50,406 bases of DNA from Pseudanabaena sp. UWO311. Lineage in GTDB: Bacteria; Cyanobacteriota; Cyanobacteriia; Pseudanabaenales; Pseudanabaenaceae. The notes below the pieces were generated by a model that saw only the letters and a list, made by a program, of their open reading frames with translations, was not told the DNA's origin and made no database searches. The position numbers and the translations under genes are program-made. Positions within the stretch are counted from its first letter, which is position 1, and each line of letters begins with the position of its first letter. The stretch covers positions 1 to 50,406 of the forward strand of contig NZ_SJEE01000039.1 in the NCBI RefSeq assembly GCF_006937785.1, given 5' to 3'. Positions 1 through 50,406 of the stretch are shown here, piece by piece.

Positions 1-2
1 CA

Positions 3-89
3 ATTACTATGGCTATTAATTCTATTACTGATGAAGATGCTCTTAATTGGTTTCATCATTGTGGTCTCTGCTTCGACCCTTTTAGTTAG
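3..89 (+). pseudogene. C-terminal end of an IS630-type transposase (cut by window start)
   Basis: The open frame entering from the left edge reads ITMAINSITDEDALNWFHHC followed by GLCFDPFS and a TAG stop. This resembles the extreme C-terminus of IS630/Tc1-type transposases, which often end in a short helix followed by a WFxHCGYC-like segment. Only about 28 codons are visible, so whether the upstream gene is intact cannot be judged. The stop lies a few bases inside the convergent leucine-rich-repeat gene. The family call is from memory of the family's tail and is tentative. Confidence 0.45.
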
Positions 90-909
90 CTTCTTTTGTG
101 GCGGGTTTGATCGGTATTTGCTGTAAATTACTGATGCGATTGGCTCTTAGATCCAGATAAACTAGATTAGTCAGGCGCGAGATCGGCTTGATATCTGTGA
201 TTTTATTGCTGTCAAGATCCAGCCTTCTCAAGTTGCTTAAACCTGATAAAGCTTGAATATTAGTAACATTGCTGTGGGTTAATTCAAGGACAGTCAAGGA
301 TTTTAGGCTAGACAAAGAGCTAATATCAGAAATTTTAGTGTTGAAAAAACTTAACTCATTCAATTGAGTTAGATTCTTCAAACTCTCGATATTTTTGATT
401 GAGCTATACCACAGTGTAAATTTCTTTAACTTGGTCAGACTAGAGAGCGATCGGATATCAGTTATGTTCTTCCCTAGAAGTCTCAGATCCGTTAGATTGT
501 TTAGGCTAGCAAGGGGGCTAATATCGGTAAGACTATCGCTGTAAATAGCAAGGGCTTCAAGTTTTTTGAGATTCACTAGGGGGGTGAGATCGGTGATTTT
601 GTGACTAAAGAAACTGAGCTGACGTAAATTTGTCAAACTGGCGATCGGTCGGAGGTCGCTAATATCAGATGGAGTAGGACTAGAGGTTAGTAGTTCGGTT
701 CGTTCGTTAAGAGCAATATCTGCTAACCGACAATCTTGCGTCCTAGAACCCTCTAATAAATAATCAATAGTTTTCTTTGTTTCTGAAGGCAAAGAGTTCC
801 TCTCTTTACACCAGTCTTCAAATCTCTTCACTTTAGGGAGCTCCGTCGCAAAGCTAGCGGACGAATGAAATAGAGTTAATAAAAAAACTGTAAGAAACAA
901 CGATTTCAT
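82..909 (-). CDS. Exported leucine-rich-repeat protein (internalin-like)
   Basis: The protein begins MKSLFLTVFLLTLF and has a typical signal peptide ending near SASFA, so it is probably exported. An upstream in-frame ATG at 939 would put ten extra residues before the signal peptide, so the start at 909 is preferred. After a short Cys-containing N-terminal region there are about eight leucine-rich repeats of roughly 22 residues with the internalin-type pattern LxxLxxLxLxxNxIxDIxxL. Such repeats form a curved protein-binding surface; the partner is unknown. The gene is convergent with the transposase tail and overlaps it by eight bases. No enzymatic domain is present. Confidence 0.8.
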   Translation of the reverse strand: MKSLFLTVFLLTLFHSSASFATELPKVKRFEDWCKERNSLPSETKKTIDYLLEGSRTQDCRLADIALNERTELLTSSPTPSDISDLRPIASLTNLRQLSFFSHKITDLTPLVNLKKLEALAIYSDSLTDISPLASLNNLTDLRLLGKNITDIRSLSSLTKLKKFTLWYSSIKNIESLKNLTQLNELSFFNTKISDISSLSSLKSLTVLELTHSNVTNIQALSGLSNLRRLDLDSNKITDIKPISRLTNLVYLDLRANRISNLQQIPIKPATKEAN

Positions 910-1126
910 AAGCAAAAAATTGGTAGAAGCAAAAAACAAAATATCACCTGCCGAAAATGTGGCAATACACCCAATAAGATGACAAGGTCATAATAGTTAT
1001 GTCTTATATAGCTTTCTCCAAATGTATTAGAAGAGAATGGCAATATTTGATTTTGTGATATTGACGATCGCCCGACGCTCAAACATTGAATGCAATCGCT
1101 TAGAAAATGCCATACTCCCTTCTCCA

Positions 1127-1173
1127 TCAAGAAATAGCGGTGCGGGGCATAGCCCCGCACCGCTATTTCTTGA
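1127..1173. repeat. Perfect 22-bp-stem hairpin in a divergent intergenic region
   Basis: Two 22-bp perfectly complementary arms are separated by the loop ATA; the core is GGGGC-ATA-GCCCC. It lies in the roughly 330-bp space between the starts of the leucine-rich-repeat gene and the scramblase-like gene, which diverge, so it is not after any recognised gene end. No other gene is evident in this gap. Confidence 0.85.
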
Positions 1174-1241
1174 TTTTATATATCTATTTCTTTAGTGGGA
1201 ACGGAGTAGTATATCCTAAGGAGTAGTTTTAGCCGAAAAAA

Positions 1242-1862
1242 ATGAGTATCTTTCTGCAAACCCTTGCCCAAGCCAATGCAATTTATGTCAAACAAAAATT
1301 TGAACTAGCAGAAATATTTGGCTTTGAAACTCGCAACCGTTATCAAATCCAAACCGATGATGGTCAACAATTTGGGTATTGCTCTGAGCCAAAACTTGGC
1401 TTCTTAGATGCGATCATGCGACAGTTTCTAGGACATTGGCGAGTTTTTAATATCGTGGGAACTGATATGGCTAATCAGCAAGTTTTTCGCGCTCATCATC
1501 CTTTTCGCTGTTTTTTTCAGCGCCTTGATATTTTTGGGGCAGGCGATCGCCCTGTGGGAAGTTTGCAACAGAGATTTGCATGGTTTAACAAAAAATTTGA
1601 ATTTTTGGATACTAGGGGGCGAGTGGTCATGAGTATGACTTCGCCATTATGGAAAATTTGGACATTCCCCATCAAAAAAGCTGAAAGGGAAGTATCGGTA
1701 ATTGAAAAGAAATGGACAGGGCTATCTAAAGAACTATTCACTGATGCTGATAACTTTAGAGTCCGCTTCACCGATGCGAAATTAACAGCAGATGAAAAGT
1801 TGCTGTTACTCGCTGGTGCAGTGTTTGTTGATCTTTTATACTTTGAGACTAAAGCTTCTTAA
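1242..1862 (+). CDS. Scramblase/LURP-one-family protein
   Basis: The 206-residue protein has the layout of the phospholipid-scramblase-related/LURP-one family: an N-terminal segment around QKFELAEIFGFETRNRY, a central beta-rich region with short strands ending in turns, and a C-terminal KKWTGLSKELFTDADNF segment followed by a helical LLLLAGAVFVDLLYFE stretch. The family folds as a beta barrel around a central helix; bacterial members are mostly uncharacterised and true scramblase activity is not established. It is followed 15 bp later by the biotin-protein ligase gene, so the two may be cotranscribed. Family assignment is good; biochemical role is unknown. Confidence 0.75.
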   Translation: MSIFLQTLAQANAIYVKQKFELAEIFGFETRNRYQIQTDDGQQFGYCSEPKLGFLDAIMRQFLGHWRVFNIVGTDMANQQVFRAHHPFRCFFQRLDIFGAGDRPVGSLQQRFAWFNKKFEFLDTRGRVVMSMTSPLWKIWTFPIKKAEREVSVIEKKWTGLSKELFTDADNFRVRFTDAKLTADEKLLLLAGAVFVDLLYFETKAS

Positions 1863-1877
1863 TAGTCAGGAATTACC

Positions 1878-2594
1878 TTGAGCTTTCAGATTATTCGTTA
1901 CGAAGAAATTGATTCAACTAATAGTGAAGCTTGGCGACTAATTGATCGTCTCGAAGCGCTATCAAACACGGTGCTCATTGCCAAACGCCAAACTAAAGGC
2001 AGAGGTCAACGCGGTAATAGTTGGCAGTCAGACTTGGGGGGATTATTTATGTCAGTGATTTTGCAGCCAAATTTGACAGCAGCAAATGCTCATCAAATTA
2101 CACTCTGGTCAGCTTGGGGCATAGCTAAGGTACTGAATGAAACAGGGGCAAATGTAAAGCTGAAATGGTTAAACGATCTATTAATCGATCGCCGTAAATT
2201 GGGAGGAATTCTCACTGAAACGCGAATCGAGGCTGGTAAAGTTCTTTACGCAGTAGTGGGGATCGGGATTAATTGGACAAACGAGGTTCCTGAAGGCGCG
2301 ATCGCACTGGGCGAATTACCAACAACTTTATCAAGTATGGATGAACTGATCGAAGTGGTACTAAAAGGCATACAGCTAGGTCAGACTCGCAGCGAAAATG
2401 AAGGCATGATGAGCATTTTGGCGGAATATTTAGAGCTACTTAGCGACAAAAAAGTACGTCAAACAGTTAATGGGCGGGAACTTCAAGGCAAAATAATCGA
2501 CATTAGACCAACGGGCGAACTGGTAGTAAGATGGGAGGGCAATTCCCAAGAAGCGATCTATCAGCCTCAAAACTTCTCTGTCGGCTATCAGTAG
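1878..2594 (+). CDS. birA: Biotin--[acetyl-CoA-carboxylase] ligase
   Basis: Attaches biotin to the biotin carboxyl carrier protein of acetyl-CoA carboxylase via biotinyl-AMP. The sequence shows the class hallmarks: an N-terminal DSTNSEA substrate segment, KGRGQRGNSW (residues about 42-51, the GRGRxG-type biotinyl-AMP loop), KLKWLNDL with the catalytic lysine region, KLGGILTE and GIGINW. At 238 residues it is a group I enzyme without the N-terminal DNA-binding domain of E. coli BirA, so no repressor role is expected. The start codon is TTG, preceded by an AGGA-like site about seven bases upstream; no ATG near the start fits the conserved N-terminus. Confidence 0.93.
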   Translation: MSFQIIRYEEIDSTNSEAWRLIDRLEALSNTVLIAKRQTKGRGQRGNSWQSDLGGLFMSVILQPNLTAANAHQITLWSAWGIAKVLNETGANVKLKWLNDLLIDRRKLGGILTETRIEAGKVLYAVVGIGINWTNEVPEGAIALGELPTTLSSMDELIEVVLKGIQLGQTRSENEGMMSILAEYLELLSDKKVRQTVNGRELQGKIIDIRPTGELVVRWEGNSQEAIYQPQNFSVGYQ

Positions 2595-2603
2595 AATCAA
2601 ATT

Positions 2604-3653
2604 ATGCGAAAATCAACAATTTCAACGATTACGTTAGCAACCCTGCTCTGCCTCTCCACAAATAACTACTTTTTAGTTGGCTCAGCATATGCCGCAACGA
2701 AATCTGCTATTTCCCCTGAAGCAGTATCAAAACCTTCGACACCAGCTACGCAGGTTCAAACTCAACCTGCGATCGCACCTGCACCCACTGTAGAGATCAA
2801 AAGTGAAAGTAACTTTAACTCTGCTTCAGATGTTAAGCCTATAAATAATGCAGGGAATCGCGAATCTGTCTTAATCAATATTGAGACTGCATCGAATCCA
2901 TCACCAAAAGCCTCTGCCAAGCGATCTCAGCCCGTTGGGCAACCTGTCGAAATTGTCCTAGAGAACCGATCTACTGGTTGTAAATTCAAGGCTAGTAGCC
3001 TCTTGGAACGCAATGGCGATCTTTGTAATCCTGAAGTAGCGATCGCCGCTAGAAATGCATCGAATAGATCACAAAACTATTACCAAAATGGCAATGTTCT
3101 CTATACCGCCGCATCGGGAGAAACTGCCGTCCAAGTGCGTCGCCTCACTTCTCAAGAAATTGCCGCGATGAGCTTGCCTAGCAATGGTGACAAGCAAATG
3201 CTGTTTCCATTAATTTCTCCATCGGTGATTAGTTCGCTATTTGGCGCTCGTGTCCATCCTGTCACAGGTCAAGTGCGCTTTCATCAAGGGACAGACTTAG
3301 CTGCCCCCGAAGGTACACCTGTGGTCGCCGCCTTTAGTGGTCGTGTAGAAATTGCGGGTTGGCTCGGTGGCTATGGCTTAATTGTCGTCATTTCTCACGG
3401 AGACACCCATGAGACTCGTTATGCGCACTTGTCTGAGGTCTTAGTCAAGCCAGGGCAAGAGGTCAAGCAGGGCAATGTGATTGGTTTGGTCGGTAGTACG
3501 GGTATGGCGACTGGACCACATCTACATTTCGAGATTTGGCAAAAAATGCGAGAGGGACTGGTAGCGATCGATCCCACACCGCAGTTAATGCTTGCCATGG
3601 AGCAATTGCAAAAATATCTCGCACAATCAACTAAATCAGCAAATAAAGCTTAA
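2604..3653 (+). CDS. M23-family (LytM/NlpD-type) peptidoglycan metallopeptidase
   Basis: A signal peptide (cleavage near SAYAA) and a low-complexity, Ser/Pro/Ala-rich region precede a C-terminal M23 domain from about residue 205. The zinc-binding motifs HxxxD (HQGTD, about residue 227) and HLH (HLHFE, about 306) are both present, with the usual GLVGSTGMATGPH context, so the enzyme is probably active on peptide cross-links of the cell wall rather than a degenerate activator. It acts in the periplasm. It begins ten bases after the biotin ligase stop, and a strong hairpin follows its stop. Confidence 0.9.
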   Translation: MRKSTISTITLATLLCLSTNNYFLVGSAYAATKSAISPEAVSKPSTPATQVQTQPAIAPAPTVEIKSESNFNSASDVKPINNAGNRESVLINIETASNPSPKASAKRSQPVGQPVEIVLENRSTGCKFKASSLLERNGDLCNPEVAIAARNASNRSQNYYQNGNVLYTAASGETAVQVRRLTSQEIAAMSLPSNGDKQMLFPLISPSVISSLFGARVHPVTGQVRFHQGTDLAAPEGTPVVAAFSGRVEIAGWLGGYGLIVVISHGDTHETRYAHLSEVLVKPGQEVKQGNVIGLVGSTGMATGPHLHFEIWQKMREGLVAIDPTPQLMLAMEQLQKYLAQSTKSANKA

Positions 3654-3656
3654 GTA

Positions 3657-3685
3657 GTAAAAGCCTCGCATTGCGAGGCTTTTAC
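3657..3685. terminator. Bidirectional hairpin terminator between convergent genes
   Basis: GTAAAAGCCTCGCA and its complement flank a very short centre; the A-run on one side and T-run on the other allow termination in both directions. It sits exactly between the ends of the M23 peptidase gene and the convergent pentapeptide gene. Confidence 0.85.
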
Positions 3686-3690
3686 TGATT

Positions 3691-4749
3691 TTACTTATGA
3701 ACTTTTCCATCGGGAAGCGTTGCACCTTTGAGAATTGCTCCGACAAGATTGGCACTACTTAACTCAGCACGGTTGAGAATTGCATCAGTCAAATCTGCCT
3801 TGGCTAGGTTAGTCCGAGCAAGATATGCTTCGATGAGATTAGCCCTGATCATAATTGCCCCACTGAGATTAGCTCGACTGAGATCAGCACGAGTCAATTT
3901 GACATCCGTGAGATCTGTACCTTGCATCTGCACCCGACTCGCCTTAACATCTGCCATAATCGCGTTTCGCAGTGAAACTCCATTAAGATCTGCATCGATT
4001 AAAATTGCTCTTTCCAATTTGGCATTATTTAAAATTGCTCCTGTGAGGATCGCACAACTGAGATTAGCTTCAGAGAGAAATACGCCTTGCATATTGGCAT
4101 TATTTAACTTTGCCTCACTAAGGTTTGCACCACTAAGAGTTGCTTCTTGGAGATTTGCACCGCGTAGGTCGGCTTTATGGAGATCTGCACCAGATAGATT
4201 TGCCCCACGCAGGTCAGCACCAGATAGATTTGCGCCTGTTAGACTAGCTGTGCTGCGTTTCTTTTTGCCAGCATCAATTTCATGTTGATCGCCGATCGCT
4301 CTTTCTTGTCTGAGATTTGCTCCCTTCATGCAGGCTCCGACAAGGTTCGCGCCACTCAAGTTAACCGTTCGCATATCTGCGTCAATTAAGTTAGTATCCA
4401 TCAAATTGGCAAGACTGAGATTTGCGCCAAAAAGTGTTGCTCCTTGCAGACTAGCTCCATGCAAATCAGCATTGGATAGATTGACATTACTCATGCTCGC
4501 TTGATTGAGATTCGCACCACAAAGATTTGCACCAACCATTAAGGCTCCGCGCATATTTGCCCTTGTCAAACAAGAAAAAGTCAAAACCGTACTATTGAGG
4601 TAGGCTTTTGAGAGATTAACATCCAGCCAATCCGTGCGACTAAGGTTCGCCCCACTGAGTTTGATGCCATTGAGATTAAGCCCACTAAAGTCGCGATCGC
4701 CTTTTGCATAGCGGCGCAAAATATCTTGAGAAGTAAGTGCTGCATCCAT
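3691..4749 (-). CDS. Large pentapeptide-repeat protein
   Basis: Nearly the whole protein is A(D/N)LXX pentapeptide repeats (ANLSGADLRGANLSGADL and similar), which fold as a right-handed quadrilateral beta helix. A roughly 20-residue charged insert near residues 147-165 (RQERAIGDQHEIDAGKKKRS) interrupts the helix and would form a loop. No enzymatic domain is attached. The ATG at 4749 is chosen because GAGG lies nine bases upstream; a TTG at 4764 is the alternative. Such proteins are abundant in cyanobacteria and their functions are mostly unknown. Confidence 0.88.
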   Translation of the reverse strand: MDAALTSQDILRRYAKGDRDFSGLNLNGIKLSGANLSRTDWLDVNLSKAYLNSTVLTFSCLTRANMRGALMVGANLCGANLNQASMSNVNLSNADLHGASLQGATLFGANLSLANLMDTNLIDADMRTVNLSGANLVGACMKGANLRQERAIGDQHEIDAGKKKRSTASLTGANLSGADLRGANLSGADLHKADLRGANLQEATLSGANLSEAKLNNANMQGVFLSEANLSCAILTGAILNNAKLERAILIDADLNGVSLRNAIMADVKASRVQMQGTDLTDVKLTRADLSRANLSGAIMIRANLIEAYLARTNLAKADLTDAILNRAELSSANLVGAILKGATLPDGKVHK

Positions 4750-4833
4750 ATTGAAGATCCTCAAAATAAAAAACTAAGAGGTAATTTCATTACTGAGAAT
4801 AGCCTGAAGATATTCCCGTAAGACAAAATCCCT

Positions 4834-4898
4834 GTAGGAGCAGGTTTTGGAATAAATCTATGGCTAAACCATTGACTTGTAGCTAAACCTGCCCCTAC
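4834..4898 (-). repeat. 65-bp palindromic mobile-like element, copy 1
   Basis: The ends are near-perfect 14-15 bp inverted repeats (GTAGGGGCAGGTTT type). The reverse complement matches the element at 25781-25845 at about 60 of 65 positions by eye. It lies between the pentapeptide gene and the end of pyrG. There is no coding capacity, consistent with a MITE or REP-like element. Confidence 0.8.
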
Positions 4899-4928
4899 GC
4901 CAGCAATTGAATTCAACCAAAAAATTGA

Positions 4929-6650
<1,722 letters not shown>

Positions 6651-6792
6651 TTATTGTTTCGTAAACAATGCTTAACAAAGTGATTATATAGCAGGTGATT
6701 GCTCTGCAAGATCTGAGCATAGATATTACAGCCGTGCTTATGCTTTAAGCGCGTTATTTTTACTCAAAATATAGCCAATCAAGTCATGACAT

Positions 6793-6847
6793 AAAACCCA
6801 TTCATAAAATTGCGGCGCAAAGCGCCGCAATTTTATGAATGGGTTTT
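6793..6847. terminator. Long perfect hairpin with GCGGCGC-AAA-GCGCCGC core
   Basis: The outer arms begin AAAACCCATTCATAAAATT and are perfectly complementary across a GCGGCGC core. It lies downstream of the macro-domain gene and upstream of pyrG, both on the minus strand, so it could terminate the operon starting near 9.8 kb. The rest of 6624-6968 shows no gene. Confidence 0.75.
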
Positions 6848-6968
6848 GGCTTTGTCTTAATATCGCTGATTAAAGCTACCGACAATTCATGCGATCTCTA
6901 AATTGCTGTAATCGATTTGTTCATAAATCCTAGCAATAATCGACAAGTCTCGATTTAAAAGATAGCTA

Positions 6969-7604
6969 TTATTTCCTTGGAAAATCATATGGAGCCATTG
7001 GTTTTAGGCGTTTAGTGACAATTTCCCAGTCAATTTTTGATGGTGGATTGAGAAAATTTGAGTAGGCAAAAGCCATTTGTTTAGCAGCTTCTTCAAAAGA
7101 CATTTTCCCTGTCGCTGTTCCTAACCCAGGACAAGCAACAACTTCTATTGGTGTAGAGTGGTGTCGATTATGCTTTCTTACTGCTAGCAACATTGCCCAC
7201 ATTGCTACATAGACATTGTCTGTATGAGATATTGGCATTGGTAGCCGCATGGTAGGGGTATGCGCGATAAATGGATGCTTTGGGTGTTGTGTCTCAACAA
7301 TCAGCGAAGTTCCAACAGGTTGTTCTCCCAAGTATTCTTGAATAATGCAGTGCTGCACTTGCCCCATTAATTTTTGTCCAAAGAAATCAATGATGGCTAG
7401 ATCTACTCCTCCATCCATCAATCCAAAAGAATTGGCTGCACTTACCATGCAATCAAATTCTGGTAGGTTTTGAAAATAACCTTGAACAATTTCTATGTTT
7501 GGTAAGTTTTGAAAATAAATTTCCCAGTTTTTACATAATTCTGCATTAGGAGCCACTAAGATTAGTTTTTTTAACGTATCTTTGCCAAACATATCAGTAG
7601 TCAT
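6969..7604 (-). CDS. Macro-domain-like protein
   Basis: The segment VSAANSFGLMDGGVDLAI (residues about 49-66) matches the ADP-ribose-binding loop of macro domains (AANxxxxxGGGVD-like), and ACPGLGTATGKMSFEEAA resembles the second, diphosphate-binding loop (PxxGTGxxG). Macro domains bind or hydrolyse ADP-ribose and its esters or adducts. At 211 residues it is a single domain with a short C-terminal tail. It follows the methyltransferase gene by 16 bp in an apparent desaturase-methyltransferase-macro operon. The substrate is unknown; a link to the two lipid/quinone genes is only by position. An AGG lies just upstream of the ATG. Confidence 0.75.
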   Translation of the reverse strand: MTTDMFGKDTLKKLILVAPNAELCKNWEIYFQNLPNIEIVQGYFQNLPEFDCMVSAANSFGLMDGGVDLAIIDFFGQKLMGQVQHCIIQEYLGEQPVGTSLIVETQHPKHPFIAHTPTMRLPMPISHTDNVYVAMWAMLLAVRKHNRHHSTPIEVVACPGLGTATGKMSFEEAAKQMAFAYSNFLNPPSKIDWEIVTKRLKPMAPYDFPRK

Positions 7605-7620
7605 AAAGTTCTACCTGAAA

Positions 7621-8604
7621 TTATTTGTGAGGAATCGTTTCAGCAAGGGTTTTTGCGTTAACAGGCGATCGCACAGCTTTAAACATGCCAAAACGACAAA
7701 GTCCTGCCCCAAAAGCTAGACGCATTAATAAAATCGTGGGTATTTCCCTTACAGATTTAATAAATCCTGATACGCCAAAACTTATCAATCCTTTAGGACG
7801 CGCTACACCTTGCCAGATTGAATCTAGCCATGAAGGAAGAGTTTCTGCTGTCCAATCAGAAGTTGTTACCTTGCCATCGACGAAACCTGTCGCCTCCAAA
7901 AGCTCAGAGAAGCCTTCAATGCTTGAGAACTCAGGATGTGACCATTGATCGAGGAGTTGCTTCATTACAGGCTTCTCCCAAATATTTAGAGGCACTTGGC
8001 GATCGTCTCGCTGATTCCAATCTGCAAGTACTAGCAACCCATTGGGCTTGAGTACGCGCATCAACTCCTTTGCAAAAATAGCTTTGTCGGGCATATGTGG
8101 TCCCGCTTCAACTGACCAAACCACATCAAAGCTTGCATCAGGGAATGACATCGCCATCGCATCATCGACCTGAAATTGCAGATCAAGATCCTTTGGAGTT
8201 AGCTCTTGAGCACGTTTGACCTGCTCAGGGCTAATCGTAATTCCTGTAACGGAGAAGCCATAGTCCTTTGCCAAAATACGGCTACTGCCACCAATACCAC
8301 AGCCGACATCCAGAACAGTCGTTCCAGCAGGCAGCTTATCTAAGCCACCCCAACGCACCATCTCATGAACAAAATCAGATTTAGCAGTCAAGAAGTCTTT
8401 AGAACGCGGCGGCGAACCATAATGACCTAGATGAATATGTTCGCCCCAGTAGAACTCTAAAATGCCATCTTCTGTCCATTGATCATAGGAATTAGCAACA
8501 GAATCAGCAGATTGATAGCGACGTGCTGTAGCTAGATAAATGCCGATTCCTGCGATCGCAACTACTGAGATAGCTTCCAACGTAGTAATAAATAAATTCA
8601 TCAA
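7621..8604 (-). CDS. MPBQ/MSBQ methyltransferase (tocopherol and plastoquinone synthesis)
   Basis: SAM-dependent enzyme that methylates 2-methyl-6-phytyl- and 2-methyl-6-solanyl-benzoquinol. The sequence closely resembles Synechocystis Sll0418 as I remember it, including YQSADSVANSYDQWTEDGIL, the SAM motif VLDVGCGIGGSSRILAKDYG near residues 95-112, VWSVEAGPHMPDKA and FIKSVREIPTILLMRLAFG. An N-terminal membrane segment (residues about 5-27) would anchor it to thylakoid or envelope membranes. It begins two bases before the desaturase stop, so translation is probably coupled to that gene. Confidence 0.93.
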   Translation of the reverse strand: MMNLFITTLEAISVVAIAGIGIYLATARRYQSADSVANSYDQWTEDGILEFYWGEHIHLGHYGSPPRSKDFLTAKSDFVHEMVRWGGLDKLPAGTTVLDVGCGIGGSSRILAKDYGFSVTGITISPEQVKRAQELTPKDLDLQFQVDDAMAMSFPDASFDVVWSVEAGPHMPDKAIFAKELMRVLKPNGLLVLADWNQRDDRQVPLNIWEKPVMKQLLDQWSHPEFSSIEGFSELLEATGFVDGKVTTSDWTAETLPSWLDSIWQGVARPKGLISFGVSGFIKSVREIPTILLMRLAFGAGLCRFGMFKAVRSPVNAKTLAETIPHK

Positions 8605-8606
8605 GA

Positions 8607-9773
8607 TTAAGTCTTACCATTTTTGACAAGTAATTCTTCCAGCTTATTTTGATTTAGATGACTTTGCTCTATATCCAGAGCTGTAGATTTTGCCTTGTGA
8701 AATTCAGCGATCGAGATGAGTTTACCTGCTTCAGAATCCCACAACACAAACTTGGCGCAACCAAGCATATCTCCAAGCCTTAGAGTTCTGACCTTGGAGA
8801 GAAGGTGAATATTTTCGTTATGACAAGCTTCGAGATTATAGTTAGGGATTCTCTCAGAAAGGTGATGGATATTATGAAAACCGATGTCTGCGGAAAACCA
8901 CTTCAAAATTGTTGGCAATTCTAAATAACTGCTACCATCAAGTGCTCCAAGGAGATAGTCCCAACCTTCTGTTTTGTGAGCATAGGAGTCTTCAAAGTTG
9001 TGCTGCACAAAAAACACGCAGATAAAGATTGCTGCTGAAAAAGTCAAACTGATTGAGTAAATGCTGAAAAAGAATCCTGCTCCGAGCAAATGGCTAAGGA
9101 AAATCCAACTACCGATAACGCAAATATTATTGAGTAGCAAATCTATAAATTCCGCCCCCGTATACCAATTTCTAGATTTGTGAGAAGAGATAATCGCGGC
9201 TAAACCCATGCGAGGGTCTTTCCTTAAACTGGAAAATATATGACCAATAAAATCATAGCTTCCTGCAATTAGTGCATATCTTGGTCTGATGGCAAGGTAG
9301 AAAAAGCCTCCCAAAAAAGACATTAATGGATGTCTCATTACGGCATAAAGCTTTTGATCGGAATCATTAAGCTTAGAGAATTCTTCAGTAGAGAGAAATG
9401 CTGCGACACCACGGTATCGTTCCCAATCCCCATTGGTTTTGTGGTGATAAGCATGACCTCTTGACCATGGATATTGGGGTATAGCATTAATCACGCCCAA
9501 AAAGAAACCAACAACTCTATTCACTTTTTTGGAAGTAAAGAGTGAATAATGTCCACAATCATGCATTAACGAGAAGCATCGCAATGAAAAGAGAGTCATC
9601 AAAATGATGATTGGTGGCAGAAACCAAAAAGATACTGCTGCTGCTTTAACTGCTAAAAACCATAGAGCAATATAGGGAACAACGGTATTCAGGATTTGAT
9701 AGGTTGCCCATAGATCATTGCTCTTCATGTAAGGAGCAAGAACAAAGTCTGATTTTTTAATTATATTTTCCAC
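8607..9773 (-). CDS. Membrane fatty acyl desaturase
   Basis: An integral membrane di-iron desaturase. The three histidine boxes are all present: HDCGH (71-75), HAYHH (107-111) and HNIHH (300-304), with hydrophobic segments before, between and after them as in acyl-lipid desaturases. The gene probably starts at GTG. It heads an operon with MPBQ/MSBQ methyltransferase and a macro-domain protein. The third box HNIHH differs from the HVxHH of classical DesA, so positional specificity is not assigned. A related membrane hydroxylase or ketolase-type enzyme is also possible, but the box spacing fits an acyl desaturase best. Confidence 0.85.
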   Translation of the reverse strand: MENIIKKSDFVLAPYMKSNDLWATYQILNTVVPYIALWFLAVKAAAVSFWFLPPIIILMTLFSLRCFSLMHDCGHYSLFTSKKVNRVVGFFLGVINAIPQYPWSRGHAYHHKTNGDWERYRGVAAFLSTEEFSKLNDSDQKLYAVMRHPLMSFLGGFFYLAIRPRYALIAGSYDFIGHIFSSLRKDPRMGLAAIISSHKSRNWYTGAEFIDLLLNNICVIGSWIFLSHLLGAGFFFSIYSISLTFSAAIFICVFFVQHNFEDSYAHKTEGWDYLLGALDGSSYLELPTILKWFSADIGFHNIHHLSERIPNYNLEACHNENIHLLSKVRTLRLGDMLGCAKFVLWDSEAGKLISIAEFHKAKSTALDIEQSHLNQNKLEELLVKNGKT

Positions 9774-9818
9774 TCAATAAAATACTCTTGTAAATAACTC
9801 TAGCTGCATGGCTAGGAC

Positions 9819-9839
9819 GGGCAGCACGTTGCGCCGCCC
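9819..9839 (-). terminator. Short hairpin between the riboswitch-linked gene and the desaturase gene
   Basis: GGGCAGC and GCCGCCC flank a seven-base loop. On the plus strand one position is A opposite C; on the minus strand the same position is a G-U wobble, so the stem closes fully in minus-strand RNA. It lies just after the minus-strand gene ending at 9843. No long T-run follows, so termination would be weak. Confidence 0.5.
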
Positions 9840-9842
9840 ATT

Positions 9843-10310
9843 CTAGGTTCTAATAAACCGATGTGATGATTCGGGCGGTGACCCTGTTGGCATAAATTCA
9901 TCCCAGCGATCGCATACTTGTTTGTAGCATTCTGAGGGAGAAATCTTCAGGTTTTGGAGACAGTAAATTTCGATATGTTGATCGATATTCATTGCCAGAA
10001 TGATCTCTTGTTGAGCATCATAGTTGGCGATCGCCTGCATTAATGACGGAATCTGTCTTGAACTGATACCCATTTCCAGTAAATAGGGTGCAGCAAATTC
10101 TGCTGCTATAAACTGAGTTCTAAATTGCCAAAGGTGAAAACTCGGCTTAAAATCAGCAGCAGGTTGACCGACAATACAAACTGTAATCCCTTTCCCTGAT
10201 GTTACAACACCCCTCAGGGCATGATATCCAATTAGTAAAAAATTATCTCGAATAAACTGAGGTTGCCAAGAATGGCAGATGTCCTGACGTTCTTTATGAT
10301 CTCGCAGCAT
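9843..10310 (-). CDS. Unknown protein, probably cobalamin-regulated
   Basis: I do not recognise the family. The 155-residue product is predicted soluble, with a hydrophobic core segment LLIGYHALRGVVTSGKGITVCIVG (residues about 26-49) and the remainder mixed helix/strand; no signal peptide or catalytic motif stands out. The ATG is supported by AGGAAG about five bases upstream, and an in-frame TAG further upstream rules out a much longer protein. It is the first substantial reading frame downstream of a cobalamin riboswitch, so its expression likely falls when B12 is plentiful. A 38-codon leader frame overlaps its start. Confidence 0.7.
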   Translation of the reverse strand: MLRDHKERQDICHSWQPQFIRDNFLLIGYHALRGVVTSGKGITVCIVGQPAADFKPSFHLWQFRTQFIAAEFAAPYLLEMGISSRQIPSLMQAIANYDAQQEIILAMNIDQHIEIYCLQNLKISPSECYKQVCDRWDEFMPTGSPPESSHRFIRT

Positions 10311-10410
10311 TGGACTTCCTATTTGTCTGCTTGATGCGATCGCCTTGGCACAGTTTTTGTGAAAGCTGGAGCAATTGTAAAACTTCTAAAAATTGCAAAC
10401 TAAACATCAT
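10294..10410 (-). CDS. Possible 38-codon leader ORF between riboswitch and unknown gene
   Basis: ATGATG preceded by GAGG five bases upstream opens a frame MMFSLQFLEVLQLLQLSQKL that continues for 38 codons and stops 17 bases inside the next gene. The good ribosome-binding site and overlap suggest translational coupling, or a leader peptide. It could equally be the 5' part of a frameshifted longer gene. No family is recognised. Confidence 0.35.
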   Translation of the reverse strand: MMFSLQFLEVLQLLQLSQKLCQGDRIKQTNRKSNAARS

Positions 10411-10464
10411 CTATACCTCGCAGATGAAAAAGTGTAGGTTTGTGAATCTTAAAAAGAGCCACTT

Positions 10465-10590
10465 TACGATCGGCGGGCATCCTGACTTAGAGATTGATGC
10501 ATCTCATCACAGTTGCGGGACAGCGCTGGGTTTACACCAAACTTTCCCCGTTTCCTCCAACGGCTGTTACCCGTTGGAACCGAACGATAG
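10465..10590 (-). promoter_or_regulatory. Cobalamin (adenosylcobalamin-class) riboswitch
   Basis: Read on the minus strand, the conserved B12-element blocks occur in order: a CGGTTCC stem region, GGGGAA, GGTGTAAACC, GCTGTCCCGCAACTGTGA and AGTCAGGATGCCCGCC. The last two are the signature of the receptor core and P1 closing end. The ends are approximate. A TACAAT -10-like box lies just upstream at about 10598-10603. A possible expression platform is AAAGTG pairing with CACTTTTT about 30 bases downstream of the aptamer. It reads toward the 38-codon ORF and the 155-residue unknown protein. Confidence 0.92.
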
Positions 10591-10615
10591 TCTCTTCATT
10601 GTAGGACATAAACTC

Positions 10616-10658
10616 AAAAAAGAGAAAGGCAGCGCAAAGCGCCGCCTTTCTCTTTTTT
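10616..10658 (-). terminator. Hairpin terminator after the decarboxylase gene
   Basis: Arms AAAAAAGAGAAAGGC and complement surround GCGC-AAA-GCGC. One core position is A opposite C on the plus strand but G-U on the minus strand. It immediately follows the minus-strand decarboxylase stop and ends in a T-run in that direction, separating it from the riboswitch transcript. Confidence 0.85.
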
Positions 10659-10662
10659 TGGT

Positions 10663-12087
10663 TTACTGTACAACTAAAATTGTTTTGAGGCTGTCATCGC
10701 TTGCCCCATTAATAACACCGCCCGATCGCAAAATAGCTTGCAACATTTCCACGACCTCGAACGTGATTTCTTCACCAATACAAACTAGAGGAATCCCTGG
10801 AGGATAAGGACAAAGAGATTCAGCACTAACTCTCCCGATCGAATTATCAATAGAAATGCGATCGCATTTCCCCAAATACACCTCACGCGGAGTCAAACCA
10901 GATTGATAATTCGTAATTCGTAATTCATAATTCGTAATTAATTCTTCCTTTTTCCCTTTTCCTTTTTCCTTAACAAGCCGTTGGAATCCATTCACTAGCC
11001 GATCAATATCATCGTGGGTATTGCCAAAACTGAGACTAAATACTAATTGCGATCTGGTGGGCATTTCTGCCATTACATCTAATTGGGAATACAAATATTC
11101 ATCAGCTTCAAAGCCTGTAATACTTATGCAATCAGTCATTACTGTAAGGCGAGTATCGTCAAGTGTGGGAACTTCTATTTGACTAAAGGTTCGTAAATTA
11201 GGAATTTGATTTAATTGCGATCGCGCTGATTTAGCTAAGCCCAATGTGTAAGCTAAGAGTTCTTTGCCATTTACTGCCAGTTGTCGCCGCGCCACATCCA
11301 GAGAAATCATAAGCAATAGACTAGGGCTGCTCGATCGCAATATTTGCAAAGCGCTATCTACCTGTTCGGCTGCGATGCGATCGCCTTGCAGATGCAAAAT
11401 TGAAGACTGGGTGAGACTACCTGCGACTTTGTGTGTGGACTGTACAACTAGGTCGGCTCCTGCTTGCAATGCCGAATTTGGTAGATCAGGATGAAAACCT
11501 AAATGCGCTCCGTGAGCAGCATCAACTAATAAGGGAACATTAAAAGAATGGGCGATCGTTACCATTTTTTGCAATTCGCCACAAACTCCAAAATAATTGG
11601 GGCTAACTAGCATCACTGCTTTCGCATCAGAATGCAGGTTCAGGAATAATTCTAAGGTTGTAGGACTCACACCCAAGTCCAAATCAAATTCTGGCAGATA
11701 GTCAGTGGGCAAATATACAGGAGTAGCGCCATTAATAACTAGTCCTGCGATCGCCGCTTTGTGACAGTTTCGCCCAATTAAAATCTTGTCTCCCTGCTGA
11801 CAAGTTGCCAATAGCATTGCTTGTACACCACAAGTAGAGCCATTGGTTAGGAACCATACGCGATCGCTACCATAAGCATCAGCAGCCAGTGCTTCGGCTT
11901 CTGCGATCGGTTTTGCGAGATCAGGCAATTCTGGCAAATCTAGGCGAAAAATATTTTCACCCATGATTGACATAAATTCGCGATCAATCCCTTGACCGCG
12001 TTTATGTCCTGGCATATAAAACGGCGCATGATCAATATCTAGATATCGCTGCGCCGCTTCTAATAATGGAACTGAATTTTGATTCAA
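10663..12087 (-). CDS. Orn/Lys/Arg decarboxylase-family PLP enzyme
   Basis: A fold-type I PLP decarboxylase of the short cyanobacterial/Bacillus SpeA-like kind. HAPFYMPGHKRG (residues 20-31), VDAAHGAHLGF (188-198, cofactor Asp and stacking His) and the Schiff-base lysine STHK (K220) are all present. Substrate could be arginine, lysine or ornithine and cannot be told from sequence. Residues about 373-395 (KEKGKGKKEELITNYELRIT and following NYQ) are foreign: they are encoded by the heptamer element also found inside modBC, inserted in frame between the large and C-terminal domains. The apparent start is TTG; the conserved N-terminus begins almost immediately. Confidence 0.88.
   Translation of the reverse strand: MNQNSVPLLEAAQRYLDIDHAPFYMPGHKRGQGIDREFMSIMGENIFRLDLPELPDLAKPIAEAEALAADAYGSDRVWFLTNGSTCGVQAMLLATCQQGDKILIGRNCHKAAIAGLVINGATPVYLPTDYLPEFDLDLGVSPTTLELFLNLHSDAKAVMLVSPNYFGVCGELQKMVTIAHSFNVPLLVDAAHGAHLGFHPDLPNSALQAGADLVVQSTHKVAGSLTQSSILHLQGDRIAAEQVDSALQILRSSSPSLLLMISLDVARRQLAVNGKELLAYTLGLAKSARSQLNQIPNLRTFSQIEVPTLDDTRLTVMTDCISITGFEADEYLYSQLDVMAEMPTRSQLVFSLSFGNTHDDIDRLVNGFQRLVKEKGKGKKEELITNYELRITNYQSGLTPREVYLGKCDRISIDNSIGRVSAESLCPYPPGIPLVCIGEEITFEVVEMLQAILRSGGVINGASDDSLKTILVVQ
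10903..10971 (-). repeat. In-frame heptamer-repeat element inside the decarboxylase gene
   Basis: On the coding strand a purine run of AAAAAGG-like heptamers is followed by four AATTACG-like heptamers. The same composite occurs at 34433-34505. It is translated as a charged linker ending in NYELRITNYQ. The opposite orientation would contain TAA in every frame. Confidence 0.85.
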
Positions 12088-12107
12088 GGTCTACTTAGGT
12101 GATTTAA

Positions 12108-12216
12108 AATTTACCCCACCCTAGCCCTCCCCTTGCAAAGGGGAGGGAACAAGATTTCTAGTTTTCCCCCTTTGCAAGGGGGAATTAAAGGGGGTAAGTC
12201 CGACTTATTTCTAGAA
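12108..12216. repeat. Dispersed GC-rich inverted repeat
   Basis: Two hairpins, CTCCCCTTGCAAAGGGGAG and CCCCCTTTGCAAGGGGG, are nested inside outer arms TACCCC and GGGGTA. It fills the gap between the start of the decarboxylase gene and the end of the sulfite reductase gene. Similar runs are, to my knowledge, common dispersed repeats in cyanobacterial genomes. Confidence 0.7.
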
Positions 12217-12244
12217 GAAGGGAGATTTTTTACAAGAAACCTTC

Positions 12245-14170
12245 TTATTCCAAATACTTTTCCAAAGCGGTTTCGACAAGATCCTTCATCGAAGCGCCCT
12301 TTTCTTCAACAGCCTTTTTGAGCATCTCATAGGACTTCGCCGAAAGAGTGACGCGATGACGGACATCTTTGCGCTTGCCTTTAGATTCGTTTTCGTCAAG
12401 TTCTGACACATAGGATTCTGCAAACTTTCGCAAATCTTCATTGCCCTTACGATCGCAAAAATCACCAAACCCTTCGCCATCTGTGCGTTCATTTTTGAAA
12501 TAAACAAATAGCGGCTCTAAACCTTTCTCCAGATTATTAATATGCAAGCGTTGTACATAGGGCTGGGCTAAGCGTGTTGAGTCAAAGCTACCACCCAACC
12601 AAACTTGGTATTCATCAACAGCGCTACCAACAAAGGCAAGTTCAGCCATGTATGGGCGAGCACAACCATTGGGGCAACCTGTCATGCGGGTGACAAAGGT
12701 TTCTTGATCTAATCCCAAACGTACTAATAGCTTACGAATTCTCGCTAATACACTTGGCAAGGCACGTTCTGACTCAGCGATCGCTAGTCCGCAAGTGGGA
12801 AATGCGGGACAAGCCATGGAGTAACGCACTAGCGAATCAATTTTGTCAGGAGCCAGCACATGACAGCGATCGAGAATCTTTTGAATCTCCTCTTTTTCAT
12901 CAGCGGCGATTTCGGTAATCAGCAAATTGTGGTTGGGAGTCAACACAAAATCATGGTGAAACTTTTCGCAGATCTCGCTTAGAGCCGTTTTTAGCTGCAA
13001 ATCTTCGCGATCGCTTACCCGACCATTTTCAATTGAGACTCCTACAAAATACTTACCATCACCTTGCTCATGCCAGCCAAGATAATCCTGATATTTAAAA
13101 TCTGGTAAAGATCGCGCAGGTGCTAGTTCCGTGGGGTAATATTCTCGCAAAACATGCTTGAATTTTTCCACTCCCCACTCATGCAAAATATGCTTGAAGC
13201 GAGAATGACGACGATTGTGGCGATCGCCAAAGTCACGTTGTAAGGAAACGATCGCCTTAATCACATCATAAATCTTGGCGACAGGGACAAAGCCAATGCT
13301 GTCAGCCATTCTAACAATGGTGGCATCGTTATTGTGGGCGCGTCCTAAACCACCACCGACATAGACATTAAAGCCTTCTAGCTCTTTTTGATCATTAGTA
13401 ATCACCACTAATGCCAGATCGTTGGTATAGAGATCGACTGAGTTATCACCAGCCACAGCGATCGCAATCTTAAACTTGCGTGGTAGATACTGCACACCAT
13501 AAATAGGCTCAATATCACTGATATTAGTTTTAGCAGTCCCCGCGCCCTGACGATTTCTCGCTTCGGTTACTTCTGGAGATTCGGAAGAAGTAACCGCTAC
13601 TTCACCATCAAGCCAAATATCGTAATAGGCTCCAGCTTGTGGAGCAAGTAAATCCGCAATTTTAAAAGCGTATTCGCGAGCATAGGCATACTCAGGTTTA
13701 TTTTTAAAAGGAGCGGATGGAGCCATCACGTTACGATTGATGTCGCCACAAGCGCCTACAGTGGAGCCCATATTTCTAGTGATATCAGCAATCACCGTTT
13801 TTAGATTTTCTTTGAGAATGCCGTGAATCTGAAAGCCTTGGCGTGTTGTAGCCCTCAAAGTATGGTTGCCATACTTATCACAGAGTTTATCTAAAGCAGA
13901 ATACAACTGCCAAGGAATTATCCCGCCTGGGCTACGGGTACGCAACATCATGCTGTATTGAGCTTCTTCGCCTTTAGTCTTGTTCTTTTCAAAATCGCGT
14001 TCTTTTTGTTGATAGGAACCATGAAATTTCAGGATTTGTATACCATCCTGGCTGAAAAAAGGATTGCCATCATTTAGCTCAGTGTTGATAGGACCTCGCA
14101 AAAAGTTGCTTTTTTGCTTAAGGACTTCAACCTTTGATACTTTTACAGGATTTGTCAAAGTGTTTGTCAT
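12245..14170 (-). CDS. sir: Ferredoxin-dependent sulfite reductase with extra C-terminal tail
   Basis: Reduces sulfite to sulfide with six electrons from ferredoxin, using siroheme and a 4Fe-4S cluster. CGDINRNVMAP, the first cysteine pair CPAFPTC and the second TGCPNGC (cluster and siroheme ligands) are present, and the order of the two half-domains is normal. The last 42 or so residues (about 600-641) are unusual: RHRVTLSAKSYEMLKKAVEE followed by KGASMKDLVETALEKYLE looks like a ribbon-helix-helix-type fold rather than part of the reductase. Nitrite reductase is excluded because the family-specific segments fit SiR. It is a single gene with an intergenic hairpin cluster on its upstream side. 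Confidence 0.93.
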   Translation of the reverse strand: MTNTLTNPVKVSKVEVLKQKSNFLRGPINTELNDGNPFFSQDGIQILKFHGSYQQKERDFEKNKTKGEEAQYSMMLRTRSPGGIIPWQLYSALDKLCDKYGNHTLRATTRQGFQIHGILKENLKTVIADITRNMGSTVGACGDINRNVMAPSAPFKNKPEYAYAREYAFKIADLLAPQAGAYYDIWLDGEVAVTSSESPEVTEARNRQGAGTAKTNISDIEPIYGVQYLPRKFKIAIAVAGDNSVDLYTNDLALVVITNDQKELEGFNVYVGGGLGRAHNNDATIVRMADSIGFVPVAKIYDVIKAIVSLQRDFGDRHNRRHSRFKHILHEWGVEKFKHVLREYYPTELAPARSLPDFKYQDYLGWHEQGDGKYFVGVSIENGRVSDREDLQLKTALSEICEKFHHDFVLTPNHNLLITEIAADEKEEIQKILDRCHVLAPDKIDSLVRYSMACPAFPTCGLAIAESERALPSVLARIRKLLVRLGLDQETFVTRMTGCPNGCARPYMAELAFVGSAVDEYQVWLGGSFDSTRLAQPYVQRLHINNLEKGLEPLFVYFKNERTDGEGFGDFCDRKGNEDLRKFAESYVSELDENESKGKRKDVRHRVTLSAKSYEMLKKAVEEKGASMKDLVETALEKYLE

Positions 14171-14237
14171 GGTTCAACTATCGAAACTTCGTATATTTTT
14201 AGTTTTTGCGCCCCACCATTATACCCCGATAACCCTA

Positions 14238-14440
14238 TCGGAATTAGGATGAACTTTACAAAAAGAAAAGGCGGCACAATGTGCCGCCTTTTCTTTTGGG
14301 GTCGGAATTAAGATGAGTTTTACCTAAAAAAGCAAAAGGCTAGAAAATAATATGCCGCCTTTTCTTTTGGGTTCGGAATTAAGATGAGCTTTACTTAAAG
14401 CAAAAGGCTAGAAAATAATATGCTGCCTTTTGTTTGAGAT
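14238..14440 (-). repeat. Tandem triplication of a terminator-containing unit
   Basis: The phrase TCGGAATTA(A/G)GATGA starts at 14238, 14302 and 14373 and each unit ends in (C/T)GCCTTTT(C/G)TTTTG-like sequence, giving units of about 64-71 bp. The first copy holds an intact 17-bp hairpin (14261-14297); in the other two the left arm has decayed to GCAAAAGGC. It lies just after the end of the amt gene on the minus strand. Confidence 0.8.
14261..14297 (-). terminator. Hairpin with GCGGCAC-AAT-GTGCCGC core
   Basis: A perfect 17-bp stem with AAAAGAAAAG outer arm and T-rich complement. It is about 150 bp downstream of the minus-strand amt stop and just upstream of sir; the nearer, decayed repeat copies have lost the stem. 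Confidence 0.7.
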
Positions 14441-14450
14441 TTAGCAAAGC

Positions 14451-15983
14451 TTATTCGCTTTCTTTACTAAAACCAGAATATGCTTCCATACCATGTTCAG
14501 ATATATCGAGACCCTTGAACTCTTCTTCAGCCTCGACACGAATACCACCAGTAATCAGGGAAATTGCGTACCAAGCGATAAAGCTAAAAGCAACAGTAAA
14601 ACCACCAACAGCAGCAACACCAATCAATTGATAAAGGAGCTGGTCAAAGCCACCGCCAAACAATAGACCAGCTTTGGGCCCAGCACCAGCTTGTAGAATG
14701 TAACCACCGCCAATGTCTGTTTTTTGTCCAACGGCAAATAAACCAACTGCTAGAGTGCCCCAAATACCGCAGCATAGGTGAACTGAAGTAGCACCTACTG
14801 GATCGTCAATTTTTAGACCATCAAAGAATCCAACTGCGAATACAACAATTACGCCACCGATCGCACCAATGATAATTGAGCTAGGTAGGGTGATCCAAGC
14901 ACAAGAAGCAGTTACAGAGACTAATCCAGCCAAAATACCGTTAACAATCATCGATAGGTCAGGCTTACCAAGATACAGCCAAGCCACAATAGTTGCAGCA
15001 ATGCCACCTGCGGAAGCACCCATGTTAGTCGTCAAGGCAATGTGAGAAATCAAACGACCGTCAGCTGACATGGTAGAACCTGGGTTGAATCCGAACCAGC
15101 CTAACCATAGAATCAAACAACCCAAAGTCGCAAGACCCATATTATGTCCAGGGATGGCACGATTTTTGCCATCTTCGCCGTATCGCCCAATGCGTGGACC
15201 AAGGACGGCTGCGCCAATAAGCGCTGCCCAGCCACCTACAGAGTGAACGACTGTAGAACCAGCAAAATCAAAGAAGCTACCTGTGGTTGCACCTGAAGCA
15301 TCCTTGGCTATGTTGGCTAACCAGCCACCACCCCAGATCCAATGACCTGTGATCGCATAGGCGACACCAACCAAAACAAAGCTAAACAGCAAGAACGAAA
15401 CAAACTTAATACGCTCAGCGACTGCACCTGAAACAATCGTTGCAGCTGTTCCAGCAAATACTAACTGGAACAAGAACTTAGCTTCTAGTGGTACTCCTGT
15501 CCAGCTAAGCCCAGGGAAGTCACCCTTATAATCCGCAAGCGTAGCAGGACTATTGTCTGTACCATTTAGGAAAAATCCTTTGGAGCCAATAAAGGCATTA
15601 CCACCATTGTCACCGTACATGAAGGCAAAACCGATCGCCCAGTAAGCAATGGTAGCGATCGCAAATACGATTAAGTTCTTGGTGAGAATGTTAACCGCAT
15701 TTTTGCGGCGACAAAAGCCAGACTCCACCAGAGCGAAGCCTGCATTCATAAAAAATACTAGAAATGCCGCTATAACTACCCAAAGAGTATCTAAACCAAC
15801 TTTGAGAGCAGCAACGTTTGCCTGAACTTTATCAGCAGTTAGAGGTTCAGGAGTAGGCGCAGCAGTTTGAGCAGTGGCTGCATACACCCAAAAAACACCG
15901 ATTATTGCAGCTAGAGGTACACAAGCAGTCCAATTCACTGAACTTTTGAGCCTCTTTCTGTGATTTGACTTATAAACCAACAC
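14451..15983 (-). CDS. amt: Ammonium transporter (Amt family), copy 1
   Basis: An integral membrane ammonium channel/transporter with about 11-12 membrane segments. Amt signatures are clear: an [14 protein letters not shown] first pore segment, [26 protein letters not shown] and [17 protein letters not shown] with the second pore histidine. An N-terminal hydrophobic stretch ending in ATAQTAAP is a probable signal peptide. I place the start at GTG 15983 because GAGGAG lies nine bases upstream; a GTG at 16013 has no such site. An NtcA-type box lies upstream at 16072-16085. The neighbouring second amt gene suggests local duplication with specialisation. Confidence 0.93.
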
Positions 15984-16071
15984 CTTAGAGTTCTCCTCGT
16001 TGAAGTAATGCACCCATGCAAACGCAAAGATCTATTACATTCATGACATCAGATTCAAGTAGGTAGACTTT

Positions 16072-16085
16072 GTATAAACCTATAC
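16072..16085 (-). promoter_or_regulatory. NtcA-type binding site upstream of amt copy 1
   Basis: On the minus strand the sequence is GTATAGGTTTATAC, an exact GTA-N8-TAC palindrome, the consensus for the cyanobacterial nitrogen regulator NtcA. A class II promoter would put the transcription start about 41 bases from its centre, near 16037, which leaves a leader of sensible length before the start at 15983. The -10 box is not a good TAN3T match, so activity is inferred. Confidence 0.65.
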
Positions 16086-16204
16086 ATTTCGACCTATAAC
16101 CATCATTTCAAGGCAAAAAACAACAACGAAAAAAACTAATGCAAATCATAGAGGTGTTGCAGAGATATCGATTATCGATGAATCGACAGCTTTTTTTATG
16201 ATAT

Positions 16205-16245
16205 TCAAGAAAAAAGGCGACGCATAGCGCCGCCTTTTTTCTTGA
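16205..16245 (-). terminator. Hairpin terminator after amt copy 2
   Basis: TCAAGAAAAAAGGCG and its complement surround CGC-ATA-GCG. The single non-pairing position is A opposite C on plus but G-U on minus, matching the direction of the gene that ends at 16275. A T-run follows in that direction. Confidence 0.8.
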
Positions 16246-16274
16246 GATTAGTTTACCTTTAAAGATAAAAGATT

Positions 16275-17864
16275 TTATCCTTCGGAAGAACTTTGACCGA
16301 AGAACACACTAGAGCCGAAGTCGCTACCATAACCCTCTTCACCATGAACAGGTAAGTCAATACCTTGCTCTTCGATAGAAGGGGCAACTCTCAAGTCCAT
16401 AAATAGTTTTAAGACTTGCAGAATGATGAATGTGGCTATGGCTGCAAACACGTAGGTAGTAGCAACACCAGCTAACTGAATTAATATTTGGTTAGCGTTG
16501 CCATCTAAAAGACCAAGGTTGATATCAGCACCCTTAGCATCTTTCATTAGATTTGCCGTTTTGGTTGCAAATACACCAGTTAGAATGGCTCCAACAGTTC
16601 CGCCAACACCGTGCACTGAGAAAGTATCGAGAGAGTCATCAAACTTGAACTTAGCACGCAAACTCACAGCGGTAAAACAGCATACTGCTGTAATTGATCC
16701 AATCAAAATCGCACCAATGGGAGTGACAAAACCCGCCGCAGGTGTGATACCAACCAGTCCAGCTAGAAATCCGCTAGCAATACCAACCGCAGTTGGCTTA
16801 CCACGCAACACCCATTCAACCAATAGCCACGTCAAGCCACCAGACGAAGTTGCAACTGTAGTAGCTACAAAAGCAACAGACGCGATCGGTCCGGCACTAA
16901 GAGCGCTACCTGCGTTAAAGCCAAACCATCCAAACCAGAGCAGTCCAATACCTAGTAGCACATAGGGGACGTTGTGGGGAGTATGTGGTTTAGTGGCAAA
17001 ATCCTTACGAGAACCAACCACCAAAACGGCTACAACCGCAGCAACACCAGAGCTAATATGCACAACCGTGCCACCAGCAAAGTCTAATGCACCCATTTCG
17101 CCTAAGAACCCACGTCCCCAGACCATATGGGCGAGAGGTGAGTAAACAAAGGTAGACCAAAGGAGAATGAACCAGAAATAAGCTTTGAAGCTCATGCGCT
17201 CAACGATCGCACCAGAAATCAAAGCTGGTGTGATGATCGCAAACATCATCTGGTAAACCATGAATACGGCATGGGGAATTGTACCAGCGTAACCAATAGG
17301 ATCAGGTGCATCAAACTTGACTCCATTGAGAAATAACCAATCAAATCCACCAATAAACTTTTCTAGCCCCTGCCCAAAAGTACCCTTAGCTACTTCAGCA
17401 GTTACATCAAAGGCTAGACTATATCCCCAGAGTACCCAAGTGACACCGACTACAGCCATGAGTAACAAGCTCATCATCATCGTGTTTAGTACGTTGCGTG
17501 TACGGACTAAACCGCCGTAGAAAAAGGCAAGCCCAGGAGTCATCAGCAATACGAGAGCCGCCGCTACCAACATAAATGCAGTATCACCTGAGTTAATTGG
17601 CGAAGCCGCTGGAGCTGGTGCGAGAAGCTTGTCAAGTGCTTCCTTTTGCTCTTTGGTTAGAGTTACAACGTCACCACTTGCTGGAGCGGATGTCGGGGAC
17701 GGAGCAACACTGGGAGAAGGACTCGCTGTAGCCGCAGGGGAGGTTGTTGTTGGGCTAGCTGTAGGAGAAGGAGAAGTAGTTGCTTGCGCCCAAGTCTGAC
17801 CTGTAAAAGGAAAACTCACCAACCACAGGACTAGCAACGAACTTAGAAGAAATTTTTTGATCAC
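16275..17864 (-). CDS. amt: Ammonium transporter (Amt family), copy 2
   Basis: Second Amt-family protein. It starts with MIKKFLLSSLLVLWLVSFPF and cleaves near TWAQA, followed by a long Thr/Ser/Pro/Ala linker (about residues 30-75) before the Amt core. FFYGGLVRTRNVLNTMMMS, WGRGFLGEMGALDFAGGTVVH, WFGWFGFNAGS and DSLDTFSVHGVGGTVG show the pore and twin-histidine regions. GTG 17864 is preferred as start because AGGA lies eight bases upstream and it gives a clean signal peptide; GTG 17900 is the alternative. It lies upstream of copy 1 with its own terminator between. Confidence 0.93.
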   Translation of the reverse strand: MIKKFLLSSLLVLWLVSFPFTGQTWAQATTSPSPTASPTTTSPAATASPSPSVAPSPTSAPASGDVVTLTKEQKEALDKLLAPAPAASPINSGDTAFMLVAAALVLLMTPGLAFFYGGLVRTRNVLNTMMMSLLLMAVVGVTWVLWGYSLAFDVTAEVAKGTFGQGLEKFIGGFDWLFLNGVKFDAPDPIGYAGTIPHAVFMVYQMMFAIITPALISGAIVERMSFKAYFWFILLWSTFVYSPLAHMVWGRGFLGEMGALDFAGGTVVHISSGVAAVVAVLVVGSRKDFATKPHTPHNVPYVLLGIGLLWFGWFGFNAGSALSAGPIASVAFVATTVATSSGGLTWLLVEWVLRGKPTAVGIASGFLAGLVGITPAAGFVTPIGAILIGSITAVCCFTAVSLRAKFKFDDSLDTFSVHGVGGTVGAILTGVFATKTANLMKDAKGADINLGLLDGNANQILIQLAGVATTYVFAAIATFIILQVLKLFMDLRVAPSIEEQGIDLPVHGEEGYGSDFGSSVFFGQSSSEG

Positions 17865-18042
17865 AGACTCTATCCTTTCACAAATTTTTCTTGTCTTCAC
17901 AATAAGGCGACATGAGTTTAGGTAAGCACCTTTTAAATAGCTCTAAAAGACCAATCTCTTATAGCGCTCACTAACTCATTTTTATAGTTACCATAGAGAA
18001 ATTATTCAAGAATGATTTCATCAAGTTATAAGTCTTCAATCT

Positions 18043-18056
18043 GTATTAGAAATCAC
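18043..18056 (-). promoter_or_regulatory. Possible weak NtcA-like site upstream of amt copy 2
   Basis: On the minus strand GTGATTTCTAATAC fits GTG-N8-TAC, one base from the NtcA consensus. It lies about 180 bp upstream of the start. Short degenerate sites occur by chance, so this is only a candidate. Confidence 0.3.
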
Positions 18057-18265
18057 ATTTTTGATTATGGAGGCAAGAAGATTATCAATAATGATAAGTA
18101 ACTATGCGCAATTAATTATGAAAATCAAAAACCTGTAGCACCTACTAAGTAGACATCACAGGCTACGGGGCTGGACTTTAAATTACGCCAAGATACCTAC
18201 TAAAATCATGAACGCAAGATAAAAACTGAAATTTAGCAGCAAAAATTAGAATATTCTGTACCTTT

Positions 18266-18310
18266 AAGCATTAATGCTGAACCCGAAAGGGTTACTTCGG
18301 TGCTCATTTT
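18266..18310. other. Possible structured RNA element in the amt-ctp gap
   Basis: Within the roughly 540-bp gap between the divergent amt and ctp genes, AGCATTAATGCT (a palindrome) is followed directly by AACCC-GAAA-GGGTT, a five-base-pair stem with a GNRA tetraloop, and then ACTTCGGTGCTC. I do not recognise a known riboswitch class. The rest of the gap holds no convincing gene. Confidence 0.3.
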
Positions 18311-18402
18311 GCTAATTTGATCACACGCTTAAAATCTCCTGTGCTAGAGTTGGTGTACTTTTAGATATATTCCTCACACACCTCACTTTTCAGGAAGTTG
18401 AC

Positions 18403-19668
18403 ATGGCAAAAGGCGGATTTGTACTTGGTACAACAGCAGCATTAGCTGCGGCTGTGGCAGTTGTTGGTTTTCAGCTAGCAAACCCTAGCATCGCCGCATT
18501 TCGAGATAGCCCCAAAGAAATAGTTGATGAAGCTTGGCAGCTTATCAATCGCGAATATGTTGATGGGGCGTTCAACAAAGTTGACTGGCGGCAAGTCAGA
18601 CGACAATATGTCGAAAATCGCGATTATTCTTCTAAGGCTGAAGCCTATCGCTCAGTTCGAGAAATGCTTAAACTTCTTGACGATCCATATACTCGCTTTA
18701 TGGACCCTGAGCAGTTTAAGAGTATGCAAATTGATACTTCGGGAGAGCTCACAGGGGTTGGGATCCAGCTTGGGATGGATGACGCAACTAAGCAACTAAC
18801 GGTTGTTGCCCCTATCGAAGATTCTCCTGCATCCCGTGCTGGAGTTTTGACAAAAGACATCATTACTTCGATCGCGAATAAATCGACCGATGGCATGGAT
18901 ATCAACCAAGCCGTTGCCTTAATCCGTGGGCCTGCTGGTACAAAGGTTAAATTGGGGATCAAGCGTGGCGATAAGCAGTTTGACATTGAGCTAGAACGCG
19001 CCAAGATTGAGATCCATCCAGTCAAGGCTGAGCTTCGTGATACCAATATCGGCAAGGTTGGCTACATCAGCTTGCGTCAGTTCAATGCCAATGCAGCAAG
19101 TGACATGCGTAAAGCAATCCAAGATCACGTAAGTAAAGGCGCGGTTGGATTTGTATTAGATTTGCGATCTAACCCTGGTGGATTGCTATATTCCAGTGCC
19201 GAAATCGCACGGATGTGGCTCGACAACGCCACCATTGTTTCCACAATTGATCGTAAGGGCGAAAGCGAACGCCTAACTGCTAATCGTCAAGCTATTACCA
19301 ATAAGCCACTTGTGGTTTTAGTTGATGGTGGATCGGCTAGTGCTAGTGAGATCCTATCTGGTGCTTTGCAAGATAATAAACGAGCTGTGATTGTCGGTAC
19401 TAAAACCTTTGGCAAGGGACTAGTCCAGTCAGTGCATTCCCTGAGTGATGGTTCGGGCATGGCGGTAACGATCGCTAAGTACTACACCCCCAGTGGACGT
19501 GATATCAATCATTTGGGTATCATTCCTGACCGTATAGTCGAACTAACCAAAGAAGATCTCGAAAAGCTGAATAAAAACCGTGATCTTGTCGGCACAAGCT
19601 CTGATCCACAGTTTGCCAAAGCGATCGATATTTTATCGACTGAGCTTAAAAGTGTAAGCTCTCGCTAA
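18403..19668 (+). CDS. Carboxyl-terminal processing peptidase (S41)
   Basis: A PDZ-containing S41 serine protease of the Ctp family, whose cyanobacterial members include the enzyme that trims the D1 precursor of photosystem II. Order: N-terminal membrane/signal segment (residues about 5-27), the cap region with DPYTRFMDPEQF, a PDZ domain (about 95-180), and the protease core with GSASASE (catalytic serine region, about 312-317) and KTFGKG (lysine, about 341). It acts in the lumen or periplasm. AGGAAG lies eight bases before the ATG. Which paralogue (CtpA, B or C) this is cannot be decided here. Confidence 0.92.
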   Translation: MAKGGFVLGTTAALAAAVAVVGFQLANPSIAAFRDSPKEIVDEAWQLINREYVDGAFNKVDWRQVRRQYVENRDYSSKAEAYRSVREMLKLLDDPYTRFMDPEQFKSMQIDTSGELTGVGIQLGMDDATKQLTVVAPIEDSPASRAGVLTKDIITSIANKSTDGMDINQAVALIRGPAGTKVKLGIKRGDKQFDIELERAKIEIHPVKAELRDTNIGKVGYISLRQFNANAASDMRKAIQDHVSKGAVGFVLDLRSNPGGLLYSSAEIARMWLDNATIVSTIDRKGESERLTANRQAITNKPLVVLVDGGSASASEILSGALQDNKRAVIVGTKTFGKGLVQSVHSLSDGSGMAVTIAKYYTPSGRDINHLGIIPDRIVELTKEDLEKLNKNRDLVGTSSDPQFAKAIDILSTELKSVSSR

Positions 19669-19677
19669 ATTCAAAAC

Positions 19678-19726
19678 AAAAACGAAAAGGGATGTGGCGC
19701 AAAGCGCCGCATCCCTTTTCGTTTTT
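19678..19726 (+). terminator. Hairpin terminator after ctp
   Basis: AAAAACGAAAAGGGATG and complement surround GGCGC-AAA-GCGCC. The one irregular position is T opposite G, a U-G wobble in plus-strand RNA, matching the plus-strand gene it follows. It ends in a T-run. Confidence 0.85.
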
Positions 19727-19777
19727 AAGATATAAATCAAAAAGGTGTACTTTGTCTGCCTTTTTGATTTTTTTTGA

Positions 19778-20230
19778 TTAGGAATCCATATGACGAGTTA
19801 GTACTGCTTCCATAGTGCTTTCAAGATTTTGTCCCGCAATAATGCCACTAGTTAGAGAGTAAATATTATTATCTCGACGGTAAAGCGTTTGAAAACCTGT
19901 TCGCATCTTTTTGTCACCCATTACCCAGTAACGTTGAATAATGGAATCTGGTCCAATTATACCTTCCCCTTCAACTTTACCCAGAGAGCTATCATCAACA
20001 ACAAACGTAAAACGTCGCTCATCTGAATCAATTCTGCCTTTGTAAGCCATGGTTAGTTCTTCGCGATCTGAGTTGGGGAAAGTCAGCTTCGTAACCATTG
20101 TGAACCAAAAGTTATCCCTTGACCAACCTACCAAAGTTCTACCCTTGACTTGAATTGGCATCGAATCTCTATCTACCCAATTGCCTTCGATAGTCCATTT
20201 ACCAGGTTGCACTAAAAAGGTATGCGCCAC
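19778..20230 (-). CDS. Unknown soluble beta-rich protein
   Basis: I do not recognise this 150-residue family by name. The pattern is antiparallel beta strands with turns: GKWTIEGNWVDRDSMPIQVK, FWFTMVTKLTFP, YKGRIDSDERRFTFVVDDS and IIQRYWVMGDKKMRTGFQTL, suggesting a small barrel or lipocalin-like domain. There is no signal peptide, no cysteine pair and no obvious active site. It probably starts at GTG. It is flanked by the convergent ctp gene on one side and a same-strand response regulator gene (ending at 20344) upstream. Confidence 0.6.
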   Translation of the reverse strand: MAHTFLVQPGKWTIEGNWVDRDSMPIQVKGRTLVGWSRDNFWFTMVTKLTFPNSDREELTMAYKGRIDSDERRFTFVVDDSSLGKVEGEGIIGPDSIIQRYWVMGDKKMRTGFQTLYRRDNNIYSLTSGIIAGQNLESTMEAVLTRHMDS

Positions 20231-20309
20231 AATTTTTGTTGCTCTGTTTTGTTGCTCGGCATGTTTAATCTTAATTATATAGCGTTATTACCAATCGACA
20301 TATGATCCC

Positions 20310-20345
20310 TCAAGCAAGGTCAGATGCAAAGCGCTGACCTTGCTC
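20310..20345. terminator. Hairpin overlapping the response regulator stop
   Basis: AAGCAAGGTCAG and CTGACCTTGCT flank a short GC-AAA-GC core. The stem reaches into the stop region of the minus-strand regulator gene. The core pairs better on the plus strand (U-G) than on minus, unlike the other hairpins here. No clear T-run follows. Confidence 0.5.
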
Positions 20346-21000
20346 AATTTACTAAACCCGATCGCAGAGCTACAACTGCTGCTTGTACGCGATCGTCAAC
20401 AGATAATTTGTTCATGATGCCCCGCACATGAGTTTTAATCGTATTAGGGCTGAGGTATAGCACTTTTGCAATTTCGGGATTACTTTTGCCTTCAACAATT
20501 AATCTCAGCACCTCTAATTCTCGTTGCGATAGATGTGAAGTATTTTCAGGTTGTGTTGGTGGCTTGAGATGATCCATTACTTTGCGAGCAACTTGAGGAT
20601 CGAGATAAGTAGCGCCATCCATAGCAGCCGCAAAAGCTGCTAAAAGGCTTTCGGTAGAAGTGCCTTTGACACAGTAGGCATCGGCTCCACTTGATAGTGC
20701 CGCAATAATTTCTGTATCATCAGTATGGGAGCTAAGCATCACAATATGAACATTAGGTGATGCTGCCTTGATTTTTTGGGTTGCCGAAATTCCATCCAAT
20801 CTTGGCATTCCAATGTCCATTACGATAATGTCAGGGCTTAATTCCTGAGCCATTTTCACACCGATATAGCCATCTTCTGCGATGCCTATTACAGTAATGT
20901 TTGGCTGTTGGGAAAGAGATTGCTCTAATCCGAGTTGGATAAGTGGATCGTCTTCAACAATTAGGACTTTTAAAGGTTTCGATGTTGTGGCAACAGTCAT
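20344..21000 (-). CDS. NarL/FixJ-type response regulator
   Basis: A two-component transcription regulator. The receiver domain (about 10-130) has the acidic pair ED at 16-17, the phospho-acceptor in VMDIGMPRLDG (D62) and KG at the conserved lysine. The C-terminal LuxR-type helix-turn-helix (about 150-215) reads LSQRELEVLRLIVEGKSNPE and NTIKTHVRGIMNKL. No sensor kinase is adjacent, so the signal is unknown. The upstream 21001-21247 region carries dispersed repeats. Confidence 0.92.
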   Translation of the reverse strand: MTVATTSKPLKVLIVEDDPLIQLGLEQSLSQQPNITVIGIAEDGYIGVKMAQELSPDIIVMDIGMPRLDGISATQKIKAASPNVHIVMLSSHTDDTEIIAALSSGADAYCVKGTSTESLLAAFAAAMDGATYLDPQVARKVMDHLKPPTQPENTSHLSQRELEVLRLIVEGKSNPEIAKVLYLSPNTIKTHVRGIMNKLSVDDRVQAAVVALRSGLVN

Positions 21001-21091
21001 AATTCTAAATTTCTCTAAATTTAGTTTGATTGACTTGATTATATACTGATGTTACGTGGGACGTAGATGATTAATCTCTTGCTGCTAGCGT

Positions 21092-21156
21092 GGTAAGGCA
21101 ACCACGGGGGGATTGCCTCTACCTAAACAATATAGATGCTGTAGGGGCTGCGCCCC
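21092..21156. repeat. Dispersed intergenic repeat (two short hairpins)
   Basis: GGTA-AGGCAA pairs with TTGCCT-(C)TACC around a CCACGGGGGG centre, followed by GGGGC-TGC-GCCCC. These phrases are, to my knowledge, typical dispersed repeats in cyanobacteria. It lies between the divergent response regulator and RNA ligase genes. Confidence 0.55.
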
Positions 21157-21247
21157 CGTGCCAGCCCTAAACTTCCGCTATCACAGGAATTTCTTCCGCG
21201 TAACATCGAAATGATTGCGATAATTTAAAATTAGCAAGGAAAATAGA

Positions 21248-22300
21248 ATGAGTGCTATCAATTTGGAGAAAATCGATCAATTAATTAATGAAGGATACAT
21301 CACCAAACGCCCTCATTCTAGTGGCGATTTGTTTATTTACAACTACACGGCCAAGGCTCAATATGATCGCTTATGGAATCCCGAAACCATTCAATGTCGT
21401 GGCTTAATCCTCGATCGCAGTGGTAATATTGCATCTCGACCTTTAGCAAAATTCTTTAATCTTCAAGAACATAAGGAAGCAATTCCTTCAGAACCTTTTG
21501 ATGTTTATGAGAAGTTGGATGGTTCTCTAGGGATTTTGTATTGGTATCAAGATCAGCCTTATATAGCTTCTAGAGGCAGCTTTAACTCTGATCAAGCAAT
21601 TAAAGCTAATCAAATCTTGATGTCGATGTATCAAAAAGCAATTCCATTGCTAGATCGATCGCTAACCTATTTATTTGAAATTGTCTATCCTGCAAATCGC
21701 ATTGTTGTTGATTATGGAGAGTTTGAAGGCTTAGTATTATTGGCAGTAATTGAAACAGAATCGGGAATAGAACATACAATTGAATCCTTCACACATTTGG
21801 GGTTCCCGATCGCTAAAAAATATGATGGATTAAAAGATCTAGAAGCAATTAGCAATCTTAATGAGCAGAATCAAGAGGGCTTTGTAATTCGCTTTGAAAG
21901 TGGATTGAGACTTAAATTTAAGTTTGCTGATTATGTAAAATTACATCGTGTACTTACTCAAGTTACTAGCAAAGTGATTTGGGAGATGTTGCGTGATCAA
22001 ACTCCCTTTGAGGATATCTTAGAGCGGGTTCCAGATGAGTTTTACAATTGGGTAAAAGAGACTAAGGCTAATCTGATTGCGCAATATCAACAAATTGAAG
22101 AGACCGCTAAGGCTGACTTTGAGAGGATTATCGCTGTTGTCGATCGCAGCGATCGTAAAGAAATGGCAAAACATATTTTAACTTGCCAAAATCACACGAT
22201 TTTATTCTCTCTTCTAGATGGGAAAGATTACAGTGACTATATTTGGCGAAGTATTAAACCTGCCCATGAAAAACCTTTTATGGATAATGACGAAACTTAA
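21248..22300 (+). CDS. T4 Rnl1-like RNA ligase
   Basis: A nucleotidyltransferase-superfamily ligase. The adenylation motif I is YEKLDGSLG (lysine 89), preceded by QCRGLILDRSGNIASRPLAK, which is typical of the Rnl1 branch. FEIVYP (motif III-like), EGFVIRF (motif IV) and LKFKFADYVKL (motif V) follow. The C-terminal roughly 110 residues are a helical region. It seals 5'-phosphate and 3'-hydroxyl RNA ends in known relatives; here the substrate is unknown. No polynucleotide kinase/phosphatase partner is next to it. The gene looks intact and stands alone between a regulator and a PPC-domain gene. Confidence 0.88.
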   Translation: MSAINLEKIDQLINEGYITKRPHSSGDLFIYNYTAKAQYDRLWNPETIQCRGLILDRSGNIASRPLAKFFNLQEHKEAIPSEPFDVYEKLDGSLGILYWYQDQPYIASRGSFNSDQAIKANQILMSMYQKAIPLLDRSLTYLFEIVYPANRIVVDYGEFEGLVLLAVIETESGIEHTIESFTHLGFPIAKKYDGLKDLEAISNLNEQNQEGFVIRFESGLRLKFKFADYVKLHRVLTQVTSKVIWEMLRDQTPFEDILERVPDEFYNWVKETKANLIAQYQQIEETAKADFERIIAVVDRSDRKEMAKHILTCQNHTILFSLLDGKDYSDYIWRSIKPAHEKPFMDNDET

Positions 22301-22335
22301 AATCGTGGTGGTGGGCTTCGCCCACCACCACGATT
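22301..22335. terminator. Bidirectional perfect hairpin between convergent genes
   Basis: AATCGTGGTGGTGGGC-TTC and its exact complement span the entire gap between the RNA ligase stop and the convergent PPC-domain gene stop. T-rich sequence lies on the plus side. Confidence 0.85.
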
Positions 22336-22337
22336 GT

Positions 22338-22907
22338 TTATTTTACAACTTGGAGTTTGTTGACTCTCAGCGTAAATTTACCGCCACTACTACCGCCAAA
22401 TGATGAAACTCTCACAATATAATTTCCTGATTGACGCACTTTAAAAAAGATGAGGGAATTGGTATTGTCACCAACAGAATCATCATTTTCGGCGACAACT
22501 TCGCCAGCACTATCTAACAGGCTCAAGACTGTATCAAAGCCCCCAGAATTTACCGAAATTTCCAAACGCTCATCTTTTTGGACAGTGATTGCATAGTCAC
22601 GCGCAAACCCTTTCTGCCCTGTCGGAATATCTTTGTCGGTGAGAATATCGTTAACATCTACACCACTGGTGATCGCGGTTGGCTTATAGATGGAGGTACG
22701 TACCTGAGCTAACGACATAGGCGAAAAACTCGCTAAACCGATCGCGATCGCACCTACACCTAAAGCAAATTTCGATAAAATCAAAGCTAAACTTTTTATA
22801 AGAGACTCGCTTTGCGAGGTTCCTACAGAAAGTTTTGTGCTTCGATTGTTCATGGCTTGCTGTATGTGTTCAGGAGGATGATAGTCAAACAAAATTAGAT
22901 GCTTCAC
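22338..22907 (-). CDS. Exported protein with PPC (pre-peptidase C-terminal) domain
   Basis: A hydrophobic segment ALGVGAIAIGLASFSP ending in SLAQ is a signal peptide; the rest is a single beta-sandwich PPC-type domain with DERLEISVNSGGFDTVLSLL, DSAGEVVAENDDSVGDNTNS and GNYIVRVSSFGG. Such domains occur after secreted peptidases but here there is no peptidase, so it is probably an extracellular or lumenal binding module. A GTG start at 22907 overlaps the scpA stop (GTGA); ATG 22853 would give a more usual signal peptide, and both are possible. Confidence 0.8.
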   Translation of the reverse strand: MKHLILFDYHPPEHIQQAMNNRSTKLSVGTSQSESLIKSLALILSKFALGVGAIAIGLASFSPMSLAQVRTSIYKPTAITSGVDVNDILTDKDIPTGQKGFARDYAITVQKDERLEISVNSGGFDTVLSLLDSAGEVVAENDDSVGDNTNSLIFFKVRQSGNYIVRVSSFGGSSGGKFTLRVNKLQVVK

Positions 22908-23725
22908 GAAACTTCTTTTAATTCAGCGAATTTCAATTGTAACTGAGTAGATTCTATTGTGGGATTAGCTGAACTATTAGGAAATGGGATCTCTTTGATT
23001 GATGGAGTTTTGATAGTTGGCACAATTTGGATTTTGCCATAAAACTCAGCTTGAAACAATTCCACTTTTGATTGTGAAGACATTAGTAATAAGCCCCAAA
23101 ATACGCCTACACGATCGTTAAATACGGCCGCTAGGTCAGATATCTCAATCTCTTCGTCGGGATGGAGTAAGAAGTAACGCTCAATTTCTTCTACCATTTC
23201 CGATAAATTTTCTTTGTGAGCTAGTTGGGCGATCGCTTTCATGGCTGCCTTGCGGGCAACTTTGCCTTGGCTAGGACGCTTGGCTGGCTTACTAGTCTTT
23301 CGATCAACTACCTCTGCGATCGCCTCAATCTGGGCAATTAACTCTTCTAGGGTGATCCGTCTTGCTTTTGGAGGCAAAGCTACAGGCAAGCGGCGCAACC
23401 TTTTATCAAAGTCCGTTGGTAACCGCATCGCATCGGCGACTACCTCAGATTCTTCTCCCATTTCATCGTCGTCGGCTTCTTGGTCGTAGACAGCTTGACT
23501 GTCCGATAGTGAGTTGGCTTTGAGCAGTACCAGCATTGATGCATAGAGCATCGCTTGACCCGAATCATATAAATCTCGACGATCGCTAACAATTAACCGC
23601 GACAAAAAGCGATCAACGACATCGATCACCTGCACATCCCAAGGATCAATCTCGCCTCGTTCTGCAAGATCGATCAGGAGGGCTATGGCATCTTTGGTAA
23701 CTGATTCTGCGATCGATAGAGTCAT
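22904..23725 (-). CDS. scpA: Segregation and condensation protein A
   Basis: Kleisin subunit of the bacterial SMC-ScpAB condensin, which links the SMC heads. TKDAIALLIDLAERGEIDPWDVQVIDVVDRFL is the diagnostic N-terminal helix region, followed by AMLYASMLVLLKANSL and a C-terminal winged-helix segment near EIEISDLAAVFNDRVGVFWGLLLM. ATG 23725 is chosen because it starts just before the conserved helix; a longer frame to 23863 would overlap the upstream lapA-like gene and adds non-conserved residues. scpB and smc are not in the window. Confidence 0.9.
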   Translation of the reverse strand: MTLSIAESVTKDAIALLIDLAERGEIDPWDVQVIDVVDRFLSRLIVSDRRDLYDSGQAMLYASMLVLLKANSLSDSQAVYDQEADDDEMGEESEVVADAMRLPTDFDKRLRRLPVALPPKARRITLEELIAQIEAIAEVVDRKTSKPAKRPSQGKVARKAAMKAIAQLAHKENLSEMVEEIERYFLLHPDEEIEISDLAAVFNDRVGVFWGLLLMSSQSKVELFQAEFYGKIQIVPTIKTPSIKEIPFPNSSANPTIESTQLQLKFAELKEVS

Positions 23726-23828
23726 GGAGCTTACGAGAAGCGGATGTTTAAAAATATCATCGATTGCGGTGAAATGGTCAGAAAATCTGATTTTGTATAA
23801 AATAAAAGGCGCTAATGCGCCCCATGTT

Positions 23829-24176
23829 TTAGTTTTTAGACTTGTCTTCGTCGATCTCAACATCGATCGCTGAGGCTGAAACTAGGCGCTTACGCTCTTC
23901 AATCTCAACGCTTAAGTTCTGAACAGTTTCCTGCAAATTCTGGATCTGGACATTTTTATTACGCATGTCAATGGATTTTTGTAATCCAGACCAGACGCTA
24001 AATATCCAAGCTAAAACTGCGCCTAGTCCCATCGCCAAGATCAGTTCAACAGAGATTGGTGCGGCAACTTTAAGCTGAGGGATGATTTGGATGGGCGCTG
24101 GGGAGGTGTTTTGTAAGGAAAACAATACTAATGCAAGAGCAACGATAAAAAAGACAACAAAATTAAGCTGGCGCAC
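23829..24176 (-). CDS. LapA-domain (DUF1049) membrane protein
   Basis: A 115-residue protein with two N-terminal membrane segments (about 5-22 and 40-62) separated by a short loop with NTSPAPIQIIPQL, then a coiled-coil tail NKNVQIQNLQETVQNLSVEIEERK. This is the LapA/DUF1049 architecture, associated elsewhere with lipopolysaccharide assembly scaffolds and, in cyanobacteria, of uncertain role. It lies upstream of scpA on the same strand with about 100 bases between. Confidence 0.8.
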   Translation of the reverse strand: MRQLNFVVFFIVALALVLFSLQNTSPAPIQIIPQLKVAAPISVELILAMGLGAVLAWIFSVWSGLQKSIDMRNKNVQIQNLQETVQNLSVEIEERKRLVSASAIDVEIDEDKSKN

Positions 24177-24241
24177 AGTAGTTAGACCTCGTTTCTAAAT
24201 TCTTAGCTAATGGTTTATCAAAAAATGCTCATAATGTCTAC

Positions 24242-24287
24242 AAATAAAAGAGAGAGTGGACGCAACGCGTCCACTCTCTCTTTTATT
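24242..24287 (-). terminator. Perfect hairpin terminator with GGACGC-GCGTCC core
   Basis: AAATAAAAGAGAGAGTGGACGC and exact complement flank a short loop. It sits just after the minus-strand gene ending at 24296 and before the lapA-like gene; A/T runs on both sides. Confidence 0.8.
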
Positions 24288-24295
24288 TTTGTAAA

Positions 24296-24601
24296 TTAAG
24301 CTTTGACAGCAGTTTTACGAACACCTGATATCTTGGAATTATTGTGCTTAATCTCTTCTTCAGTCAGAGGCACAATATCAATGTGATTAAATAAGGTTGT
24401 TACAAAGGTGAATAGTAAGAAAGGCAGGGAAGTTACCACGATTAAACCCACCGCACCAAAGGAGTAAATCGGCTTACTCATTAGCGAAAGCGCCGATGCT
24501 AGAGCCAGAAAAATTACCCCTAACCAGACAATTACCTGACCCAAAATATCGCTGAGGGTAAGGGTACAAACAAAGCGGTATTTACCAATGTCATTCATCA
24601 T
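24296..24601 (-). CDS. Small unknown membrane protein
   Basis: 101 residues with two strong membrane segments (about 18-42 and 48-70) and a charged C-terminal tail TEEEIKHNNSKISGVRKTAV. I do not recognise a named family. AGGT lies upstream of the double ATG start. The upstream 280 bases up to the divergent kinase-like gene hold two hairpins. Confidence 0.65.
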   Translation of the reverse strand: MMNDIGKYRFVCTLTLSDILGQVIVWLGVIFLALASALSLMSKPIYSFGAVGLIVVTSLPFLLFTFVTTLFNHIDIVPLTEEEIKHNNSKISGVRKTAVKA

Positions 24602-24675
24602 AATTAGACCTATCAGGATATTTTTTAAAGTTTTTTAATTAATTAATTTATTTTGTTAGGGTTCTGGAATTTAAT

Positions 24676-24736
24676 AAAGAACCAGTTTTTTTATGGCACA
24701 GCTTCGCCGCGCCATAAAAAAACTGGTTCTTTATTT
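24676..24736 (-). repeat. Long hairpin in a divergent intergenic region
   Basis: AATAAAGAACCAGTTTTTTT and complement surround GGC-ACAGC-TTC-GCCGC-GCC. Both irregular positions are A opposite C on plus but G-U on minus, so minus-strand RNA would fold fully. There is no gene end here; it would lie in the leader of the minus-strand gene starting at 24601. Confidence 0.75.
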
Positions 24737-24826
24737 GAATGTTAGATCCTTAGCTCTCAGTATACGAACCGTACTTAAATTTTAGGGTTACGTTTTATTG
24801 AGAAAGCTAACTGAATTCGTTATCAA

Positions 24827-24877
24827 TTAACCAAAATTGAAAAGGTTTGCTTAGCAAACTTTCTCAATTTTGGTTAA
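24827..24877. repeat. Imperfect hairpin in the fructosamine-kinase-like 5' region
   Basis: TTAACCAAAATTGA and complement surround a GGTTTGC-TTA-GCAAAC(T)T core with two irregular pairs. It ends seven bases before the ATG at 24884, so it could affect translation of that gene; no separate ribosome-binding site is visible. Confidence 0.6.
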
Positions 24878-24883
24878 AAAATT

Positions 24884-25741
24884 ATGTGGGATGAAATTGC
24901 GATCGCTATTTCACAAGCAACGGGAGAGAAATTTATCTGCGATCGCCGCCAAGCACAGTCTGGCGGCTGTATCAATCAAACAACTCGAATATCCGATGGT
25001 CAGCGCCAATTTTTTGTGAAATCGAATACCGCTAACTGTTTCGATATGTTTGTTGCCGAAGCGATCGCACTAAAGCAAATGTATGCTACCAATACAATCC
25101 GCGTACCACAGCCGATCTGTTGGGGTGTTGCTAGTGAGGCGGCTTACTTGGTGATGGAGAATCTCGAATTGGGGGGTAAGCAAGACTGGGAAGCGATGGG
25201 ACGAAATCTAGCGGCGATGCATCGGGTCAATAGCGATCGCGGATTTGGTTGGGAGCAAAATAATGTGATCGGCTCAACGCCACAAATTAATAATTGGACA
25301 AATAGTTGGCTTGATTTTTGGATTGAATATCGGCTTGCTTTTCAAATTAGTTTGGCAAGGCGCAAAGGTTGGCAATCCAATATTCCTGAAGCAAAAATCT
25401 ATAAGTCCTTGTCAAGATTTTTTGATAATTACCAGCCACAGCCTTCAATGGTACATGGAGATCTCTGGGGCGGTAATGCTGCATTTGTGGATGGCGAACC
25501 TGTAATTTTTGATCCTGCTCTGTATTTTGGCGATCGCGAAGTCGATCTTGCTATGACCGAATTGTTTGGTGGATTTCCATCGCAGTTTTATCGCGCTTAT
25601 CAAGCTGCATATCCGCTAGATTCAGGCTATGAACAACGTAAAACTCTTTACAATCTCTATCACAATCTCAATCATTTCAATCTCTTTGGCGGTGGCTATG
25701 GCTCTCAAGCCAATCGTATGATCGAGACTATTTGCAAATAA
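24884..25741 (+). CDS. Fructosamine kinase-family protein
   Basis: Member of the fructosamine/ketosamine kinase family (aminoglycoside-phosphotransferase fold), which phosphorylates sugars attached to protein amines so the adduct falls off. HGDLWGGN (about 190-197, catalytic loop), FDPALYFGDREVDLAMTELFGGF (metal-binding Asp and family signature) and the N-terminal GGCINQT loop are present. Length is normal. Bacterial relatives act on ribulosamines or erythrulosamines; the exact substrate here is unknown. It stands alone. Confidence 0.88.
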   Translation: MWDEIAIAISQATGEKFICDRRQAQSGGCINQTTRISDGQRQFFVKSNTANCFDMFVAEAIALKQMYATNTIRVPQPICWGVASEAAYLVMENLELGGKQDWEAMGRNLAAMHRVNSDRGFGWEQNNVIGSTPQINNWTNSWLDFWIEYRLAFQISLARRKGWQSNIPEAKIYKSLSRFFDNYQPQPSMVHGDLWGGNAAFVDGEPVIFDPALYFGDREVDLAMTELFGGFPSQFYRAYQAAYPLDSGYEQRKTLYNLYHNLNHFNLFGGGYGSQANRMIETICK

Positions 25742-25780
25742 AAAAGGGCACTTGAAGGAAATGTGCAATAAAAAATCCAT

Positions 25781-25845
25781 GTAGGGGCAGGTTTAGCAGT
25801 AAGTCAATGGTTTACCCATAGATTTATTCCAAAACCTGCCCCTAC
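25781..25845 (+). repeat. 65-bp palindromic mobile-like element, copy 2
   Basis: GTAGGGGCAGGTTT and its complement form the ends. It matches copy 1 (4834-4898) in reverse complement with about five differences. It lies between the convergent kinase-like and membrane-protein genes. Confidence 0.8.
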
Positions 25846-25870
25846 GCATAGGGTTTCTCTTGAAAATTGC

Positions 25871-26530
25871 CTAAGCTGTTGTTACCTCTTGCTCGCTTTC
25901 GATAAGAGGCGATCGCAAGCATAGATAAATTAAAGCTCCAACTAGTGGGATGAGAGCAATAAATGAAAAAAAGCGATCGTCAGTCATGCCGCGTCTATCC
26001 ATATCGTCACTGAGCAACCAAGGGAACATCAGCGACAACATACAAAAATCTAAACTCATCACATGGATAAATCGGCTGGTTTGCCATTGCTGGATAAAAT
26101 CAGCCCAATTACCATTAGCGTAACCGTACAGCAAAAAATAAATAGCGATCGCGCTAATCCCAATCCCCGCAAAGCGTGAATCCAAAATCTTCACACTCCA
26201 GTTTTTTTTACCGACAAATGTGGGATTTGGCTCTCGCAAAGCAAAATAAGGCAAAAGTGCAAATGCACCTAAAAAGAATGAAAGTCCTGCAAACTGCCAA
26301 GCTGGTATTTTTTGTCCTTGTCCATCGCTAGCCAGCATACAAGCATAAATGCAAGGAAAAACACCCATCAAATTAAAAAGCGCCACAATATAAGCATTAG
26401 TACCTTGCCAATCACCTGCAATTAGTTTTTGGATCAGGGTTATGGTGTCAGGGCGATCGGGTGGAGCAAAGATGAATGCATAAACCACAAATAAAATCCA
26501 AATTAACCAGAATCCAAGATTATTAGGCAT
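25871..26530 (-). CDS. Unknown polytopic membrane protein
   Basis: 219 residues with about six membrane segments: WLIWILFVVYAFIFA at the N-terminus, YIVALFNLMGVFPCIYACML, FAGLSFFLGAFALLPYFAL, FAGIGISAIAIYFLLYGYA, SLDFCMLSLMFPWLL and FIALIPLVGALIYLCL. I do not recognise a named function. There are no charged residues suggestive of an enzyme active site. Similar proteins, in my recollection, are common in cyanobacteria and plastid-bearing eukaryotes without assigned role. Confidence 0.7.
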   Translation of the reverse strand: MPNNLGFWLIWILFVVYAFIFAPPDRPDTITLIQKLIAGDWQGTNAYIVALFNLMGVFPCIYACMLASDGQGQKIPAWQFAGLSFFLGAFALLPYFALREPNPTFVGKKNWSVKILDSRFAGIGISAIAIYFLLYGYANGNWADFIQQWQTSRFIHVMSLDFCMLSLMFPWLLSDDMDRRGMTDDRFFSFIALIPLVGALIYLCLRSPLIESEQEVTTA

Positions 26531-26635
26531 AGATAATTATTCAAAAAGCTAAGAAAACGATGATAGTACAATAGTCAGCATAGATCTGCGATGCTGAGAA
26601 CAAGCATCTTCATTACTAATTTATCAAATCAGGCT

Positions 26636-27271
26636 ATGGACGATCGCACTGAAATATTACGGCTGCTCATGAAGCAAGTTGGTATATCTAGTTTTCAAAT
26701 ACTAAGTGAGCGTACAGGTATATCACGGCGTGCGATCGATACGCTGCGCAAGAGAAATGCGGCGACTTTAAGATATGCCGATTTAGCGAAGTTAGCGGAA
26801 GTACTCCAAATTGAAGTAACAGAAGTGATTGCTAAGTTTATCCGCAATTCAAATAATCCAGAGTCTCCAATTTCAGAGATTGCTGCCTTGCGCGAAGAAT
26901 ATCAACGTTTGCAGCAAAAACTTGAGTTGCAAAAATTTGAGTTGCGATCGCAGTTTGAACGAGACGCTATTCAACAATTGGAATCTCTAATTTTGCAATT
27001 ACCATCGGCGGCATATGCTGCTCAGCAAAACCCAAATATGCTAGCGAAAAATATTTTGCCTCTATTACGTCCTATAGATGCACTTTTGCAAAAATGGGGG
27101 ATTACTACGATCGGTGCAGTAGGGAAAGAAGTTAATTTTGATTCTCAGAAGCATCAATTAATGGAAGGAAGTGATGAGATCAAAGAAGGGGATATTGCGA
27201 TCGTGCGGTATGTTGGCTATATGCAAGGCGAAAAGTTGCTATATCGGGCGAGAGTTTCTATCGCAATTTAA
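26636..27271 (+). CDS. HTH-coiled coil-GrpE-like fusion protein
   Basis: The N-terminal part (about 15-60) is an XRE-type helix-turn-helix: ISSFQILSERTGISRRAIDT followed by LRYADLAKLAEVLQI. A coiled coil (about 80-120, EEYQRLQQKLELQKFELRSQ) leads to a C-terminal GrpE-like head: ILPLLRPIDALLQKWGI, IGAVGKEVNFDSQKHQLMEG and a final IVRYVGYMQGEKLLYRARVSI. GrpE is the DnaK nucleotide exchange factor; here the head is joined to a DNA-binding-type domain, so it may be a regulator. An ATG 45 bases upstream (26591) is an alternative start; neither has a strong ribosome-binding site. Confidence 0.7.
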   Translation: MDDRTEILRLLMKQVGISSFQILSERTGISRRAIDTLRKRNAATLRYADLAKLAEVLQIEVTEVIAKFIRNSNNPESPISEIAALREEYQRLQQKLELQKFELRSQFERDAIQQLESLILQLPSAAYAAQQNPNMLAKNILPLLRPIDALLQKWGITTIGAVGKEVNFDSQKHQLMEGSDEIKEGDIAIVRYVGYMQGEKLLYRARVSIAI

Positions 27272-27301
27272 ATAATCGCCTTTTGACATTATCAAGCGCG
27301 A

Positions 27302-27583
27302 TCAAGAAACTTCTACTAACTTACCTTCAATAAATTTATGTAGAATACTGGAGACAAATAATGGATAGGGAATACCTTCTGCTAAAGCACGTTTTTGTAG
27401 CGATCGCAGGTCTTTCTCAGAAACAAAGATGTTGATTGTACTGTTTTGGGCAAAGGTTGCAGATGCGATTTGTTTATGCTGTTCTAGTTCTTGCTGCCAG
27501 TTTGATGTTCTAGTTAGGCGATCGCTTTCAAAGGCTTCTAAAATTTCTTGTTCTTCTAGATCGAGATTAATCATTGGTTTCAC
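27302..27583 (-). CDS. Antitoxin of a BrnT/BrnA-like pair
   Basis: 93 residues ending in a ribbon-helix-helix-like segment: STINIFVSEKDLRSLQKRAL followed by AEGIPYPLFVSSILHKFIEG. It follows its partner gene and overlaps its end by 17 bases. The toxin-first order and RHH fold fit the BrnT-BrnA family, in which the antitoxin also represses the operon. The N-terminal acidic half would wrap the toxin. Confidence 0.75.
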   Translation of the reverse strand: MKPMINLDLEEQEILEAFESDRLTRTSNWQQELEQHKQIASATFAQNSTINIFVSEKDLRSLQKRALAEGIPYPLFVSSILHKFIEGKLVEVS

Positions 27584-27848
27584 CTAGATATTTTTTGGTA
27601 GCTTTGCGACTGGGGATAATTGTTTTTAAGAAGATGCCTTCTTCAGTTTCAACGAAAGGAACTAAATAAACATATCCTTCAACAACAACGGCAGATATTT
27701 TTTGATTAGGATAGCGCTCTTGGTTGGGATGGTCAAAAATTTCAATTTCATCACCAGATTGAATATGAAATACGATTTCCTCAAAGCTAATGCCACGCTC
27801 TTGTTGAAGTAGTTTGTTCTTGTCGGGATTCCAAGAGTAAAATTTCAT
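27567..27848 (-). CDS. BrnT-like toxin
   Basis: After the ATG at 27848 the protein reads MKFYSWNPDKNKLLQQERGI then SFEEIVFHIQSGDE, and ends with IPSRKATKKY, matching the BrnT pattern FEWDPxKxxxNxxKHGISFEEA...ISARxA. BrnT toxins are RelE-fold ribonucleases. A TTG start at 27872 would add eight residues without support. The middle is longer than in classical BrnT, so it may be a distant branch. It is adjacent to the ABC-3C defence locus. Confidence 0.7.
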   Translation of the reverse strand: MKFYSWNPDKNKLLQQERGISFEEIVFHIQSGDEIEIFDHPNQERYPNQKISAVVVEGYVYLVPFVETEEGIFLKTIIPSRKATKKYLGETND

Positions 27849-27994
27849 TTTGGGATATACGAGTGTGTTCAAGTAGCTTTTGATAAGTTACTACAGGCTA
27901 TGCGATCGCCTTGAGCATTAGCAATATATTGTTCTTGGAGTTGCAGCATAGGTTTGAGTGTTGATGAATTATCTATGAGTTGTACTTATTATAA

Positions 27995-28260
27995 GCTTTA
28001 CTCGTTTGGGGGCGATCGCCTTTTGTCATCATCAAGTGCGATCGCTAGCATGGTCTTATAGACAAAAATAATCGCCTCACAAGTCAGAATATGAGTTAGG
28101 TAGAAATAGGCGATCTCACTAACAATCTCTACAAATGGCGATCGCTAATTTTGCAATGTGATCGCACTAAATATTTTCTATAAACTGCGATCTCTATTTC
28201 AGCATGGCGATCGCACCAATAATCTCTACAAAAGGCGATCAATAATTTCAGTAAGATGGC
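27995..28260. repeat. HIP1-rich spacer before the ABC-3C locus
   Basis: About 265 bases with at least nine GATC-centred HIP1 or HIP1-like sites at 20-40 bp spacing. Similar phrases recur: GGCGATCTCACTAACAATCTCTACAAA and GGCGATCGCACCAATAATCTCTACAAA are about 75 bp apart, and a CTTTTGTCATCATCAAGTGCGATC unit resembles sequence at 27278-27303. No gene is evident here. Confidence 0.75.
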
Positions 28261-28361
28261 TTCACTTGAAAAAATCAGTTAAAAATATTTTTTGTGATTT
28301 GACACTCTCGTTTACAATAAAATTTAAGTTCATATATAAATCATGTACGGAGTTACGACAT

Positions 28362-29459
28362 TTGATTTTGGACAAAGACCTGAAACTTATATCTCCAAAG
28401 CCTGCAATAGATTACCCATCAGCAGAACATATCCATGCTGGCATTCCAATTCCCAAGGTTAGTCGAGTAAATCTCTTCTCTCCGTCAGAATGGGAATCGT
28501 TTACAGAAGAATGGGTAAGCTCATTGGAAGACTCATATTTTAAGGTTAGACGCTACTCTGGATCGGGGGATCAGGGAGTAGATGTTGCTGGTTTTATTAA
28601 TGAAAAGGGCTTAGAGGGTGGATGGGACAATTATCAATGTAAACATTACGAAAAGCCCCTCACTCCAACTGATATTTGGGTCGAGATCGGAAAAATTATT
28701 TATTACTCTTACAAACAAGAGTATCCACCTCCACGCAAATACTACTTTGTTTCATCTCGTGATATAGGAACTAAACTTGGTAAGCTACTTAATAAGCCAG
28801 AAGAATTAAAAGAAGAAACGAGAAATAATTGGCAAAAATATTGTCAAGAAAAAATAACAGAAACTGCAACCATTGAATTATCAGGTGAATTACTTATCTG
28901 GTTTGAAAATTTTGATTTTTCAATTTTCTCATCAAAATCAGTTTTAGAGCTAATAAATGGACATGCAAAAACACACTTCCACTCAGTCAGATTTGGTGGA
29001 GGTTTACGACCTAGACCAACAGTTACGCCTCCTCCAAGAGAACATGAGGAAACAGAAAGTCGCTATATTAAGCAATTATTCAGTGCCTATAGTGATAAAC
29101 TCAAAACGCCTGTGAATGATGTTTCAGATCTTTCCTTACAACTAAGTAAAGATTTTTTAAGGCAACGAGAGCGTTTTTACCATGCAGAATCTCTTCGTAA
29201 TTTTGCTCGTGATAATGTCCCTGATGGCACATTCGACAGATTACAAAAAGAAATCCTATATGGTGTAATCGATGTTTGCGAAAGTAGTTATGAAGATGGT
29301 TTAGATCGGATGAAAGCAACAGTCACCCAAGCTGCAAATATTTCAACATCATCAAATCCACTTACAATTGTTGTTCAGGTACAAGATAAACAAGGTATTT
29401 GCCATCAACTTGCTAACGAAGATCAACTATTTTGGGTTCCCATAAGCGCGGAGGTCTGA
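28362..29459 (+). CDS. ABC-3C effector: Mrr-like nuclease with ABC-3C C-terminal domain
   Basis: The N-terminal half is a Mrr-type PD-(D/E)XK nuclease: SGSGDQGVDVAGF (D70/D74 from this start) followed by YQCKHY (Q92, K94), the restriction-endonuclease D-QxK signature. The C-terminal part (about 225-365) resembles the domain shared by ABC three-component systems, with YIKQLFSAY, FYHAESLRNFARDNVPDGTF, GVIDVCESSYEDG and the terminal GICHQLANEDQLFWV. TTG 28362 is chosen because GGAG lies nine bases upstream and translation further left runs into HIP1 repeats; GTG 28158 is the longest alternative. The next gene starts within two bases of the stop, indicating an operon. Confidence 0.82.
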   Translation: MILDKDLKLISPKPAIDYPSAEHIHAGIPIPKVSRVNLFSPSEWESFTEEWVSSLEDSYFKVRRYSGSGDQGVDVAGFINEKGLEGGWDNYQCKHYEKPLTPTDIWVEIGKIIYYSYKQEYPPPRKYYFVSSRDIGTKLGKLLNKPEELKEETRNNWQKYCQEKITETATIELSGELLIWFENFDFSIFSSKSVLELINGHAKTHFHSVRFGGGLRPRPTVTPPPREHEETESRYIKQLFSAYSDKLKTPVNDVSDLSLQLSKDFLRQRERFYHAESLRNFARDNVPDGTFDRLQKEILYGVIDVCESSYEDGLDRMKATVTQAANISTSSNPLTIVVQVQDKQGICHQLANEDQLFWVPISAEV

Positions 29460-29460
29460 G

Positions 29461-29943
29461 ATGTCATCACCATTTAATAGTCCACTTGAGACAGGAATCA
29501 GATCTCTGGCTATCTTAACAGCAATGTTTCCTAAATCTCTTGACCTCCAATTCCTAGTCTTTTTTGACTACCTATCTGTACACTCAGGTGATGTTGAAAA
29601 TGGACCAAAAAGCTTACATGCTCCACTTCCATTGCGATCAGGTGAACTAACTATAAGACGAGACTTAATTGAGCGAGGACTTTTATTGATGATGAGCCGT
29701 GGACTTATACAGAAGCTATCTACATCAAGTGGCTTTCAGTATGTTGTTACTGACAATGCTGGAGCTTTCCTTTCAATGCTAAGTTCTCAATATATTACAA
29801 AACTTAAAGAGCGTGCAGAGTGGGTAGTAGAGAGATTTGGTGAGTCAACGCATGAAGAGTTAAAATTAGTAGAGCGTCAATTCTTTGAGGAGTGGTCTAC
29901 TCAGTTCCAGTCGTTTGAGAGGGCGGGGAGTCGTAGATTATGA
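29461..29943 (+). CDS. ABC-3C middle component (winged-helix-like)
   Basis: 160 residues, beginning FNSPLETGIRSLAILTAMFP and containing YLSVHSGDVENGPKSLHAPL, PLRSGELTIRRDLIERGL, and a C-terminal ITKLKERAEWVVERF helix. This is the layout of the small middle component of ABC three-component systems, thought to bridge effector and ATPase; I recall the type called middle component 2 as nearest but this needs a profile search. It starts immediately after the effector stop and its stop overlaps the next start (ATGA), so the three genes are translationally coupled. Confidence 0.8.
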   Translation: MSSPFNSPLETGIRSLAILTAMFPKSLDLQFLVFFDYLSVHSGDVENGPKSLHAPLPLRSGELTIRRDLIERGLLLMMSRGLIQKLSTSSGFQYVVTDNAGAFLSMLSSQYITKLKERAEWVVERFGESTHEELKLVERQFFEEWSTQFQSFERAGSRRL

Positions 29944-31802
29944 CTTGGAATCCCCTTCAATTGAGAGGTCTCTCATTTAATAGTTCAGGTAGATCTCCAG
30001 CTTCTTTAGAGTTTCAAGGTGGTTTAAATGTTATATGTGGGGCTTCAGATACTGGGAAATCATTCATTGTAGATGCTATCGATTTTCTTCTTGGGGCAAA
30101 AGGACCTCTGAGAGATATTCCTGAACGAGCTGGGTATGATCAGGTGAAACTCGTATTGCAAACTGCAAGCAATGAAATCTTTACTCTTTTAAGAAGTACT
30201 GGTGGCGCTGATTTTCGCCGATTTGAAGGGGATTGGCTATCAGATACACCTAATATTGAAGTAAGCACTATTCTACGTCAGCAACATGCACATGGAAAGT
30301 TAGATACACTTTCAACCTACTTGTTGTCTATCATCAATCTTGCAGAAAAGTACGTCCGAACAAACCAGCAGGGAAATACAATTAGTCTTAGCTTTCGGAA
30401 ACTTGCGAGACTAATTTTAGTTAGAGAAAGCGATATAACGAAAGAAATATCACCTATATTGTCTGGACAATACGCAGACAGGACTAAAGATTATTCGGTA
30501 TTTAAGTTGCTGCTCACTGGTGTAGATGATAGTGCCTTGGTAACTCTAGCAGAAACACGTAATGAGATGGCAGTTACTAGGCAGAACAATAATGCTAAGA
30601 TTGAATTTATTGATGAGATGGTTGAAGAATTACAAACCGAAATCAATAACCTTGGAATTAATCGCACTGCGGCTGAAGATCGACTATCGCAACTACAAGA
30701 ATATTCTGACACACAACAAGAAATCCTCGATCAAACACAACGCGAATTAGATATCAAGCAAGATCATCGATATGAAATTAGAAGACAGCTAGACAGATTA
30801 TCTGCTCGAATCAATGAAATTTATGGACTTTTATCACGTTTTGAGCTTCTCAAGGAACATTATCAAATAGATATTGAACGTCTTAGTGCAATTGAAGAAT
30901 CTGGTTCTCTTTTTGTCTATTTAGAACAAACTCCCTGCCCTCTTTGTGGGGTGATGCCTGATGAGCAACATCAAGTCGAAGCTTGTGATGGTGATGTCGA
31001 GAGCGTAATCCGTGCTGCAATTGCTGAGATTGCTAAGGTGGAAAAACTGGCAGTTGAACTCGATCAAACGACATCCGATCTGAGTATTGAGTCTGAGTCA
31101 CTTATCACACAAGAAGAACAGCTTGAGACTGACTTGCAATTGCTCAATCAGGAAATACAAGAAATTACTGCACCTCTAAAAGATGCTCAAAATACCTTTA
31201 GTGAGATTGTCAAACAGTCTAGTGAAATGGAGCGTATTATTGGTTTATTCGACAGAATCAAGCAGCTACAAGATAAGAAGGCTACACTTTGTGTAGAGAC
31301 AGAGGAGTCAACTATTGTTGTGAGTTCGCATGTAGATCTTTCAAAATCCTTGCTTGATGCTTTTGCCGAAAAAGTACAGAATATACTTCAAGCTTGGAAT
31401 TTTCCTAATCCTAATAGAGTATATTTCGACGATTCTAGTAAAGATCTTGTTATAAATGGACAACCTCGTACAAGTAGAGGAAAAGGATTAAGAGCTATTA
31501 CTCACGCAGCTATGACTATAGGTCTTATGGAATTTTGTAAAGAGAAAAATTTATCACATCCAGGCTTTGTAGTTCTAGATTCGCCTCTTTTAGCATATTA
31601 CAAACCAGAAAGCTCAGAGGATAGCCTACAAGGGTCAGATCTCAAAGTTCGATTCTATGAGTACTTAGCGACAAATCACAGCGATAGTCAAATAATAATT
31701 CTTGAGAATGAACATCCTCCATCTGATGTCATAGAAAGGATTACTTTAACTGTATTTACCAAGAATCCTAACGAGGGACGCTATGGCTTTTTTCCTCTTT
31801 AA
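29940..31802 (+). CDS. ABC-3C ATPase (Rad50/SMC-like with CxxC hook)
   Basis: A 620-residue SMC/Rad50-like ATPase. Walker A is GASDTGKS (about 34-41) after a short beta hairpin; a long coiled coil (about 205-440) is broken in the middle by a Rad50-type hook CPLCG (C334, C337); the C-terminal lobe has an RTSRGKGLRAI signature-like loop (about 511-521) and Walker B VVLDSP (about 545-550), where the usual Glu after Asp is Ser. DUF3732-like proteins with this plan are the ATPases of ABC-3C conflict systems. It is the third gene of the operon, starting inside the middle-component stop. The Asp-Ser-Pro Walker B suggests altered hydrolysis. Confidence 0.85.
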   Translation: MTWNPLQLRGLSFNSSGRSPASLEFQGGLNVICGASDTGKSFIVDAIDFLLGAKGPLRDIPERAGYDQVKLVLQTASNEIFTLLRSTGGADFRRFEGDWLSDTPNIEVSTILRQQHAHGKLDTLSTYLLSIINLAEKYVRTNQQGNTISLSFRKLARLILVRESDITKEISPILSGQYADRTKDYSVFKLLLTGVDDSALVTLAETRNEMAVTRQNNNAKIEFIDEMVEELQTEINNLGINRTAAEDRLSQLQEYSDTQQEILDQTQRELDIKQDHRYEIRRQLDRLSARINEIYGLLSRFELLKEHYQIDIERLSAIEESGSLFVYLEQTPCPLCGVMPDEQHQVEACDGDVESVIRAAIAEIAKVEKLAVELDQTTSDLSIESESLITQEEQLETDLQLLNQEIQEITAPLKDAQNTFSEIVKQSSEMERIIGLFDRIKQLQDKKATLCVETEESTIVVSSHVDLSKSLLDAFAEKVQNILQAWNFPNPNRVYFDDSSKDLVINGQPRTSRGKGLRAITHAAMTIGLMEFCKEKNLSHPGFVVLDSPLLAYYKPESSEDSLQGSDLKVRFYEYLATNHSDSQIIILENEHPPSDVIERITLTVFTKNPNEGRYGFFPL

Positions 31803-31827
31803 ATTCAGTGACACATTGTAAGTCTAT

Positions 31828-32901
31828 ATGAACGAAGCCGAGCGCAACTCACCACAAACTACACCAAACATCCAAGAAATAGCGTTTGTGCTATTTATCG
31901 AAATTCGTCAGCTTATTGATGCCGCCAAACAACGCGCTGCCGTTGCCATCAATTCTGAAATAACCCTTCTCTATTGGCAAGTCGGTGAACATATCCAGAC
32001 TGAAATACTACAAGGTCAACGCGCTCAGTATGGCAAACAGATTATCGTATCTTTATCAAAACTGCTAACTCAAGCCTACGGTAAAGGCTGGGGCGAAAAA
32101 CAACTAAGGCATTGTCTTCGTCTTGCACAAACTTTTCCTAACGATCAGATTGTCTACACACTGTGTAGACAATTTAGTTGGTCACATCTACGCTTATTGA
32201 TTTACATTGACGATCCGCTTAAACGCGAGTTTTATATCGAGATTGGGAAATTAGAAAATTGGAGTGTGCGCCAACTACAAGAACGCATCAACTCCATGCT
32301 ATTCGAGCGCACCGCCATCTCTCGAAAGCCTGAAGAAACCATTAACCATGATTTAGAACAATTACGCCAAAACAAGCAAATATCCCCCGATCTACTGCTA
32401 AAAGATCCCTACATCCTAGACTTTTTAGATATAAGCGATCGCTACCATGAAAAAGACCTCGAAGATGCCATCCTGCGAGATATCGAGAAATTTTTACTAG
32501 AACTTGGCGCAGGATTTACCTTTATCGCGAGGCAAAAACGTATCCAAATTGATAACGACGACTTTTATATTGACTTGCTGTTCTATAACCGCAAACTCAA
32601 ACGCCTTGTCGCGATCGACCTCAAACTCGGCAACTTTCGCCACGAATATAAAAGCCAAATGGAACTTTATTTACGTTGGCTTGCTAAATATGACCAAGAG
32701 AGCGATGAACAATCACCATTAGGAATCATTTTATGTGCAGGTAAAAAACAAGAACAAATTGAATTACTCGAACTAGACAAAAGCGGTATCCATGTCGCCG
32801 AATACCTCACTGTATTACCATCCAAAGAATTGCTTCAAGCAAAACTCCAACAAGCGATCACCTCAGCACGTCGGCGATTACCTTCATCAGAACAAGATTG
32901 A
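31828..32901 (+). CDS. DUF1016/YhcG-family PD-(D/E)XK nuclease
   Basis: The N-terminal half (about 20-165) is the DUF1016 helical domain with INSEITLLYWQVGEHI and LTQAYGKGWGEKQLRHCLRL. The C-terminal nuclease domain has FYIDLLFYNRKLKRLVAIDLK (about 243-263), the D...(D/E)xK active-site core, and MELYLRWL after it. Relatives often lie beside type I restriction or other defence genes, and are implicated in nuclease activity on foreign DNA. Only 25 bases separate it from the ABC-3C ATPase gene, so cotranscription is possible, but it is not an established ABC-3C component. Confidence 0.88.
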   Translation: MNEAERNSPQTTPNIQEIAFVLFIEIRQLIDAAKQRAAVAINSEITLLYWQVGEHIQTEILQGQRAQYGKQIIVSLSKLLTQAYGKGWGEKQLRHCLRLAQTFPNDQIVYTLCRQFSWSHLRLLIYIDDPLKREFYIEIGKLENWSVRQLQERINSMLFERTAISRKPEETINHDLEQLRQNKQISPDLLLKDPYILDFLDISDRYHEKDLEDAILRDIEKFLLELGAGFTFIARQKRIQIDNDDFYIDLLFYNRKLKRLVAIDLKLGNFRHEYKSQMELYLRWLAKYDQESDEQSPLGIILCAGKKQEQIELLELDKSGIHVAEYLTVLPSKELLQAKLQQAITSARRRLPSSEQD

Positions 32902-32958
32902 TCGAGTTTTTGACGACACCCTACGCGAGCTAAAAAAATATTTCCACTAGTGTTTCCC

Positions 32959-33783
32959 ATGAATAAGAAAAAAATTATCACTTTTTTCTCTCTGATCTTT
33001 GTCACGCTTTGCGCGATCGCGGGATGTAGCTTCCTCTCACCAACGATTGAACAGGGAAATACACCCGCAAGTTTACCAAATCTTAAACAAGAGAACGTTC
33101 AATTAACAGTTTCAGCAGCAGCAAGTCTCAAGGAAGCATTAGGAGAAATCACACCTCTCTATAGCAAAGCTAAATCTAATGTCGCCATTCGCAATAACTT
33201 TGGAAGTTCAGGCAACTTACAACAACAAATCATTAACGGCGCTCCCGTTGATGTCTTTATTTCTGCGGCATCTAAGCAAATGGATGAATTGCAAAAAAAA
33301 GACTTCATCATTGCTGATACCCGCCGCGATTTATTGAGCAATCGGTTAGTGCTAATCGTTCCTGCGGATAAAGGCGATGCTAAAGAATTAAAAGATTTAA
33401 GCAGCGCTAATATCGAACGAATTGCGATCGGCGATCCTCGGAGTGTTCCTGTAGGTCAATATGCCGAACAAGCTTTGACTAAATTAGAACTATTACAAGA
33501 TGTTCAGTCAAAATTTGTCTTAGGGAATAACGTGCGGCAAGTGCTGCAATTTGTGGAATCTGGCAATGCTCAAGCAGGAATTGTCTACGTAACCGATGCG
33601 AAAACTTCCACTAAAGTTAAAGTAGTCCAAGTCATTGATGCTAAACTTCATAAACCGATTGTCTATCCGATCGCCGTTATCCAAAAAAGCACCAACCAAC
33701 CAAGCGCCAAATCCTATCTAGAATTTCTATCCAGCGAACCAGCCAAGACTATTTTTGAGAAATATGGATTCAGTACCCTTTGA
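32959..33783 (+). CDS. modA: Molybdate ABC transporter, substrate-binding lipoprotein
   Basis: Binds molybdate (or tungstate) outside the cytoplasmic membrane. MNKKKIITFFSLIFVTLCAI then AGCSFL is a lipoprotein signal with lipobox cysteine at about residue 22. The mature domain has LTVSAAASLKEALGEI, FGSSGNLQQQIINGAPVDVF and GDPRSVPVGQYAEQAL, all ModA signatures contacting the oxyanion. ATG 32959 is used; GTG 32950 would add three residues. It overlaps the following modBC gene by 20 bases, so the two are one operon. The defence genes end 57 bases upstream. Confidence 0.92.
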   Translation: MNKKKIITFFSLIFVTLCAIAGCSFLSPTIEQGNTPASLPNLKQENVQLTVSAAASLKEALGEITPLYSKAKSNVAIRNNFGSSGNLQQQIINGAPVDVFISAASKQMDELQKKDFIIADTRRDLLSNRLVLIVPADKGDAKELKDLSSANIERIAIGDPRSVPVGQYAEQALTKLELLQDVQSKFVLGNNVRQVLQFVESGNAQAGIVYVTDAKTSTKVKVVQVIDAKLHKPIVYPIAVIQKSTNQPSAKSYLEFLSSEPAKTIFEKYGFSTL

Positions 33784-35578
33784 TTTCTCTCCATTTTGGA
33801 TCTCCCTAAAGGTGGCAACTACCGCCATCTTTTTTACATTTTTTTTAGGGGTTACCGCAGCTTATCGCCTTCTTGAATATCGCGGTAAATGGAAAACAGT
33901 ACTTGACAGCATTTTTCTTGCCCCACTGGTGTTACCGCCCACTGTCGTTGGTTTTCTGCTACTGCAATTATTTGGACAATATGGCTGGATGGGAAAGTTT
34001 TTACAACTCTTCCGTTTCAATATTATTTTCACTTGGTATGCAGGGGTAATCGCGGCAGTAGTAGTTACTTTCCCTCTAATGTATAAAACTGCTCAAGGTG
34101 CATTCGAGCAAGTGGATGAAAATTTATTGCGAGCCGCGAAAACCCTTGGCGCTTCTGAATTGCGAGTCTTTTGGCAAATAGCATTACCTCTTGCCTTTCC
34201 TGGAGTTTTAGCAGGAGCAATGCTTGCCTTTGCCAGAGGTTTAGGTGAATTTGGCGCAACCTTAATGCTGGCGGGTAATATTCCTAAGCAAACCACCACG
34301 ATTCCCCTTGCCATTTATGCTGCTGTAGAAGCGGGAGCAAACCAAGAAGCTTGGCTATGGACGGGGATCATTTTGTCGATGTCTTTTTCGGCGATCGCTA
34401 TTGCTCATCTCTGGTCAAATAAGAGAGAACTGAAAAAGGAAAAAGGAAAAAGGAAAAAGGAAAAAGTTCAGTCGAATTACGAATTACGAATTACGAATTA
34501 TCAAGAGGGTTTGGTAATCGATATTGAGAAGCAATTACCTGAGTTTGATTTGCAAATTGCTTTGCACTGTGTTGATCAATCCATCGGTATCTTGGGAGCT
34601 TCGGGTACAGGCAAAAGTATGCTGCTCAAGTGTATTGCGGGGATGGAACCTCCATCAAGTGGGCGAATTGCCATCAATGGTAAGGTTTTATTTGATAGTG
34701 AGCAGAAAATCAATTTACCTAGTCGCGATCGCCATATTGGTTTCCTATTTCAAAATTACGCACTCTTTCCGCATCTGACTGTCGCGCAAAATATTGCTTT
34801 TGGCTTGTCTAAAGGATTAACTGCCTTACAAATTAAGCAAAAAGTTGCTGCACAATTACATAGCATTGAGCTACAGGGATTTGGCGATCGCTATCCGCAT
34901 CAACTCTCAGGGGGGCAGCAGCAAAGGGTAGCCCTCGCCAGAGCGCTCGTCAGTCAGCCCGATATTCTCCTGCTCGACGAACCATTTTCGGCGTTGGATA
35001 CCCACCTTCGTAGTCAAATGGAACGGGAGCTAATTTCGGTGCTTAGCAACTATAAAGGGATGACACTATTTGTCACCCACAACATTGAGGAAGCCTATCG
35101 CATCTGCACAAATCTGTTGATTTTAGATCACGGTCATGTCATGAGATATGGCGAGAAGTCCGATGTCCTCGAAAATCCCTCTAATCTGGAAACAGCAAGG
35201 CTTACAGGTTGTAAAAACTTTTCACGGATTGAGGCGATCTCGCCAAATATCGTTAATGCTCTAGACTGGCAATGTAAACTGCAAGTCAACTACACAGGTT
35301 CAAACTTACTAACTCATATAGGAATTCGCGCTCACCATATCGCATTTTTAGACAAGTCAGTTAAAAACTCTTTATCAAATACGATTCCCTGCTGGTTAGT
35401 TCGTACTACGGAAACACCGCACCGAATGACTTTATACATCAAGTTAAATGCTCCACCTGAACATGATTGGGACTACCATCTACAAGCAGAAGTGTTTAAA
35501 GAGAAGTGGTTTGTTATTAAGCAATATTCTCAACCATGGCAAGTTTATCTCGATCCCGAACAACTATTTTTGGTCTGA
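33764..35578 (+). CDS. modBC: Molybdate ABC transporter, fused permease-ATPase
   Basis: The first half (about 1-220) is the ModB permease with several membrane segments and the ABC-interaction loop EQVDENLLRAAKTLGASELR. The second half is ModC: Walker A GASGTGKS (about 278-285), signature LSGGQQQRVALARAL, Walker B ILLLDEPFSALD, and a C-terminal Mop/TOBE-like region with IGIRAHHIAF. ModBC fusions are known in cyanobacteria. The linker (about 224-247) is encoded by the heptamer element and reads KKEKGKRKKEKVQSNYELRI then TNYQ, almost as in the decarboxylase. ATG 33764 is preferred over TTG 33755. Confidence 0.93.
   Translation: MDSVPFDFSPFWISLKVATTAIFFTFFLGVTAAYRLLEYRGKWKTVLDSIFLAPLVLPPTVVGFLLLQLFGQYGWMGKFLQLFRFNIIFTWYAGVIAAVVVTFPLMYKTAQGAFEQVDENLLRAAKTLGASELRVFWQIALPLAFPGVLAGAMLAFARGLGEFGATLMLAGNIPKQTTTIPLAIYAAVEAGANQEAWLWTGIILSMSFSAIAIAHLWSNKRELKKEKGKRKKEKVQSNYELRITNYQEGLVIDIEKQLPEFDLQIALHCVDQSIGILGASGTGKSMLLKCIAGMEPPSSGRIAINGKVLFDSEQKINLPSRDRHIGFLFQNYALFPHLTVAQNIAFGLSKGLTALQIKQKVAAQLHSIELQGFGDRYPHQLSGGQQQRVALARALVSQPDILLLDEPFSALDTHLRSQMERELISVLSNYKGMTLFVTHNIEEAYRICTNLLILDHGHVMRYGEKSDVLENPSNLETARLTGCKNFSRIEAISPNIVNALDWQCKLQVNYTGSNLLTHIGIRAHHIAFLDKSVKNSLSNTIPCWLVRTTETPHRMTLYIKLNAPPEHDWDYHLQAEVFKEKWFVIKQYSQPWQVYLDPEQLFLV
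34433..34505 (+). repeat. In-frame heptamer-repeat element in the modBC linker
   Basis: AAAAAGG-type heptamers (about five) are followed by a short spacer and AATTACG-type heptamers (about four). It matches the element at 10903-10971 in the same coding orientation. It encodes the junction between the permease and ATPase halves. Confidence 0.85.
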
Positions 35579-35616
35579 AAATTCATATATAGAAATGTAA
35601 GGTTTGCTTAGGACAT

Positions 35617-35671
35617 AAAACCCAAGTAAGTGAAGGCGGCACTTCGTGCCGCCTTCACTTACTTGGGTTTT
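35617..35671 (+). terminator. Long perfect hairpin after modBC
   Basis: AAAACCCAAGTAAGTGAAGG and complement around GCGGCAC-TTC-GTGCCGC; the pairing extends imperfectly outward (TAGGAC with GTCCTA; ATGTAA with TTACAT). It lies about 40 bases after the modBC stop. Confidence 0.75.
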
Positions 35672-35755
35672 GATTTGTCCTAGCTATCTCTTACATTGCT
35701 ACGTATAAAAAACTGACACCATTATGGGGCTGAGAACCTTTATACACAGGAATGA

Positions 35756-35893
35756 GTAATTCAAGCGGTTAGTAAAGGTAATTCTGATGGTACTGTTGCT
35801 TTTCTGAAATATTTACAGAGTCAGAATAAAAGCAAGCTGATTGCCTTAATCTGGGACGGCGCTATTTATCATCATAATTTAGCGATCGCTTAA
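35756..35893 (+). pseudogene. Fragment of an IS630-type transposase
   Basis: About 45 codons without a start read VIQAVSKGNSDGTVAFLKYL then QSQNKSKLIALIWDGAIYHH N and stop. The LIxIWDGAxYHxN motif is the second conserved block of the IS630 DDE domain. The 5' and 3' parts are gone, leaving a relic in the gap between modBC and the MGS-DAGK gene. The rest of this roughly 440-bp gap holds only the hairpin before it. Confidence 0.7.
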
Positions 35894-36021
35894 CTTCAAA
35901 ATATGAGCACGAGATCTTTGATCTTGAAATTTTGGTTTTAGGGTTAAAGAGCTAATTTGTTGCAACCTTGTTAAAATGTGCATGAGCCAATACTGAAAGC
36001 CATGAATTGGCGAACAATAAC

Positions 36022-37374
36022 ATGTCAATCTCGATTGCTTTCATCGCCCATGACTCTCAAAAATCTGACATAGTTACTTTGGCGCAAAAGCACCAAGCCA
36101 CATTATCTCGCTATCATTGCATTGCAACAGCCAATACGGGGAAACAGATTCAAGCCTCAACTGGTCTTCAGATCGAGCTAGTGCGATCGCAGCATGACGG
36201 TGGGGATATTGAAATTGCTGCTCGTGTGATTGCGGGAGAAGTTGCTGCGGTCATTTGGCTCTTCGATCCCGATCATATTCAATTGCTTGGTTCTAATCTT
36301 CTCCCTTTATTAAGGGTATGCAAAATCTATAACGTTCCCCTAGCAACTAACCTAGCAACGGCAGATGCTGTGCTGCAATCGCTAGGCAAACGCCTTGTTG
36401 CCCATCTGATTTTTAATCCTGTGGCAGGACAAGGAAATCCCGATTGGGATCTTGCCATGATTCGTCAAATTTTAGAGCCTCAGATTCAACTGAAGGTTAT
36501 TTTTACAAAGCCCGATGTTAATCCTGCTGACCAAGCTAAAGCTGCGATCGCGGCAATTCAGAAGCGTAAATCGACATCCCCAGACACTGATTTCATTATC
36601 GCGTCTGGTGGTGATGGCACAATTTCCGCAGTTGCAAATGCGTTGATTGGCACGGATATTCCCCTTGGTGTTATTCCCAGAGGCACTGCCAATGCCTTCT
36701 CTGTAGCATTGGGAATTCCGACGGGACTTAAGCCAGCTTGTGAGAACATTCTCACGGGTAATACTTGCATTGTCGATGCCGCTCGCTGTAATGATTCCCC
36801 GATGATTTTGCTTGCTGGCATTGGGTTTGAAGCTGAAACTGTCCAACGCGCAGATCGAGAGATGAAGAATCTTTTGGGAGCTTTTGCTTATCTGCTCGCA
36901 GGTGCACAGCAACTATTAGAACAGAAACTTTTTGCTGTCGAAGTTGAGATTGATGGCTCAGTTACTCAATTTCAATGTGGGGCGATGACTATTGCTAATG
37001 CAGCCCCTCCGACTTCAGTTCTAGCTCAAGGATTTGGGGAGGTAATTCCCAACGATGGTTTACTTGATGTGACGATCGCTATTTCCAAAAATGAGAGTCT
37101 CAACCTTTCCGATCGCCTATTAGCGATCGATGTAATCGGCAAGCTGTTTACTTCTGCATTAGTCAAAACTCCGATCGAGAACGAAGTCTTGGTCTGCTTC
37201 AGAACGAATAAAATCAAGGTTACGGCAACTCCGCCCCAAAAAGTAGTAGTGGATGGCGAGATTATCGGGACAACTCCAGTAGAAATAGTATGCATCCCAG
37301 ACGGATTGACACTTTTTGCTCCATTAGTTAATAGTTTGATTCCAGTAAGAAAAGCAGTTGAATTAAGTAGTTAG
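36022..37374 (+). CDS. MGS-like domain fused to a YegS/DAGK-type lipid kinase
   Basis: The N-terminal domain (about 1-125) resembles methylglyoxal synthase: IAFIAHDSQKSDIVTLAQKH, TANTGKQIQASTGLQIELV, SQHDGGDIEIAARVIAG and IYNVPLATNLATAD. The C-terminal domain is a diacylglycerol-kinase catalytic fold of the YegS/BmrU group, with LIFNPVAGQGN, the GGDGT signature in IIASGGDGTISAVANAL and PLGVIPRGTANAFSVALGIP. Thus it probably phosphorylates a lipid; whether the first domain is catalytic is open. ATG 36022 is used; a TTG at 36007 is possible. The combination is known in cyanobacteria. Confidence 0.88.
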   Translation: MSISIAFIAHDSQKSDIVTLAQKHQATLSRYHCIATANTGKQIQASTGLQIELVRSQHDGGDIEIAARVIAGEVAAVIWLFDPDHIQLLGSNLLPLLRVCKIYNVPLATNLATADAVLQSLGKRLVAHLIFNPVAGQGNPDWDLAMIRQILEPQIQLKVIFTKPDVNPADQAKAAIAAIQKRKSTSPDTDFIIASGGDGTISAVANALIGTDIPLGVIPRGTANAFSVALGIPTGLKPACENILTGNTCIVDAARCNDSPMILLAGIGFEAETVQRADREMKNLLGAFAYLLAGAQQLLEQKLFAVEVEIDGSVTQFQCGAMTIANAAPPTSVLAQGFGEVIPNDGLLDVTIAISKNESLNLSDRLLAIDVIGKLFTSALVKTPIENEVLVCFRTNKIKVTATPPQKVVVDGEIIGTTPVEIVCIPDGLTLFAPLVNSLIPVRKAVELSS

Positions 37375-37381
37375 GCAAATC

Positions 37382-37431
37382 AAAACCCAAAAGAGAATGG
37401 TGCGAAGCACCACCATTCTCTTTTGGGTTTT
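37382..37431 (+). terminator. Hairpin terminator after the MGS-DAGK gene
   Basis: AAAACCCAAAAGAGAATGG and complement flank GGTGC-GAA-GCACC with a three-base bulge (ACC). It starts seven bases after the stop and ends in a T-run. Confidence 0.8.
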
Positions 37432-37643
37432 AAAGTAGTGTTCGAGCACACCCCCCAAGAATGGGCGCAGGGCGAAGCTCCGCAATGGTTTGTATATTCT
37501 TATTTGTGGCGGGGCTGAAAGCAAATTGCGGTAAGTCAAACTTGCATTGTCATACAATTCTAAATATTTTGTAAGCAATTGCGAAAATTAACTTGCTAGG
37601 ACGTTAAGGAAATGCCAAAATATTCAAGTTAGTAATAGCTGAA

Positions 37644-39950
37644 ATGACTATGCTCGGTAAAACCCTGACTGGGCGCTATAAAATCGTCAAGCAACTTGGC
37701 GGCGGCGGCTTTAGCCACACCTTTATTGCCGAAGATGGATATCTGCCCGATCGCCCTACCTGTGTGATCAAGCAGCTTAAGCCTGCGTCATCGCAAGCAG
37801 AAATTTTAAAAATCTCCCGTGAACTATTCGATAACGAGGCAAAGGTACTGTATCGATTAGGACGACATGAATGTATTCCCAGTTTGTTGGCTCACTTTGA
37901 AGAAGACGAAGAATTTTTTCTGGCTCAGGAATTGATTGAAGGTAATGTATTAACTCAAGAAATTAAGCGTGGTGAATGTCTGGGAGAGCAATACACGATT
38001 GATTTTCTCACCGATATTTTGCACACCCTCGATTTTGTGCATCGCCAACAGGTCATTCACCGCGATATTAAGCCTAGTAATTTGATCCGTCGTGCTAGTG
38101 ACAAAAAAATTGTCTTGATTGATTTTGGAGCAGTCAAAGAAGTTAGCACTCAGCCAATTAGTCAGTTAGGACATACTTCAAGTTTAGTAATTGGCTCACC
38201 TGGGTATATGCCCAACGAGCAATATAGCGGCAAGACCATGTTTGCTAGTGATATCTATGCGATCGGGGTGATTTCCATTCAAGCACTAACAGGACTATTA
38301 CCAAACCAAATTCCCGAAGATCCAATTACCAGTGAGTTTTGCTGGCGCGATCGCGCTAAAGTCACGCCAACATTGGCAGATGTGATTGATAAAATGGTGC
38401 GCTTTGATTTTCGTCAACGCTATCAATCAGCAAATGAAGTATTGGAAGCACTGCAACCTCTACTAATGCAATCTCAAGCGCAGACTATTTTTAGCGAACT
38501 TAAAACACTAGACCTTGGTGAGTTGCCAGCGATCGCAAATTCTCCTCAAGAGACTACTAAGAGTCCTCAAGCAAAGCTGATCGATGAAGTGTCCGATGAC
38601 CTTGAGATGAGTGAAGACCCTGTTCGGGCAAAGAAATTAATATGTCTGGTATGTACTGGCATTTTAGAAAATGATCTTAACCGCTTAAACAACTTCAGTT
38701 TTGTAGAGCTTCTAGAAGATTTATATCAACAATATCCAACTATTGAAGCTTTGAAGGAGAACTTAGTAAAGGCTGTCAAAACTATCGCTGTTCAAAAACA
38801 GCGCCAATATTTGATTGTTGCCAAAATAGTTTTTAATGTAGCTTCCAAATTTTATCAACAATTACCATTATCAATCATTGCTGAGCCGACAAGTTCTTCT
38901 CAGTTCAATCCAAACCCTCAAAAATATAGTCAGTCACTTGCTTATTCAGTAAGTCATCTAGTAATTAATGCAGATTCGGCACAACTAATTGCTCCACTTA
39001 ACACCTCTCAAAATAGATTGGTAGAAGAGTCTCTAAACGAATCGTTGGTTGCAGAATTTCCATCGGAGACTCAGTCTGGTTTTACTGAAGCTGAATTATC
39101 ACTGCTCAACGACCCCTATCTAGATGACAACTCTGACATTTATGCATTGGTAGCGCATAACATTGATATAGATGCACAGCAAATGCGACTCAAAAAGCTT
39201 TTGTTGTATACCTATCAAGATGTTTGGGAAAGCGATTTGCGTCAATTAAATAGTATTGACTGGGCAAGTCTCTTAAGAGAACTAGTCTCATTTATGCCCA
39301 CTTTTCTACAATTACAGGCTTTGCTCCAAGAGGCAGTTCAAAGGGTTTCCAAACCTGCGGAATATATCGTAATCGGTAATCTGTTACTTACTAAATTGGA
39401 ACTGCTCTATCCCGATCTCAATGAGGCGAATAATCTTGAGGCGATCGCTCCTCCGATCGCGCCAATTATCAATCAATATAGCTTTCCCTTAAACAATCAA
39501 AGTCACAATAAAATTCCATTTGATCCACGCATAGCCTTAGACTTATTTGATTTGCGATTAGAACTAATGCGATTTACGAGTTCTATGCGTGCAAAAATTC
39601 TACTATTTTCGGTACTTTACTATCCCTTTGATCCCGATCGCGATAATTGGCATGACTTGGGATCTCATCGTCTAGATGGATTGCTAAGACAATTATTTTA
39701 TGCCTATCCTTCCTTTGAGAAAGCTGAAAGATCGATTTGGCAAATAGCGCGATCGCTAAGTGAACCCAGCGCCTACGATCAGTCGGCTAGTTATATTCTC
39801 CAAGTAGTCAAGACTCTATACGATCAGCTTGAAGCTAAATCAATGCTACATCCAGCGGAAGGTAAGCAAGCCCCATCGGAAGATACTGACTTTACACAAC
39901 CAAGTACGCTCTCTCGCAACAATGATGACGATACTTGTCAGTTTGCTTGA
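37644..39950 (+). CDS. Serine/threonine protein kinase with three C-terminal repeat domains
   Basis: The N-terminal kinase domain (about 8-275) has GGGGFSHTF, the lysine in VIKQLKP (K43), HRDIKPSN (139-146) and DFGAVKE (160-166), so it should be active. It is followed by three copies of an approximately 80-90-residue helical unit, about 326-407, 512-592 and 645-730, each with an LL..L....(Y/F)P pattern around the middle and a C-terminal helix ending (L/F)Y. I do not recognise this unit. There is no membrane segment, so the protein is cytoplasmic. Such kinases are frequent in cyanobacteria, usually with other C-terminal domains. Confidence 0.9.
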   Translation: MTMLGKTLTGRYKIVKQLGGGGFSHTFIAEDGYLPDRPTCVIKQLKPASSQAEILKISRELFDNEAKVLYRLGRHECIPSLLAHFEEDEEFFLAQELIEGNVLTQEIKRGECLGEQYTIDFLTDILHTLDFVHRQQVIHRDIKPSNLIRRASDKKIVLIDFGAVKEVSTQPISQLGHTSSLVIGSPGYMPNEQYSGKTMFASDIYAIGVISIQALTGLLPNQIPEDPITSEFCWRDRAKVTPTLADVIDKMVRFDFRQRYQSANEVLEALQPLLMQSQAQTIFSELKTLDLGELPAIANSPQETTKSPQAKLIDEVSDDLEMSEDPVRAKKLICLVCTGILENDLNRLNNFSFVELLEDLYQQYPTIEALKENLVKAVKTIAVQKQRQYLIVAKIVFNVASKFYQQLPLSIIAEPTSSSQFNPNPQKYSQSLAYSVSHLVINADSAQLIAPLNTSQNRLVEESLNESLVAEFPSETQSGFTEAELSLLNDPYLDDNSDIYALVAHNIDIDAQQMRLKKLLLYTYQDVWESDLRQLNSIDWASLLRELVSFMPTFLQLQALLQEAVQRVSKPAEYIVIGNLLLTKLELLYPDLNEANNLEAIAPPIAPIINQYSFPLNNQSHNKIPFDPRIALDLFDLRLELMRFTSSMRAKILLFSVLYYPFDPDRDNWHDLGSHRLDGLLRQLFYAYPSFEKAERSIWQIARSLSEPSAYDQSASYILQVVKTLYDQLEAKSMLHPAEGKQAPSEDTDFTQPSTLSRNNDDDTCQFA

Positions 39951-40011
39951 CATTGGGATAATGTGCGAACGCCTTTTATCCTCAGAATTTGCTGGATAAC
40001 TAATTGCGATC

Positions 40012-40072
40012 GCTACATTTACCACCTTATATTCATCGGCTATTCGATAGGATATAAGATGGTAAATGTAGC
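40012..40072. repeat. Palindrome downstream of the kinase gene
   Basis: GCTACATTTACCA-C-CTTATAT pairs with ATATAAG-A-TGGTAAATGTAGC around a 19-base centre. It is 60 bases after the kinase stop and may be its terminator, but lacks a T-run; the MITE at 40083 starts right after it. Confidence 0.7.
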
Positions 40073-40082
40073 CTACTAAAAA

Positions 40083-40287
40083 ACGTGAGTTCGGGATAAG
40101 GATTTAACTCAATATCACGCTCTATAGTAGTCCCTGCAAGGAGAAAAGACATCTATAAAACCAGTGCTTTTTACTTGGCAACAAAGAGTTTAAAGTGAAA
40201 GCCACGATTTTTGACTGCTTCAGCATCGCTCTAGAGAATATCACTTGATAGATATAGGATTCAGCCTTTCTTATCCCGAACTGACGT
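40083..40287. mobile_element. 205-bp MITE with terminal inverted repeats and target duplication
   Basis: Terminal repeats ACGTGAGTTCGGGATAAG and ACGTCAGTTCGGGATAAG (one mismatch over 18 bp) bound a 205-bp noncoding body. The flanks are both TAAAAA (40077-40082 and 40288-40293), a probable 6-bp target duplication, although A-rich sequence weakens that. It ends 13 bases before the start of an antitoxin-like reading frame. The parent element is not in the window. Confidence 0.7.
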
Positions 40288-40300
40288 TAAAAACATTGTT

Positions 40301-40561
40301 ATGAATGAACTGCTATCAGTTACTTTCGATGGGTCGGTGCTTACACCAGATAAGCCGCTTAAACTTGAGCGAAATAAGCGCTATTTAATTACGATTGTTC
40401 CAGAAGAAGTTGCTCCTGTTCAAAATGCTTAGAATTTATTAGAGAATTTGACGGGAACGGTTGAGGCTCCTGAAGATTGGTCGGCGGAACATGATCATTA
40501 TTTGTACGGGACTTCTAAACGTCAGACTGAGAATGCGTTATGCGAGAGCGATTATTGCTAG
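40301..40561 (+). pseudogene. Antitoxin gene with an in-frame TAG
   Basis: The frame starts MNELLSVTFDGSVLTPDKPL then KLERNKRYLITIVPEE, resembling DUF104-type antitoxins. A TAG at 40430-40432 interrupts it after 43 codons; the same frame then continues NLLENLTGTVEAPEDWSAEH DHYLYGTSK to a second stop. The reading frame otherwise is intact, so a single substitution would restore it. It overlaps the start of a truncated PIN toxin frame, the normal arrangement of antitoxin-VapC pairs. Confidence 0.7.
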
Positions 40562-40596
40562 ACACGTCATTTATTAAGGCGTTGCTCAATTCTTAG
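40540..40596 (+). pseudogene. Truncated PIN-domain toxin
   Basis: Eighteen codons read MRERLLLDTSFIKALLNS and stop at TAG. LLLDTSFI is the start of VapC-type PIN domains, with the first catalytic Asp. The rest of the toxin is missing and the sequence continues directly into another antitoxin relic, which suggests a deletion joining two modules. Overlap with the antitoxin frame by 22 bases fits the original operon. Confidence 0.65.
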
Positions 40597-40606
40597 GATC
40601 GGCATC

Positions 40607-40834
40607 ATCAAAGAGCAGCGGACAATCACCCTACAAATTGATGATAGCGCTAGCTACAAATTTCTATGGTTACTCGATCGCTTCTCTAGAGACGAAATTA
40701 AAATTTTAGACCAATCCGATTACATCAGTGATGATGAATATCTTAGAGGAATTGAAGGAATGGTTCAAAGTATCAATTCAGCTCGTACTGAAACCATTGA
40801 ACAATGCATAACTCTAGATAAACTGGATTGGTAA
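40607..40834 (+). pseudogene. Antitoxin relic without a start codon (partner of YoeB-like toxin)
   Basis: Seventy-five codons read IKEQRTITLQIDDSASYKFL and onward to ITLDKLDW, with no in-frame ATG, GTG or TTG upstream before a stop. The 5' end seems lost at the fusion with the PIN fragment. The 3' end overlaps the next frame, as in YefM-YoeB or similar pairs. Confidence 0.55.
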
Positions 40835-41094
40835 TATACGAAATAGTTTCCTTGATGCAAGCTCAAAAGGATGTCAAAAAGCTTGCTTCCATTGGATTGA
40901 AGCCCAAAGTTCTGCAACTCATCAAAATAATTGAAGAAGACCCATTACAATATCCGCCAGATTATGAATTTTGAAAAGGAGGCATGAAAGGGCTAATCAG
41001 TCGCCGAATCAACAAACAGTATCGGATAGTTTTCGAAATCTTTGAATCAGAAAAATTGATCAAAATCTATCGGATGTGGAGTCATTATGAATAG
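40828..41094 (+). pseudogene. YoeB/Txe-like toxin with an in-frame TGA
   Basis: From a TTG overlapping the antitoxin stop, the frame reads VIYEIVSLMQAQKDVKKLAS, an interrupted TGA at 40972-40974, then KGGMKGLISRRINKQYRIVF and ends KIYRMWSHYE. The closing (S/T)RRIN.Q.R.V.....WSHYE signature is typical of Txe/YoeB ribonucleases. The stop replaces the residue normally before KG. Both halves keep frame, so the lesion looks like one point mutation. Confidence 0.8.
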
Positions 41095-41100
41095 CTGAAC

Positions 41101-41440
41101 GCTGTTTGATTTGAGATGAGTTGCGATCGTTGGTTTGTGGAATGAGGGGGCGATCGCTTTGAATATTTAGCGTGTCTGAGGAAATAGGCGATCGCTGTTT
41201 GATTTGAGATGAGATCCGATCATTGGCTTGTGGAATTAAGAGGGCGATCGCCTTAAACATTTAGCGTATCTGACAAAAATAGGCGATCGTTGTTTGGTTT
41301 GAGGTGAGTTGCGATCGTTGGTTTGTGGAATGAGGGGGTGATCGCTTTAAACATTTAGTGTGTCAGAGGAAATAGGTGAGCGTTAGTTTGTGGTTTGTGG
41401 AATTAGTGGGCGATCGCGCTAAAATGATTAAATCGGTATC
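41101..41440 (+). repeat. 93-95 bp HIP1-containing repeat, four tandem units
   Basis: Units start with GCTGTTTGATTTGAG-like sequence at 41101, 41194 and 41289, and a diverged fourth at about 41382. Each unit continues with GAGTTGCGATCGTTGGTTTGTGGAATGAG, a second HIP1-like site, and CATTTAGCGTATCTGA. The spacing is 93, 95 and 93 bases. No gene lies in this stretch; the unit sequences differ by a few bases and by intactness of HIP1. Confidence 0.85.
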
Positions 41441-41459
41441 TTGTAAGGTAGCCAACTAT

Positions 41460-41684
41460 ATGCCATTAAAAGAACTCTTAAACGAAGCTAAAAATTTAGA
41501 CATTCAGGAGCAAATTCAACTAGCCACACAACTATTGCAATGGGTAGAAATAAAGATTAATCAAAAGCCTCAAAACTCTTCAGCTAAACAGCTACGCCAA
41601 GCAGGACTTGGCTTAGGATCTTGTATATTTACTGCTGATTTTGACGATCCATTACCCGATGAATTTTGGCTTGGGGAATCATGA
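41460..41684 (+). CDS. Antitoxin of a PIN toxin pair (DUF2281-like)
   Basis: Begins MPLKELLNEAKNLDIQEQIQ and ends ADFDDPLPDEFWLGES; the short amphipathic N-terminal helix and acidic, DPLP(D/E)F-type tail are usual for antitoxins paired with Sll0205-type PIN toxins. The stop overlaps the toxin start (ATGA). Longer upstream starts at 41376 or 41424 run into the repeat and are less likely. It appears intact although its toxin partner is not. Confidence 0.7.
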   Translation: MPLKELLNEAKNLDIQEQIQLATQLLQWVEIKINQKPQNSSAKQLRQAGLGLGSCIFTADFDDPLPDEFWLGES

Positions 41685-42062
41685 AACTATTGTTGGATAA
41701 CCACGCCTTCATGTGGTGGCATAGCGAACCAGAGTACATTACCAAAAGCACCCTGACCTTACTTCAAGATCCCGATAATGAAGTAATTCTTAGCGTGGTC
41801 AGTCTATGGGAAATGCAAATCAAAATTCAGTTAGGCAAACTTACTCTCAGAGATAGAACTTATGCTAAAGATTCAGCAGGAGCGAAATAATATCAGTTTA
41901 ATATCTGTAGCACTTCCTCATATTCTGGAATTAAAAACTATACCACTGCAACATAAAGATACCTTTGATAGAATGCTCATAGCTCAATCTAAAGTTGAAA
42001 ATGCAACGTTAGTTAGCCGAGATTCAGTTTTTAAAAGTTACGAATGTTCAGTCATTTGGTGA
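41681..42062 (+). pseudogene. VapC-type PIN toxin with a frameshift
   Basis: The first frame gives MKLLLDNHAFMWWHSEPEYI and onward to SLWEMQIKIQLGKLTLR; near 41849-41852 one extra base shifts the frame, after which IELMLKIQQERNNISLISVA and HKDTFDRMLIAQSKVENATL then VSRDSVFKSYECSVIW complete a normal PIN domain. Catalytic acids (LLDNH, WE, DTFDRML, SRD) all exist across the two frames. Removing one base from AGAGATA would restore the gene; a sequence error is also possible. Confidence 0.8.
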
Positions 42063-42084
42063 TTATCGCGTTGTGAAATTAGCG

Positions 42085-42212
42085 ATCGCTGTTTTATTTG
42101 AGGGGAGTTGCGATCGCTGGTTTGTGGAATGAGGGGGCGATCGCTCTGAACATTTAGCGTATATATCTGACAAAATAGGCGATCGTTGTTTGATTTGAGG
42201 TGAGTTGCGATC
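42085..42212 (+). repeat. HIP1-containing repeat, one full unit plus partial
   Basis: A unit like those at 41101-41440 starts at about 42088, with GTTTTATTTGAG, GATCGCTGGTTTGTGGAATGAGG, HIP1 and CATTTAGCGTATATATCTGA; the next unit starts at 42185 and is cut after about 28 bases. Confidence 0.8.
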
Positions 42213-42277
42213 TCATATTAAAAAACATCAGTATATAAACGCTATAATCGAAAAATAATCCTCACCTGTAAACTGTA

Positions 42278-42544
42278 ATGACACTTAAAGAATTACTATT
42301 ACAAGAAATTAATAGCACACCAAACGAACAGATAGAAGACCTATTTGGCTTTGTCAAATCCCTCAAATCGCCGACAAAAATGCCATTAGCAACATACCGC
42401 GAACTTTTAGAACGGATTGATTATCTAGAAGCGATAGTAGGAATTCGCAAAGGGCTAGACGAATTTGACCAAGGGAAGGGAATTCCTGCCGAACAAGCAT
42501 TGGCAAGTTTACAGCAAAAACTAAGCATTCCCCCTCGTCCATGA
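42278..42544 (+). CDS. Antitoxin of a RelE/ParE-type pair
   Basis: 88 residues: MTLKELLLQEINSTPNEQIE then DLFGFVKSLKSPTKMPLAT, with a YRELLERIDYLEAIVGIRKG helical middle and a tail with EQALASLQQKLSIPPRP. It resembles the small helical antitoxins paired with ParE-like toxins. The ATG of the toxin overlaps its stop by four bases, so the two are coupled. This pair is the only apparently intact module in the 40-43 kb region. Confidence 0.75.
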   Translation: MTLKELLLQEINSTPNEQIEDLFGFVKSLKSPTKMPLATYRELLERIDYLEAIVGIRKGLDEFDQGKGIPAEQALASLQQKLSIPPRP

Positions 42545-42858
42545 GTTGCCAAATCCTCATTCAACCTACTGCTTTTCAAGAAATTGAAACATCCTATCGC
42601 TGGATGTGCGACAACCTAAGCGCTGATATAGCCAACAATTGGTATTACGAACTTCAAGACGCGATCACTTCACTACAAACATTCCCAAAGCGATGTCCTA
42701 TCGCACCAGAAGCCTCAATAGTTGGTCGTGAAATTCGTCAGCTTTTGATTGGTAAACGAAAGAAGTATCGAGTTTTGTTTGTCGTTGAGAAAGAAGTTAT
42801 AGCAATTATTCATGTTCGCCATAGCCACCAATCCTATGTAGGTGAGAGTTTTGAATGA
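42541..42858 (+). CDS. RelE/ParE-family toxin
   Basis: 105 residues with the RelE/ParE fold pattern: IQPTAFQEIETSYRWMCDNL, an F(P)xRCPIAPE turn, then VGREIRQLLIGKRKKYRVLF and a final IAIIHVRHSHQSYVG, where the terminal VRH motif is typical of the ParE group. ParE toxins poison gyrase and RelE relatives cut mRNA; the target here is unknown. It appears intact with its antitoxin immediately upstream. Confidence 0.8.
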   Translation: MSCQILIQPTAFQEIETSYRWMCDNLSADIANNWYYELQDAITSLQTFPKRCPIAPEASIVGREIRQLLIGKRKKYRVLFVVEKEVIAIIHVRHSHQSYVGESFE

Positions 42859-42869
42859 TAGTTATTGTT

Positions 42870-43045
42870 GAAGGCGATCGTTGTTTGATTTTTGAGATGA
42901 TTTGAGATCGCTGGTTTGTGGAATGAGAGGGCGATCGCTTTGAACATTTAGCGTATCTGAGAAAATAGGTGATCGCTGTTTGATTGGAGGTGAGTTGCGA
43001 TCTTCGTTTTAACAGAAAGATTGGGACGATCTCTGTTTGATTTGA
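42870..43045 (+). repeat. HIP1-containing repeat, third block
   Basis: Another unit starts near 42880 with GTTGTTTGATTTTTGAGATG, continues GATCGCTGGTTTGTGGAATGAG, HIP1 and CATTTAGCGTATCTGAGAAAATAGGTGATCGC, then a partial repeat start and a third degraded start at 43030. The remainder of 42859-43201 shows no convincing gene. Confidence 0.8.
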
Positions 43046-43201
43046 AAAGTTTAATATTAATCAACCTAGCAAGGTTTTTGAGATTTGGGATAAAGAGTTT
43101 TTTGGGGATCAAAAGGCTGGAATCAGTAAATATGATTATGTACCTTGCCCTACTATTAGGCTTAATATTAAAAACACACTTTAAAATTTTTATCCAATCT
43201 T

Positions 43202-43582
43202 GTGAATTACTACTTTCCTACTGATCCTCCATATTTTTTGTTTGCTATTTCCCTCGTTGCTGGACTCGCCTGTGGGCGATCGTTTGAAGTAACTTTGCGC
43301 AATCTTGTTAATGCTTGGTCAAGCAGTAAGTCTTCTCGCACTATGCTAGAACTAAAAAGTGCCAGCATCAAAGTCCCCTATCTCGGCATGACAATCAGCA
43401 TTGCAGTCTTCATGTCAACAGGATTAGAGGTATTTGGTTTCCCGACTCTATTTGGCTATATCGTCGCGATTCCGGTCACCATCGGTATAGCGCTCCTTGT
43501 TTGGCGGCAACTAGGGCAAATGTTGGTTGAACTAGAACGGGGTGGCTCCGCAGCATTAGATCTTGATTCATTTGAAGGTTGA
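43202..43582 (+). CDS. Unknown small membrane protein
   Basis: 126 residues starting at GTG. It has a hydrophobic N-terminal segment FLFAISLVAGLACG and two later membrane segments, MTISIAVFMSTGLEVFGF and GYIVAIPVTIGIALLVW, and ends with an acidic tail. I do not recognise a family name. It may be in an operon of its own, ending at the hairpin after 43590. Confidence 0.65.
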   Translation: MNYYFPTDPPYFLFAISLVAGLACGRSFEVTLRNLVNAWSSSKSSRTMLELKSASIKVPYLGMTISIAVFMSTGLEVFGFPTLFGYIVAIPVTIGIALLVWRQLGQMLVELERGGSAALDLDSFEG

Positions 43583-43589
43583 TTTACAT

Positions 43590-43630
43590 AAATCCCTAAA
43601 AACCCAGCTAAGCAAGGCTTTTAGGGATTT
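43590..43630 (+). terminator. Hairpin terminator after the small membrane protein gene
   Basis: AAATCCCTAAAA pairs with TTTTAGGGATTT around a 17-base loop, starting eight bases after the stop and followed by a T-rich stretch. Confidence 0.7.
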
Positions 43631-43675
43631 GTTTGTGCAATAACTAATGGGCTTTTGCCAAGGCTAATCAATTAA

Positions 43676-44059
43676 ATGGACGCTAAAGAATTTTTGCAAA
43701 AATATCGAACGGGGCAAAAAGTATTTTCTAACGTTGTTCTCGTGGGAGTAGATTTACAAGCGATCGATCTTCACAAGATTGACTTTAGCCATGCCCTTAT
43801 GAGCAAAGCTAACTTGGCTAGCGCAAAACTTTGTCGAGCTAATCTCACTGGCGCAGATCTGAGCTATGCCAATTTGACTAATGCTGATCTACATCGGGCA
43901 AATTTGCGCCATACGAATTTCAAGGGGGCTGATTTACGCAAAGCTGATTTACGTGGGGCAGATTTACGTGGGGCAAATTTAAGTTGGGCTAATTTACAGG
44001 AGGCACTTTTTGAGGGTGCTCAAATGGGAAATGCCAATTTATACAACGCGAAAACATAG
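43676..44059 (+). CDS. Small pentapeptide-repeat protein
   Basis: 127 residues. After a 30-residue N-terminal segment there are about 14 pentapeptide repeats (ANLTGADLSYANLTNADLHR and similar), forming a short right-handed beta helix. No other domain. It is a second, smaller member beside the large one at 3691-4749 but the N-terminus is different. It ends before two hairpins and a convergent PmbA-like gene. Confidence 0.85.
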   Translation: MDAKEFLQKYRTGQKVFSNVVLVGVDLQAIDLHKIDFSHALMSKANLASAKLCRANLTGADLSYANLTNADLHRANLRHTNFKGADLRKADLRGADLRGANLSWANLQEALFEGAQMGNANLYNAKT

Positions 44060-44064
44060 AAAAG

Positions 44065-44079
44065 GGACGCAAAGCGTCA
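44065..44079. repeat. Minor hairpin GACGC-AAA-GCGTC
   Basis: A five-base-pair stem with AAA loop directly after the pentapeptide gene, next to the longer hairpin at 44080. It resembles the core alone of the shared family without outer arms. Confidence 0.6.
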
Positions 44080-44121
44080 AAAAGTGTGAGTCAGCGCGAA
44101 GCACCGACTCACACTTTTTGG
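44080..44121 (-). terminator. Hairpin terminator after the PmbA-like gene
   Basis: AAAAAGTGTGAGTC and complement surround AGCGC-GAA-GCACC. Both core irregularities (A-C and C-A on plus) become G-U pairs on the minus strand, the direction of the gene ending at 44125. Confidence 0.8.
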
Positions 44122-44124
44122 TTT

Positions 44125-45489
44125 TTAAGCTTCGCCTGTAATTGATAGCCCCTCTACCCAAATCTGTGGCGCTACACCTGAAGGTGTAATTTTTACTTCT
44201 GGTTCGATATAAACGATCGCCTTTAGCAGTTCTAAAATATCACCTGCTACAGTTGCCGATTCGACACTGATGCGATCGCCTTTATTGACTAGCCAGCCAT
44301 CGAATGGCAAGGAGAATGAACCTTGAGATGCTTGCACACCTGCATGAAGCGCTTGTAAATCGTCGATTAAAATTACGTTCTCAGCAGTTGCCAAATCATA
44401 AACTGTCTGATTGGATGCATTCGCCTCGCTACTACGTTCAATATGGAAAAAATTAGGACTAACGGAAACCTTTGCGCCAACGCTACCATTACCTGTGGGC
44501 TTGGCATTTAAGCGTTTCGCTGTCACAGAACTGTGCAAGAAGTTAGTTAACACTCCATTCATAATTAAAGGAGTGCGACGAGTAGGAGTTCCTTCACCAT
44601 CAAATGTTGATGCTCCCACATTCCCGATATGCAGCTCATCATCGCTTACATTTAGAAGGGGTGAAGCAATTTGTGTGCCAATGGATTCTGGATTGGAGAG
44701 ACTATTTTTGTCAAGAATGCTCTGAGCATTGAAGAGACTTGAGAAAGCACTAACTAAGCTCAAAAATGCTTCAGGAGAGAATACAACTAAATATTTACCA
44801 GATTTGATTTTGTCGTAATTCAAGTGGCTAATCGTTTTTTCTGCTGTTTCCTCAACGCAACCCTTGACATCTAGATTTTCAAAACTACGGCTTACGCGAT
44901 ATGCACCGCCGCTGCGAGGTTTTCTACCTTCTTCTTCAGTTTTGGTATAGAGATAAATAGAACTAAGTGAACTACTCTCATTTCGCATTGCGCCAGCGCT
45001 GTTCAAATAGAAGCGACTGATATCACGCTGAGATAAGCCGTTGTAGGGAACACCTGCGATCGCAGTATGTTTTGCCAATAATTCCTTTTCGGCAACCAAA
45101 AGGGTTTCGACTAGTTTTTCGATCGCTGTTTGTGGTGAAGTTTGTGATGCGCGGGGAGGGATATCTGTGATCGCTTCGGGACTAAAATCAGGGATATTTT
45201 CTTTAGCGCCAAAGAAACTTGCTTCGTGGGCACTTTGGAGAGCAAGTTCTAGTCCGATGCGATCGATATTGGTGGTAGAGGTAACGCCCACAGTGCCGTG
45301 ATCGTTCCAAACTCGCACGGTGATGCTAGCGCGGTTGGAGGCTGACACCTGTTTGGGTGCGCCGCTATCGACTTCGGCGCTGGTTTCATCGACGATCGCG
45401 CCATAAATATCAAATTTGTTAATCTTTAGCTTGTTTGCTGTCTCTTTAGCATCTGAGACTAACTGTTCTACACTGAGCGCTGATGACAT
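44125..45489 (-). CDS. TldD/PmbA-family protein (PmbA/TldE type)
   Basis: Member of the modulator-of-gyrase family, in which TldD and TldE/PmbA form a heterodimeric metalloprotease. This protein lacks the HExxxH zinc motif of TldD, as PmbA/TldE subunits do, and has characteristic segments SITVRVWNDHGTVGVTSTTN, GVPYNGLSQRDISRFYLNSA, GEGTPTRRTPLIMNGVL and a terminal GVQASQGSFSLPFDGWLVN. The partner gene is not in the window. It has a convergent hairpin terminator with the pentapeptide gene. Confidence 0.88.
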   Translation of the reverse strand: MSSALSVEQLVSDAKETANKLKINKFDIYGAIVDETSAEVDSGAPKQVSASNRASITVRVWNDHGTVGVTSTTNIDRIGLELALQSAHEASFFGAKENIPDFSPEAITDIPPRASQTSPQTAIEKLVETLLVAEKELLAKHTAIAGVPYNGLSQRDISRFYLNSAGAMRNESSSLSSIYLYTKTEEEGRKPRSGGAYRVSRSFENLDVKGCVEETAEKTISHLNYDKIKSGKYLVVFSPEAFLSLVSAFSSLFNAQSILDKNSLSNPESIGTQIASPLLNVSDDELHIGNVGASTFDGEGTPTRRTPLIMNGVLTNFLHSSVTAKRLNAKPTGNGSVGAKVSVSPNFFHIERSSEANASNQTVYDLATAENVILIDDLQALHAGVQASQGSFSLPFDGWLVNKGDRISVESATVAGDILELLKAIVYIEPEVKITPSGVAPQIWVEGLSITGEA

Positions 45490-45561
45490 AAACCTTTTAA
45501 TCTTTTTTCTTTTTTAGTTGATTGTTACATTCTAGCAACTATAGCTATAGGCACTTATCCC

Positions 45562-45594
45562 AAAGCACAAAATGGCAAAGCCATTTTGTGCTTT
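45562..45594 (-). terminator. Hairpin with AATGGC-AAA-GCCATT core
   Basis: AAAGCACAAAATGGC and exact complement, adjacent to a second hairpin at 45599-45627, both between the start of the PmbA-like gene and the end of the CHAT gene on the same strand. Confidence 0.75.
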
Positions 45595-45598
45595 TTAA

Positions 45599-45627
45599 TG
45601 ATAGGCGGCGCAAAGCGCCGCCTATTT
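45599..45627 (-). terminator. Hairpin with GGCGGCGC-AAA-GCGCCGCC core
   Basis: A perfect stem AATAGGCGGCGC / complement immediately after the minus-strand CHAT-TPR gene; it carries the full consensus core of the hairpin family. Confidence 0.8.
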
Positions 45628-45632
45628 TCTTT

Positions 45633-48110
45633 TTATAGCCCATTGCCGATCAGAAAGAATGCAGACCAAAAATAAGGATGATCAAATGGTTCGCCGCCTC
45701 GGATTAATGATATTTGGGCTAAACGTAATGACTCCGTAGGGGAAACACCCTTCTTAAGATTGGCATAAAAGGCATCCATCAGCTTCTGCGTTCCGCCATC
45801 ACTAACTGTCCATAGTGACGCAATCACTGCCCTCGCCCCGACATGCTGAAATTGATAGCCTAAGCCAAGTACTTCTGTCCCATCGCCATACTTACCGCCG
45901 ATTCCTGTTTCGCAAGCACTCAAAACTACCAAGTCCACACCCTTGAGTACCCAAGTATCAATCTCTTTCAATGTCAAGCGATCGCTATCGCCAAAGATCA
46001 GAAAAGACTCATCTGGAGTACCTGTATTAAATGACCCATGAGTTGCTAAGTGAATGATGGTATGAGAATCAGTTCCTGTCTTAGTTGTAGGTTTTGTAAA
46101 GTTAGAGTCAACTAGCTCCGTCACAGATGGGAATATTTTGGCAATGTTTTTAACTTCTTGTTTGGTGGCTGGAATAGCACCAAAGGAAATAGGTTTACCC
46201 AGCACAGTGACACTATGGGCGATTGTTGAAGCACCCGCTAGAACTTTAGGCTGATTGACTCCACGGCGATTAAAATTTGTCAGTGAACTTGCCGTAATGT
46301 TATTGATGCTATATTTCTCAACTAGAAACTGCTTGCCATCATAGAGTGTTGCGATGGGGATATATCGCAATCGACTATCAGGGGCATAAATGATTGTCTG
46401 CACATTTGCTTGTTGCAATTCAGCTGCGATCGGTTCAATTAGCCATTTATAAAACTGTTGGGAAGAATCTTTGAAATCGAAATTACTACTATCTATTAAA
46501 TTTGCCCGAAATTTCTCAACAGCAGCACTGAGATCTCTTTGTCTAACCTGAACTGTGCGATGTATTGGTGGAGCCGAAGGCGTGACTAATACAATCTCCA
46601 GACGGCTTTCAAGCACAAGTGGATAGATAATTGCTGCATTTAACTGCTTGAGTTCTTTTTGCAAACCAACTATAGCCTTAAGATCAACATTTTGCTGCTG
46701 GATGTCTTTATTCAACTCAGTTGTTAGCTTTTGGACTTCCGCACTATTCAAAAAAGCACTGAATTGACGATTAGCTTCTTTCTCTTGATTGACTAAAGTA
46801 GTTAATCGTTCCTTTTGTGGAAGAGTCAGCTTTCCTTGGCTTTCCAGTACTTGCAAATCTGAAAGTTCGATATTCAGAGCCATCATTTGCCTCTCTACAG
46901 GCTGATACTCTACTCCCTTGGCGGTTTGTTCATTACCACGCACATTTTTGAGGTAGTCATCCATTTCTTGCACTTTTAATAGATCAAGTACCTGCTGCGC
47001 TTCGATTACTCGATCCTGTTGCAAAAGCAGATCCGCAAGGCGACGGTATACTGGTGCGATCGTGTCGGCATAGAGTTTTTGCTCTTGCCGCGCTAGAGAG
47101 TTAAGATCCTTGCGAATCTCTTCATAAATATTGACCGATTGCTTGAGATAGGCGATCGCTAAAATATTTTGCTTCCGTTCTTTGAGGAGCGTACCAATGT
47201 GTTGATAGAGTTTTGCCTCACCAGCGCGATCGCCTGTTTGGCGACTAATAGCTAGAGCCTGTTGGTAATAACCTAAAGCTACGTCAAATTGCCCTTGACT
47301 AATGTAGAGAAGCCCGATATTTCCGAGGGTGACACTTTCATTGACGCGATCGGCAAGCTTCTGACTAATTTCTAGGGATTGTTGATAGCTTTTGAATGCC
47401 TCAGCATTAAGCCCACGCTCATTCAGAAGAAATCCAATGTTGTTGTGGATAACAGCCTCGCCTGCGGGATTTTTGCCCGATTCCTTGGTCAGTGCTAAAG
47501 CCTGTCGATAGTAGTCTAGAGAGCTAGCGTATTCCTTGTTGTTGCGATAGACCAGTCCTAGGTTATTGATTGTTCTGGCAATACCAAAGCGATCGCCAAG
47601 TTTCTGTTGAATCTTGAGAGCTTCTTGATAGAGTTTGATCGCTCGATCAAATTGCCCTAAATTGCGATAGACAATGCCCATATTGTTGAGAATGCCACTC
47701 TCGCCCAATGCATCTTTGCTTTCCTTGCTAATTTTTAGGGCGCGTTCATAGGACTCGATCGCCCTCACAAACTGTCCCAGTTCATTGTAGACAGAAGCAA
47801 TACTATTCAGGGCTTGGGCTTGTCCATCGCGATCGTTTTGTTCTTGGTTAATCTTCAATGATCGTTGAAAAGCTTGTAACGCGGAGTTGAGTTCTCCTTT
47901 CTTCTGGAGATCATTTCCATTCTTTTGAAAAATGTCAGCATCTGATGACTTTGCCTTTACATTATTTTCTGAACTGTCTTGTAAGCCAATTTGCGCAGTT
48001 GCCGCTGATATGAAGCTCGGAGTGGAACAAGTTCCAGTATAAATACCAATAGCAATGGGGAGGAAACCGAGAGATGAGCAGAAACCTTTGTGTAAAGCCT
48101 TAAAGATCAT
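45633..48110 (-). CDS. TPR-CHAT protease-like protein
   Basis: Begins with a signal-like hydrophobic stretch GFLPIAIGIYTGTC, then about six to eight TPR units (ALNSIASVYNELGQFVRAIE and similar, about 75-330), a helical linker with coiled coil (about 360-520) and a C-terminal CHAT domain. The caspase-like dyad is His in IIHLATHGSF (about 691) and Cys in VVLSACETGIG (about 732). CHAT proteases are separase/caspase relatives, often triggered by partners in cyanobacteria, where TPR-CHAT proteins are common. No partner gene is adjacent. It is predicted active because both residues exist. Confidence 0.9.
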   Translation of the reverse strand: MIFKALHKGFCSSLGFLPIAIGIYTGTCSTPSFISAATAQIGLQDSSENNVKAKSSDADIFQKNGNDLQKKGELNSALQAFQRSLKINQEQNDRDGQAQALNSIASVYNELGQFVRAIESYERALKISKESKDALGESGILNNMGIVYRNLGQFDRAIKLYQEALKIQQKLGDRFGIARTINNLGLVYRNNKEYASSLDYYRQALALTKESGKNPAGEAVIHNNIGFLLNERGLNAEAFKSYQQSLEISQKLADRVNESVTLGNIGLLYISQGQFDVALGYYQQALAISRQTGDRAGEAKLYQHIGTLLKERKQNILAIAYLKQSVNIYEEIRKDLNSLARQEQKLYADTIAPVYRRLADLLLQQDRVIEAQQVLDLLKVQEMDDYLKNVRGNEQTAKGVEYQPVERQMMALNIELSDLQVLESQGKLTLPQKERLTTLVNQEKEANRQFSAFLNSAEVQKLTTELNKDIQQQNVDLKAIVGLQKELKQLNAAIIYPLVLESRLEIVLVTPSAPPIHRTVQVRQRDLSAAVEKFRANLIDSSNFDFKDSSQQFYKWLIEPIAAELQQANVQTIIYAPDSRLRYIPIATLYDGKQFLVEKYSINNITASSLTNFNRRGVNQPKVLAGASTIAHSVTVLGKPISFGAIPATKQEVKNIAKIFPSVTELVDSNFTKPTTKTGTDSHTIIHLATHGSFNTGTPDESFLIFGDSDRLTLKEIDTWVLKGVDLVVLSACETGIGGKYGDGTEVLGLGYQFQHVGARAVIASLWTVSDGGTQKLMDAFYANLKKGVSPTESLRLAQISLIRGGEPFDHPYFWSAFFLIGNGL

Positions 48111-48198
48111 ATTGCTGTATTTATGCGCAGGTTACTCAATAATGTAGTACATTTATATGAAATTGAGAATTGTTTACAATTTGATAAGTTTTAGCTCT

Positions 48199-48275
48199 CG
48201 TAGGGTGTGTTAGCGTCAGTGTAACGCACTCAATAAACGCAGTTGGTGCGTTACGCTATCGCTAACACACCCTAC
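48199..48275. repeat. Palindromic repeat of the GTAGGGTGTGTTAGCG type
   Basis: GTAGGGTGTGTTAGCG and its complement bound an imperfect stem with AACGCAC and GTGCGTT inner segments. The phrase is, to my knowledge, a widespread small MITE-like repeat of cyanobacteria. It lies in the divergent gap between the CHAT gene and the M48 peptidase gene. Confidence 0.75.
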
Positions 48276-48355
48276 AGTTGATGGTTCTCCGACAGGCTGC
48301 TAGCTACTTACTTATTTGTAAAACTCTGTAATTTAATAAGTTTAAGGATTTTATT

Positions 48356-50185
48356 GTGTCAATATTCTCCATCTATCGCCGAGTAATCTTGAGATGGATG
48401 TCACTATTCTGTGTTGGTTTAGTGCTCTCATTTCTCTTTGTTGGTCAAGCTGAAACTCAAAATCAAAGCAATTGCATCAAAATCCCCGAAATCTCTCAGG
48501 GCAATGCTGAAGCGATCGAAAGAAATAGACGGATTGCTGTGCTAATTCAGGCTGATCGATTGATTCAGAGCAACAATCTCGCTGAAGCAATCAAATTACA
48601 ACAATCTGTGAAAAAGCCTCTTCCGAATGTGGCTGCGCCCAATCCACCTACAAGAAATGTGGAGAATTTGGCGAGTGGTGCTAAGGTGTATTGGCAAAAT
48701 GCTGAAGAAGGACTAGAGAATGGACTGCCAACCAAAGCATTAATTTCTCTAGAGAAGCTATCTGACAATTATCCTGAATTTATTCCTGGGCATATTAAGT
48801 TTGCGGAAGCCGCTATTCGCTGGAATCAGCCAGAAAAAGCAATCCCAACCTTAGATCGAGCCTATGGCATTTATCCAGACCGTGTGGATTTATTAGAGCC
48901 ATTATTAAAACTACTCATCTCCAAAAAAATGGAGGTAGAAGCTTCCATTGCTGCTCGTCAGTTTGCGCTTAACTATCCAGAACATCCTGACGCTCCTAAA
49001 TATAAGAAGCTAGCTGATGATTACATGAATCAGTTCATCAATGACTTCAAAAATGAGTCATTTGTCACAGCACTAATTTCTGGCGATCGCAAAATTATGG
49101 AGCAGATTTTTAAAGGAGAGTCAGGATTTGGTGAAGAAAGTGCCAAAGAGATTAAAGAGAATGCAGTATTGGTCACCGATCCCAAGCTGACAGAGTACAT
49201 TAATAATCTTGGGCAGAAGCTGGCTAAGCTATCAGGTCGAGATGACTTTAAGTATGAATTCACTGTCTTACAGGATAATTCTCTAAATGCTTTTGCCTTG
49301 CCAGGTGGCAAGATTTTCATCAATACAGGTGCGATCGCTGACATGGAATCGGAAGCAGAACTTGCGGGTATTCTCAGTCATGAAATTGCTCACGCTGTCT
49401 TTTCGCATTCCTATCAAAAAATTGTCACCGAAACCAAAGCTAGAGCTTTAAGAAAAGTTGGGTTGATCAATACATTTTTTGAGTATCTCAAACCAGAACT
49501 CGCATTTGGGCGATCGCTGGAACAACAAGCCGATTTCTTAGGCACTCGCATTCTCTCCTCGGCTGGCTATTCTGCTGATGGACTATATCGTGTGTTTGAT
49601 CGCTGGCGTAATTATGAGAAAAACAAACAAACAGGTTGGCTAGATAGCCATCCAGCTTCTTCGGAGCGAGCGAGATATTTGCAGGCAGTTGTTCAAAATC
49701 GCAACTACAATCGCTACTCATTGGAGAACATCGAAGCTCTAATTACGGCGCGTGGAGCATTTTGTAAGGCTGAGGTAAAAGATCAACCTACAGAGACTCC
49801 AACTACTACAAAGCCCAGTAACAAGCCAACTCTAGGCAAAGTGTCTGTGACTGCTGGGCAAACCAACGACAATGTGAGCATTAACATTGATGGCGGTAAG
49901 GTTGAGTCGAGCGGGAGATACATACTGAATGTAGAAATCGTCAACAAGAGTGGTCAGTCCTTTGGATTTGTACCTATATTTGCGAAAACAACTAATGCTG
50001 AAGGAAAGACGGTCTCGTCACAGTTCATCAGTGCGTCTGGCAAAAATGTTGTGAATGCAGGAGAAACGGCTAAAGGCACTCTTTCTGTGTTCCAACAACC
50101 TTGGCGAGATACTGGCGATCAAGGGCTAGTCTGGCAAGTAACAGAAAGTACTGGCGGCGGTCGAGTATTTCGGATTCCATTCTAA
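48356..50185 (+). CDS. M48-family metallopeptidase with TPR-like N-terminal region
   Basis: A signal or membrane segment (about 10-31), a TPR-like helical region (about 100-220), then an M48 peptidase core with HEIAH (zinc motif HExxH, 342-346) and the third-ligand region EQQADFLG (389-396). A C-terminal segment after residue 470 has PTETPTTTKPSNKPT linker and a beta-rich domain (SVTAGQTNDNVSINIDGGKV). Such BepA/YfgC-like proteases handle outer-membrane or secreted proteins. GTG start with AAGGA seven bases upstream. Confidence 0.9.
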   Translation: MSIFSIYRRVILRWMSLFCVGLVLSFLFVGQAETQNQSNCIKIPEISQGNAEAIERNRRIAVLIQADRLIQSNNLAEAIKLQQSVKKPLPNVAAPNPPTRNVENLASGAKVYWQNAEEGLENGLPTKALISLEKLSDNYPEFIPGHIKFAEAAIRWNQPEKAIPTLDRAYGIYPDRVDLLEPLLKLLISKKMEVEASIAARQFALNYPEHPDAPKYKKLADDYMNQFINDFKNESFVTALISGDRKIMEQIFKGESGFGEESAKEIKENAVLVTDPKLTEYINNLGQKLAKLSGRDDFKYEFTVLQDNSLNAFALPGGKIFINTGAIADMESEAELAGILSHEIAHAVFSHSYQKIVTETKARALRKVGLINTFFEYLKPELAFGRSLEQQADFLGTRILSSAGYSADGLYRVFDRWRNYEKNKQTGWLDSHPASSERARYLQAVVQNRNYNRYSLENIEALITARGAFCKAEVKDQPTETPTTTKPSNKPTLGKVSVTAGQTNDNVSINIDGGKVESSGRYILNVEIVNKSGQSFGFVPIFAKTTNAEGKTVSSQFISASGKNVVNAGETAKGTLSVFQQPWRDTGDQGLVWQVTESTGGGRVFRIPF

Positions 50186-50192
50186 TTTGCTT

Positions 50193-50222
50193 TAAAAAAG
50201 CCTTGCAACGCAAGGCTTTTTT
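50193..50222 (+). terminator. Strong terminator after the M48 gene
   Basis: AAAAAAGCCTTGC and GCAAGGCTTTTTT form a stem with a short AAC loop, starting a few bases after the stop and ending in a long T-run. Confidence 0.9.
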
Positions 50223-50348
50223 TAATTATTTATATGGTCGCTTTGATACTTGCGATCGCCTTGAGGAGATGGATGTTAATTACAGCAAATTCCGATCAAA
50301 CACGCCACAAGTCTAGTAATCTAAAGCATCACTAAAGTTAAACAAAAT

Positions 50349-50406
50349 ATGTCAGCATATTCGCTTGATTTACGGCACAAGATATTAAATGCATGGCAAA
50401 ATAAAG
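50349..50406 (+). CDS. Start of an IS630-type transposase (cut by window end)
   Basis: The frame reads MSAYSLDLRHKILNAWQNK and runs off the window. M(P/S)AYSxDLR.KI is the usual N-terminus of the IS630-family helix-turn-helix. Together with the C-terminal fragment at the left edge it shows this element type on both sides of the window. Confidence 0.75.
   Translation, partial: MSAYSLDLRHKILNAWQNK

Follow-up and report, generated by a model that had tools for sequence, protein, structure and literature searches.

In the window analysed here, a stretch of 50,406 nt from Pseudanabaena sp. UWO311, a vitamin B12 riboswitch is followed by a short ORF that runs into the start of a gene for a 155-residue protein, labelled P0001, which is predicted to fold like the carboxysome chaperone CcmS. 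We propose, from sequence comparison, that the riboswitch acts through the short ORF as a translational relay to P0001 and that P0001 is a CcmS-fold adaptor, a combined reading that we regard as evenly poised between right and wrong. Its individual parts vary in strength and are graded separately below.

The only match to Rfam at gathering scores in the window is the cobalamin riboswitch aptamer RF00174 at 10455..10599 on the minus strand (cmscan, 59 bits against a gathering score of 31.5, E 3.6e-12), in which 6 nt stand in place of 58 model positions. This covariance match bears out the original prediction, which had called a B12 element from conserved blocks. Of the span given there, 10294-10590, the first coordinate is the end of the short ORF, and the 5′ end of the aptamer lies 9 nt past 10590. 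Judged by the covariance model, the aptamer is a genuine vitamin B12 riboswitch, and it would control P0001. Just 5′ of it lies a terminator-like hairpin (10616..10658, minus strand, 20-pair stem and T tract), a long inverted repeat with a minus-strand T tract that sits between a decarboxylase gene and the aptamer. Given its A/T flanks, this repeat may serve as a two-way terminator that crowds the riboswitch promoter. The host assembly (5.21 Mb in 61 contigs) has three RF00174 matches including the one in the window. The second, on contig C47, precedes a 149-residue paralogue of P0001 that is 38% identical to it, and the third, at G000:C2:122817-122970 (minus strand), is followed by an ORF that we take to be HupE/UreJ-like.

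The association of P0001 relatives with B12 aptamers extends well beyond the host. A sequence search gave 42 matches to P0001 in 31 of 97 genomes, host included, and for 40 of the 42 an aptamer lies upstream on the same strand, among the aptamer matches listed for those genomes. Both exceptions are on one contig (G086:C89) that opens inside a metE gene, of which it carries the 3′ part; contig C104 of the same genome holds a 5′ metE part together with an aptamer. Scanning named genomes with the family alignment yielded 95 relatives, of which the best 80 were kept; the two sets overlap, as they have genomes in common. Upstream aptamers on the same strand were found in 77 of these 80 named cyanobacterial loci (lowest score 78.7 bits), using a covariance model trained on 11 aptamers that Rfam had identified and that are partly family-linked and in some cases from the same genomes. 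Of 13 loci that were fetched, Rfam itself calls the aptamer in all but one, G086:C89. Contig ends truncate the three loci lacking an aptamer (L061, L070, L126), two of which have metE upstream. Among the 77 aptamers, 46 lie within 1 kb of the family gene and 31 lie farther away, up to 4.3 kb, co-transcription being assumed for the latter. Five CcmS loci (L134-L138, 6-10 kb) showed no aptamer. In a wider draw of 292 genomes from the phylum, 34 had a profile match; nine of these have weak matches only (E 8e-6 to 2.4e-4), and in the five of the nine that were examined the matches are CcmS-like proteins. Three rows were left out of the family alignment, namely L050:3474-3956, whose match is to DUF1636, and one further copy each from L034 and L035; a later alignment of 70 rows comprises P0001 and 69 of 104 stretches, four low-scoring family fragments having been dropped. 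From this sequence context we propose that the P0001 family is part of a cyanobacterial B12-responsive regulon. The earlier suggestion that P0001 might be a new part of cobalamin physiology finds support in gene context, namely the aptamers at 77 of 80 loci and MetE, CobW and CbiO-like neighbours.

P0001 is encoded from an ATG start at 9843..10310 on the minus strand. The 38-codon ORF with its own ribosome-binding site, predicted to lie between aptamer and gene, is present at 10294..10410 (minus strand), with GAGG 5 nt upstream of its ATG; it overlaps the start of the P0001 gene by 17 nt (10294..10310, minus strand), and P0001 has its own AGGAAG at 10320-10315. Minimum-energy folding of the leader predicts a short hairpin with a 7-pair stem (10407..10427, minus strand) that places GAGG in its loop and the ATG of the short ORF in its stem, and this hairpin is a possible initiation-control element; taken in full, the leader 3′ of the aptamer is no more stably folded than shuffled sequences (z 0.21). 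When the P0001 locus was compared with four same-genus orthologues, all five sequences agreed at every position from the C of CATCT as far as the second ATG, and the distance from aptamer to P0001 ATG in the four orthologues was the same as in the window, with zero indels between.

It is possible, if somewhat unlikely, that this ORF is fortuitous and that the start of P0001 itself is what the riboswitch controls. Consistent with that alternative, the encoded peptide is not conserved: differences at codon positions 1, 2 and 3, summed over ten pairs, number 51, 46 and 38, and for want of a third-position excess the reading as a conserved peptide was rejected. There is also no similarity to MetE, and a MetE origin of the window's ORF was rejected, its MetE-end scores of 21 and 14 falling below shuffle maxima of 28 and 24. 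In addition, seven loci close to the host paralogue have the family gene starting 28 nt behind the aptamer with no such ORF. On the other side, the ORF is open in all five sequences compared, free of indels, and the position of its stop is kept even though the P0001 residues encoded there differ (HK, YK, HR). The recurrence of the 17-nt overlap, far above control, likewise argues against a fortuitous ORF.

The overlap was counted in 101 distinct plus-strand family genes of the named loci, leaving out 7 within 60 nt of an aptamer, 14 directly behind another family gene and 3 with unresolved starts. With upstream ORFs of 6 codons or longer considered, the overlap is exactly 17 nt in 43 of the remaining 77 genes, 14 or 11 nt in 11, another length in 3, and absent in 20. 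In 295 non-family genes from these loci, which form a rough control as their starts were taken as the 5′-most start codon while family starts were set by alignment, and as related loci are not independent, 17 nt was seen in 5, 14 or 11 nt in 2 and some other overlap in 143. Since overlap is thus common in the control (143 of 295), it is the exact length that stands out and not overlap as such. What overlaps the family gene differs between loci: some have MetE, CobW, DUF1636 or a methyltransferase there, others a short ORF. We therefore prefer the reading in which the short ORF matters for control, and propose from these sequences that the 17-nt overlap is a translational relay.

Some of these short ORFs have a recognizable source. 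Six of eight tested (L105, L111, L113, L118, L119 and L125) resemble MetE at both ends above all 100 shuffles, which is not the case for the other two, those of L100 and the window. These six thus seem, from sequence, to be metE remnants that retain the ends of the gene after an internal deletion. They are 41-60 codons long and lie between a B12 aptamer and the next gene; L116 and L152 contain metE remnants by profile match only. Similar C-terminal tails, -EE[VA]NATxx, are found in several loci on upstream proteins that are otherwise unrelated (MetE, CobW, methyltransferase, DUF1636), and the tail survives in deleted MetE genes. The explanation we prefer is that such tails arise only because the Shine-Dalgarno sequence and AATG of the overlap are translated. 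By analogy with CcmS, which binds the C-terminal tail of CcmK1, P0001-family proteins might instead bind the short tail of the protein encoded upstream, as a CcmS-type adaptor system for B12 starvation, but we consider this highly improbable.

In the proposed mechanism, scarce corrinoid would lead the riboswitch to let ribosomes start on the short ORF; these would terminate 17 nt inside P0001 and reinitiate, aided by its AGGAAG, to produce P0001. The desaturase and methyltransferase encoded downstream are probably on the same transcript. By analogy with CcmS, P0001 itself would be a small protein, probably a dimer, that serves some co-expressed enzyme as adaptor or assembly factor. We infer the OFF-switch sign, the reinitiation and the dimer.

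A relay of this kind has a precedent, as a B12-riboswitch uORF relay is already known in mycobacteria: according to the available part of PMC11260477, the B12 riboswitch of M. tuberculosis ppe2 was found by experiment to depend on uORF translation and to work by termination-reinitiation. That system and the window are alike in having a B12 aptamer, a short ORF, a stop/start overlap and a downstream gene of uncertain function. They differ in that ppe2, as described there, has a 4-nt AUGA overlap and PPE2 lacks a Shine-Dalgarno sequence, whereas the window has a 17-nt overlap, its own AGGAAG and a different gene. An RF00174 aptamer before metE is likewise already known in cyanobacteria from the Limnospira metE leader (available part of PMC8400943), and the present family often follows metE. 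That part of the paper mentions no following small protein and its authors suspect SAM as ligand; the window operon is without metE. The titles and abstract openings listed from the openly licensed literature include none that deals with this family, with CcmS relatives encoded in B12 operons or with MetE remnants serving as relays.

The original prediction had described P0001 as an unknown protein, and this holds insofar as no accepted match was found in Pfam, NCBIfam or PDB (PDB by single sequence); it does not hold insofar as P0001 has a remote relative in CcmS. Naming through Pfam s48_45 was rejected, that match being below the cut-off (E 0.018, 16 bits against 24). An AlphaFold model, made with 70 family members, has a mean pLDDT of 82.8, with 93 residues at 90 or above. 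Foldseek gave two significant matches for it, which rank first and second and are the CcmS proteins of Synechocystis (E 1.9e-5) and Nostoc (E 3.0e-4; next match 0.038), at 12-13% identity and a TM of about 0.5. VIA gave Z scores of 9.5 and 9.1 against CcmS over 114 residues at 3.4-3.5 Å, the next match scoring 3.1. Comparison of the family profile with a CcmS profile gave an hhalign probability of 96.8, the CcmS side consisting of five sequences. In the 97 genomes, the CcmS profile found 8 strong CcmS matches and 16 weak ones; all 16 fall at family members and include the host paralogue, while P0001 itself is missed at E 0.001. In the other direction, the family profile finds CcmS-like proteins in the wider genome draw; against PDB sequences it gave nothing significant (E 0.21). 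By its predicted model P0001 folds like CcmS, and by profile comparison it is a remote CcmS homologue.

CcmS (All1292 / Slr1911; PDB 8zlh, 9iur) is a beta-carboxysome assembly chaperone with which P0001 has its fold and detectable homology in common. Across 8 family and 5 CcmS sequences, although not in all rows, the two groups also have W, AW, YxP and PxC[YF]xxV positions in common. According to the available part of PMC11635287, CcmS forms dimers and contacts the tail of CcmK1, 12 residues long, through residues named as D51, Q53, H57, F58, Y60, D126 and E130. P0001 keeps two of these seven, at F58 and D126, an approximate count that depends on an alignment of distant proteins. With most of the CcmK1-tail contacts missing, we do not call P0001 a CcmS; it further differs in being only 12-13% identical and in belonging to a family that sits in B12-riboswitch operons, whereas the five CcmS loci lack the aptamer. 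It is very unlikely that P0001 is a carboxysome assembly factor made in place of CcmS under B12 limitation. Such a replacement would fit the fold, the homology and the absence of a strong match to the CcmS profile in the host genome, but it fits poorly with the loss of most tail contacts, with two genomes (G073 and G059) that carry both a CcmS and a family member, and with annotated neighbours that include no carboxysome gene. We instead suggest tentatively, by analogy, that P0001 is an adaptor for another partner.

The genes around P0001 offer candidates for that partner. Downstream of P0001, all on the minus strand and identified through Pfam, are a fatty acid desaturase family gene (8607..9773, PF00487), a SAM-dependent methyltransferase gene (7621..8604, PF08241) and a macro-domain gene (6969..7604, PF01661). 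The first two are likely in the same operon, as homologues of the desaturase adjoin family members and those of the methyltransferase recur in family operons. The macro-domain gene, 16 nt from the methyltransferase ORF, would be co-transcribed with it as a possible operon end. Across the 80 loci, lower bounds for operon genes are 53 for the methyltransferase, 28 for the desaturase, 20 for a full or partial CobW (12 of them longer than 300 residues), 13 for DUF1636, 12 each for MetE and a CbiO-like ATPase, and 6 each for a UbiH-like hydroxylase and a CMAS-like enzyme; the simple ORF filter used loses genes, retaining the family protein itself in only 74 of 80, and clusters were named from one or two representatives each. 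CobW was named from a single representative (TIGR02475, 485 bits against a cut-off of 332). In seven loci (L066, L068, L072, L079, L080, L094, L133) the CobW cluster is represented by no more than a 71-codon ORF. In picocyanobacteria, a family match was found in 6 of 151 genomes and the desaturase adjoins the family gene in 6 of 7 loci; the aptamer model matches before desaturase and family gene in L162-L164 and finds nothing before the family genes of L139, L140, L141 and L161. The variety of neighbours argues against one obligatory partner, and the desaturase is the neighbour retained in these distant relatives. The desaturase/methyltransferase pair provides the best candidates for a partner of P0001, although as a specific assignment this is fairly unlikely.

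Two side observations concern these operons. UbiH-like FAD hydroxylases (L086:3550-4869 and its cluster; NF005612, above cut-off) occur with a methyltransferase in B12-aptamer operons, and this methyltransferase presumably resembles the quinone methyltransferase Sll0418. In the metE/family operons of L034 (4098-5495) and L035 (3909-5306), both minus strand, a 465-residue protein is encoded beside an unnamed 239-residue one, and only about 100 residues of it, checked in L034, resemble the ribonucleotide reductase barrel.

The presence of CobW, CbiO-like ATPase and DUF1636 genes in the riboswitch operons could mean that P0001 handles cobalt or corrinoid directly, through binding, trafficking or salvage. 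We consider this unlikely, as the family shows no obvious set of metal ligands: over the 70 rows of its alignment C128 is invariant, C45 nearly so, and no His is invariant. To our knowledge CcmS has no cofactor site either. Cyanobacterial cobW is stated, in the available part of a 2009 paper (PMC2770081), not to be under a B12 riboswitch; the Nostocales loci L062, L073 and L083, among others of that order, differ from this, as an aptamer there precedes a member of the CobW cluster, which was named from L077.

Directly upstream MetE genes in several loci, and the internally deleted MetE remnants before the family gene, could also be explained if P0001 were a MetE accessory factor, left over where MetE is gone. 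This is quite unlikely. The host genome matches the B12 domain of MetH and gave no match to the MetE N-terminal domain in a domain search, yet has two aptamer-linked copies of the gene, and MetE was rejected as an obligatory partner. P0001 matches occur in 11 of 19 genomes with MetE matches, and in the region examined in seven of the other eight (L153, L165-L170) the profile found no family member, although L168 ends just after metE. Moreover, the family outlives the deletion of MetE.

Taken at the level of sequence, the P0001 family would add an unnamed protein family to the cyanobacterial genes under B12 control. By its predicted model, the CcmS fold would occur outside a carboxysome gene context. 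Finally, the metE remnants suggest that, in genomes losing metE, the two ends of the gene can persist and serve as a relay handing riboswitch control to the next gene.
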